Below are positions 1 through 36,505 of a stretch of 36,505 nt of DNA, in pieces (position 1 is the first letter of the stretch; every line of letters starts with the position of its first letter). The notes under the pieces are model-generated. The model was not told the origin of the DNA. It saw only the letters and a program-made list of their open reading frames with translations, and did no database searches. Made by a program: the position numbers and the translations under genes. The stretch is taken from NCBI GenBank assembly GCA_016208915.1, contig JACQXE010000057.1, forward strand, positions 1 through 36,505, given 5' to 3'. The stretch is from Nitrospirota bacterium. Lineage in GTDB: Bacteria; Nitrospirota; Thermodesulfovibrionia; Thermodesulfovibrionales; UBA1546.

Positions 1-85
1 ATTATGGCTTTGGGAGGCAGGGAACAGACTCCTTTAAGGGTTCCATGACCCAGGTGAAATGGAGTTCTCCTGCCTGTCCAACTTT

Positions 86-102
86 AACGGGTAAAACCCG
101 TT
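86..102. promoter_or_regulatory. 7-bp palindrome upstream of yefM-yoeB
   Basis: AACGGGT and ACCCGTT form a perfect inverted repeat with a 3-nt loop, about 40 bp before the antitoxin start. Such a site could be an autoregulatory operator for the antitoxin or a weak hairpin terminator for whatever lies to the left. A T/A-rich stretch follows it. The first 85 bases hold no recognisable gene. No direct evidence separates the two roles. Confidence 0.3.
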
Positions 103-143
103 TATATAAATCTTATAACACAAATTCTTAGTAGGAGGTTTTA

Positions 144-395
144 ATGAACACCATCACATATTCAGCCGCCCGCGCTAGTCTGGCAGAAGCAATGAAAAAG
201 GTATGCAAAGACCACGAGCCTGTAATAATCACCCGGCAGAAAGAAGACTCTGTAGTTATGCTCTCACTTGAAGATTTCACAGCCCTTGAGGAAACCGCAT
301 ATCTTTTGCGAGTGCCTAAAAACGCGAAGCGTCTTCTCGAATCCATCGCCGAGCTTGAGAGGGGCGGAGGCAAGGCCCGTAAACTCGCTGCATGA
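144..395 (+). CDS. yefM: YefM/Phd-family antitoxin
   Basis: This 83-residue protein is the antitoxin of a type II toxin-antitoxin pair. It should neutralise the adjacent YoeB-type ribonuclease and repress its own promoter. It begins with the family-typical N-terminus (MNTITYSAARASLAEAMKKV), followed by a VIITRQKEDSVVMLS segment and an LEDF...EETAYLL helix as in the Phd/YefM fold. A clear Shine-Dalgarno GGAGG lies just upstream of the ATG. The gene overlaps the toxin by 4 bp (ATGA), the usual coupled arrangement. It lies on the opposite strand to the neighbouring CRISPR operon and converges with it. The assignment rests on sequence resemblance and gene order. Confidence 0.9.
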   Translation: MNTITYSAARASLAEAMKKVCKDHEPVIITRQKEDSVVMLSLEDFTALEETAYLLRVPKNAKRLLESIAELERGGGKARKLAA

Positions 396-646
396 AACTC
401 ATCTTTTCCGGGCATGCGTGGGAGGACTACCTCTACTGGCAGGCAACAGATAAAAATATGCTCAAGCGTATAAACCGCCTTATTCATGAGATAATGCATG
501 ACCCCTTCACCGGCAGCGGCAAACCTGAGCCGCTCAAACATGGACTCTCCGGCTACTGGTCCCGGCGTATCAATGACGAGCACAGGATAGTCTACCGTCC
601 GGCTGAAGATGCAATCTTTATCGCTCAATTGCGCTATCACTATTGA
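392..646 (+). CDS. yoeB: YoeB-family toxin (ribosome-dependent mRNA interferase)
   Basis: The protein is 84 residues, the same length as E. coli YoeB. It keeps the catalytic positions known for that enzyme: E46, R65, and the C-terminal H83-Y84 (it ends RYHY). YoeB binds the 70S ribosome and cleaves mRNA at the A site when its antitoxin is degraded. Translation is coupled to yefM through an ATGA overlap. Nothing suggests inactivation. It is followed at once by a palindromic repeat element and then by the converging 3' end of the cas operon. Confidence 0.93.
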   Translation: MKLIFSGHAWEDYLYWQATDKNMLKRINRLIHEIMHDPFTGSGKPEPLKHGLSGYWSRRINDEHRIVYRPAEDAIFIAQLRYHY

Positions 647-683
647 TCCCACCTATCCTTTTATCGTCCAACAAATTGATTTT

Positions 684-784
684 GTCATTCTGGCTTGTCC
701 GGAATCCTTCCTCTTGTGTCATTCTGCACTTGATGCGGAATCCAGATTCTTTGCTTCATGGATTCCAGCCTGCGCGGGAATGAC
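684..784. repeat. MITE-like palindromic repeat (GTCATTC...GGGAATGAC type)
   Basis: A GTCATTCTGC...GGAATCCAG arm (718-745) is answered by an inverted ...GGATTCC...GGGAATGAC arm (about 758-784). A further partial arm starting GTCATTCTGG lies at 684-707. The same arms recur inside the element at 14005-14076. The sequence fills the gap between yoeB and cas4, and an apparent ORF across it is only translated repeat. Elements of this design are small non-autonomous repeats with no coding function. Confidence 0.75.
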
Positions 785-797
785 GACAACAAGTAAT

Positions 798-1421
798 TCA
801 TTCCTCCTCCATCACATTCATCAAATAATTACTCACATTCCTATTTGCCTTTGGAAGACAGAGATTCAACAGAGAACATTGCTTGCATTTTTTTGAATAC
901 TCAGCTTTCGGTGTAATCCCTGATGTTATAAGCTCGCGCACCTTCCTTGCCGCTTCCTTTGTCTCTCTCCTCAGCTTTTCATCAAAAACAACATCCTCCC
1001 TGCGCCTCGTCTGCCCGTAAAAAAGCGCGCCCTCTGGTATCTCAACATTGAGCATTTCTTCAAGACAGATCGCCTGGGCGCAAAGCTGCACCTTATCGCA
1101 ATCATCAATTTTAGGTTTCCCGCGCTTGTATTCCACAGGAAATGGAATCCATTTATCGCCGTGTTTGTGAAACTCAACAACATCTGCCTTGCCGATTAGT
1201 CCGAGCCTGAGCGAGCGCAAAGGTACGCTATAGTCGATACGGATATTCCCGCGTGATTCGAACTTGTTGCTATCTGCTTTGTCGTGCATAATCCTCCCTT
1301 CGGCAGTAAACAGGTTCTCACTCCAAGCCTGCTCAATATGGATCAGCGCACACTGCCTTTCGCAGTACATAAAGTGCTGCAAGGAAGAGAGTTGAATCAA
1401 ATCGTCTTCGGTGTATGGCAT
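798..1421 (-). CDS. cas4: Cas4, CRISPR-associated RecB-family exonuclease
   Basis: Cas4 is an iron-sulfur nuclease that normally works with Cas1-Cas2 to trim and orient new spacers. The four cluster cysteines are visible as C20 and the C-terminal C179, C182 and C188. The RecB-type nuclease residues are D80 (GKAD), E97-x-K99 (VEYKRG) and Q112. The 207-residue length fits the type I-C family. The start overlaps the cas7 stop by one base (TAATG). In most I-C operons cas1 and cas2 follow directly. Here a repeat element and a toxin-antitoxin pair lie there instead, so an apparently intact Cas4 has no adaptation partners in view. Confidence 0.93.
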   Translation of the reverse strand: MPYTEDDLIQLSSLQHFMYCERQCALIHIEQAWSENLFTAEGRIMHDKADSNKFESRGNIRIDYSVPLRSLRLGLIGKADVVEFHKHGDKWIPFPVEYKRGKPKIDDCDKVQLCAQAICLEEMLNVEIPEGALFYGQTRRREDVVFDEKLRRETKEAARKVRELITSGITPKAEYSKKCKQCSLLNLCLPKANRNVSNYLMNVMEEE

Positions 1422-2305
1422 TAAATCCTTTCTATGACAACACTGTTCGGATTAAATATTCCCGGCGTTAATCCAGAAAGGCTTTTAAGTTTGATTGAGT
1501 AATCCTCTATCTTCTTCGGGTTAGTTACTTCTTTTTTCGGCTCAATGCTCAATGACCGATGAACCACAGCAGAAGAATATTGTCCATGCTTGACGTTGTG
1601 CTGCCACCAGAATACTGCGACTACTTCCATACTTCCTTCGGGCCGCGCGGAAGAGACATCATTGTCAAACAAATGTTCAAGCGCGTTTTTTATGGCTTTA
1701 GCATCCTCATCGGCAAACCAAGTTTTTGAGGCAAGCTGTGGATTTATGGCACCGTATGTCACATAGACCCCATGATCAACCCGATGTTTCATGCCCATAG
1801 TATCTGATGCTTTCTTTGTCCCGTCTCCTTCACCGCTAACACTTTTTGTAATCTGTATACTCGAAATGCGATCGCTCACTGGTGCGATTGAAAAAGCAGG
1901 GTGTATCGAGACAGGACCTCTAATTCCAACAGAGACCCCTTCACCTTTCTTTTCGCTCCCATAGGCAAATACTTGACCAAATGCGCGAACATCGAGCCAT
2001 TTCTTGCATACGGCTTCGTAAAAAATTTTTGCATCTTTCCATTGCTCTTTCTTCAACGCTCCTTCGGCTCTCGCTCTAAGGCTGGGACAATCATCCAGTT
2101 TGTTATCATCGGATTGAACAAAAATGCTATGTCCTGCTTCCATCAAGCGGTTCCTGATTTTTCGTTTAATGCAAACATCGGACACCTCGCCCATGCTGTC
2201 ATAATTCGTTCTCGGACGATTACCATTTAACGGATCACCGTTAGGATTGGCATGTTTTACACTGAACACAACTGCAAAATCAATTTTGTTTTCCAACGTT
2301 TCCAT
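1421..2305 (-). CDS. cas7: Cas7 (Csd2), type I-C Cascade backbone
   Basis: At 294 residues this is the Csd2/Cas7 subunit that multimerises along the crRNA in the type I-C effector complex. It carries the hallmark N-terminal HANPNGDPL segment, followed by NRPRTNYDSMGEVSDVCIKR, typical of the family's RRM-like core. A strong Shine-Dalgarno (AAAGGAGG) precedes the ATG. It sits 14 nt after cas8c and is translationally coupled to cas4. There is no sign of frameshift or deletion. Confidence 0.95.
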   Translation of the reverse strand: METLENKIDFAVVFSVKHANPNGDPLNGNRPRTNYDSMGEVSDVCIKRKIRNRLMEAGHSIFVQSDDNKLDDCPSLRARAEGALKKEQWKDAKIFYEAVCKKWLDVRAFGQVFAYGSEKKGEGVSVGIRGPVSIHPAFSIAPVSDRISSIQITKSVSGEGDGTKKASDTMGMKHRVDHGVYVTYGAINPQLASKTWFADEDAKAIKNALEHLFDNDVSSARPEGSMEVVAVFWWQHNVKHGQYSSAVVHRSLSIEPKKEVTNPKKIEDYSIKLKSLSGLTPGIFNPNSVVIERI

Positions 2306-2319
2306 AAATAAGCCTCCTT

Positions 2320-4236
2320 TTATTGCTCGGTTTCAGTTGTTGATTCTTGTTCATTTTCATTTGTATTGATATTGCCCCTTGGCCTGAGCGCTTCTCGCTG
2401 ACAACTATAGGCAAGCAAAAATTCACCGCTGAGTTTTTTATCACTCATAAATTCCTCGGTGTCAAACATATTTTTTACTTCATCAATCATTGCTTGTCTT
2501 TTTTGTGACTGCGCTCCTAATCTCGCCTTGTAAGGCGAAAGAGAAAGCTCTAGGGTTCTCCAAGTGCTGCAAGGATGTTCAGCAAACCGCTGCATCAATC
2601 TGGCAGCATTTGTTTGTCGGTCTTCTCTTGCCTTATTCAAAGCCCATTGTTCTAAACTGTCTGCTAATGCTAATAACCTGCCGTACAAGTAATCTCGTGT
2701 TTTACGGCTTTCATCTAATGCCATACTGTAGCCCTCCTTTTCGTTACGTTTTCTAAAAAGCGCACAGGCGATACTGATTGTTTTATTCCATTCCCAACCC
2801 TCCATGCCTACCCGATTACATGCCCGACGAATCGCTGAATCAACAATATCATGCGGAATCTGCTGTCCATCAACAATGCAAGGCAACAGACGTTCAACCG
2901 TTGATTTCTTCAGCTTATCGTCAACCTTACTTCCATATGCCGCTTCAGCAATGTCTCGCAGTGCTGGTGCCCCTACAAATCGCAAGTACTTTCTCTTAGC
3001 TTTCTTATTATTCTTGTCTTCGATAGAACGATAGTCATGAACCCATGCACAGGTTTCGTGCCATTGCTCAACCCTTTTCAAGAAATCTGCTCCAGTTAAC
3101 TCACGATAAAAGGTTATGGCCATACGGCCCGGTGTTGCCGAGTCAAGCCCCATTACCACGATACCACTTGTGTCGCCCAATTCAGCCTTATATCCTGCTA
3201 TTTTTTTATTGAACTTGAGTGCGATATTTTGAGCGGTTGAAACAACATCTGAATCATCACTCACCAATTCTTCTTCTTCTCCTAGGACTGACAATGGGTC
3301 GGCAAGCGGGTCAGGAATTTCCTTGCCCGATGTAGCCCATGCGACAATAGCCTGATATCCACTTCGATATCCTTGCCTATTTATAAGCCAGCGTAACGCA
3401 CTGTGTGCCTTTTGAGTAATCTCAAAACCAACACCGCACGCTTGCTGTGCATCAGTAAATCTCCCGCGAAACGTAAATCCTGATGAGTCATTTGAAGAAA
3501 TCAATTTTGCTTTGTCGCCATCATTCCGCAGCTTAGCCGGATGTTGCTCTGCACCCAAAAGTTCTTTGCCTGTAACATAACAAAGAGATTTCCCCTGTTT
3601 AATGTTTGAGTAGTAGTTTATCCAGCTATCCCAAAGCGTTTTGTCTTCCCACCCTTTTGAACAGTTGTCATCGGGAGTCTCGACTTCCCAACGGATAAAA
3701 GCTTCGGACTGATCCTTAAGGACTTTAAAAACATCTGGGACATCCTTGCTTTTCTTATCAGGCTTTTCGATTAATTTTCCATCGTCACCTATAATTAAAA
3801 CCTTATTATCAATTAAATCTTTAATCACATGTCCTTTTTTTATGTACTCAAATACTGCAAGTGCTTTAGGATGCTGTTGCGACATGCACCATTTTCCAAG
3901 CTCTGATTCATACGTCGCAAAATATGAATCTTTGCTTACGCCATATTTAGCATAATCTTTTGCCACATACTGCAACTTATCGCACAAAGGATGTGGGGCT
4001 TCACCGCTCGTCCGACCACCAGAACTCTCAGTGCATGGAATAATCGTTCTTGCATCGTCTTTTGGAACAACTCTGGCTCTCTTAAAATTCCCTCGATGAT
4101 CAATAACAATTTCAATTTGGGCCTTGTTCGTTGTGTGACAAATTGGAAGAAGCGGCACCTCTTTTCCAGAGGAACCCATGCCAATCATTGACTGGCAATT
4201 CTCATAGGTCTCATAAAGTTTGTGTATCCAGCTCAT
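2320..4236 (-). CDS. cas8c: Cas8c (Csd1), type I-C large subunit
   Basis: This 638-residue protein matches the type I-C large subunit, which recognises the PAM and recruits Cas3. Supporting segments are the N-terminus MSWIHKLYETYENC, ..LCYVTGKE.., ..FTFRGRF.. and ..ALRWLINRQGYRSGYQAIVAWA... These resemble Csd1 proteins, where a tGkeq..HpaKlrn segment is usual (here ELLGAEQHPAKLRNDGDKAK). The C-terminal part should also supply the internally initiated small subunit (Cas11c) described in other I-C systems. I did not pin down its start here. It overlaps cas5d by 4 bp (ATGA). Confidence 0.93.
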   Translation of the reverse strand: MSWIHKLYETYENCQSMIGMGSSGKEVPLLPICHTTNKAQIEIVIDHRGNFKRARVVPKDDARTIIPCTESSGGRTSGEAPHPLCDKLQYVAKDYAKYGVSKDSYFATYESELGKWCMSQQHPKALAVFEYIKKGHVIKDLIDNKVLIIGDDGKLIEKPDKKSKDVPDVFKVLKDQSEAFIRWEVETPDDNCSKGWEDKTLWDSWINYYSNIKQGKSLCYVTGKELLGAEQHPAKLRNDGDKAKLISSNDSSGFTFRGRFTDAQQACGVGFEITQKAHSALRWLINRQGYRSGYQAIVAWATSGKEIPDPLADPLSVLGEEEELVSDDSDVVSTAQNIALKFNKKIAGYKAELGDTSGIVVMGLDSATPGRMAITFYRELTGADFLKRVEQWHETCAWVHDYRSIEDKNNKKAKRKYLRFVGAPALRDIAEAAYGSKVDDKLKKSTVERLLPCIVDGQQIPHDIVDSAIRRACNRVGMEGWEWNKTISIACALFRKRNEKEGYSMALDESRKTRDYLYGRLLALADSLEQWALNKAREDRQTNAARLMQRFAEHPCSTWRTLELSLSPYKARLGAQSQKRQAMIDEVKNMFDTEEFMSDKKLSGEFLLAYSCQREALRPRGNINTNENEQESTTETEQ

Positions 4237-4958
4237 TTTATAAAACCCCCTTCCGCTAATATATCCCGCAATGACTCTTCATCCAACCCAACAGATTCTG
4301 GAGGCTGAGCCTTCATTAGCCGCACATATTTTCTAATTGTACAATCCTCTGGACGGATGAAATTGACTTCGCCATTAACCATCTTCGGACGCCAAAATCG
4401 TGCAGAAAACTTATCTTTTTCTTTCTCATCAGGATAGTCGAAACCGTGAAACATCAGGTCGAATGCCATTTCGCCGTAATCATCGTATTCGCTCTTCCCC
4501 TCTCCAAACCTGCACGGCTCGACATACCCCTGACATTCCCGCGCACCCAGAAAAACATCTCTTCTTCCGCCCTTTTCTATCATCCGCTTGGCTACATAAA
4601 AATGTTTATTTTCGTTCCTATCTTTCGCCATATCCTCACGATTCAGGTTCCACTCAAAGTGCGCCTCAACTTGATACTCTAGATCGGCAAGATATGTATA
4701 TATCGCCAAAGAATTACCGCCACCATATTCAACAGGTTTTGTGCTCCGGGTCTGTGTCCTAATGCGTTTCATTACCCTCACCCTGTCGATAATCCAGACT
4801 ATAGTTGGCTTCCAATAAACCGAGCTTAATACACCCTTCAAGGCTTCATAAGTCGGGATGTGATAAGAACATTTCTCTCCGCCGATCTTTGTCAGCGGAT
4901 CTGTAAAGAGGGCATATTTCCCAAAAACTTTGAACTCAACTCTGTTTTCTTTTTCCAT
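4233..4958 (-). CDS. cas5d: Cas5d (Cas5c), pre-crRNA endoribonuclease of type I-C
   Basis: In type I-C systems Cas5d replaces Cas6 and cuts pre-crRNA at the repeat hairpin, then stays in Cascade. A Tyr and an adjacent Lys-His pair, equivalent to Y46, K116 and H117 of the Bacillus halodurans enzyme, are in register: Y48, K118 and H119 (NKHFYVAKR) counted from the ATG used here. A GTG two codons further upstream (4964) is possible, but the AGGAGG at 4964-4969 lies 5 nt before this ATG and overlaps that GTG, so the ATG is preferred. An active Cas5d implies that a cognate CRISPR array exists elsewhere in the genome. Confidence 0.94.
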   Translation of the reverse strand: MEKENRVEFKVFGKYALFTDPLTKIGGEKCSYHIPTYEALKGVLSSVYWKPTIVWIIDRVRVMKRIRTQTRSTKPVEYGGGNSLAIYTYLADLEYQVEAHFEWNLNREDMAKDRNENKHFYVAKRMIEKGGRRDVFLGARECQGYVEPCRFGEGKSEYDDYGEMAFDLMFHGFDYPDEKEKDKFSARFWRPKMVNGEVNFIRPEDCTIRKYVRLMKAQPPESVGLDEESLRDILAEGGFIK

Positions 4959-4974
4959 GAACACCTCCTTTTAA

Positions 4975-7455
4975 TCAAACATTCAACAAATCCATATCTT
5001 TAACCGGTATCTCGCTTAACCCGAATTCATCACTATAATATCTGCTATCGAGATACAAAACACCAGATCCTATCTGTGCTTCAAGTATTGCTCCCTGCTT
5101 TTGTAATTTTTCAAGGACATTTGGAAAGATATTAACGGAATATCGCTGAGCACGTCGAAGCAATTTGTACTGCTTATCAATTTTCATCACGGCACAAAGT
5201 TTATCGATAAGGTCTTTACCTTCTTTCCCATATGGCACAATAATTCCTCTGGCTACTGATTCGATTACATCAAATGACTTAGCAGCGGACATGAAAGCTT
5301 GCCTTAATGGAATTTCCGGTGCTTTATTATTAATGCGCACATACTCATCAACGGAAATCTTATTTGCCGAAAGCAGATTAAATAAATTGTCCTCACGCCT
5401 CACGGCTGACTTGGAGCTGACGGGATAATTCATCTCCTTAGCCCTTTGATAAAAATAATACTGATAATACTGCTCCATAGCCTCAGGACTTATGATGTTA
5501 TTCGCAAATCTTTTGGGATTATTTTTAAATTCATCCAGTAGTCGCTCGGTCTTCTCTTTTCCTATCCTTATATCGTCAAGCCTCTCTATATTTTCATCCG
5601 CCGGATTTATTATGTAAACCTCGCCCAATGCTGGATATTGCTCGTTATGGCGATTACATCTTCCCGCTGCCTGTGCGATAGAATCAAGCCCTGATAGAAA
5701 ACGAATGACTGAACCAAAAGAAATATCAACGCCTGCCTCAATAAGCTGAGTGCTGATACAAATAACAGGTTTGGGGTTTTTCGGATCAAGACATTTTTTT
5801 ACTTGTTTTAACACATCAAGTCTATGAGCAGGGCACATATGAGTGCTCAAGTGATACGTTTCTACATTGTCTATCTGCTTACATTGCTTGTAAAGCTCGC
5901 GCGCCGATGTCTTTGTATTCACTATCACTAAAACGCTGCCTGATTTAAGAACCTGTTGCCCTGCAAGCTCTTTTATCTCCTCAACTGTCCTGCCACCAAC
6001 TTTCGTTTTGTCGTAAATCTCAACACGCTTTATATCATCAAAAAACTTTCTCGCATCAGGAACCATTTGTTGTTCTGCGGTAATAGACAATGCCCTTGAT
6101 TTCGGCTCTATTTTATCTAAAAGCGGTTGAGTTGCCGTACAAAGCACAACTGTCGAACCGCAATTATTTATCAGGAAGTTCACAGCCATGTTGAATAATT
6201 GCACGCATTTTACTGGCAAGGTTTGTACCTCATCAAAAATAATCACCGCATTGGCAAGCTGATGCATCCTACGCGCCCCGCGCGTCCCTGAACCGAAAAG
6301 AGCCTCTAGTACCTGTACATTGGTTGTCAACACAACAGGGGCATCCCAATTTTCAGAAAGCACCTTTTGTCTTGCCGTCTCTTTATCGGGCATTAGATTA
6401 GAGTGGTGTTCCAATACAACACGATCCAGATATTTGCCTTTCTTGTCCTTTTTTTCTAAAACTTTGCGCATTTCTTCGGCGTTCTGGTCAATAATGGTGG
6501 TATAAGGCAGCACATAGATAATTCTGTCCATCTTGTGCTTTTCTGCATGATGCAAAGCGAATCTCAGGCTGGCAAGCGTCTTCCCTCCGCCAGTCGGGAC
6601 AGCCAGTTGATACAGACCTTTTGGCTTCTCAGAAAAGTCGTAACATGCTTGTGATATTTTCTGACGTTCGACATTAATTCCTTTTGCGTCAAAACTCCGT
6701 AGCTTTTCATTTAACCTTTTTATCAAGACAGACCAATCCTTATATTCCCCATAATTTCTCAGTTTAGCTAAGGTTAGTTCTTCAAAATCAGAAGTATTAA
6801 GTCTATCTGCATCAATGAGACAGCTAAAAAGAAACCGTACCAGAAGGCCACATTTGAAAGAAAGGGTTTCTTTAGAATCATGAGAAGATTTCAATGCCTT
6901 AAGCCTGGATACAAGACTTTGTAAAAACTCTTTCGAATGCAACCGACTTATTATACGCTCTCTCGCCTTATCGCTTAATTTTCCGAATACTTCATCAATA
7001 TGCGATTTTTCTTTCTCTTTGACCATGCGTTTTGAATAGGTATCTTTGCCGTCAGGAGAAATACAATCGATCAAGCCGGAATGATGCGAGGCTATACACA
7101 GCGATAGGATTTGAGCAGCAAATTTATTCTCTTTTCCCTTGAGAGATAATTCTCTATAGACAAGTTGTGCGCCAGCAGTAGAATGATCGACTTTCCCCTT
7201 TAATCCCGCCGCATCAACATAATCCTCTTCGTCAGGATTAATAAGACCTACGGCTGATTTAATATATTGCTCGAATTCCTTACTTGCCTTTCCGATGTCG
7301 TGTAAAAGCCCGACTACCTCGCCTTGCTCTTTCAGCCCGACCTTTGAAGCAAATTTGCCCGCTTGCTCCGACACTTCTTTGAGGTGTTTCGACAGACTTT
7401 GTATTATTCCGTCTTTTTCTCTGCGATGTGCAACATATTCAGTGTCACGAAACAT
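4975..7455 (-). CDS. cas3: Cas3 helicase-nuclease, type I-C
   Basis: This is an 826-residue fused HD nuclease and superfamily 2 helicase that degrades target DNA after Cascade binding. The HD domain shows H10, H52-D53 (LLHDIGK), D90-H91 and H124-H125 (SHHSG). Helicase motifs are Walker A PTGGGKT (287-293), a DEVQ box (408-411), CTATQP (439-444), and QLIEAGVDISF and AAGRCNRH further on. All catalytic motifs are present, so it should be active. A GGAAGG lies about 9 nt before the ATG. The start overlaps, in another frame, the end of a truncated Cas3-like HD fragment upstream. Confidence 0.95.
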   Translation of the reverse strand: MFRDTEYVAHRREKDGIIQSLSKHLKEVSEQAGKFASKVGLKEQGEVVGLLHDIGKASKEFEQYIKSAVGLINPDEEDYVDAAGLKGKVDHSTAGAQLVYRELSLKGKENKFAAQILSLCIASHHSGLIDCISPDGKDTYSKRMVKEKEKSHIDEVFGKLSDKARERIISRLHSKEFLQSLVSRLKALKSSHDSKETLSFKCGLLVRFLFSCLIDADRLNTSDFEELTLAKLRNYGEYKDWSVLIKRLNEKLRSFDAKGINVERQKISQACYDFSEKPKGLYQLAVPTGGGKTLASLRFALHHAEKHKMDRIIYVLPYTTIIDQNAEEMRKVLEKKDKKGKYLDRVVLEHHSNLMPDKETARQKVLSENWDAPVVLTTNVQVLEALFGSGTRGARRMHQLANAVIIFDEVQTLPVKCVQLFNMAVNFLINNCGSTVVLCTATQPLLDKIEPKSRALSITAEQQMVPDARKFFDDIKRVEIYDKTKVGGRTVEEIKELAGQQVLKSGSVLVIVNTKTSARELYKQCKQIDNVETYHLSTHMCPAHRLDVLKQVKKCLDPKNPKPVICISTQLIEAGVDISFGSVIRFLSGLDSIAQAAGRCNRHNEQYPALGEVYIINPADENIERLDDIRIGKEKTERLLDEFKNNPKRFANNIISPEAMEQYYQYYFYQRAKEMNYPVSSKSAVRREDNLFNLLSANKISVDEYVRINNKAPEIPLRQAFMSAAKSFDVIESVARGIIVPYGKEGKDLIDKLCAVMKIDKQYKLLRRAQRYSVNIFPNVLEKLQKQGAILEAQIGSGVLYLDSRYYSDEFGLSEIPVKDMDLLNV

Positions 7456-7642
7456 GATTTAAAGCCTTCCGGTGCAATTTCATAGCTAAGGACAACCCCG
7501 ATAGATAAGCCCATTCTCCCGAACCGAAGTCATCCGCAAATTTCTTCGCAAGCTCAGCAACATTACGCAGATGCTCCTCAAGCCGATGCCACTTATCAGG
7601 CGGCTTTCCTTCAACACTATGTGCGTAAAACTCTAAAGGCAC
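7445..7642 (-). pseudogene. Truncated Cas3-like HD-domain fragment at the head of the cas operon
   Basis: The first ~50 residues (starting MPLEFYAHSVEGKPPDKWHR, then EEHLRNVAELAKKFADDFG and EWAYLSGL) resemble the beginning of a Cas3 HD domain. Resemblance stops exactly where the HDxGK metal motif should follow. The tail is unrelated and the frame ends within the start of the intact cas3. The start is GTG with a GAGG upstream, so it still looks translatable. It differs in sequence from the intact Cas3 N-terminus, so it is more likely a relic of another cas3 lineage than a simple tandem duplication. Confidence 0.65.
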
Positions 7643-7678
7643 TTCTGCCCTCTTTCTTAAAAAGAATTTATTTTCAAA

Positions 7679-7744
7679 AGGATAATACGTATAGATAAAC
7701 TTTGCAAGAATTTCCTTGCAATTCCTATCAAAAACTGATAAAAA
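7679..7744. promoter_or_regulatory. Divergent promoter/operator candidate between cas operon and CMD-like gene
   Basis: TTGCAAG (7702-7708) and CTTGCAA (7715-7721) form a perfect inverted repeat with a 6-nt spacer. Each arm can serve as a -35 box. On the minus strand, TTGCAA is 17 nt from TATCCT (read at 7684-7679), towards cas3. On the plus strand, TTGCAA (7716-7721) is 17 nt from TAAAAA (7739-7744), towards the CMD-like gene. A second small palindrome, TATCA/TGATA, lies at 7726-7740. A single regulator could control both directions, but this is inferred from sequence alone. Confidence 0.35.
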
Positions 7745-7777
7745 TTTTCTTAGAACTACTTCATAAAGGAGGAAAAC

Positions 7778-8098
7778 ATGTCAAAATTACCTTTGCAGTA
7801 TATGAAAATCAAAAAGATGTTTAAAGGATATTCTGAAGCTGTTGAAAATCTTGGAAATGCGGCAAAAGAAGCAGGCCCGCTGAATGACAAGACCGCTCAC
7901 CTCATTCAACTGGCTGCTGCTGCCGCCATACGGTCAGAAGGCTCTGTTCATTCCCACACAAAAAGGGCTTTAGCAGCAGGAGCAAAACCTAAAGAAATCT
8001 ACCATGCAATCATCCTGCTGACAAGCACAATCGGATTTCCAACGGTCTCTGCTGCATTGAGCTGGGCTGAGGACATCATCAAGAAATACAAGAAGTGA
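7778..8098 (+). CDS. Carboxymuconolactone decarboxylase (AhpD-like) protein lacking the CxxC cysteines
   Basis: The 106-residue all-helical protein fits the CMD/AhpD-like family. It has the characteristic HTKRALAAGAKPKEIYHAI helix pair and a length typical of stand-alone members. Redox-active members have CxxC and a nearby His. Here the aligned positions read S53-E-G-S56, with H60 retained, so both cysteines are serines and peroxidase or disulfide chemistry is unlikely. A strong Shine-Dalgarno (AAAGGAGG) precedes the ATG. It is divergent from the cas operon and its stop lies one base from the converging TPR gene. Its substrate cannot be inferred. Confidence 0.8.
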   Translation: MSKLPLQYMKIKKMFKGYSEAVENLGNAAKEAGPLNDKTAHLIQLAAAAAIRSEGSVHSHTKRALAAGAKPKEIYHAIILLTSTIGFPTVSAALSWAEDIIKKYKK

Positions 8099-8099
8099 A

Positions 8100-8840
8100 T
8101 CAACGCCTAAGACTCTTTAACCGTTCTCTGACCTTGCGCTTCAGGTTATCGTCAGACGAAAGATTGAGAAAGGTATAGTAATGACTCTCTGCTTCCTGTA
8201 TGTCTCCCTCAGCCTCGAGAAGCAGGGCATAGTTAAGATGAACCTCAGTGTATGACGGCTTCAAAGCGAGGGCATTCTTGTATAGCGCCTTTGCCTTCTC
8301 TCTCTGTCCGAGTGATTCGTATGCAACGGCAAGATTGTTCATTGCCTCATAATAGTCGGGCATAAGCTTAAGCGCCTTTTCATAAGAAGCAACTGCCTCC
8401 CTGTACCGGGATTGATTCTTCAAGGCAAGACCAAGGTGATTATGCATAGCTGCATCGTCAGGTTTTATGAGAAGGGCTTTTCTCAAAATACTTTCTGCGC
8501 CTGGGTAGTTGTTAGTTCTAATCGCTTTTATGGCATCCTTATGAAGACTTTTTGCATCATGCCCTTCGATAACCTCTGGCGCACTATCAGTACCTGCCGC
8601 TGAAGGCTGAGGCGCAGGAACTGAAGGAGCGGCAACAGGCTTCACAGATAGCTTTGAAAAGGGGCGTTTTTGAAATCCGTAAAGCAGAACAAAGACTAAT
8701 AATATCGTTACAGATAGTCCTGCAATAATAGTGCCCCACAGTCTTTTATCCTTTGTCTTATATGTATATGCTTCAGCAGCAGACTTTGGTTCTGTTTCCG
8801 ATTCTTCTGCCTTTTTCAGAGCCTTAAGGATTATGCTCAT
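8100..8840 (-). CDS. Membrane-anchored TPR protein
   Basis: The 246-residue protein has a short cytoplasmic start (MSIILKALKKAEES), one transmembrane segment (about 35-56), a Pro/Ala-rich linker, and tetratricopeptide repeats from about residue 95 to the end. Repeats such as AAMHNHLGLALKNQSRYREA and YYEAMNNLAVAYESLGQREK are clear. The N-terminal ILKALKKAEE pattern resembles secretion-associated (GspB/ExeB-like) proteins. The topology places the TPRs in the periplasm, where they would scaffold protein interactions. It overlaps the LolA-like gene by 17 bp, so the two are cotranscribed. The exact partner is unknown. Confidence 0.8.
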   Translation of the reverse strand: MSIILKALKKAEESETEPKSAAEAYTYKTKDKRLWGTIIAGLSVTILLVFVLLYGFQKRPFSKLSVKPVAAPSVPAPQPSAAGTDSAPEVIEGHDAKSLHKDAIKAIRTNNYPGAESILRKALLIKPDDAAMHNHLGLALKNQSRYREAVASYEKALKLMPDYYEAMNNLAVAYESLGQREKAKALYKNALALKPSYTEVHLNYALLLEAEGDIQEAESHYYTFLNLSSDDNLKRKVRERLKSLRR

Positions 8841-9528
8841 AGACCTTCACTCCTTTTGGCAAAGAGAAATCAAATAGTTCATCTTTAACGCCTGTATTTA
8901 TCTTTACGTCTTTAAGCCTGACCTCTACCCTGTTGGAATGTGAATCATTTATAACAAAGGATTTTATCGGAAAATCAGACTCTGATGTCTCAATCTCTAT
9001 TGAAACAATGTTGCCCATCGGCTTTTTCGGCACAAGGTTCAGCCTGTTTTTTTTACTGGTCACATGAAATTCCTCCTGTATATTCCCAAAACCGCTGAGC
9101 ATAGCTACCGGAGCCTGACCATAGGTGTCTCTGCTGAAAACCCCTCTGAATGCCTGTTTGTCAGTCTTGTTGTAGATGATTATTTGTTCGTTGTTTATTG
9201 TAACCTCCTGATGCTTATCGCCTGTATATTCCCATTTCATCTTTGACGGTCGTCTTATGAACAGAGATCCCTTATATGTGTCAGTACGTTTCAAATCTTT
9301 TATATAACTCTTCTGGACAAAGTTTCCCTTTATATCCTCTATTTTTTTATACGCCTCCTGAATCCTTTCTATCTCATCACCAGCAAAGGCAGTGAATAGT
9401 GAATAGTGAATAGTGAACAGAAAAAAAACAGTGAACAGTGAACAGTGAACAGTGAACAGTCTTCTGATTTTTGCGGATTGTTTGACTGACGACTGACGAC
9501 TGACGACTAACGACTGTCTTTTAATCAC
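8824..9528 (-). CDS. lolA: LolA-like outer-membrane lipoprotein carrier
   Basis: LolA ferries lipoproteins across the periplasm from LolCDE to LolB. After a signal peptide ending near FAG the mature part has the family pattern: GNFVQKSYIKDLKRTDTYKG, a GSLFIRRPSKMKWEY strand pair, and an internal YGQAPVAMLSGFG region. The mature length (about 185 residues) is usual. The start is GTG with AGGAGG 5 nt upstream, overlapping the ftsK stop (GTGA). The first ~50 codons are unusual: they are built from heptanucleotide repeats, giving a signal sequence with a 7-residue period (LFTVHCS LFTV...). Addition or loss of one unit would shift the frame. Confidence 0.8.
   Translation of the reverse strand: MIKRQSLVVSRQSSVKQSAKIRRLFTVHCSLFTVFFLFTIHYSLFTAFAGDEIERIQEAYKKIEDIKGNFVQKSYIKDLKRTDTYKGSLFIRRPSKMKWEYTGDKHQEVTINNEQIIIYNKTDKQAFRGVFSRDTYGQAPVAMLSGFGNIQEEFHVTSKKNRLNLVPKKPMGNIVSIEIETSESDFPIKSFVINDSHSNRVEVRLKDVKINTGVKDELFDFSLPKGVKVYEHNP
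9391..9457. repeat. Heptanucleotide arrays AGTGAAT/AGTGAAC in the lolA signal-peptide region
   Basis: Three AGTGAAT units and one AGTGAAC (9391-9418) are followed, after an A-rich spacer, by four AGTGAAC units (9430-9457). On the coding minus strand they read as GTTCACT repeats. Three units make 21 nt, hence a 7-residue protein period in the hydrophobic core of the signal peptide. The same unit recurs at 34445-34521. Confidence 0.95.
9484..9516. repeat. Heptanucleotide array GACTGAC at the 5' end of lolA
   Basis: Three GACTGAC units, a GACTAAC variant and a partial unit run without a break. The array lies about 12 nt inside the lolA coding start and encodes the SLVVSRQSSV segment. The unit differs from the AGTGAAC arrays only 27 bp away, so two heptamer types have accumulated in one N-terminal region. 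Confidence 0.93.
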
Positions 9529-11612
9529 CTTCTCCTCCTCAAAAAATCCCTCGGCTTTCCTGCGCCCTTTGGCGGGCCCACAAGTCCATCTTCTTCCAAC
9601 AGCTCCATAATGCGCGCTGCCCTGTTATAGCCTATCTTGAAACGCCGCTGGATAGATGATATTGACACCTCACCCACAGAATCTGCATATTCTACTACCT
9701 TATGATACATCTCATCCCTGTCAGCAGATGGTTCATCATCCGATGGCTCGCTTATCCGTATGCTTTGGAACATGGAATAGTCAGGTTCTCCCTGAGCCTT
9801 TATAAAATCAGTGACAGACTGTATCTCCTCCTCTGTAACAAGCGGGCCATGCACACGTATTATTTTTATGCCGGGAAGCATAAAAAGCATGTCGCCTTTT
9901 CCAAGTAACTGTTCAGCGCCCTGTGCATCTAAAATAGTCCTCGAATCTATCCGTGATGTAACCTGAAATGATATCCTCGCAGGAAAGTTTGCTTTTATTA
10001 CGCCTGTTATGACATCAACCGAAGGACGCTGTGTCGCAAGTATAAGATGTATGCCTGAGGCACGCGCCATCTGTGCGAGCCGGGCAATCGCATCTTCCAC
10101 TTCATTTGCAGAGGTGAACATAAGGTCTGCAAGCTCATCAATAAAGATAACAATATACGGCAGTTTTTCTTCATCTGACACTTGTTTGTTGAAACCCTCT
10201 ATATTCCTCGCGCCCTTCTCAGCGAGGAGCATATACCTCTTTTCCATCTCAAAGACCATCTTGCGCAGAGCCTCTGCCGCCTCTTTAGGATTTGTTATGA
10301 CAGGCGAGATGAGATGCGGGATATCTTCGTAGGCAGAAAGCTCAAGGAGTTTCGGATCTATCATCAGCATCTTCACCTGCCTTGGAGACGCTTTATAAAG
10401 AAGACTCATTATCATGGAGTTTATTGAAACGCTCTTGCCTGAACCTGTTGCGCCTGCAACAAGCAGATGGGGCATCTTTGCGAGGTCAGCAACAACCGGA
10501 TTTCCGAATATGTCTTTTCCAAGAGCAAATATAAGCTTTGAATGACCCTTACTGAAATTCTCTGAGGATATGAGTTCTCTTAATGAAACCGTTTCCCGCA
10601 CTTTATTCGGCACCTCTATCCCTATCGCTGACTTGCCTGAAATAGGAGCTACTCTCACACCCGGAGCCTTGAGCGCAAGCGCAAGATCATCAGAGAGGGA
10701 AACTACCTTGTTTATCTTAACGCCGGGCGCTGGTTCAAACTCATACATAGTTACTACAGGCCCTGCCTGAACCTGTGTCACCTTGCCCTCCACTTCAAAA
10801 TCAGCAAGCTTCTGGACAAGAAGAGAAGAGCTGGCAAGGAGTTCATCCTTTGACGGCCTGATCCCTGAATCATAGATCTTTAACAATTCGAGGGGAGGAA
10901 TCTCATAATCCCCATCCTTTGGACTGCGCGTCTTTGGCGTCTCATGTCTGAACAGAGAAAGGGTTGCAGGTTCAGTATTAACTACCGGTTCATGAACCGG
11001 GTCAATAGACATTTTAGGGTCATAAATAACAGCCTGCGCTTCATCTATCAAATGCCCTTCTGCCTCTTTAATCTGCTCTGCCTTTCGTGGTTTTTTCTTC
11101 AACGCAACAGAGACCAGCGAGACAGGACTCAGAAGGATTATTGAGGAAAGGAATACAGCTAAGGAAAAGATATACGCCCCTGGGGTAGAGAGAAATCTCT
11201 TTGTTATCTTTGATATGAAAAGGCCTGTCATACCTCCTGTGATCTCAAACCTGAGATCGAATGTTACTGACATAAGAGACAGGAGTATTGAGGATGAGAA
11301 GAGAAAAAGCACTGCGCCGATAACATGTACCCTGTGCCCTTCCATCCCGAAAAGTCTTTTAACGCCGTATATGACGATCAGCAACGGTATCGCAAATGCC
11401 GATATCCCCAAAGCCACCAAAAGTATATCTGAGATATACGCTCCCATTATGCCTCCATAGTTCTTAACAGGAGAGGCAGAAAAAGTAAAAGAAGACTGAT
11501 CCCATTTTGTATGTGTTATAAGGGACAGTCCAAGGTATATGCCTCCGAGAATCGAGACAACGCCGACGACTTCTTCCTTTATCCTTTTTATCCTGTTTAC
11601 CTTTTCAGCCAT
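9525..11612 (-). CDS. ftsK: FtsK/SpoIIIE-family DNA translocase
   Basis: This 695-residue septal DNA pump clears chromosome ends from the division site and helps dimer resolution. It has four N-terminal transmembrane segments (roughly 15-33, 60-83, 95-118, 145-170), a short linker, and a RecA-like motor with Walker A GATGSGKS (387-394) and Walker B IFIDELADL (about 489-497). The C-terminal gamma winged-helix (VSISSIQRRFKIGYNRAARI) would read KOPS-like sequences. The linker is short compared with E. coli FtsK, as in many bacteria. GGAGG precedes the ATG. It overlaps uppP by 16 bp and lolA by 4 bp. Confidence 0.95.
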   Translation of the reverse strand: MAEKVNRIKRIKEEVVGVVSILGGIYLGLSLITHTKWDQSSFTFSASPVKNYGGIMGAYISDILLVALGISAFAIPLLIVIYGVKRLFGMEGHRVHVIGAVLFLFSSSILLSLMSVTFDLRFEITGGMTGLFISKITKRFLSTPGAYIFSLAVFLSSIILLSPVSLVSVALKKKPRKAEQIKEAEGHLIDEAQAVIYDPKMSIDPVHEPVVNTEPATLSLFRHETPKTRSPKDGDYEIPPLELLKIYDSGIRPSKDELLASSSLLVQKLADFEVEGKVTQVQAGPVVTMYEFEPAPGVKINKVVSLSDDLALALKAPGVRVAPISGKSAIGIEVPNKVRETVSLRELISSENFSKGHSKLIFALGKDIFGNPVVADLAKMPHLLVAGATGSGKSVSINSMIMSLLYKASPRQVKMLMIDPKLLELSAYEDIPHLISPVITNPKEAAEALRKMVFEMEKRYMLLAEKGARNIEGFNKQVSDEEKLPYIVIFIDELADLMFTSANEVEDAIARLAQMARASGIHLILATQRPSVDVITGVIKANFPARISFQVTSRIDSRTILDAQGAEQLLGKGDMLFMLPGIKIIRVHGPLVTEEEIQSVTDFIKAQGEPDYSMFQSIRISEPSDDEPSADRDEMYHKVVEYADSVGEVSISSIQRRFKIGYNRAARIMELLEEDGLVGPPKGAGKPRDFLRRRR

Positions 11613-12364
11613 ATACCTCCAATAATTATAACTGCAAGAACGAACCTATAATACACAAAAATATTCAACGGATGCCTCTTGAAAAAATAGAGGAGAAATT
11701 TTATTGCAAGGAATCCTGTAATCGCAGAGGCAAGCAATCCTATCGTAAAGAGCTTCAGGTCATAGTTCTCCGTATGAGAGAGTAATTTTCTCCCCTCCAG
11801 CACAGTAGCACCGAATATGACAGGCATGGAGAGAATAAAAGAAAAGCGCGCTGACGCAGCCCTTCCAAGCCCTCTGAAAAGACCCGCTGATATCGTAATG
11901 CCTGAGCGCGAAACTCCGGGTATAAGCGCGACTGCCTGTGCAATACCGATCATGATGGAATCAGCAAGGGTTATATCCTTTATGTCTTTGTCTTTCTTCA
12001 TCCTTTCTGAAAGGAGCATTATGATCCCAAAGAGCACAAGCGTAACAACGATAATAAAGGGGCTTCTGAGCGTACTCTCGACAATATTACTGAGTAAAAA
12101 CCCTGCGATCCCTGCCGGCAGTGTCGCAATTATGATAATGACAAGTAATCTTCTGCCATTGAGTACAATATCTAACCAGTCCCTCCAGAAGCAGAAAACC
12201 AGCGCTAAGAGTGTCCCTGCATGGAGCGCCACATCAAATGTAAGAGTGTCAACTCCACCCTTCCAGCCAAAAAACCATGGGAACAATATCAGGTGTGCTG
12301 TACTGCTGACCGGCAAAAATTCTGTGAGTCCCTGAACAATCCCGAGAATTACCGCCTCTATCAT
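11597..12364 (-). CDS. uppP: Undecaprenyl-diphosphatase UppP (BacA)
   Basis: This integral membrane enzyme dephosphorylates undecaprenyl diphosphate to recycle the lipid carrier for peptidoglycan and other surface polymers. Overexpression in other bacteria gives bacitracin resistance. The 255 residues contain the two signature regions, QGLTEFLPVSSTAHL (11-25) and PGVSRSG (149-155), and about seven or eight hydrophobic helices. It is first in the uppP-ftsK-lolA-TPR operon. An extended -10 box lies just before the start. Confidence 0.95.
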   Translation of the reverse strand: MIEAVILGIVQGLTEFLPVSSTAHLILFPWFFGWKGGVDTLTFDVALHAGTLLALVFCFWRDWLDIVLNGRRLLVIIIIATLPAGIAGFLLSNIVESTLRSPFIIVVTLVLFGIIMLLSERMKKDKDIKDITLADSIMIGIAQAVALIPGVSRSGITISAGLFRGLGRAASARFSFILSMPVIFGATVLEGRKLLSHTENYDLKLFTIGLLASAITGFLAIKFLLYFFKRHPLNIFVYYRFVLAVIIIGGIWLKR

Positions 12365-12372
12365 GATGCATG

Positions 12373-12381
12373 ATTATACCA
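12373..12381 (-). promoter_or_regulatory. Extended -10 promoter for the uppP operon
   Basis: Read on the minus strand the sequence is TGGTATAAT, a TGnTATAAT extended -10, ending 8 nt before the uppP ATG. A convincing -35 is not seen, which is common with extended -10 elements. The transcript would have almost no leader. Confidence 0.5.
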
Positions 12382-12398
12382 GATTTACAGGAGTTATA

Positions 12399-12429
12399 TT
12401 GACACAAAAATCATGGCGTTTGCTATAAT
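12399..12429 (+). promoter_or_regulatory. Promoter for the DUF5618-like gene, apparently leaderless
   Basis: TTGACA (12399-12404) and TATAAT (12424-12429) are both perfect consensus hexamers, with 19-nt spacing. The -10 is extended (TGCTATAAT). The ATG begins only 6 nt after the -10, so the predicted transcription start falls on or next to the start codon. There is no room for a Shine-Dalgarno sequence. Confidence 0.65.
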
Positions 12430-12434
12430 ATTAC

Positions 12435-12809
12435 ATGAAAGAAACAATCAGATATATACAGAATGCAAAGGAACTTTTGAGCAAGTCTCCAATTGAAAAC
12501 AATCGATACGCAGACGACAAATATGTTAAGTCTGCCTGCGGAGTTGCTTATCTCGGGGTATTAAAGGCTATTGAGGAAATTTTGCTTAAAAAAGGGCTTA
12601 CCAAAAAGGAATTGCCCAAAAAAGTTGAGGAATATAGAAAGGCATTGCAGAAACATGTCGCAATTCATAATGGAAAACTTTTGAGGGCTTTTGACGATAT
12701 TTACGACGAACTTCATATTGCGGGCTATTACAGAGGCAATCTGCATTCTGTGGATACGGTAAAGGGAGCATTGAAAACAGCAAAGGATTTTATTGAGAAA
12801 TTGAAGTAA
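12435..12809 (+). CDS. DUF5618-like helical protein
   Basis: The 124-residue soluble protein is predicted to be almost wholly helical and rich in Lys. It resembles the DUF5618 family, with segments IRYIQNAKELLSKSPIENN, VEEYRKALQKHVAIHNGKLL and YDELHIAGYYRGNLHSV. The HNGKLL...ELHIAGYYRG pattern recalls HEPN-like helical bundles, but I see no clear RxxxxH catalytic motif, so no activity is claimed. It is a single gene transcribed from its own strong promoter, divergent from uppP, in a region filled with module remnants. Confidence 0.7.
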   Translation: MKETIRYIQNAKELLSKSPIENNRYADDKYVKSACGVAYLGVLKAIEEILLKKGLTKKELPKKVEEYRKALQKHVAIHNGKLLRAFDDIYDELHIAGYYRGNLHSVDTVKGALKTAKDFIEKLK

Positions 12810-12869
12810 AACAACTGAAGCTATTTATAGCAGAAAAACCTTGCATGTTATTGTGTCATTCTGCATTGC

Positions 12870-12923
12870 CTATATTCCCTCCGCAATCCTTATTTTTTCG
12901 TCTGTCAGCCTGAACAATTTCAC
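12870..12923 (-). pseudogene. Second remnant of a type IIG restriction enzyme C-terminal tail
   Basis: The minus strand reads VKLFRLTDEKIRIAEGI then stop, which resembles the end of the intact enzyme at 15037 (ELYGLTEEEIGIVEGS). It is only 17 codons long and is cut off at a G/C-rich hairpin. It lies in the same frame as the longer remnant upstream, after that remnant's stop. The resemblance is short, so this is less certain than the neighbour. Confidence 0.45.
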
Positions 12924-12932
12924 CCCACCTGC

Positions 12933-12953
12933 CCTCCCCTTGGTAAGGGGAGG
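12933..12953. repeat. G/C-rich hairpin repeat (CCTCCCCTT-ggt-AAGGGGAGG)
   Basis: A perfect 9-bp inverted repeat with a 3-nt loop. Related hairpins lie inside the restriction enzyme gene (16735-16757), inside archease (21364-21386) and at 21789-21807. Here it separates two relics of a restriction enzyme tail. It could act as a weak hairpin in RNA, but no T-tract follows on either strand. Confidence 0.85.
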
Positions 12954-12956
12954 AAC

Positions 12957-13127
12957 TTAAGGCGCATCAAAAATCCTTATCTCCTCCTCCGTCAACCCGT
13001 AAAGCTCATAAACAAGCTGGTCAATCTGTTTGTCGGTTGCTTCGATTTGACGTTGAAGAGATGTCTTTTCATGGTCGGTTTTTGCTGATGACAGTTGCTT
13101 ATTGAGCGCTAGCATTGGGTCTATTAA
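12957..13127 (-). pseudogene. C-terminal remnant of a type IIG restriction-modification gene
   Basis: The minus strand encodes about 56 residues (LALNKQLSSAKTDHEKTSLQ, then RQIEATDKQIDQLVYELYG, ending LTEEEIRIFDAP) that match the C-terminus of the intact enzyme at 15037-17934 almost residue for residue. The match starts abruptly at the edge of a palindromic element (13130) and no upstream part of the gene remains. It is in the same orientation as the intact copy about 2 kb away. It is most likely the relic of a second related RM gene, or of a duplication later interrupted by insertions. Confidence 0.88.
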
Positions 13128-13129
13128 GA

Positions 13130-13187
13130 AATTCAGGGGACAGCTTACTTAATTCATAAGCAATTAGGTATGGTGTTCCCCGATTTT
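13130..13187. repeat. Long imperfect palindrome, REP/RAYT-like element
   Basis: Arms at 13130-13154 and 13162-13187 are imperfect reverse complements that share AATT, GGGGA and TTACTTAATT/AATTAGGTA blocks, around a 7-nt loop. The left arm contains CAGGGGACAGCTTACTTAAT. Such hairpins resemble sequences bordering REP-associated tyrosine transposases. No transposase gene is present, so this would be a non-autonomous copy. It sits exactly at the truncation point of the RM remnant. Confidence 0.55.
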
Positions 13188-13265
13188 GAGTTTAAGAAAC
13201 AAAAACTACTTTGTCCTCACAAGGCGGAAAACATTTAAAGGGCGCTAACGATATTACAGCGTATA

Positions 13266-13302
13266 CTCCGGCGGATTGAGGGAGAGAGGAGAGACAAGGC
13301 AG
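13266..13302. repeat. 37-bp direct repeat, left copy flanking hicBA
   Basis: It starts CTCCGGCGGATTGAGGGAGA and is repeated at 13892-13928 with 34 of 37 positions identical. The two copies frame the hicBA pair. Confidence 0.9.
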
Positions 13303-13361
13303 CGCTCAAATAATTGTCTTGAATGTGCTAAAATAGCATTAAAGATTGGAGGTGGATTTTG

Positions 13362-13625
13362 ATGAACATATCTGTAAGAATTGAGATATTTAAAGAAGGA
13401 GATGTTTATGTAGCATTATCGCCTGAATTAAATGTCTCCAGCTTTGGCGAAACTGTTGATGAAGCAAAGAAATCCTTTAAAGAGGCTGTCGAGGCTTTTG
13501 TTGAAGAATGCCAGACTATGGGTACACTTGAAGAAGTTCTGGAAGAGTCAGGCTTTTCAAGGATTAATAATTCATGGGAATCAAGAAAGCCCATTATTGA
13601 AGAAAACCTTGCCCTTGCTGTATAA
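13362..13625 (+). CDS. hicB: HicB-family antitoxin
   Basis: This 87-residue antitoxin has the HicB partial RNase H-like fold: strand MNISVRIEIFKEGDVYVALS, then PELNVSSFGETVDEAKKSFKEA (shown in part) and an acidic helix. It should bind and block HicA and may regulate the operon. The ATG at 13362 is preferred over a TTG one codon earlier because a GGAGG lies at the right distance. An extended -10-like TGCTAAAAT lies upstream (about 13326-13334). The antitoxin precedes the toxin, the reverse of the classic hicA-hicB order but common in this family. Confidence 0.88.
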   Translation: MNISVRIEIFKEGDVYVALSPELNVSSFGETVDEAKKSFKEAVEAFVEECQTMGTLEEVLEESGFSRINNSWESRKPIIEENLALAV

Positions 13626-13628
13626 GAC

Positions 13629-13871
13629 ATGCCCGAACATAAAATTATCCCTGTCCATTATGAAACCCTAATAAAGATATTCGAACTCGACGGTTTTGCC
13701 GTCAAAAGAAAAAAAGGCGATCATATAATAATGACAAAAGCAGGAATAAAGAGACCTTTAGTAATAAAAACCAGCCCAAGACTTGTCCCTGTAACACATA
13801 TCCGCACAAATATGACCACAGCAGGCATGTCGCGAGAGAGATTCTTCGAGCTTTTGGAAAAGGTAAAGTAA
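13629..13871 (+). CDS. hicA: HicA-family mRNA interferase toxin
   Basis: The 80-residue protein fits the HicA/YcfA double-stranded RNA-binding fold. An N-terminal helix (LIKIFELDGFAVKRKKGDH) carries the glycine and catalytic His of the GDHIIM motif, followed by a basic strand region and a C-terminal helix (SRERFFELLEKV). HicA cleaves mRNA independently of the ribosome. It starts 3 nt after the hicB stop. The family His is present, so it is predicted active. The pair is bounded by 37-bp direct repeats. Confidence 0.87.
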   Translation: MPEHKIIPVHYETLIKIFELDGFAVKRKKGDHIIMTKAGIKRPLVIKTSPRLVPVTHIRTNMTTAGMSRERFFELLEKVK

Positions 13872-13891
13872 CAATTTGAAAGAGTCACTTT

Positions 13892-13928
13892 CTCCGGCGG
13901 ATTGAAGGAGAGAGGAGAGATGAGGCAG
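13892..13928. repeat. 37-bp direct repeat, right copy flanking hicBA
   Basis: This is the second copy of the repeat at 13266-13302, in the same orientation, with three mismatches. It begins 20 bp after the hicA stop. Confidence 0.9.
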
Positions 13929-13974
13929 ACATTTTTATTTATAGAAAGTTCGTTTAATGTGGAAAGTGTAGCCT

Positions 13975-14095
13975 GTCTAAAAACTGCCATTTCAATATAA
14001 AGTCGTCATTCTCGCGAAAGCGGGAATCCAGTCTTTTCAATATGTTCTGGATTCCACGGTCAAGCCTGGGAATGACAAAATCTGAGTTTTTAGAC
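13975..14095. mobile_element. MITE-like element with GTCTAAAAACT terminal inverted repeats
   Basis: Perfect 11-bp terminal inverted repeats lie at 13975-13985 and 14085-14095. Between them sits an internal palindrome (14005-14031 against 14047-14076) of the GTCATTC...GGGAATGAC type also found at 684-784. The 121-bp unit has no coding capacity and is likely a non-autonomous repeat. The rest of the gap up to 14336 shows no recognisable gene. A 32-codon ORF at 14219-14317 is too short to judge. Confidence 0.75.
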
Positions 14096-14336
14096 AAACT
14101 CGGTGTCCTGAATAGCACTCGATGATATGCAGATAGAAAGTACCAGATTTTGTGAAAAATCCTGGCAGATATGATAAGATTTTTGGAGATATGCAGAAAC
14201 TGAAAATTACATTTCGTAATGATTAAAAATGACCGCGTAATAGTGCATGATGGTGGAGATTATCGAGAGGGAACTATGGGAAAACAATGGGCATATGAGA
14301 GATGCAGCGGGCTATAATTTTAAATAAGGATATAAT

Positions 14337-14924
14337 ATGACACCTAATGATGTCCATTGGTCATTACTAGGCGCTTTCTGGTCAAGTATAATTGCGGGAA
14401 TTATTGCTGTATCGGCAACTATCATCAATTATTTGTTCTTTCGGTCACAGGTGGATCCTCATGTAGTTGTGTATGCGACTCATGACGACAAAAGACCGAG
14501 CATAATTCTTCTGATTATAGAGAATATCGGGAAGTCAGTAGCTAAAGATGTGCAATTTGAGTTCTCAAAGTCCTTCCCGCAAGACGCATTTGGCTTTGAA
14601 AATGCCCCACAACCTCAAACCTTAAGCAAAGGGCCACTTTTTACTGGTATCCCATCCCTTGGCCCAAGTGCAAAGCGAATAATTACATGGGGGCAATATG
14701 GCGGCATATATACGTCACTTGGTGATGGAGTAATTAATGTAAAAGTGCGGTTTAAGGGCGATCTACCGGGCTCGCTTTTCCCGAAGAAATACACCGTAAA
14801 TTGTCCACTTGATATTAAATCCTTTGAACATACAGATGCTTCAGATCATAACTGGGACAAAAAAAGTTCAGAACATTTAAAACGCATTGCTGATACTCTG
14901 GACAAAATAGCGAATAGAAAATAG
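14337..14924 (+). CDS. Membrane-anchored protein of unknown function, possible integron cassette gene
   Basis: I do not recognise this 195-residue protein. One transmembrane segment lies near the N-terminus (about 12-35, SIIAGIIAVSATIINYLFF). It is followed by a beta-rich domain with SIILLIIENIGKSVAKDVQF and a GSLFPKKYTVNCPLDI segment, and a short C-terminal amphipathic helix. The pattern resembles small membrane proteins with an Ig-like or immunity-type soluble domain, but no function is claimed. AAGGA lies about 7 nt before the ATG. An attC-like structure starts 7 nt after the stop codon, as in integron gene cassettes. Confidence 0.7.
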   Translation: MTPNDVHWSLLGAFWSSIIAGIIAVSATIINYLFFRSQVDPHVVVYATHDDKRPSIILLIIENIGKSVAKDVQFEFSKSFPQDAFGFENAPQPQTLSKGPLFTGIPSLGPSAKRIITWGQYGGIYTSLGDGVINVKVRFKGDLPGSLFPKKYTVNCPLDIKSFEHTDASDHNWDKKSSEHLKRIADTLDKIANRK

Positions 14925-14930
14925 GGCAAT

Positions 14931-15017
14931 GCATAACACATCAATCAAGGCGACGGGGAATAACGCCGATTGGTTTTCATTCAGGCTGGTTGCCCCCGCG
15001 CCTTATTTCGGTCGTCG
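14931..15017 (+). other. attC-like integron recombination site
   Basis: The left arm (14931-14958) begins GCATAAC and continues ACATCAATCAAGGCGACGGGG. It matches 18 of 22 positions of the TAAC...CAAGCCGACG half of the classic aadA attC as I recall it. The right arm (14993-15017, CCCCCGCGCCTTATTTCGG then TCGTCG) is its imperfect inverse, as attC L'/R' halves are. The right core reads GTCGTCT instead of GTTRRRY, so the site is degenerate or marks an insertion at a non-standard position. No integron integrase is in the window. Confidence 0.5.
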
Positions 15018-15036
15018 TCTGTCAGGTCTATCAGTG

Positions 15037-17934
15037 TCAACTACCCTCTACAATTCCTATTTCCTCCTCCGTCAATCCATATAACTCATAAACAAGTTTA
15101 TCTATCTGTTTATCCGTTGCCTCTATCTGGCGCTGAAAGGATGTTTTTTCTTGGTCGGTTTTGGCCGATGCCAATTGCTTGTTCAGCGAAAGTATTTGGT
15201 CAACGAGTTGAACTATTCGATTATCAACTTTCTTTGTAGGAAATGTGGCAAGTTGTTTTTTTGTATACCAAGGATAAAGGCTATCATAGATGGAATATTT
15301 AGTTCTTAAGTACCAAGCTCCAAGAGAAGACAACAGAACACCCAATAAAAATTTAAGATCATCAATATCTTTATTTTTAGGAATAAGGATGTAAAGAGAT
15401 TGATCTAAAGCCATTGGTTCCTCTATTAATGCTCCGTGAAGTTTCTGTCCAAGAATTTTTCTGAGTACTACTTTGGGTTGATAAAAAAAATCTGGTGTGC
15501 GTGGTTCGGCCAGCCATGGCCCATAAGACAAAAAAATTCCTGTTACTTGAAAGGTAAATCGATATATGTCTTTTCCTTTCAGCTCTCGCAAGTATGTGTG
15601 ATCTAAAAGAGCATTTGCATGATAAGATTGTAACTCCTTATCTTTTTTTGTCTGTGGTCCGGAACCAAATTTAGTTCGCCCGTATCCATCTGTGCGATAA
15701 GCATGAATTCCCCTATTGAGGTAGACATAATGCTCCAATTCTACAGAGTTTCTTTCCATTTTTATGCAAATAGAATCAGAAGCTTTTGATTTTCTAGGAT
15801 CAATAATCCCATTATTAATAGCCTGTGCTGGATCTATTTTATTAATAGTTTTGAAAGATGTTGGAGAAATAAAATAATTAATAAGAATATTTGATGGTTT
15901 ATCAGATATTCTTATGCTAAAAATCGTATTTTCTATTGCCGCTTTTTTAAAGACGAAATAATCGAAGATTGTAATAGTATCAATGTGATGATTTGTTAAA
16001 ACATAATTCCTAAGCTTCGAGAAATATTCAGAGTTTAGCCATGAATCTGGCACTATAAAGGAGACTCGCCCACCTTTGCGTCCTAAACACAATGCCTTTT
16101 CAATAAAATAGACATAAAAATCAGTCTGGTATTGGCTCAGTTTATAATTATTTGAAAAATACTGTTGATAGTTTTGTCCAGCGGAATATAGATACGGAGG
16201 ATTCCCAATCACAGCATCAAACCCGCCCGACCTCATAATCTCCGGGAACTCTTTCCCCCAATCAAAAACATTTATTCTGTACCGCTCTTCATCATCAAGC
16301 ATGGACTGCTGCTGATAGAAATCCGGGCCGATCAGAGAATTGCCGCATTTGATATTGTCTCCGAGGTCAGGCAAGGCACGTTCATGGTAGAACTTAAGCT
16401 GTCTTTCAAGTGACTGGTTATTTTCGCCTTCTAAGACCTTGAGTAATAGTGATAACTTTGTTACCTCGACAGCTTGTGAATCTATATCCACGCCATAGAT
16501 ATTGTTTAAAAGAATGCGTTTTTTCTCGGCTGTGGTCAGATGCCAGTCTCCGCCCTGCGCTTGATACAGTGCAGGATTCTTTCCTTTCGCCCATTTTTCT
16601 GGACTATCATTTATATACCAGTCCCTATGCCAGTCGAGCAGATATTGATACGCCCCTAACAAAAATGAGCCTGAACCGCAGGCGGGGTCGAGGATACGGA
16701 TTTTGGACGCCTCTTTGGGCGTAACTCCCCCCGTCCCCCTCTTTACTAAAGAGGGGGTGCCGAAGGCGGGGGCATTATCCAATATCCTCCCCACCGTGTT
16801 CTTCACAATGTAATCAACAATATATGCCGGCGTATAGTAAACGCCCCCTGCTTTTCTTACTTCAGGTTTTTCTTCGACTATTGCCCTGTGGCCTGATGTG
16901 AGGCGTATAACCTTGCCGAGAAACTGTTCATAAACCTGTCCGAGAATCTCAGTAGGAAGGACTGAAAACTCATAAGGGCTTTCAGGATAATAAAGCCGTT
17001 TCATAATGTCCTTGAGGTGTCTGTCGTCTATGAAAAGAGAAGGGGTCAACTCATCAGGAAGTTCATGACGATCCTTTTCTTTCTGAAAGTGAAAAAGCCC
17101 TGAATTGTATTTTTCATCAGCATACCTGAAATGCTCCAGCAGACGTCTGTAAACATTTGCCCCATTCATCAGGGTCATTAACTTGCCGTATTCTTCTACT
17201 CCTCTGTCCTCGCATATACGCAGGAATATAATCCTGTCTATGGTGCGCTGAACTGCAAAATTTAGTTCCCGCTGTGAAAGGTCAGGATTTCTCATGGCTA
17301 TATTGCGCGCAAGCATATCACGCCATGACTCGATCTCTTTAAGAAAGGTCGCATCAACCTCAGCCGTGCCTCTTTTGTGTTTGCCTGTTTCTGCATACTT
17401 GTCAAAAGAGCCTTTAAGAATTGATTCGCGAGAGAATATAGATGCTATATCGTTCCATCTCTGTGCATATTCTTTATCTATGAGATAGAAAATACGGGCC
17501 GTCGAAGCTTTATCTGTTTTTTCAGGTTTAATCCTGCAATCATAAACTGCAAATTCTTCAAAATCAGTGAGAATGCTGAGCGGAAGCTTTGCAGACCAAG
17601 CATAGCGGCGCAATTGAAATGAAGGACTAACATCGTCCTTTAAATTAACAGCAGGCTTTTTTGCCTCGACAAAAAATTTCCTGGTGCCGCCGATACGAAA
17701 GCAGTAGTCAGGAGCCTTTGTTGCGCTTCCTATCCTGATAGAATCTTCATGTATGACATCTTTGTAAGCCTCGGCATACCCCTGTTTGTTATTTACGTCC
17801 CAACCGAGCGCTTCAAAGAAAGGGTCTAAAAACTCACGCCTTAGCTGCGTCTCGTTATATTGCCCGGAGCGATAGGATTCCCTGTTTCGGTCAAACCGCT
17901 CAATTAATTCGAGTATTTCTTTCGAAACATTCAC
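15037..17934 (-). CDS. Type IIG restriction-modification enzyme (Eco57I-like fused nuclease-methyltransferase)
   Basis: A 965-residue single-chain enzyme combines cleavage, adenine methylation and target recognition. The N-terminus holds a PD-ExK nuclease (PD75-76, then E90-A-K92 in FFVEAKKP). The methyltransferase has AdoMet motif I DPACGSGSF (416-424) and catalytic motif IV NPPY (578-581). The C-terminal ~300 residues form a TaqI-type specificity domain ending in a helical tail (LVYELYGLTEEEIGIV). A 17-residue segment at 388-404 (TPSLVKRGTGGV) is encoded by a G/C-rich hairpin repeat and looks inserted just before motif I. No separate methylase or specificity gene is adjacent. Confidence 0.9.
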   Translation of the reverse strand: MNVSKEILELIERFDRNRESYRSGQYNETQLRREFLDPFFEALGWDVNNKQGYAEAYKDVIHEDSIRIGSATKAPDYCFRIGGTRKFFVEAKKPAVNLKDDVSPSFQLRRYAWSAKLPLSILTDFEEFAVYDCRIKPEKTDKASTARIFYLIDKEYAQRWNDIASIFSRESILKGSFDKYAETGKHKRGTAEVDATFLKEIESWRDMLARNIAMRNPDLSQRELNFAVQRTIDRIIFLRICEDRGVEEYGKLMTLMNGANVYRRLLEHFRYADEKYNSGLFHFQKEKDRHELPDELTPSLFIDDRHLKDIMKRLYYPESPYEFSVLPTEILGQVYEQFLGKVIRLTSGHRAIVEEKPEVRKAGGVYYTPAYIVDYIVKNTVGRILDNAPAFGTPSLVKRGTGGVTPKEASKIRILDPACGSGSFLLGAYQYLLDWHRDWYINDSPEKWAKGKNPALYQAQGGDWHLTTAEKKRILLNNIYGVDIDSQAVEVTKLSLLLKVLEGENNQSLERQLKFYHERALPDLGDNIKCGNSLIGPDFYQQQSMLDDEERYRINVFDWGKEFPEIMRSGGFDAVIGNPPYLYSAGQNYQQYFSNNYKLSQYQTDFYVYFIEKALCLGRKGGRVSFIVPDSWLNSEYFSKLRNYVLTNHHIDTITIFDYFVFKKAAIENTIFSIRISDKPSNILINYFISPTSFKTINKIDPAQAINNGIIDPRKSKASDSICIKMERNSVELEHYVYLNRGIHAYRTDGYGRTKFGSGPQTKKDKELQSYHANALLDHTYLRELKGKDIYRFTFQVTGIFLSYGPWLAEPRTPDFFYQPKVVLRKILGQKLHGALIEEPMALDQSLYILIPKNKDIDDLKFLLGVLLSSLGAWYLRTKYSIYDSLYPWYTKKQLATFPTKKVDNRIVQLVDQILSLNKQLASAKTDQEKTSFQRQIEATDKQIDKLVYELYGLTEEEIGIVEGS
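16723..16773. repeat. G/C-rich hairpin inserted in frame in the RM gene
   Basis: CCCCCTCTTT and AAAGAGGGGG (16735-16757) make a perfect 10-bp hairpin with a 3-nt loop. Flanking CCCCCG/CGGGGG blocks extend the symmetry. The 51-nt segment is translated in frame without a stop. It belongs to the same family as 12933-12953, 21351-21402 and 21781-21830. Confidence 0.85.
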
Positions 17935-17940
17935 CCCCCT

Positions 17941-19593
17941 TTATACCTCAAATATTATCGGCACTATCATAGGGCTTTTTTCCATGGTATTCCTGAGATA
18001 TTTTTTGAGTACGCTTCTGATCTTTGCCTTTATCAGAGACGGATCAGACATTATCTCCCTGTCCAATCCTTTCAACGTCTCTGAGACGAGATTGCCCACA
18101 TCCTGAATGACTGATGATGCTTCTTCAAAGACAAAGCCCCTCGAAATGATATCCGGGCCCGATACGATCTTGCCTGTCAGATTTTCGACTGCGATCAGCA
18201 CGAGCAGGATGCCGTCCTGACCCAGCCTCCTCCTGTCACGGAGAACCATATCCTTAACATCCCCAACGCCTTTTCCGTCGATGAACACCCTCCCTGAATT
18301 GACCCTGCCATTTTTCCGTGCGCCTTCCTCGGAAATCTCAAGCATATCTCCGTCATCGAGGATGAAGATATTCTCCTTTGGAATGCCGATCTTTTCAGCG
18401 AGGATTGAATGATACACAAGGTGCCGGTATTCTCCATGAACAGGTATAAAGTACTTCGGCCTCACTATATTCAACATAAGCTTCAGCTCTTCTTTGGATG
18501 CATGGCCTGACACATGCACCTCTGAGACCTTCTCATAGATGACATTCGCTCCCCTCCTGAAGAGATGGTTGATTATCCTTCCGATGGAATGTTCGTTGCC
18601 GGGAATCATCTTTGCTGAGAGTATCACAACATCTCCATCTTTAATCTTTATGTGTTTATGCTCGTCTGTGGCTATCCTCGAAAGCACGCTCATCGGCTCT
18701 CCCTGACTTCCTGTTGTTATTATCACAACCTCGCTGTCTTTGAGTTTGTTCAAGTCATCAAGTTTTAACCATGTCTCCCTCGGTATCTGAAGATAACCCA
18801 AGTCGAGTGCTATCTGCGCATTGGAAACAATGCTTTTACCGCAAAGAATTACCTTTTTGTCAAACTTTACAGCAACGTCAATCGCCTGCTGAATCCTGTG
18901 GATATTCGAAGCAAAGGTTGCAATAATAATCCTGCCCTTCGATGTTGAAAAGATATTCTCAAAGGCGCGCCTCACCTCTTTTTCTGAAAAGGTGAATCCG
19001 CCTTTCTCCGCATTCGTGCTGTCAGAGAGCATAAGCAATGTCCCGTTTTCACCATATTCAGAGAAACGATGAAAATCCATTAACTGCCCGTCAACAGGCG
19101 TTGGATCAAGCTTAAAATCCCCGGTATGCACAACCTTGCCGATAGGTGTATCGATCCCAAGCCCCACACCGTCAACAATGCTGTGGGTTACCCGCACGAA
19201 TTCAACAGAGAATACGCCGAGCTGTATTATGTCCCTCGGCTTAACAGATATCAGCTCTCTGTCCTCGAGGGAATGTTCCTTAAGTTTTTCCTTCACAAGC
19301 CCAAGCGTAAGCGGAGTGCCATAGACTGGGATGTCGATCTCCCTTAAGAGAAAAGGCAATGCGCCTGTGTGGTCTTCATGTCCATGGGTGAGCACAACTC
19401 CCCTTATCTTGTCTCTGTTTTCGAGGATATAGGATAAATCAGGTATGACAAAATCAACACCGAGCATGTCTTCTTGGGGAAACATCAGGCCGGCATCAAT
19501 GACAAGCATATCATTTTCATATCCAATGACAGTCATGTTGAGGCCGATCTCCTCAACCCCGCCGAGGGGCACAACGGTAAGAACCTTATTCAT
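17941..19593 (-). CDS. rnj: Ribonuclease J (beta-CASP metallo-hydrolase)
   Basis: RNase J acts as a 5'-3' exonuclease and endonuclease in mRNA turnover and rRNA maturation. The 550 residues contain the metallo-beta-lactamase motif H70-x-H72-x-D74-H75 (THGHEDH), VVHTGDFK, LMLSDSTNAEKGG, the beta-CASP motifs around HVSGHASKEELKLML, and PVHGEYRHL. The length is typical and nothing is missing. It starts 53 nt after rtcB and is followed after 6 nt by the RM gene. It lies in a block of RNA-processing genes. Confidence 0.95.
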   Translation of the reverse strand: MNKVLTVVPLGGVEEIGLNMTVIGYENDMLVIDAGLMFPQEDMLGVDFVIPDLSYILENRDKIRGVVLTHGHEDHTGALPFLLREIDIPVYGTPLTLGLVKEKLKEHSLEDRELISVKPRDIIQLGVFSVEFVRVTHSIVDGVGLGIDTPIGKVVHTGDFKLDPTPVDGQLMDFHRFSEYGENGTLLMLSDSTNAEKGGFTFSEKEVRRAFENIFSTSKGRIIIATFASNIHRIQQAIDVAVKFDKKVILCGKSIVSNAQIALDLGYLQIPRETWLKLDDLNKLKDSEVVIITTGSQGEPMSVLSRIATDEHKHIKIKDGDVVILSAKMIPGNEHSIGRIINHLFRRGANVIYEKVSEVHVSGHASKEELKLMLNIVRPKYFIPVHGEYRHLVYHSILAEKIGIPKENIFILDDGDMLEISEEGARKNGRVNSGRVFIDGKGVGDVKDMVLRDRRRLGQDGILLVLIAVENLTGKIVSGPDIISRGFVFEEASSVIQDVGNLVSETLKGLDREIMSDPSLIKAKIRSVLKKYLRNTMEKSPMIVPIIFEV

Positions 19594-19646
19594 TACAGAA
19601 GATTATATCAGAATATATCTACAAATATGCTATTGATACAGATTGC

Positions 19647-21092
19647 CTATCCTTTGATCACTCCCATAGGTCTCAATCTTGCAACCTTTTTAGATATCCC
19701 TGCCCTCTGCACAACATCCACTACATTCGAGATATCTTTATACGCCTCTGACATTTCTTCTGCGAGGGTTTCCCTTCCGGCAGAACGGACTATAATCCCC
19801 TTATCCTCCATCTCGCGCCAGATAGCCCTCCCTTTTGCCCTCTTTATTGCCTGATGCCTTGACATAATTCTCCCGGCTCCATGGCATGTCGAGCCGAAGG
19901 TCTCTCTCATCGCCTTTTCAGTGCCTGCGAGCACGAATGATGCCCTGCCCATGTCTCCCGGGATTAACACAGGCTGGCCTGTCTTTTTATAAGCATCAGG
20001 CAGCTCTGGATGTCCCGGAGGAAATGCCCTTGTTGCTCCCTTTCTGTGAACAATCAGCTTCGTTTTTTTATCATTAACAATATGATCTTCTATCTTTGCT
20101 ATATTGTGCGCAACATCGTATATAAGACTCATTCTAAGATCTCTCGGAGTCATCTGAAAAAACCTCAGGAATGCCTCCCGCGTCCAGTGCATTATACACT
20201 GCCTGTTAGCCCATGCATAATTTGCAGCAGCCCTCATTGCAAAAAGATAATCCTGAGCCTCCCGGCTTTTGTACGGTGCGCAGGCGAGCTCCTTGTCAGG
20301 GAGTTCGATCTTATATTTGCTGGCAGCCCTCTCCATTACCTCGATAAAATCAGTGCATACCTGATGACCGAATCCGCGTGAGCCTGTATGTATCATAACA
20401 GTGACCTGACCGATAGAAAAACCCAAGATATCAGCTATCTCATCATCGTATATCTCATCCACATACTGAATCTCGAGAAAGTGATTACCAGAGCCGAGGG
20501 TTCCCTGCTGCGACCTTCCCCTCTCATATGCCTTTTTGCTTATGATATCAGGATCAGCGCCCTCGATGCATCCGCCTGATTCTATCCTTTCAAGGTCTGA
20601 GGCATCTCCGTAGCCCTGCTCAACTGCCCATCTGGCGCCCTTGACCAATAGCCCTCTTTCATCAGCAGGGCCGAGCCTCAGCTTACCCTTTGAACCAACA
20701 CCTGAAGGTATCTCATTGTATAAGACTGAAACCAGCTCCTTTATTCTCGGGACTACATCCTCTTTTCTCAGATTACTTTTGAGAAGACGAACCCCGCAAT
20801 TAATATCGTATCCAACACCTCCAGGCGATACAACCCCGTTCTCAAGGTCAAAGGCTGCAACACCTCCTATTGGAAATCCATAACCCGTATGAATATCAGG
20901 CATTGCCATCGAGGAACCGACTATCCCTGGAAGCATTGCTACATTCGCAACCTGGTCAATGGCCTGGCTCTCGAGTTCTTTCTCAAGCACCTCATCAACA
21001 TAAATAATACCTTGAACTTTCATCCCTGATTTATAATCACTGGGCACCTTTATCTTTGTATCATCAATTCTGTGAATTTTTTCAGGCAGCAT
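19647..21092 (-). CDS. rtcB: RNA-splicing ligase RtcB
   Basis: RtcB joins 2',3'-cyclic phosphate (3'-phosphate) to 5'-OH RNA ends with GTP and Mn2+, healing or splicing RNA. At 481 residues it has metal ligands D96 and C99 (GYDINCGVR), His in GSGNHFLE, HTGSRGFGHQV and YDVAHNIAKIE, and the guanylylated His at position 404 (STCHGAGR), the same number as in the archaeal enzyme. The SGNHFLEIQ, HRKGATRA and PGDMGRASFVLAG segments are also as expected. Archease, its activator, lies just upstream on the same strand. Confidence 0.97.
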   Translation of the reverse strand: MLPEKIHRIDDTKIKVPSDYKSGMKVQGIIYVDEVLEKELESQAIDQVANVAMLPGIVGSSMAMPDIHTGYGFPIGGVAAFDLENGVVSPGGVGYDINCGVRLLKSNLRKEDVVPRIKELVSVLYNEIPSGVGSKGKLRLGPADERGLLVKGARWAVEQGYGDASDLERIESGGCIEGADPDIISKKAYERGRSQQGTLGSGNHFLEIQYVDEIYDDEIADILGFSIGQVTVMIHTGSRGFGHQVCTDFIEVMERAASKYKIELPDKELACAPYKSREAQDYLFAMRAAANYAWANRQCIMHWTREAFLRFFQMTPRDLRMSLIYDVAHNIAKIEDHIVNDKKTKLIVHRKGATRAFPPGHPELPDAYKKTGQPVLIPGDMGRASFVLAGTEKAMRETFGSTCHGAGRIMSRHQAIKRAKGRAIWREMEDKGIIVRSAGRETLAEEMSEAYKDISNVVDVVQRAGISKKVARLRPMGVIKG

Positions 21093-21103
21093 TTTCCCCC
21101 CTT

Positions 21104-21183
21104 ACGTCATTGCGAGCGCAGCGAAACAATCTATCTTTTTCATTTCAGATTGCTTCGTCAGTCTCACGATTTCCTCGCAATGA
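21104..21183. repeat. TCATTGCGAG-type palindromic repeat between archease and rtcB
   Basis: CGTCATTGCGAGCGCAGCGA and AACAATCT are answered by AGATTGCTTCG and CCTCGCAATGA, making an imperfect palindrome of about 80 bp. Repeats with these arms are widespread in bacterial genomes. It fills most of the 109-bp gap in this operon. Confidence 0.8.
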
Positions 21184-21201
21184 TATTAAAAACAATTGTT
21201 G

Positions 21202-21663
21202 TCAGATATCAAATATAACATCTGCTTCCCATGCGTCATCTTTCTTTTCTATCTTCAGTCTATGATATGTTGCGGCCTTAATCAATAACTTTCTTTCATG
21301 CCTTTCAGGATCAAACTCCTCTCCTTTTAAAAAAGCTTTAAGCGTATATGCCCCCCCACCCATCCCTCCCCCTCGAGGGGGGAGGGTAAGGGAAGGGGTG
21401 ATTTCAGTTATCACAATCCTCCTCCCAATAAATCCATAAGCATCAAACTGGAATATCAATTCATTTAAATAACTAACTAACAATCCTTCTATGGAATAAC
21501 TCTCAACACTTATCTCTATAGACTGCTTTTCGTTAACATCTTTAAGGTCTGTGCTAAGGCTGTACATGCCAAGGGCTGCATTTAGAAAAACCTGCTCAAT
21601 GCTGTTGCCGTAGGCCTTAATGCCGATATCGCCTGATATGTCTATGATTTCGAAAGTTTTCAC
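21202..21663 (-). CDS. Archease, RtcB activator
   Basis: Archease promotes multiple turnover of RtcB by assisting guanylylation. The 153-residue protein keeps the metal-binding acidic residue of the N-terminal strand (SGDIGIKAYG, D12), the internal NELIFQFDAYGF and EEFDPERHERK segments, and the C-terminal D152 (VIFDI). Residues about 89-104 (TPSLTLPPRGGGMGGG) have no counterpart in ordinary archease. They are encoded by a G/C-rich hairpin repeat, so the loop has grown by an in-frame insertion. It precedes rtcB in the same operon. Confidence 0.88.
   Translation of the reverse strand: MKTFEIIDISGDIGIKAYGNSIEQVFLNAALGMYSLSTDLKDVNEKQSIEISVESYSIEGLLVSYLNELIFQFDAYGFIGRRIVITEITPSLTLPPRGGGMGGGAYTLKAFLKGEEFDPERHERKLLIKAATYHRLKIEKKDDAWEADVIFDI
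21351..21402. repeat. G/C-rich hairpin inserted in frame in archease
   Basis: CCCTCCCCC and GGGGGGAGGG surround TCGA at 21364-21386, with further CACCC/GGGTG-type symmetry outside. The segment is translated as a Gly/Pro-rich loop. It is the same class as the insert in the RM gene. Confidence 0.85.
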
Positions 21664-21729
21664 GCAAATGCAAAAAAGCTCAACTATTAAGAATCAAAAT
21701 GAAAAACCTGAAACTATGATTGGATATCA

Positions 21730-21901
21730 AAGATAGGGCATGGTATTTGAGCGGTTTTTTTTGCCGATATCCAGCCACCCCTCTTAGTCCCCCCTTGGCA
21801 AGGGGGGATTTGAGGAGGGTGAGGCAAAAACCTCGGAGGGCGGAACGACCGACCTGCCTGCCGGCAGGCAGGGAATGAGCGAGAATGTCATGCCCTATCT
21901 T
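21730..21901. repeat. 172-bp nested palindromic element between rsmA and archease
   Basis: The outer arms AAGATAGGGCATG (21730-21742) and CATGCCCTATCTT (21889-21901) are perfect inverted repeats, extending to 16 of 18 matched bases. Inside are a GGTTTTTTTTGCC/GGCAAAAACC pair, the hairpin CCCCCCTT/AAGGGGGG (21789-21807), and a perfect 20-bp palindrome of CCTGCCTGCC and its complement at 21853-21872. A 116-codon ORF crosses it but is only translated repeat. It looks like a mosaic of several repeat families in one MITE-like shell. Confidence 0.8.
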
Positions 21902-21938
21902 ATTAAAGAATTCAAAGCTTTTGAACAATGTAATACCT

Positions 21939-22718
21939 CTATATCTGCGAATTATAAAACACATCAGACAGTCTTGCAAATTCCTCAATGCTGAGAGTCC
22001 CCGGCCTCCTCTGAGGATCAATACCAGCAAGGGAAATCTTGTGCTTTACATCCTGAGACATTGACTTAAGCGCATTCGACAGGGTCTTCCTCCTCTGCGC
22101 AAATGCCGTCCTTACTATCATTGAGAAAAACTTCTCATCCATCACCTTAACCGACGGCGATCCGAGCACCTCAATATACAAAACAGCAGAGTCAACCCGT
22201 GGCACAGGCCTGAATGCACCCCGCGGGATTATAAACTCAAGCCTCGGAATTGCATAATACTGAACCATTATTGACAGCACACCATAGTCTCTGGTATCAG
22301 GTTTTGCAACGATCCTTTCAGCAACCTCTTTCTGAACAGTAAGTGTCATAGATGTCAGATTTTTCCTGCTCTCTATAAGCCTGAAGATTATCGGCGTTGT
22401 TATATAGTAAGGTATATTGGCAACAACCTTGAACTCAGGAAGTTCCTCATAATTATATGTAAGCGCATTGCCGCATACAAGTTCAATATTTTTATATGCC
22501 TCAAGATCAACACTGAGTTTCTGATAAAGTTCCCTGTCAACCTCTATGCCTATAACTCTTTTTGCCTTCTCAGCAAGAATCCTTGTAAGCCTGCCATGAC
22601 CCGGCCCTATCTCAACGACTGTATCTTCTGATGACAGATTCGCCACATTCGCAATACGCATTAGTATTGATGGGTCGTAGAGAAAATTTTGTCCAAGATG
22701 TTTTTTGGGTTTGGGCAT
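21939..22718 (-). CDS. rsmA: 16S rRNA dimethyladenosine transferase RsmA (KsgA)
   Basis: RsmA dimethylates two adjacent adenines (A1518, A1519 in E. coli numbering) in helix 45 of 16S rRNA during small-subunit assembly. Its 259 residues begin with the family hallmark KKHLGQNFL. They contain the AdoMet motif VVEIGPGHGRLT, the catalytic NIPYYITTPII, and the C-terminal RPVPRVDSAVL. Length and motifs are complete. It lies 16 nt after the TonB-family gene on the same strand. Loss of this enzyme gives kasugamycin resistance in E. coli. Confidence 0.96.
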   Translation of the reverse strand: MPKPKKHLGQNFLYDPSILMRIANVANLSSEDTVVEIGPGHGRLTRILAEKAKRVIGIEVDRELYQKLSVDLEAYKNIELVCGNALTYNYEELPEFKVVANIPYYITTPIIFRLIESRKNLTSMTLTVQKEVAERIVAKPDTRDYGVLSIMVQYYAIPRLEFIIPRGAFRPVPRVDSAVLYIEVLGSPSVKVMDEKFFSMIVRTAFAQRRKTLSNALKSMSQDVKHKISLAGIDPQRRPGTLSIEEFARLSDVFYNSQI

Positions 22719-22734
22719 TAAACCTTTCCTGACA

Positions 22735-23571
<837 letters not shown>

Positions 23572-23665
23572 GTTAAAATTCTTTTGAAGAAGTTAATAAA
23601 TGAAATCAGATTCCCCGTGCCTTGAGACTTTTCAAGCCAGAGCCTCATAGTCACATCCTGTGTCT

Positions 23666-24448
23666 TTAATACAAGAAACATATCAATTTATAAGGGTCTT
23701 TATTATCAAAATAATATGGGGTAAAATTGTGACAAAAGTTGAGTAAATTATGAAAAGCCATTTGAGGGTAAAAAATAAAGAAAAGAACGAAGACTATACC
23801 AGCCAAGTACCATCCTACAGTAACTTTGTTGAATCCCCAGTAAAAAAAAGTCGTTAAAGCAGTAAAAATGTATCCTACTGATGTTATAAATACAAATCTT
23901 AGTTGCAGCTTCACAATAAGTTGAAATTTAGAATGTGAATAGTTGAAAATAGAAAAAACTATCTGATTTTTTGCGTATCGTGCCATGAAGTGGGCTATTA
24001 AATAAACAGTGCTTGCAGCAATACCCATAACAAAAGATAAAATCAAAAAAGCAATATAGAATTGATATGACAATTCGGGGAGAGGATTCCCGATAAGAAA
24101 ATAAGGCGTAAAAAAAAGACATATAGCTACAACCAAAAAAATGGTATAGCTTAAAGCTCCTTTATGGATATTATTGATTTCTTCCTGATAATTAAATGAA
24201 TTGTTCGGCTTCATCAACTCTGAAAATATATTCTCTTTTCTATTGAGAGTACTATAACTATATAGTATAGCCCATGCAATATACCCAGTAGTAATCCATT
24301 GGAATAAAGCCCCTAATGCTTTTTTTATAGTCAAAAATTCTTCGGTACCTATAAATAGGATTGAAGCTGGCATTACAAAGAAAAGTATTCCGAGAATGCA
24401 AGGATAATTTTTCTGTACTACACTGTTAAATTTACCGCTTTTGTTCAT
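23666..24448 (-). CDS. Polytopic membrane protein of unknown function
   Basis: I do not recognise this 260-residue protein. It has about six hydrophobic segments (near residues 17-35, 43-63, 97-117, 128-152, 182-205 and 212-232) and no obvious catalytic motif. The DNA is clearly more AT-rich than the flanking housekeeping genes. The ATG overlaps by 4 bp (ATGA) the original reading frame of the upstream oxidoreductase. That frame is now interrupted by an early stop, so the two genes were formerly coupled. The pair probably entered by transfer. Confidence 0.7.
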   Translation of the reverse strand: MNKSGKFNSVVQKNYPCILGILFFVMPASILFIGTEEFLTIKKALGALFQWITTGYIAWAILYSYSTLNRKENIFSELMKPNNSFNYQEEINNIHKGALSYTIFLVVAICLFFTPYFLIGNPLPELSYQFYIAFLILSFVMGIAASTVYLIAHFMARYAKNQIVFSIFNYSHSKFQLIVKLQLRFVFITSVGYIFTALTTFFYWGFNKVTVGWYLAGIVFVLFFIFYPQMAFHNLLNFCHNFTPYYFDNKDPYKLICFLY

Positions 24449-24539
24449 GTCTTTGAACTTACTACTTTATAGTTTGCAAGAAATGTTCCAAAAGGATAAA
24501 TGAGCTTTCTTGATAATGACGGATTATAAAATTTCAGCC

Positions 24540-24575
24540 ATAACCCTCTCGGGTCTTATAACCCTCTCGGGTCTT
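24540..24575. repeat. Perfect 18-bp tandem duplication at the oxidoreductase 3' end
   Basis: Two identical copies of ATAACCCTCTCGGGTCTT lie head to tail (24540-24557 and 24558-24575). The junction creates the TAA stop of the oxidoreductase on the minus strand. With one copy removed, the reading frame continues through TTA TGG to a TGA inside the ATGA overlap with the next gene. Confidence 0.97.
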
Positions 24576-25533
24576 TACTCTTTCTTGTTCTTTCCATTAA
24601 ATAATCATATATAGTATTACCAAATAATTCGTAAAATGCCCTGTTAGATAAAGAAGTTTTCATTTGATGATAAAACTTACTTCTCCATAGCGCATTATAG
24701 TCTACATTTTCTATTATGCTTTTAGCGGCTAAATAACCTGATGTAATAGCATATCTAATACCGAAGCCAAAAAGAAAATCTTGAAAACCAGCAGCCTCAC
24801 CAGCATATATTTTTTTCTCTCTAATTGCTGATTTTGATAAAAAAAAACCCCCATAGCCAGCAAATTTCTTAGCATTTATTATGTCAAGCTCACTTATTTG
24901 TTTAAACTTCTCTATTGCTTTTTCGAGATATTTACCTCCCAACTTAAACTGCTCAAAAAGAACCGTCGCAAGTGTAGCTTTTTTGTCAGAAACCAAAAGA
25001 TAGGCATAACCTTTAGGGGAAATGTCATTATCAAGAATAACCATAGCAATATCTTTTAAATTGGTAACAAAGGTTATGCCAAATGCCATCATATTAATCC
25101 TTTTAGGACCAGTCGCTATAATATCAACATCTGCATAATCTAAAGATGTATTAAATATAATGCTTACTCCTAACTTTATTGCTTGTGCTTTTAGCGAGTA
25201 ATCCAATGTCCCAGCACCTTTTCCTCGCTGGATTAAATAAAACATTGGTTCGGTGGATTCAACATGCGCACTCGAAGACAAACTATAAAAATATCCACTG
25301 TAGAATGGTTTGTGATAGAAATTAACTGCAAGTGACATATTTTTAACTGAAGTCAAAACATCTTCTTTTGAGCTCCAATTTTCTAAACCTTGAAAATCAC
25401 CGTGAAATCTCATTCCAACATCTGGATTTTTTTCATAAATAATCACTTTATAGTCGTTTTGTGCAAGGTTTATTGCTGTAGTAAGACCTGACGGGCCAGC
25501 TCCAAGTATTTTAATTACTTTAGGATCGTTCAT
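24556..25533 (-). CDS. FAD-dependent oxidoreductase (geranylgeranyl-reductase-like), truncated by an 18-bp duplication
   Basis: This 325-residue flavoprotein has the dinucleotide-binding GAGPSG (11-16), an acidic strand end (VIIYEKNPDVG), an IIATGPKR segment, and the C-terminal FAD contact KIYAGEAAGFQDFLFGFGIR. These fit the geranylgeranyl reductase/lycopene cyclase-like group. The substrate is unknown. The stop at 24556 was created by an 18-bp tandem duplication. Beyond it the same frame continues for 36 codons (DPRGLWLKFYNPSLSRKL, then IYPFGTFLANYKVVSSKT) to a TGA at 24445 that overlaps the next ATG. The active-site core lies before the stop, so activity may remain. The gene is AT-rich. Confidence 0.78.
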   Translation of the reverse strand: MNDPKVIKILGAGPSGLTTAINLAQNDYKVIIYEKNPDVGMRFHGDFQGLENWSSKEDVLTSVKNMSLAVNFYHKPFYSGYFYSLSSSAHVESTEPMFYLIQRGKGAGTLDYSLKAQAIKLGVSIIFNTSLDYADVDIIATGPKRINMMAFGITFVTNLKDIAMVILDNDISPKGYAYLLVSDKKATLATVLFEQFKLGGKYLEKAIEKFKQISELDIINAKKFAGYGGFFLSKSAIREKKIYAGEAAGFQDFLFGFGIRYAITSGYLAAKSIIENVDYNALWRSKFYHQMKTSLSNRAFYELFGNTIYDYLMERTRKSKDPRGL

Positions 25534-25564
25534 TGCTCTATATTTAATAGCACATAATATTTCT

Positions 25565-26071
25565 TCAAAATCCTGGCGGAAACGGACAATGAATCCTTGC
25601 CCTTTTTATATTATTAGCGCCCTTAAGATAATATGCCGCTATTTTGAAAAAGAAATCTCCGACAGAACCTGATATGGTGCCGTCTCTGTTTTCACCCCAG
25701 TTAAGCGTCTTCTCATTATTGTTGATAGCAACAATGAGATATACCTGTCCTTCCTTCATCTCATTTGTGTCTTCCTCACTAGGGATAGGCAATCCCTTTG
25801 TTACGCCAAACTGCGTATGCGAATGAAAATCTCCGATGATCTGGAGCCGGTCGAATTTCTCGAGTATCGGCTCTATCTTCTTATGGTTCTTGTGCTGAAA
25901 GATAACGCCTTTATGTTTCCGTCTCGCCGTCTGGAAGCTGAAGGCATGCTCGATGATGAACCTACCCTCAGGCTTATAGCCGAGGAGAAAACCGAGGCTC
26001 TCCTTCTTATAGACCTCGGCAGAACTTAATAAAAGGTCTATAAAGGCATTCTCTGATAAATAGACTCTCAT
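25565..26071 (-). CDS. JAMM/MPN-domain metalloprotease-like protein
   Basis: The 168-residue protein has the JAMM zinc-site pattern: E24 (ESLGFLLG), H83-x-H85 (DFHSH), then S98 and D101 (SEED). The spacing between the second His and the Ser is 12 residues, versus seven in the canonical motif, so the metal loop is longer. Related proteins cleave isopeptide or thioester-linked sulfur carriers, but no ubiquitin-like or ThiS/MoaD-type partner is adjacent. It overlaps the upstream universal stress gene by 4 bp (ATGA). Confidence 0.78.
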   Translation of the reverse strand: MRVYLSENAFIDLLLSSAEVYKKESLGFLLGYKPEGRFIIEHAFSFQTARRKHKGVIFQHKNHKKIEPILEKFDRLQIIGDFHSHTQFGVTKGLPIPSEEDTNEMKEGQVYLIVAINNNEKTLNWGENRDGTISGSVGDFFFKIAAYYLKGANNIKRARIHCPFPPGF

Positions 26072-26526
26072 CCCTTAATGCTATGCCCCGGCAGCCTTAC
26101 GCTCATAACAGGGCATGGCGCTTCCCTCACAACGCGTTCAGCTGTGCTTCCGAATATAACCCTGTCCAATCCTTTTCTGCCGTGTGTTCCTATCACTATG
26201 AGGTCTATTTTATTTTCTTTAGCGAATTTTATAATCTCATCATATGGAATGCCCTTTGTAATTCTGCGCTCCACATCATTGAGACCTCTCAGCTCTTCGG
26301 CCCCGTATTTTTCGATCTCTTTTTTGGCATTAACCTCTATATCCTTATAGAGTTCATCCATGGATATATGAGGCACATACCATCCCGTAGCCTGCGCTAT
26401 GTCATGCATAACATGAAGCACATAAAGCTTTGCGCCGTAGTGCTTTGAGATATCAACTACATACGGCAGGGCATTGTCTGAGCCCTCTGAAAAATCTGTC
26501 GGGAAAAGAATCCTTTTCATCTCCAT
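26068..26526 (-). CDS. Universal stress protein (UspA family)
   Basis: This 152-residue single-domain Usp has the alpha/beta fold N-terminus (MKRILFPTDFSEGSDNALPY) and the ATP-binding signature G-x2-G-x9-G-S/T seen in GTHGRKGLDRVIFGSTAE. It is therefore probably of the ATP-binding type. Such proteins are induced under starvation or oxidative and energy stress and act in the cytoplasm. It begins 4 nt after the GalT-like gene and overlaps the JAMM gene, so it belongs to the same transcript. Confidence 0.92.
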   Translation of the reverse strand: MEMKRILFPTDFSEGSDNALPYVVDISKHYGAKLYVLHVMHDIAQATGWYVPHISMDELYKDIEVNAKKEIEKYGAEELRGLNDVERRITKGIPYDEIIKFAKENKIDLIVIGTHGRKGLDRVIFGSTAERVVREAPCPVMSVRLPGHSIKG

Positions 26527-26530
26527 ATTA

Positions 26531-27541
26531 TTAAGCCTCCCTTAAATATTTTGCTGCATCCTCAGGGGATGTTGTGACAACATAAAAACCTGTACCCCAT
26601 TCAAATCCGCTTATCCTCATAAGCCTCGGGGCCACCTCTACGTGCCAGTGGAAGTCTTCTCCGAGTGTATGCCAATGGTCGCGCCGCGGTATTCTGTTTG
26701 GAGCCGTATGAATAATATAATTGTAAGGGGTGTTTTTCAGCACTGATCTGAGTTTTTTTATCATTGAAAGTATCATAAGCCCAAAATCCTCCAACTCCTC
26801 AGCATAGATCTCCTGAAACGCGCAGGAGTGTCTTTTCGGCAGAATCCAGAATTCAAACGAAAATCTCGGAACATAAGGACAGAAGGCAATAAAATTCTTG
26901 GTTTCGAAGATTACCCTGTCGCCGTAGCGAAGTTCCTCTCTCATCATATCACAAAATATACAACGCTCCTTATAGGCATAATATTTCTTTGCGCCGTCGA
27001 GCTCATCCTTCACGCGCATGGGAATAATCGGGGTTGCAATAATCTGTGAATGTGAATGGGTATACACCGCCCCTGCTTCCTTACCTGAATTTTTATATAT
27101 CAGCGCATATCTCAACCTTGAATCCTTTTCGAGATCAGCAACCCTTTCTTTGTAAAGCGTAACCACCCTCACCATCTGCTCTAAGCCCATATCTTCAGGC
27201 CTTTTATCATGCTCCGGGGTTTCAACAATAATCTCATTTGCGCCTATGCTGTTCATCTTGTCATACATGCCTATTCCGCGTCTTCCAAGATCACCCTCGA
27301 TCCGGAGAATAGGGTTGGGGTTCGGGATTACTCTCGCTAACCAGCCGGAATCATTCGGCTGTGAGCCTTTATTTCTTATTGCAGTTATTTCAGAAGGGGT
27401 TTCTTTTTCCCTTCCTGCACAGAGTATGCAGCTATGTTCTTTCTCATTCTCTTCTTCAAAATTGTAATATTCGGGAGGCTTGGAATCAAATTGTACAGCT
27501 ACCCATCTGTTGAGCAAAGGGTCTTTCCTTAGTTCATGCAT
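26531..27541 (-). CDS. galT: Galactose-1-phosphate uridylyltransferase-like protein
   Basis: The 336-residue protein belongs to the GalT branch of the HIT superfamily, which transfers a nucleotidyl group between sugar phosphates through a histidine intermediate. The active site reads HSHSQ, where classic GalT has HPHGQ. Zinc-ligand-like CxxC pairs occur at CILC and CIFC, and a late HWHVEVAP segment is present. Without other Leloir genes nearby, the natural substrate could be another sugar phosphate or nucleotide such as ADP-glucose. Its start overlaps the coaX stop by one base (TAATG). Confidence 0.85.
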   Translation of the reverse strand: MHELRKDPLLNRWVAVQFDSKPPEYYNFEEENEKEHSCILCAGREKETPSEITAIRNKGSQPNDSGWLARVIPNPNPILRIEGDLGRRGIGMYDKMNSIGANEIIVETPEHDKRPEDMGLEQMVRVVTLYKERVADLEKDSRLRYALIYKNSGKEAGAVYTHSHSQIIATPIIPMRVKDELDGAKKYYAYKERCIFCDMMREELRYGDRVIFETKNFIAFCPYVPRFSFEFWILPKRHSCAFQEIYAEELEDFGLMILSMIKKLRSVLKNTPYNYIIHTAPNRIPRRDHWHTLGEDFHWHVEVAPRLMRISGFEWGTGFYVVTTSPEDAAKYLREA

Positions 27542-28302
27542 TATGCATTCCTCTCATAAATAAACTTCAATCCTTTTAAGACAAGATATGGCTCGATATG
27601 ATCAACCCTTCTGAGCAGAGGGATAAAAAGCTCACTATAGCCTCCTGTTACAACTACCTTGAAAATTGTCGTCTCTGCCCTTTCAGTATCAACGATAATC
27701 CTCTCTACCGCGCCTGCTGTTCCGTATATAATACCAGAAAGAATATTCTCTGTTGTATCCTTTCCTAAAGGTGCTATGGGAATCGAGATATCTATGTCAG
27801 GCAGCTGCGCGGTCTCTCCAGAAAGGGCGTCCTTCATGAGCCGCACACCCGGGACTATTGCACCGCCCTTATACACATTATTTTCCCCGATAAAATTAAC
27901 AGTTGTTGCTGTCCCAAAATCCACTACTGCAACCGGCGCTTCAAATAACTCGCATGCACCGACAGAAGCCGCTATCCTGTCTGTTCCCAGCCTCTCGGGT
28001 TCTTTTATATCGAAAGCAATACCTGTCATTATTTTATGGGTCAGAATAAGTGGTTCTCTTGTTATCAATGTCTTACACGCTTTAAAAAAAGCCTCTGTAT
28101 GAGCCGGCACAACAGACGATATTATAACGCCTAATAATGCGTTGTAAATATTTTTTTCTTTTATTAAACCATTAATAACAGCCTCGTATTCTGAAATGGC
28201 TTTCTTCGGGTGAGTTTCAATTTTTCTGACAGAAAGGTCTAAGCCTCGGAAAAGGCCTATCTTTATTGAGGAATTACCAATATCAACGGCAATGATATTC
28301 AT
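27541..28302 (-). CDS. coaX: Type III pantothenate kinase
   Basis: CoaX phosphorylates pantothenate, the first step of coenzyme A synthesis. It is insensitive to CoA feedback and needs a monovalent cation. The 253 residues show the ASKHA-fold phosphate-binding DIGNSSIKIG, the PERLGTDR motif, DFGTATTVN, and VVTGGYSE near the end, all expected for CoaX. The length is usual. It lies between the GspE-like ATPase and galT with tiny gaps, consistent with one long transcript. Confidence 0.94.
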   Translation of the reverse strand: MNIIAVDIGNSSIKIGLFRGLDLSVRKIETHPKKAISEYEAVINGLIKEKNIYNALLGVIISSVVPAHTEAFFKACKTLITREPLILTHKIMTGIAFDIKEPERLGTDRIAASVGACELFEAPVAVVDFGTATTVNFIGENNVYKGGAIVPGVRLMKDALSGETAQLPDIDISIPIAPLGKDTTENILSGIIYGTAGAVERIIVDTERAETTIFKVVVTGGYSELFIPLLRRVDHIEPYLVLKGLKFIYERNA

Positions 28303-28322
28303 CTTTTAAGGTTTAGGGAATC

Positions 28323-29999
28323 CTATAACCCTAATTGTGTGACTCTCATCACCTCATCAACTGTGGTAATACCATTCTTAATCTTTTCTATGCCGTCCTG
28401 CCTCAGTGTACGCATTCCAAGTGAAATAGCCTTTTCTTTTATATCAAGCACTGTTGCATTTTTCATGACAAGTTCACGTATAACATCGTCAACAATCAAC
28501 AGCTCGAATATTGCCATTCTTCCCCTGTAACCTGTCCCCATACAGCTGTCGCAGCCCTTACCTTTCCATATCTCTTGTACATCTGCCCTGAATTCCGCCC
28601 TTATCTCATCTGTGGCCGGATATCTTTCCTTGCATGCAGGGCATATTTTTCTCACAAGTCTCTGTGCCATCACGCCGATAAGCGTTGAGGATACGAGATA
28701 ATTCTCCACACCCATATCCATCAACCTTGTTATAGCGCCTGGAGCATCGTTTGTGTGAAGGGTGCTGAATATTAGATGGCCTGTGAGCGCTGCATGTATT
28801 GAGATCCCTGCTGTCTCAAGGTCACGGACCTCTCCGACCATGATCACATCAGGATCCTGTCTGACTATATGCCTCAGCCCGCTCGCAAATGTAAGTCCTA
28901 TCTTGGGTCTCACCTGTATCTGGTTTATCCCCGGCATCAGGTATTCAACAGGCTCCTCAATCGTGATTACCTTTTTTTCAGAAGAATTTATCCTGTCCAG
29001 AGAGGCGTAGAGGGTTGTGGTCTTCCCGCTCCCCGTAGGGCCTGTAATCAATATCATCCCATACGGTCTTTTTATAAGAGCCTCATACCTGTCAATGAGT
29101 AAGTCATCAAACCCTATCTCAGGCAGTGAAAGGAAATATGTATCCCTGTCGAGCAATCTCATGACTATGCTCTCACCGTAAATGGTAGGAATGGTCGAGA
29201 CCCTGATGTCTATATCCTTGCCTCCGAATTTGCCCCTTATCCTGCCGTCCTGGGGCAGTCTTCTTTCGGCTATGTTCATCTGCGAAAGCAGTTTTATTCT
29301 TGAAGATACCGCTGACTGCATCCTTACAGGCATTATCTCTTTCTCGTAGAGTATGCCGTCCACCCTGTATCTGACCCTGACATTATTTTCTGCAGGCTCA
29401 ATATGGATATCGCTCGCCCTCTCCTTTACAGCCTTGTCGATAACCATATTCACAATCTGTATAACGCCCTTTTCCTGCGCAAGATCCTTGAGATGTCCGA
29501 TGTCTTCTGCAGTCCCTGAAACAGCCTTTTCTTCCTCTGTAGCATCTTCTATCAATCTCTGCATAACTGCATCTCTTGAGCCATGGAGAACGTTCAGATG
29601 TTCAAGGATGGCAGAACTCCTCGCAAGAAACAGATTTATGTTATAACCGTAAGATATCCTCAGAGAATCTATGGCCTCGTTCCTCAGCGGATCCCCGATA
29701 GCAACATTAATGGTATTGTCGGATACAGAAATGGGCAGCATAAGATTCTCTTTAAGAAAGTTGAATGATATCTTTTCGAGCGGCATGGCCTGAGGGAATT
29801 CATTTTCAGATATTATCGGTATGTTGAACTGCAATGAAAGCGCATGAAGGAGTTCCTCTTCCTTGATGATCATATCATTCAGTATCTCTCCAAGCCTCCT
29901 CTTGCCGCCCTCTGTCTTCTGAATCTCGATAGCCTTATCTATGTCCGACTCTTTTACATAACCGAGATCTAAAAGTATCTGTCCTATCTTATTGGTCAT
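28323..29999 (-). CDS. GspE/PilB-type secretion or type IV pilus assembly ATPase
   Basis: This 558-residue hexameric ATPase powers pilus or pseudopilus assembly. The N-terminus (about 1-140) is an MshEN-type domain. The catalytic part shows the Asp box (RASDIHIEP), Walker A GPTGSGKT (320-327), QDPDVIMVGEVRD and a His box (LIFSTLHTNDA). A tetracysteine zinc site follows (CPAC...CDSCMGTGY). No pilin, PilC or prepilin peptidase is adjacent, so its machine is encoded elsewhere and PilB versus GspE cannot be settled. Confidence 0.92.
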   Translation of the reverse strand: MTNKIGQILLDLGYVKESDIDKAIEIQKTEGGKRRLGEILNDMIIKEEELLHALSLQFNIPIISENEFPQAMPLEKISFNFLKENLMLPISVSDNTINVAIGDPLRNEAIDSLRISYGYNINLFLARSSAILEHLNVLHGSRDAVMQRLIEDATEEEKAVSGTAEDIGHLKDLAQEKGVIQIVNMVIDKAVKERASDIHIEPAENNVRVRYRVDGILYEKEIMPVRMQSAVSSRIKLLSQMNIAERRLPQDGRIRGKFGGKDIDIRVSTIPTIYGESIVMRLLDRDTYFLSLPEIGFDDLLIDRYEALIKRPYGMILITGPTGSGKTTTLYASLDRINSSEKKVITIEEPVEYLMPGINQIQVRPKIGLTFASGLRHIVRQDPDVIMVGEVRDLETAGISIHAALTGHLIFSTLHTNDAPGAITRLMDMGVENYLVSSTLIGVMAQRLVRKICPACKERYPATDEIRAEFRADVQEIWKGKGCDSCMGTGYRGRMAIFELLIVDDVIRELVMKNATVLDIKEKAISLGMRTLRQDGIEKIKNGITTVDEVMRVTQLGL

Positions 30000-30004
30000 A
30001 ATAT

Positions 30005-31480
30005 CTACCTCGTAGGTATTTTTGGAAGTGTTCCAAAGAGATATTTAAAATCTTCATCCTCAAATTTCAGACCTGCACCGACATATGCACCGCGCCATTT
30101 TTTGTTAAGAACATTATCAGCACCTGCAGAGACAAATATATTTTTAAAAACAAAATAATCAACTCCCACTCTTACATGAGGATTTTTTGCATTCTCTTCG
30201 TCATTAGAGAAATCCCACACATCAGCAGAGAGTTTTGCCTTATCATTTATGAAAAAATAATCTCCGCCTATACCGAAGGTATTTTCAGTAATGCCTCCCC
30301 TGACTGCTATATCCTTGAACCTTCTTGCAAACTGCGCGGTAAATTCTATCTTCTTCTCTATCTTATCTTCCTTGACAGTCACGCCGTTTGTTATTGTCGT
30401 GGTGGTTTTCACGTTTCCAACAGGATCGCCTATGATGCCTATTATATAATATTTCTCAGGCGTGGGCTGGAGCGTTACATAAAATTGCCCCTTGGAGTCC
30501 TTCGGTTTTGTCAGATAATCTCCCTGAAATGTTATAAATGTCTTGAATCTATCCACCGCGCTTATTGTCTTGTTGACGCCCTCCGCAGCTCTGTTGACAG
30601 ATTCGTAAAGCCTGTCGTCTTTAACAAGCTTTCCAAGTGTCCCTTCTCCTTGTGCAATCTTCTTGGAAATAGTATCGATAGATTCCGTGGCGCTCTTTAT
30701 TGCCGGCCTGTTCTCTTCTATCATCTGCTTGAGTTCCTTTGCCGATTTGCTGAGATTAGAAACAAGATCAGGGCCTTCTGTCTTCAGGGATGCAGAGAAG
30801 TCTCTTATATTTTCCACCGTGGCTGTCAACGGCTCTTTGTTCTTCTCCACAATATCCTTTAACTGGGCAACGAGATTGTTTATATTGTCGAGGACATCTC
30901 TCAGCTTTTTGTCATTCACCGCTATGGTTTCTTTGAGGCGTACAGTAATATCCTTTATATTCATTACGGATTCCTTCAGCGCCCCTTTTCCCTCAGGAGT
31001 TCCGATTGCCTCATTAAGCGAAGAGGTAAGGCTGTTAATATTTGAGGCAACCACCGAAAGATTCCTGACGAGGTCATCCATATCAACCAGTTCCACCACA
31101 TTCTTTATGGTGTCGCCGTCCTTGAGCTGGGGTTTTTGGGAGCCTATTTTTATCTCGAGATAACTATCGCCGAGAAGCCCTGTTGCCTTTATACTTACGG
31201 ATGCATCTGAATATAAGACCACATGCTCGCTAACCCTGATTATCAGACTTGCCCTTCCATTTTTGAGTTCGATTTTTTCGATAACACCTGCATCCACACC
31301 AGCAACCTTTACCTTTGTCTTATCTTCAAGTCCGCCAATATTCTTGAACTCTGCATGAAGAACATACCCCTTTTTCTCTATCCATTCAAATCCCCCCACT
31401 TTAAACGTCATGTATGTAAGAAGCGCCAGAATAACCAGAGAAAAAGCTCCTACCTTCAGTTCTGTGGAAAGATTTTTCAT
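30005..31480 (-). CDS. mlaD: MCE-family (MlaD-like) lipid transport protein with long C-terminal extension
   Basis: This is the periplasmic, inner-membrane-anchored substrate component of an Mla-type lipid ABC transporter. It has a transmembrane helix (about 12-28) and an MCE domain (about 40-115, GYVLHAEFKNIGGLEDKTKV, GLLGDSYLEI). A long helical coiled-coil stretch (about 130-300) is followed by a beta-rich C-terminal domain from about 320. At 491 residues it is much longer than E. coli MlaD (183). It may therefore span towards the outer membrane itself, like the long MCE proteins. It overlaps mlaF by 4 bp. Confidence 0.9.
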   Translation of the reverse strand: MKNLSTELKVGAFSLVILALLTYMTFKVGGFEWIEKKGYVLHAEFKNIGGLEDKTKVKVAGVDAGVIEKIELKNGRASLIIRVSEHVVLYSDASVSIKATGLLGDSYLEIKIGSQKPQLKDGDTIKNVVELVDMDDLVRNLSVVASNINSLTSSLNEAIGTPEGKGALKESVMNIKDITVRLKETIAVNDKKLRDVLDNINNLVAQLKDIVEKNKEPLTATVENIRDFSASLKTEGPDLVSNLSKSAKELKQMIEENRPAIKSATESIDTISKKIAQGEGTLGKLVKDDRLYESVNRAAEGVNKTISAVDRFKTFITFQGDYLTKPKDSKGQFYVTLQPTPEKYYIIGIIGDPVGNVKTTTTITNGVTVKEDKIEKKIEFTAQFARRFKDIAVRGGITENTFGIGGDYFFINDKAKLSADVWDFSNDEENAKNPHVRVGVDYFVFKNIFVSAGADNVLNKKWRGAYVGAGLKFEDEDFKYLFGTLPKIPTR

Positions 31481-32235
31481 GCCGTTACTCCTTCTATTTT
31501 TATTGGCCCTACTGCACTCCCTGTTATAAACTGCCTGACTATAGCATTGTCTGTGTTTCTAATCTCATCCGGCGTGCCTGTCTGCACTATCCTGCCCTCA
31601 TACAGCATGGCAATCCTGTCAGCAATCTTGTATGCGCTGTGCATATCGTGCGTTATTGCCACTGAGGTGACAGAAAGCCTCTTTTTCATCTCGATTATGA
31701 GGTCATTTATAGCATCAGCCATTATTGGGTCAAGGCCTGTAGTAGGTTCATCATATAATAGTATCTCAGGCGAATGGGCTATTGCCCTTGCAAGTCCGAC
31801 CCTTTTTTTCATCCCTCCTGAGAGTTCTGAAGGCATTAAGTCTTCCACGCCCACCAGCCCTACTGCTCTTAGTTTTTCGACAGCGATTTCTTTTGCTTCC
31901 TTATCTTTCAGCTTACCGTGCCTTATCAGGGCAAAAGCTACATTTTCCCATACCTTCATAGAATCGAATAAGGCTGCCATCTGAAAAAGCATACCAAATC
32001 TTTTCCTTGTTTCATAGCGTTCATTTTCGCTGAGATTTGCTATATCAACACTGTCAATCATCACTGATCCTTCATCAGGTTTAAGAAACCCTATTATATG
32101 CTTTATCAGCACGCTCTTCCCTGAGCCGCTTCCGCCAATTACAACCATGCTCTCACCTTTTTCAACCTTCAGTGTTGCTCCCCTCAGCACCTGGTTTTTT
32201 CCAAAAGATTTATGCAGATTTACAATCTCTATCAT
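31477..32235 (-). CDS. mlaF: Mla ABC transporter ATP-binding protein MlaF
   Basis: The 252-residue cytoplasmic ATPase drives retrograde or anterograde phospholipid movement for outer-membrane asymmetry. Walker A is GGSGSGKSVLIKH, the signature is LSGGMKKRVGLARAI, Walker B is ILLYDEPTTGLDP, and the switch His is in AITHDMHSA. All are intact. ATGA overlaps on both sides couple it to mlaE and mlaD. Confidence 0.96.
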   Translation of the reverse strand: MIEIVNLHKSFGKNQVLRGATLKVEKGESMVVIGGSGSGKSVLIKHIIGFLKPDEGSVMIDSVDIANLSENERYETRKRFGMLFQMAALFDSMKVWENVAFALIRHGKLKDKEAKEIAVEKLRAVGLVGVEDLMPSELSGGMKKRVGLARAIAHSPEILLYDEPTTGLDPIMADAINDLIIEMKKRLSVTSVAITHDMHSAYKIADRIAMLYEGRIVQTGTPDEIRNTDNAIVRQFITGSAVGPIKIEGVTA

Positions 32236-33026
32236 TTAAATAACCATGCTGACAGAAAGTAGTCAGAAATCAGTATAGTCATAGATGAAAGAACCACTGC
32301 TCCTGTCGTAGCCTTTCCAACACCCTCGGCTCCGCCCTCTGTATAAAAACCTTTATAGCAGCTTATTATAGCAATGGATGCGCCAAAAAAACACGCCTTG
32401 ATGAGTCCGTTATATATATCTGTGATCTCTAAATAATCCCAAGTCCTTTTCCAGTAAACAGATGAATTCGCCCCAAGAACCGTCACTCCAACAAAATATC
32501 CCCCAATGATCCCGACAAAATCAGCCACAATTGTAAGCGAGGGCAGCATGATTACTCCGGCAATAAATCTCGGGACTATCAGGTATTTCACTGGATTTGT
32601 AGCGAGGGTTTCGAGTGCGTCTATCTGTTCCGTGACACGCATTGTTCCAAGCTCAGCCGCCATAGCAGCTCCTGCTCTTCCGGCAACGATCAGTCCTGTC
32701 AGGACAGGCCCAAGTTCGCGTGTAATAGAAAGCGCAACAACTGTTCCGACAAGCACTTCTGCGTTGAACCTCTTGAACCCTGTGTAACTCTGAAGGGCAA
32801 GAACCATGCCTGTGAATACCGCTGTGATAACTACTACAGGCAGGGATTTTATGCCTACCTCTATAATCTGCTTGAATGTATTTTTTAACTCGAACGGCGG
32901 CAATATAAGCTGTTTCATGGTAGCACATAAAAGGAGAAGAATCTTGCCAAGTTCTCTTGCGAAAGACATCAATGTGCTCCACAAGATCTCAACAAAACGC
33001 CCTATGAGTTCGATAAGTCTTATCAT
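32232..33026 (-). CDS. mlaE: Mla ABC transporter permease MlaE
   Basis: The membrane permease has the MlaE signature (TEQIDALETLATNPVKYLIV, PRFIAGVIMLPSLTIV) and about five transmembrane helices in 264 residues. I start it at the ATG at 33026, 4 nt after the alr stop, which gives the usual MIRLIELIGRF beginning. A GTG at 33065, inside alr, would add 13 poorly conserved residues. Coupling to alr at its start and to mlaF at its end suggests one cell-envelope transcript. Confidence 0.93.
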   Translation of the reverse strand: MIRLIELIGRFVEILWSTLMSFARELGKILLLLCATMKQLILPPFELKNTFKQIIEVGIKSLPVVVITAVFTGMVLALQSYTGFKRFNAEVLVGTVVALSITRELGPVLTGLIVAGRAGAAMAAELGTMRVTEQIDALETLATNPVKYLIVPRFIAGVIMLPSLTIVADFVGIIGGYFVGVTVLGANSSVYWKRTWDYLEITDIYNGLIKACFFGASIAIISCYKGFYTEGGAEGVGKATTGAVVLSSMTILISDYFLSAWLFK

Positions 33027-33030
33027 GATA

Positions 33031-34182
33031 TCAATGAGTAGTGTATATCCTCTTTGCCTTTCCACCGAGAGAGGTCAGTATCTCATAAGAGATCGTACCT
33101 GTCCGCTCTGAAAGCTCTGTTGCTGTTATATATTCGCTTTTCTGCCTGCCCAGAATGACGGCATCATCGCCTTCTGAAACTCCTTCAATTTCTGTAACAT
33201 CTACCATAGTCGTATCCATACAAACCCGTCCTGCAACAGGCGCACGTTTTCCTCTGATCAAGACATCAGCATTGTTTGAGAAAGCCCTGCTGTAGCCGTC
33301 AGCATAACCAACAGACAGGACTGCTACAATGCTGTCTCTCACTGTAATAAACGTCCTTCCGTAACTTACAGATGTACCCTTTTTTAGCCTCCTCAGTGAC
33401 AATATCTTTGCCTTTACAGTCATTGCAGGAAACAGTTTGGAGTCCGGGGTCTTGAGTCTAGAGTCTTTAGCTGAAGGCTGATAGCTGATAGCTGATTTCT
33501 GTAACGGCGAGCATCCGTACAGCATAAGCCCTGGTCTTACCGCATCAAGATAAGATTCCGGAAGAGTCATTATAGCGGCGCTATTGGCAATATGACAGAT
33601 AGAAGGCCTGATACCCCTGTCAAGCAGCAACTTCCTTACGTTATTGAATATCCTGAGCTGTATTAAGGCATATGACCTGTCAGAAAGATCTGCTTCTGAG
33701 AAATGACTCATAAGCCCTCTGACTACCATATAATCCATCCCTGATATTGCAAATATATCCTTTAGCATGTCTGGTACAGTAAAGCCAATCCTTCCCATTC
33801 CTGTGTCTATCTTTAAATGGACACTTATGGGCTTTTTTCTTTTTGCAGCTTCTTTAGAAAATTTTCTGGCTGTTTTTATATCATGAATAACAGGTATAAG
33901 GTTGTATTTAAAATAATCGCCGATGTTGTATTTGTCAAAAAGCACGATAATCGGCGTCTTAATTCCAGCCTCCCTGAGGGCAACAGCCTCTGATGTGTAG
34001 GCAACTGCAAAACAGAGAACTCTCTCTTTCAGAATACGGGCAGCAACTTCACAAGCCCCATGACCATATGCATCTGCTTTCACAACAGCGATGACCGTTT
34101 TATTCCGGGTTATTTTTTTTGCAGTCCTGAAATTGTGAGCGATAGCCTCAAGGTCTATCTCTGCTATCGTTCCTCTGTTCAC
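33031..34182 (-). CDS. alr: Alanine racemase
   Basis: Alr makes D-alanine for peptidoglycan using pyridoxal phosphate. The PLP lysine lies in VIAVVKADAYGHG, the opposite catalytic tyrosine in SVSYGRTF, and DTTMVDVTE is also typical. At 383 residues it is slightly long. A stretch of about 20 residues (KSAISYQPSAKDSRLKTPDS) between the barrel and the C-terminal domain is encoded by eight heptanucleotide repeats and looks inserted. The start is GTG with GGAG upstream. It precedes the mla genes in an envelope cluster. Confidence 0.94.
   Translation of the reverse strand: MNRGTIAEIDLEAIAHNFRTAKKITRNKTVIAVVKADAYGHGACEVAARILKERVLCFAVAYTSEAVALREAGIKTPIIVLFDKYNIGDYFKYNLIPVIHDIKTARKFSKEAAKRKKPISVHLKIDTGMGRIGFTVPDMLKDIFAISGMDYMVVRGLMSHFSEADLSDRSYALIQLRIFNNVRKLLLDRGIRPSICHIANSAAIMTLPESYLDAVRPGLMLYGCSPLQKSAISYQPSAKDSRLKTPDSKLFPAMTVKAKILSLRRLKKGTSVSYGRTFITVRDSIVAVLSVGYADGYSRAFSNNADVLIRGKRAPVAGRVCMDTTMVDVTEIEGVSEGDDAVILGRQKSEYITATELSERTGTISYEILTSLGGKAKRIYTTH
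33440..33495. repeat. Heptanucleotide array of eight units inside alr
   Basis: The 56 bp break cleanly into 7-nt units: GAGTCCG, GGGTCTT, GAGTCTA, GAGTCTT, then TAGCTGA, AGGCTGA, TAGCTGA, TAGCTGA. Two related unit types sit side by side. The array is read through in frame within the interdomain linker. Confidence 0.93.
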
Positions 34183-34203
34183 TCAGGCGTTCTCCAGAAA
34201 CAA

Positions 34204-34425
34204 CTATGACTTGGAAGAATTTTCTTCCTCCTTTTTTTCCTTCTTTTCTTCAGACACTGTTTTTTTAGGGGTAACATCTATTTCTTCAGGCTCTGACATG
34301 GATTTTTTGAAGTTTCTTATAGCCTTTCCAACACCCTCGCCAATCTGCGGCAGCCTCGACGCCCCAAAAAGCACAAGAACTATTATCAGGATAACTATTA
34401 ATTCCTGCATGCCTAAACCAAACAT
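34204..34425 (-). CDS. tatA: Twin-arginine translocation protein TatA
   Basis: The 73-residue protein has a short N-terminal transmembrane helix ([20 protein letters not shown]), the FG hinge, an amphipathic helix ([15 protein letters not shown]) and an acidic/lysine-rich tail. It forms the protein-conducting element that exports folded proteins such as cofactor-containing redox enzymes. AGGAGG precedes the ATG. TatC is not adjacent. It lies 21 nt before alr. Confidence 0.95.
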
Positions 34426-34444
34426 TTCTTACCTCCTATTTAAT

Positions 34445-34521
34445 AGTGAATAGTTGTTAGTGAATAGTATTTAGTCATAAATAATTTTACACAGTTCACT
34501 GAACACTATACACTGTTCACT
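34445..34521. repeat. Inverted pair of heptanucleotide arrays between tatA and mobA
   Basis: Five units of AGTGAAT type (34445-34479) face four units of GTTCACT type (34494-34521). GTTCACT is the reverse complement of AGTGAAC, so the two arrays can pair as a hairpin. The second array supplies the last codons and the stop of mobA (AVNSV). The same unit forms the lolA arrays. Confidence 0.9.
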
Positions 34522-35099
34522 GCCTTTTTATAGTCTTTCATCGTATTAATATTCACAAACGATCTGCCTTCAGGGTCTACAGCGCTTACTTCCTCTTCCT
34601 TTACATATAAGACCCGTAACTCTGTTAACATATCCCTGATGCTCCCCTGATCTTTCTTGATCCTATCTTCAATGATACCAGTTACATTTTTTGAATAAAT
34701 TCCTATCAAAGGTTGGCTTCTCCCTTCGAATTGAGGGATTACTGCATCCCAATCCCCCTGGCCTGATGCATATTTAGTAATGAGCAAAGATACGATTTCC
34801 GGCCTTATAAAAGGCATATCACAGGCAACTACAAGTATCGAATCATCCTGTGTACTGGTCAGAACTGAGTATATTCCTGTCAGAGGTCCCCTCTGCTCAA
34901 GGAGGTCGCCTATCATCGGCATCCCGCAATAAAAATAACGCTCTGGCGTATTCGTGCTTATTATGACTTTATCAAAAAATCTCAGCAGCAGATTTATATT
35001 CGTCTCTATAATCCTCTTTCCATTTATCTCAATCTGCCCCTTTAATAATGGAATCCTGCGGTTTTCGCCTCCTGCCAATATCGTCCCTGTCATAGTCAT
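34506..35099 (-). CDS. mobA: MobA-like molybdenum cofactor guanylyltransferase
   Basis: This nucleotidyltransferase fold protein (197 residues from the ATG used) would attach GMP to molybdopterin. It has the LAGG N-terminal loop (TGTILAGGENRRIPLLKG), a VVACDMPFI motif and IPQFEGRSQPLIGIY. The classic GGxSxRMGxDK is modified to GGENRRIPLLKG, so a related nucleotide transferase is possible. A TTG at 35144 overlapping ribD is an alternative start but adds residues before the conserved MTGTILAGG. The C-terminus runs into a heptamer array. Confidence 0.78.
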   Translation of the reverse strand: MTMTGTILAGGENRRIPLLKGQIEINGKRIIETNINLLLRFFDKVIISTNTPERYFYCGMPMIGDLLEQRGPLTGIYSVLTSTQDDSILVVACDMPFIRPEIVSLLITKYASGQGDWDAVIPQFEGRSQPLIGIYSKNVTGIIEDRIKKDQGSIRDMLTELRVLYVKEEEVSAVDPEGRSFVNINTMKDYKKAVNSV

Positions 35100-35134
35100 T
35101 TTTATTTGTTGTAATAGTCTATTCAAAAATACCT

Positions 35135-36319
35135 TTAAATACAAGTTAAAAAGTCTTCTCTATAATTGTCTTTTCTATTGCTGTTAATATACCCTTCAAT
35201 TAATATATCATCTCCAATTTTTTTAACCTTCATATCCCTTAATCGATATGCTTCTGAAAGTTTTTTAAACGTATTACCGCCGACAGCGGGGAATGATTTT
35301 TCTCCTCCGATAATTTTTGGGGCTATAAAGAACATGACCTTATCAACGATGCCAGCCTCAAGGGCATAGCTGTTAAGCGAAGAACCGCCTTCTATAAGAA
35401 TAGATGTTATTCCCAGCGCTCCAAGCTGTTTCATCAGCCACTGCATATCTAAACGCTCGCCTTTGTATTCAATAAATTGTATCCCTTTATCAATTAGTGT
35501 CTTTGCCTTCTGCCTTTTGCCTTCTCGCCTCGGCGAGTCGCCTATGGAGACTGCCTTCTGTTTACTGCTTATTATAATCGTCTGTGGAGGAATCTTTAAG
35601 ACATTGGCATTCATCGGAATCTCAAGCTCAGGGTCTATAACAATACGTTTCGGATTCTTCACCTCTTGACCCTTGACCCCTGACCCTTTTTTTATCCTTG
35701 CTGTGAGAAACGGATTATCAGCCTTTACCGTTCCTATGGCTGTTATGATTGCATCAACACTGCCTCTCATTTTATGCACAAGACCTCTTGCCTTCTCTCC
35801 GGTAATCCATTTTGATTCTCCCTCAGGTGTTGCGATCTTTCCATCGAGCGTCATGGCGACTTTTAATGTCACAAAGGGTCTGCCTGTTCTTATGTTTTTT
35901 ATATAGGCCTCATTCAATTTTTTTGCATCTTCCTCAAGAACCTCTGACACTGTTTTTACCCCAGCCTTTTCAAGCTCCTGAATCCCTTTTCCTGAGACCT
36001 TTGGATTCGGGTCTTTCATGCCTATGACAACCTTTTTGATGCCTGCATTGATAATCGCCCTTGTGCATGGCGGGGTCCGCTTGTCTGTGTGGCAGCAGGG
36101 TTCAAGGTTTACATATAAAGTTGCGCCCTTTGTATTTTCTCCTGCCTTTTGAAGGACGAGCGCCTCTGCATGAGGTGTGCCGGGTTTTCTGTGGTAGTCC
36201 TCGGTAATTATCTTCCCATTCTTCATGAGTATTGCACCGACCATTGGATTCGGACTTGTCATCCCGCTTGCCTTAGCGGCAAGTATGAGGACTTTTTTCA
36301 TAATTGAGATGTTATCCAT
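35135..36319 (-). CDS. ribD: Bifunctional riboflavin deaminase/reductase RibD
   Basis: RibD performs two steps of riboflavin synthesis: deamination of the pyrimidine intermediate (N-terminal domain) and reduction of its ribosyl side chain (C-terminal domain). The deaminase zinc motif is HAEALVLQ with PCCHTDKRTPPC. The reductase shows KVAMTLDGKIAT, KWITGE and IEGGSSL. I start it at the ATG at 36319 (MDNISIMKKVLILA), because the longer frame to 36424 runs into an insertion sequence end. Two linker regions (KRQKAKTL and KKGSGVKGQEVK) are encoded by heptanucleotide repeats. Confidence 0.93.
   Translation of the reverse strand: MDNISIMKKVLILAAKASGMTSPNPMVGAILMKNGKIITEDYHRKPGTPHAEALVLQKAGENTKGATLYVNLEPCCHTDKRTPPCTRAIINAGIKKVVIGMKDPNPKVSGKGIQELEKAGVKTVSEVLEEDAKKLNEAYIKNIRTGRPFVTLKVAMTLDGKIATPEGESKWITGEKARGLVHKMRGSVDAIITAIGTVKADNPFLTARIKKGSGVKGQEVKNPKRIVIDPELEIPMNANVLKIPPQTIIISSKQKAVSIGDSPRREGKRQKAKTLIDKGIQFIEYKGERLDMQWLMKQLGALGITSILIEGGSSLNSYALEAGIVDKVMFFIAPKIIGGEKSFPAVGGNTFKKLSEAYRLRDMKVKKIGDDILIEGYINSNRKDNYREDFLTCI
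35502..35570. repeat. Heptanucleotide repeats inside ribD (TYTGCCT type)
   Basis: TTTGCCT, TCTGCCT and TTTGCCT (35502-35522), then a CGCCTCGGCGAG spacer, then ACTGCCT, TCTGTTT and ACTGCTT (35550-35570). They encode the KRQKAK and KQKAVS segments between conserved reductase blocks. Confidence 0.85.
35665..35685. repeat. Heptanucleotide repeats inside ribD (CTTGACC type)
   Basis: Three units, CTTGACC, CTTGACC and CCTGACC, are read in frame as GSGVKGQEV. It is a second, independent array in the same gene. Confidence 0.85.
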
Positions 36320-36324
36320 TGTAG

Positions 36325-36335
36325 AGAAATAGTAT
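36325..36335 (-). promoter_or_regulatory. Extended -10 candidate for ribD
   Basis: On the minus strand TGGTATACT matches the TGnTATAAT pattern and ends about 8-11 nt before the ATG at 36319. No Shine-Dalgarno lies between. If used, the ribD message would be nearly leaderless, like that proposed for the gene at 12435. Confidence 0.3.
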
Positions 36336-36398
36336 ACCAAAACAATGTCCACCTTAGCAGCCTGCTTAAAGAAATCTTGTTTTCTGATGTAATACCAA

Positions 36399-36505
36399 AA
36401 TAGAAATGTCCGGTTTTGCCACAATAGAAATGTCCTAATCCAACAAGTGCTATACTGCCTCTTTTTTAGTAAGGAGGCGAGATGGCAGGAAAGGACATAA
36501 TCGGG
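36399..36505 (+). mobile_element. Left end of an insertion sequence with partial transposase start
   Basis: AATAGAAATGTCC occurs twice in direct orientation (36399-36411 and 36423-36435), as at the ends of certain ISNCY-type elements. A -10-like TATACT (36451) follows, then AAGGAGG and an ATG at 36482 that opens a frame (MAGKDIIG) running off the window. The repeated binding sites, strong Shine-Dalgarno and position suggest a transposase gene. The family name is a recollection and not certain. Confidence 0.6.

Follow-up and report, generated by a model that had tools for sequence, protein, structure and literature searches.

A short in-frame tandem duplication truncates a geranylgeranyl reductase-like gene at a probable site of gene replacement in a Nitrospirota bacterium

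A gene for an FAD oxidoreductase resembling geranylgeranyl reductases (GGRs), here termed GGRx, was found to be shortened by a perfect 18-bp tandem duplication in a Nitrospirota bacterium (assembly GCA_016208915.1). The gene lies in a stretch of 36,505 nucleotides (contig JACQXE010000057.1, positions 1 to 36,505), the whole of which is referred to as the window. The locus is most likely not a working device: we consider it probable that it holds a recent loss-of-function or impaired allele, within a decaying gene pair that had earlier replaced the resident GGR in place. Taken alone, the 18-bp event is ordinary; the locus illustrates clearly how a small in-frame tandem duplication can cut a gene short, and does so at a place that had probably already exchanged a conserved enzyme for a distant relative.

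The duplication and the premature stop codon

GGRx is encoded on the minus strand (24556..25533) and was recognized by its open reading frame, a weak match to GG-red-SF (TIGR02032; 49 bits, far under the curated cut-off of 158.8) and the structure modelled for a homologue. Its 325-aa product ends in ...KDPRGL, followed by TAA. This stop (24556..24558) is formed across the junction of two adjacent minus-strand copies of an 18-bp unit (AAGACCCGAGAGGGTTAT), the first of which, 5' in the gene, occupies 24558..24575 and the second 24540..24557. The copies are identical, as the preliminary description had it (100% match over 24540-24575, TRF score 72), and they share no further flanking identity, so that the borders of the unit are exact. 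At the junction the minus-strand frame reads AGT AAA GAC CCG AGA GGG TTA TAA GAC CCG AGA GGG TTA TGG CTG, and since 18 is a multiple of three (six codons), the old frame continues past the TAA for 36 codons (DPRGLWLKFYNPSLSRKLIYPFGTFLANYKVVSSKT) and then reaches a TGA. This former C-terminal tail (24448..24555, minus strand), no longer translated, runs into an ATGA (24445..24448, minus strand) in which the former end of the long frame meets the start of the next gene; reading the frame bore out the earlier claim that a one-copy gene would terminate in this overlap and encode about 356 aa. Re-initiation within the tail was considered and rejected: no ATG, GTG or TTG occurs in frame, and the tail is therefore not translatable alone.

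Matches to the unit with up to three mismatches numbered two, against 0.01 expected from shuffled windows, and only three perfect tandem duplications with a unit of at least 18 bp were present in the 1.21 Mb searched of the 2.51-Mb genome. A dispersed repeat or mobile element was rejected, since exact matches to the core of the unit occur in the genome at these two places only and weaker matches did not exceed the number given by a reversed control. Each unit folds as a hairpin with a 4-bp stem and a 4-base loop exactly at mid-unit (−3.2 kcal/mol as DNA), an energy equalled by none of 200 shuffles; this hairpin could have aided strand slippage.

Conservation and predicted structure of the lost tail

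Alignments were made with 18 homologues from the order and with 80, spread over many phyla, that were retrieved by scanning the genomes of 84,980 species. The segment duplicated in the window comprises six residues in 76 of these 80 and seven in one, compared to twelve in the window. The other three yielded no aligned residues there, two because they are cut off by contig ends and the third, L208, because of an N-terminal stop in its frame, although its tail is present. In the 78 homologues whose sequence could be read, the six additional codons are missing throughout and the protein runs at least 21 residues into the conserved tail. Among the 77 aligned through the site, tails extend 21–74 residues beyond the stop position of the window, and none of the 80 scanned stops before the tail or carries two copies of the unit. 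L208, from Acidobacteria, had appeared to be a naturally short homologue and was rejected as such on account of its tail; it contains an early in-frame TGA near 3070 and is otherwise full length.

A WLKFYNP-like tail had been anticipated and is present, in the nearest homologue as ELWLKFYNPSLSRRLIYPF; no homologue ends at the DPRGL position. Within the YNPS motif, 71 of the 80 retain Y336 and 67 retain S339. The nearest homologue is the GGRx of genome G012, which was taken as the same gene as L131 (Nitrospirae bacterium CG1_02_44_142). Compared with it, the 24-codon core of the tail shows a pN of 0.15 and a pS of 0.87, and pN/pS is 0.32 for the whole 36-codon tail and 0.30 for the body. Judged from these alignments, the stop is derived and premature, and because the tail keeps protein-level constraint, it is likely young relative to the divergence of the window from G012. 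The pattern is that of a recently inactivated gene: the lesion occurs in the window only, the homologues are intact past it, and the abandoned tail is undecayed, in line with the earlier suggestion of a very recent mutation.

To examine the fold, a model of L131, whose gene is intact, was built from an alignment of 44 rows (mean pLDDT 94.4); its tail helices were predicted with confidence (pLDDT about 95, residues 321–340). The model could be superimposed on the Thermoplasma structure 3oz2 (Z 31.4, 323 residues, 3.0 Å) and on the Sulfolobus GGR 3atq (Z 30.2), with alignments reaching model residue 340–351 and the tail helices falling on the C-termini of these structures. In this model, the segment lost in the window corresponds to two C-terminal helices (322–330 and 334–347).

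Damage in the adjacent membrane-protein gene

The next gene (23666..24448, minus strand) encodes a membrane protein for which neither Pfam nor NCBIfam gave a match, and it has lost its C-terminal part by a frameshift, as seen from its open reading frame and comparison with homologues. The G012 protein has 318 aa; the window copy matches its residues 22–241 at 60% identity and is then out of frame, while the G012 C-terminus (ILPHAIFLIKTFIG) appears immediately in another frame of the window as ILPHIILIIKTLIN. Nucleotide matches end and restart at 722 and 913 in G012 and at only 707 and 722 in the window copy, from which, with two to three homologues for comparison, we infer a frameshifting deletion of about 176 nt relative to G012, with its junction at 23727..23742 (minus strand). 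The long C-terminus is also present in G143 and G046. The G143 gene is itself interrupted by an in-frame TGA right after FIYPQ (L069, about 2164–2166), ahead of the long C-terminus and near the site where the window loses its frame; the codons 3' of this TGA are well conserved.

The ATGA overlap had been read as the ancestral arrangement, which the relatives do not support: in G012 and G143, the two that have the pair, GGRx and the membrane-protein gene are adjacent without overlap. In several other relatives (L005, L006, L010), GGRx is directly followed not by the membrane-protein gene but by another gene, which we presume to encode a SAM-dependent methyltransferase from its resemblance.

In the oxidoreductase, 27 differences were specific to the window and 32 to G012, so that change in the window was not accelerated; for the membrane-protein gene the counts were 25 and 19, respectively. 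These counts give no sign of long free decay, and both lesions are therefore probably recent. Since amino-acid change was not accelerated and the FAD-binding core of the truncated oxidoreductase is intact, some activity of the 325-aa form may remain.

Probable replacement of the resident GGR

The locus is flanked on the left by a JAB-domain gene (25565..26071) and on the right by a TonB-like gene (22735..23571), both on the minus strand and both assigned as conserved by domain match and synteny. Directly 3' of the membrane-protein gene lies the 3' stub of a displaced resident GGR (23562..23660, minus strand), which over 99 nt is 86% identical in DNA to the 3' end of the resident gene in G005. 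A 26-codon ORF in it (23571–23648, minus strand; MRLWLEKSQGTGNLISFINFFKRILT) matches the C-terminus of a protein of ~370 aa found in many relatives, which is a GGR above the TIGR02032 cut-off. In the family genomes inspected, this resident GGR sits between the JAB and TonB genes, and of the 16 family genomes, 10 contain a single match above the cut-off, in every case at this locus. A resident GGR above the cut-off is absent from the window's assembly (G000) and from G012, and both carry GGRx, the membrane-protein gene and then the stub at the locus. In G046, from another family of the same order, the membrane-protein gene is followed by a longer stub, where the contig ends; its congeners G037, G064 and G026 retain the full resident gene. 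Flanks are thus conserved, the resident gene is missing and a scar is left, as in in situ displacement.

The stubs of G012 and G046 differ in length from that of the window. The G012 stub is closest to the gene of its congener G006 (99% DNA identity over 97 nt), and that of the window to G005. Because each stub matches the resident gene of its own lineage, the exchange probably took place more than once. A species-side tree (FastTree on galT, UspA and JAB) placed G012 within genus g2, where the surrounding genomes retain the resident gene (it grouped with G014 at a support of 0.957), and the placement of the window among neighbouring genera was weakly supported. With regard to a possible arrival of GGRx by horizontal transfer, the GGRx of the window, G012 and G143 are about equally distant (68, 64 and 63%; window–G012 67%, window–G143 63%), unlike the flanking genes, which are closer between the window and G012. 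As an alternative, we considered differential loss, in which an ancestor would have carried the two GGR types next to each other. In no genome examined were both types intact at the JAB–TonB locus, and repeated replacement is a simpler reading than such an ancestor followed by many losses. We tentatively suggest, as a possible though still doubtful generalization, that the JAB–TonB slot is a site of repeated exchange in the order, where a cassette of GGRx and the membrane protein independently replaces the resident GGR in several lineages, leaves stubs of varied length and then decays. If the swap recurs, it would prompt one to ask why lineages exchange GGR-type enzymes at one and the same position in the chromosome, and whether the genome of the window now lacks the function.

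Other repeats were seen in the window. Imperfect repeats with a period of seven bases (GACTTCT/CAGTGAA type) occur at 23268–23349, 9390–9516 and 34442–34522; one array lies inside the TonB-like ORF, and similar arrays are present elsewhere in the genome (L084, L113, L123). A small ORF (21202–21663, minus strand), presumably for archease, lies beside an RtcB-like gene and contains an in-frame low-complexity stretch (TPSLTLPPRGGGMGGG) whose DNA is near-palindromic (CCTTACCCTCCCCCCTCGAGGGGGAGGG); this stretch has the appearance of a repeat element that has entered a protein.

Interpretation and comparison with known systems

In the course of events that we favour, the gene pair would have replaced the resident GGR in place, possibly through one-step recombination, and the damage would have followed. 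A replication error, perhaps slippage, would have duplicated 18 bp (six codons) of the GGR-like gene; the unit happens to place a TAA across the junction, so that the protein ends 36 codons early, minus two C-terminal helices. The shortened product was probably unstable or impaired, and its operon partner, the membrane-protein gene, would have been damaged also, by the frameshifting deletion.

A truncated protein that still functions, its shorter C-terminus being neutral or adaptive, would accord with the intact catalytic core, the rate of change and the variable tail lengths of the closest homologues. We nevertheless regard this as improbable, given the retention of the YNPS tyrosine and serine across most homologues, the lack of any homologue stopping ahead of the tail, and the match of the tail helices to solved GGRs. 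Less likely still is the reversible switch proposed in the preliminary description, by which loss or regain of one 18-bp copy would toggle between the 325- and ~356-aa forms and their coupling to the downstream gene. The repeat is perfect and in frame, exact loss of one copy would restore the frame, and tandem duplications in pneumococcal capsule genes offer a precedent (Waite et al., 2001, 2003, as cited in PMC4022640); our search of the literature on short reversible duplications found nothing closer. The idea is undermined, however, because the gene that the switch would uncouple is already damaged, and a switch would act on intact genes. Moreover, only one allele was seen, the unit is confined to a single locus and two copies occur in no homologue, and the reversion expected for insertions of up to nine bases is at most ~10^-5 (PMC4022640).

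The comparison drew on draft assemblies, one genome per species and few homologues of the membrane-protein gene, and no conspecific genome turned up when contigs were scanned using just the protein of the window. An assembly or binning artefact could be suspected from the draft state of the genome (88 contigs), but it is very improbable, as the 36 bp of the repeat are shorter than the usual read length, the next gene carries an independent lesion and gene order in the flanks agrees with that of relatives. The reading we prefer is still a recent allele with lost or impaired function. It retains from the preliminary description the derived duplication and premature stop, abandons the switch and the ancestral overlap, and adds two features that had been missed, the lesion in the membrane-protein gene and the replacement of the resident GGR.

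With the geranylgeranyl reductase family (TIGR02032; 3oz2, 3atq), GGRx shares the fold over almost its full length, as judged from the homologue model, whereas its 49-bit sequence score lies far from the family cut-off. The pneumococcal capsule duplications (type 3 locus, cap8E and tts) arise spontaneously, and phase variation was observed there according to the works cited in PMC4022640 (Waite et al., 2001, 2003). In both systems a perfect short tandem duplication inactivates an ORF and could revert precisely; here, in contrast, a single allele is seen and the stop arises where the two copies meet, with the reading frame preserved. The closest parallel to the history of the locus is in situ displacement, i.e. 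xenologous replacement in a conserved gene string, in which flanks are likewise kept, a distant relative replaces the resident gene and a scar is left. The present case differs from the classic one in that an extra membrane-protein gene accompanies the replacement, more than one lineage is involved and the replacement is itself now damaged.
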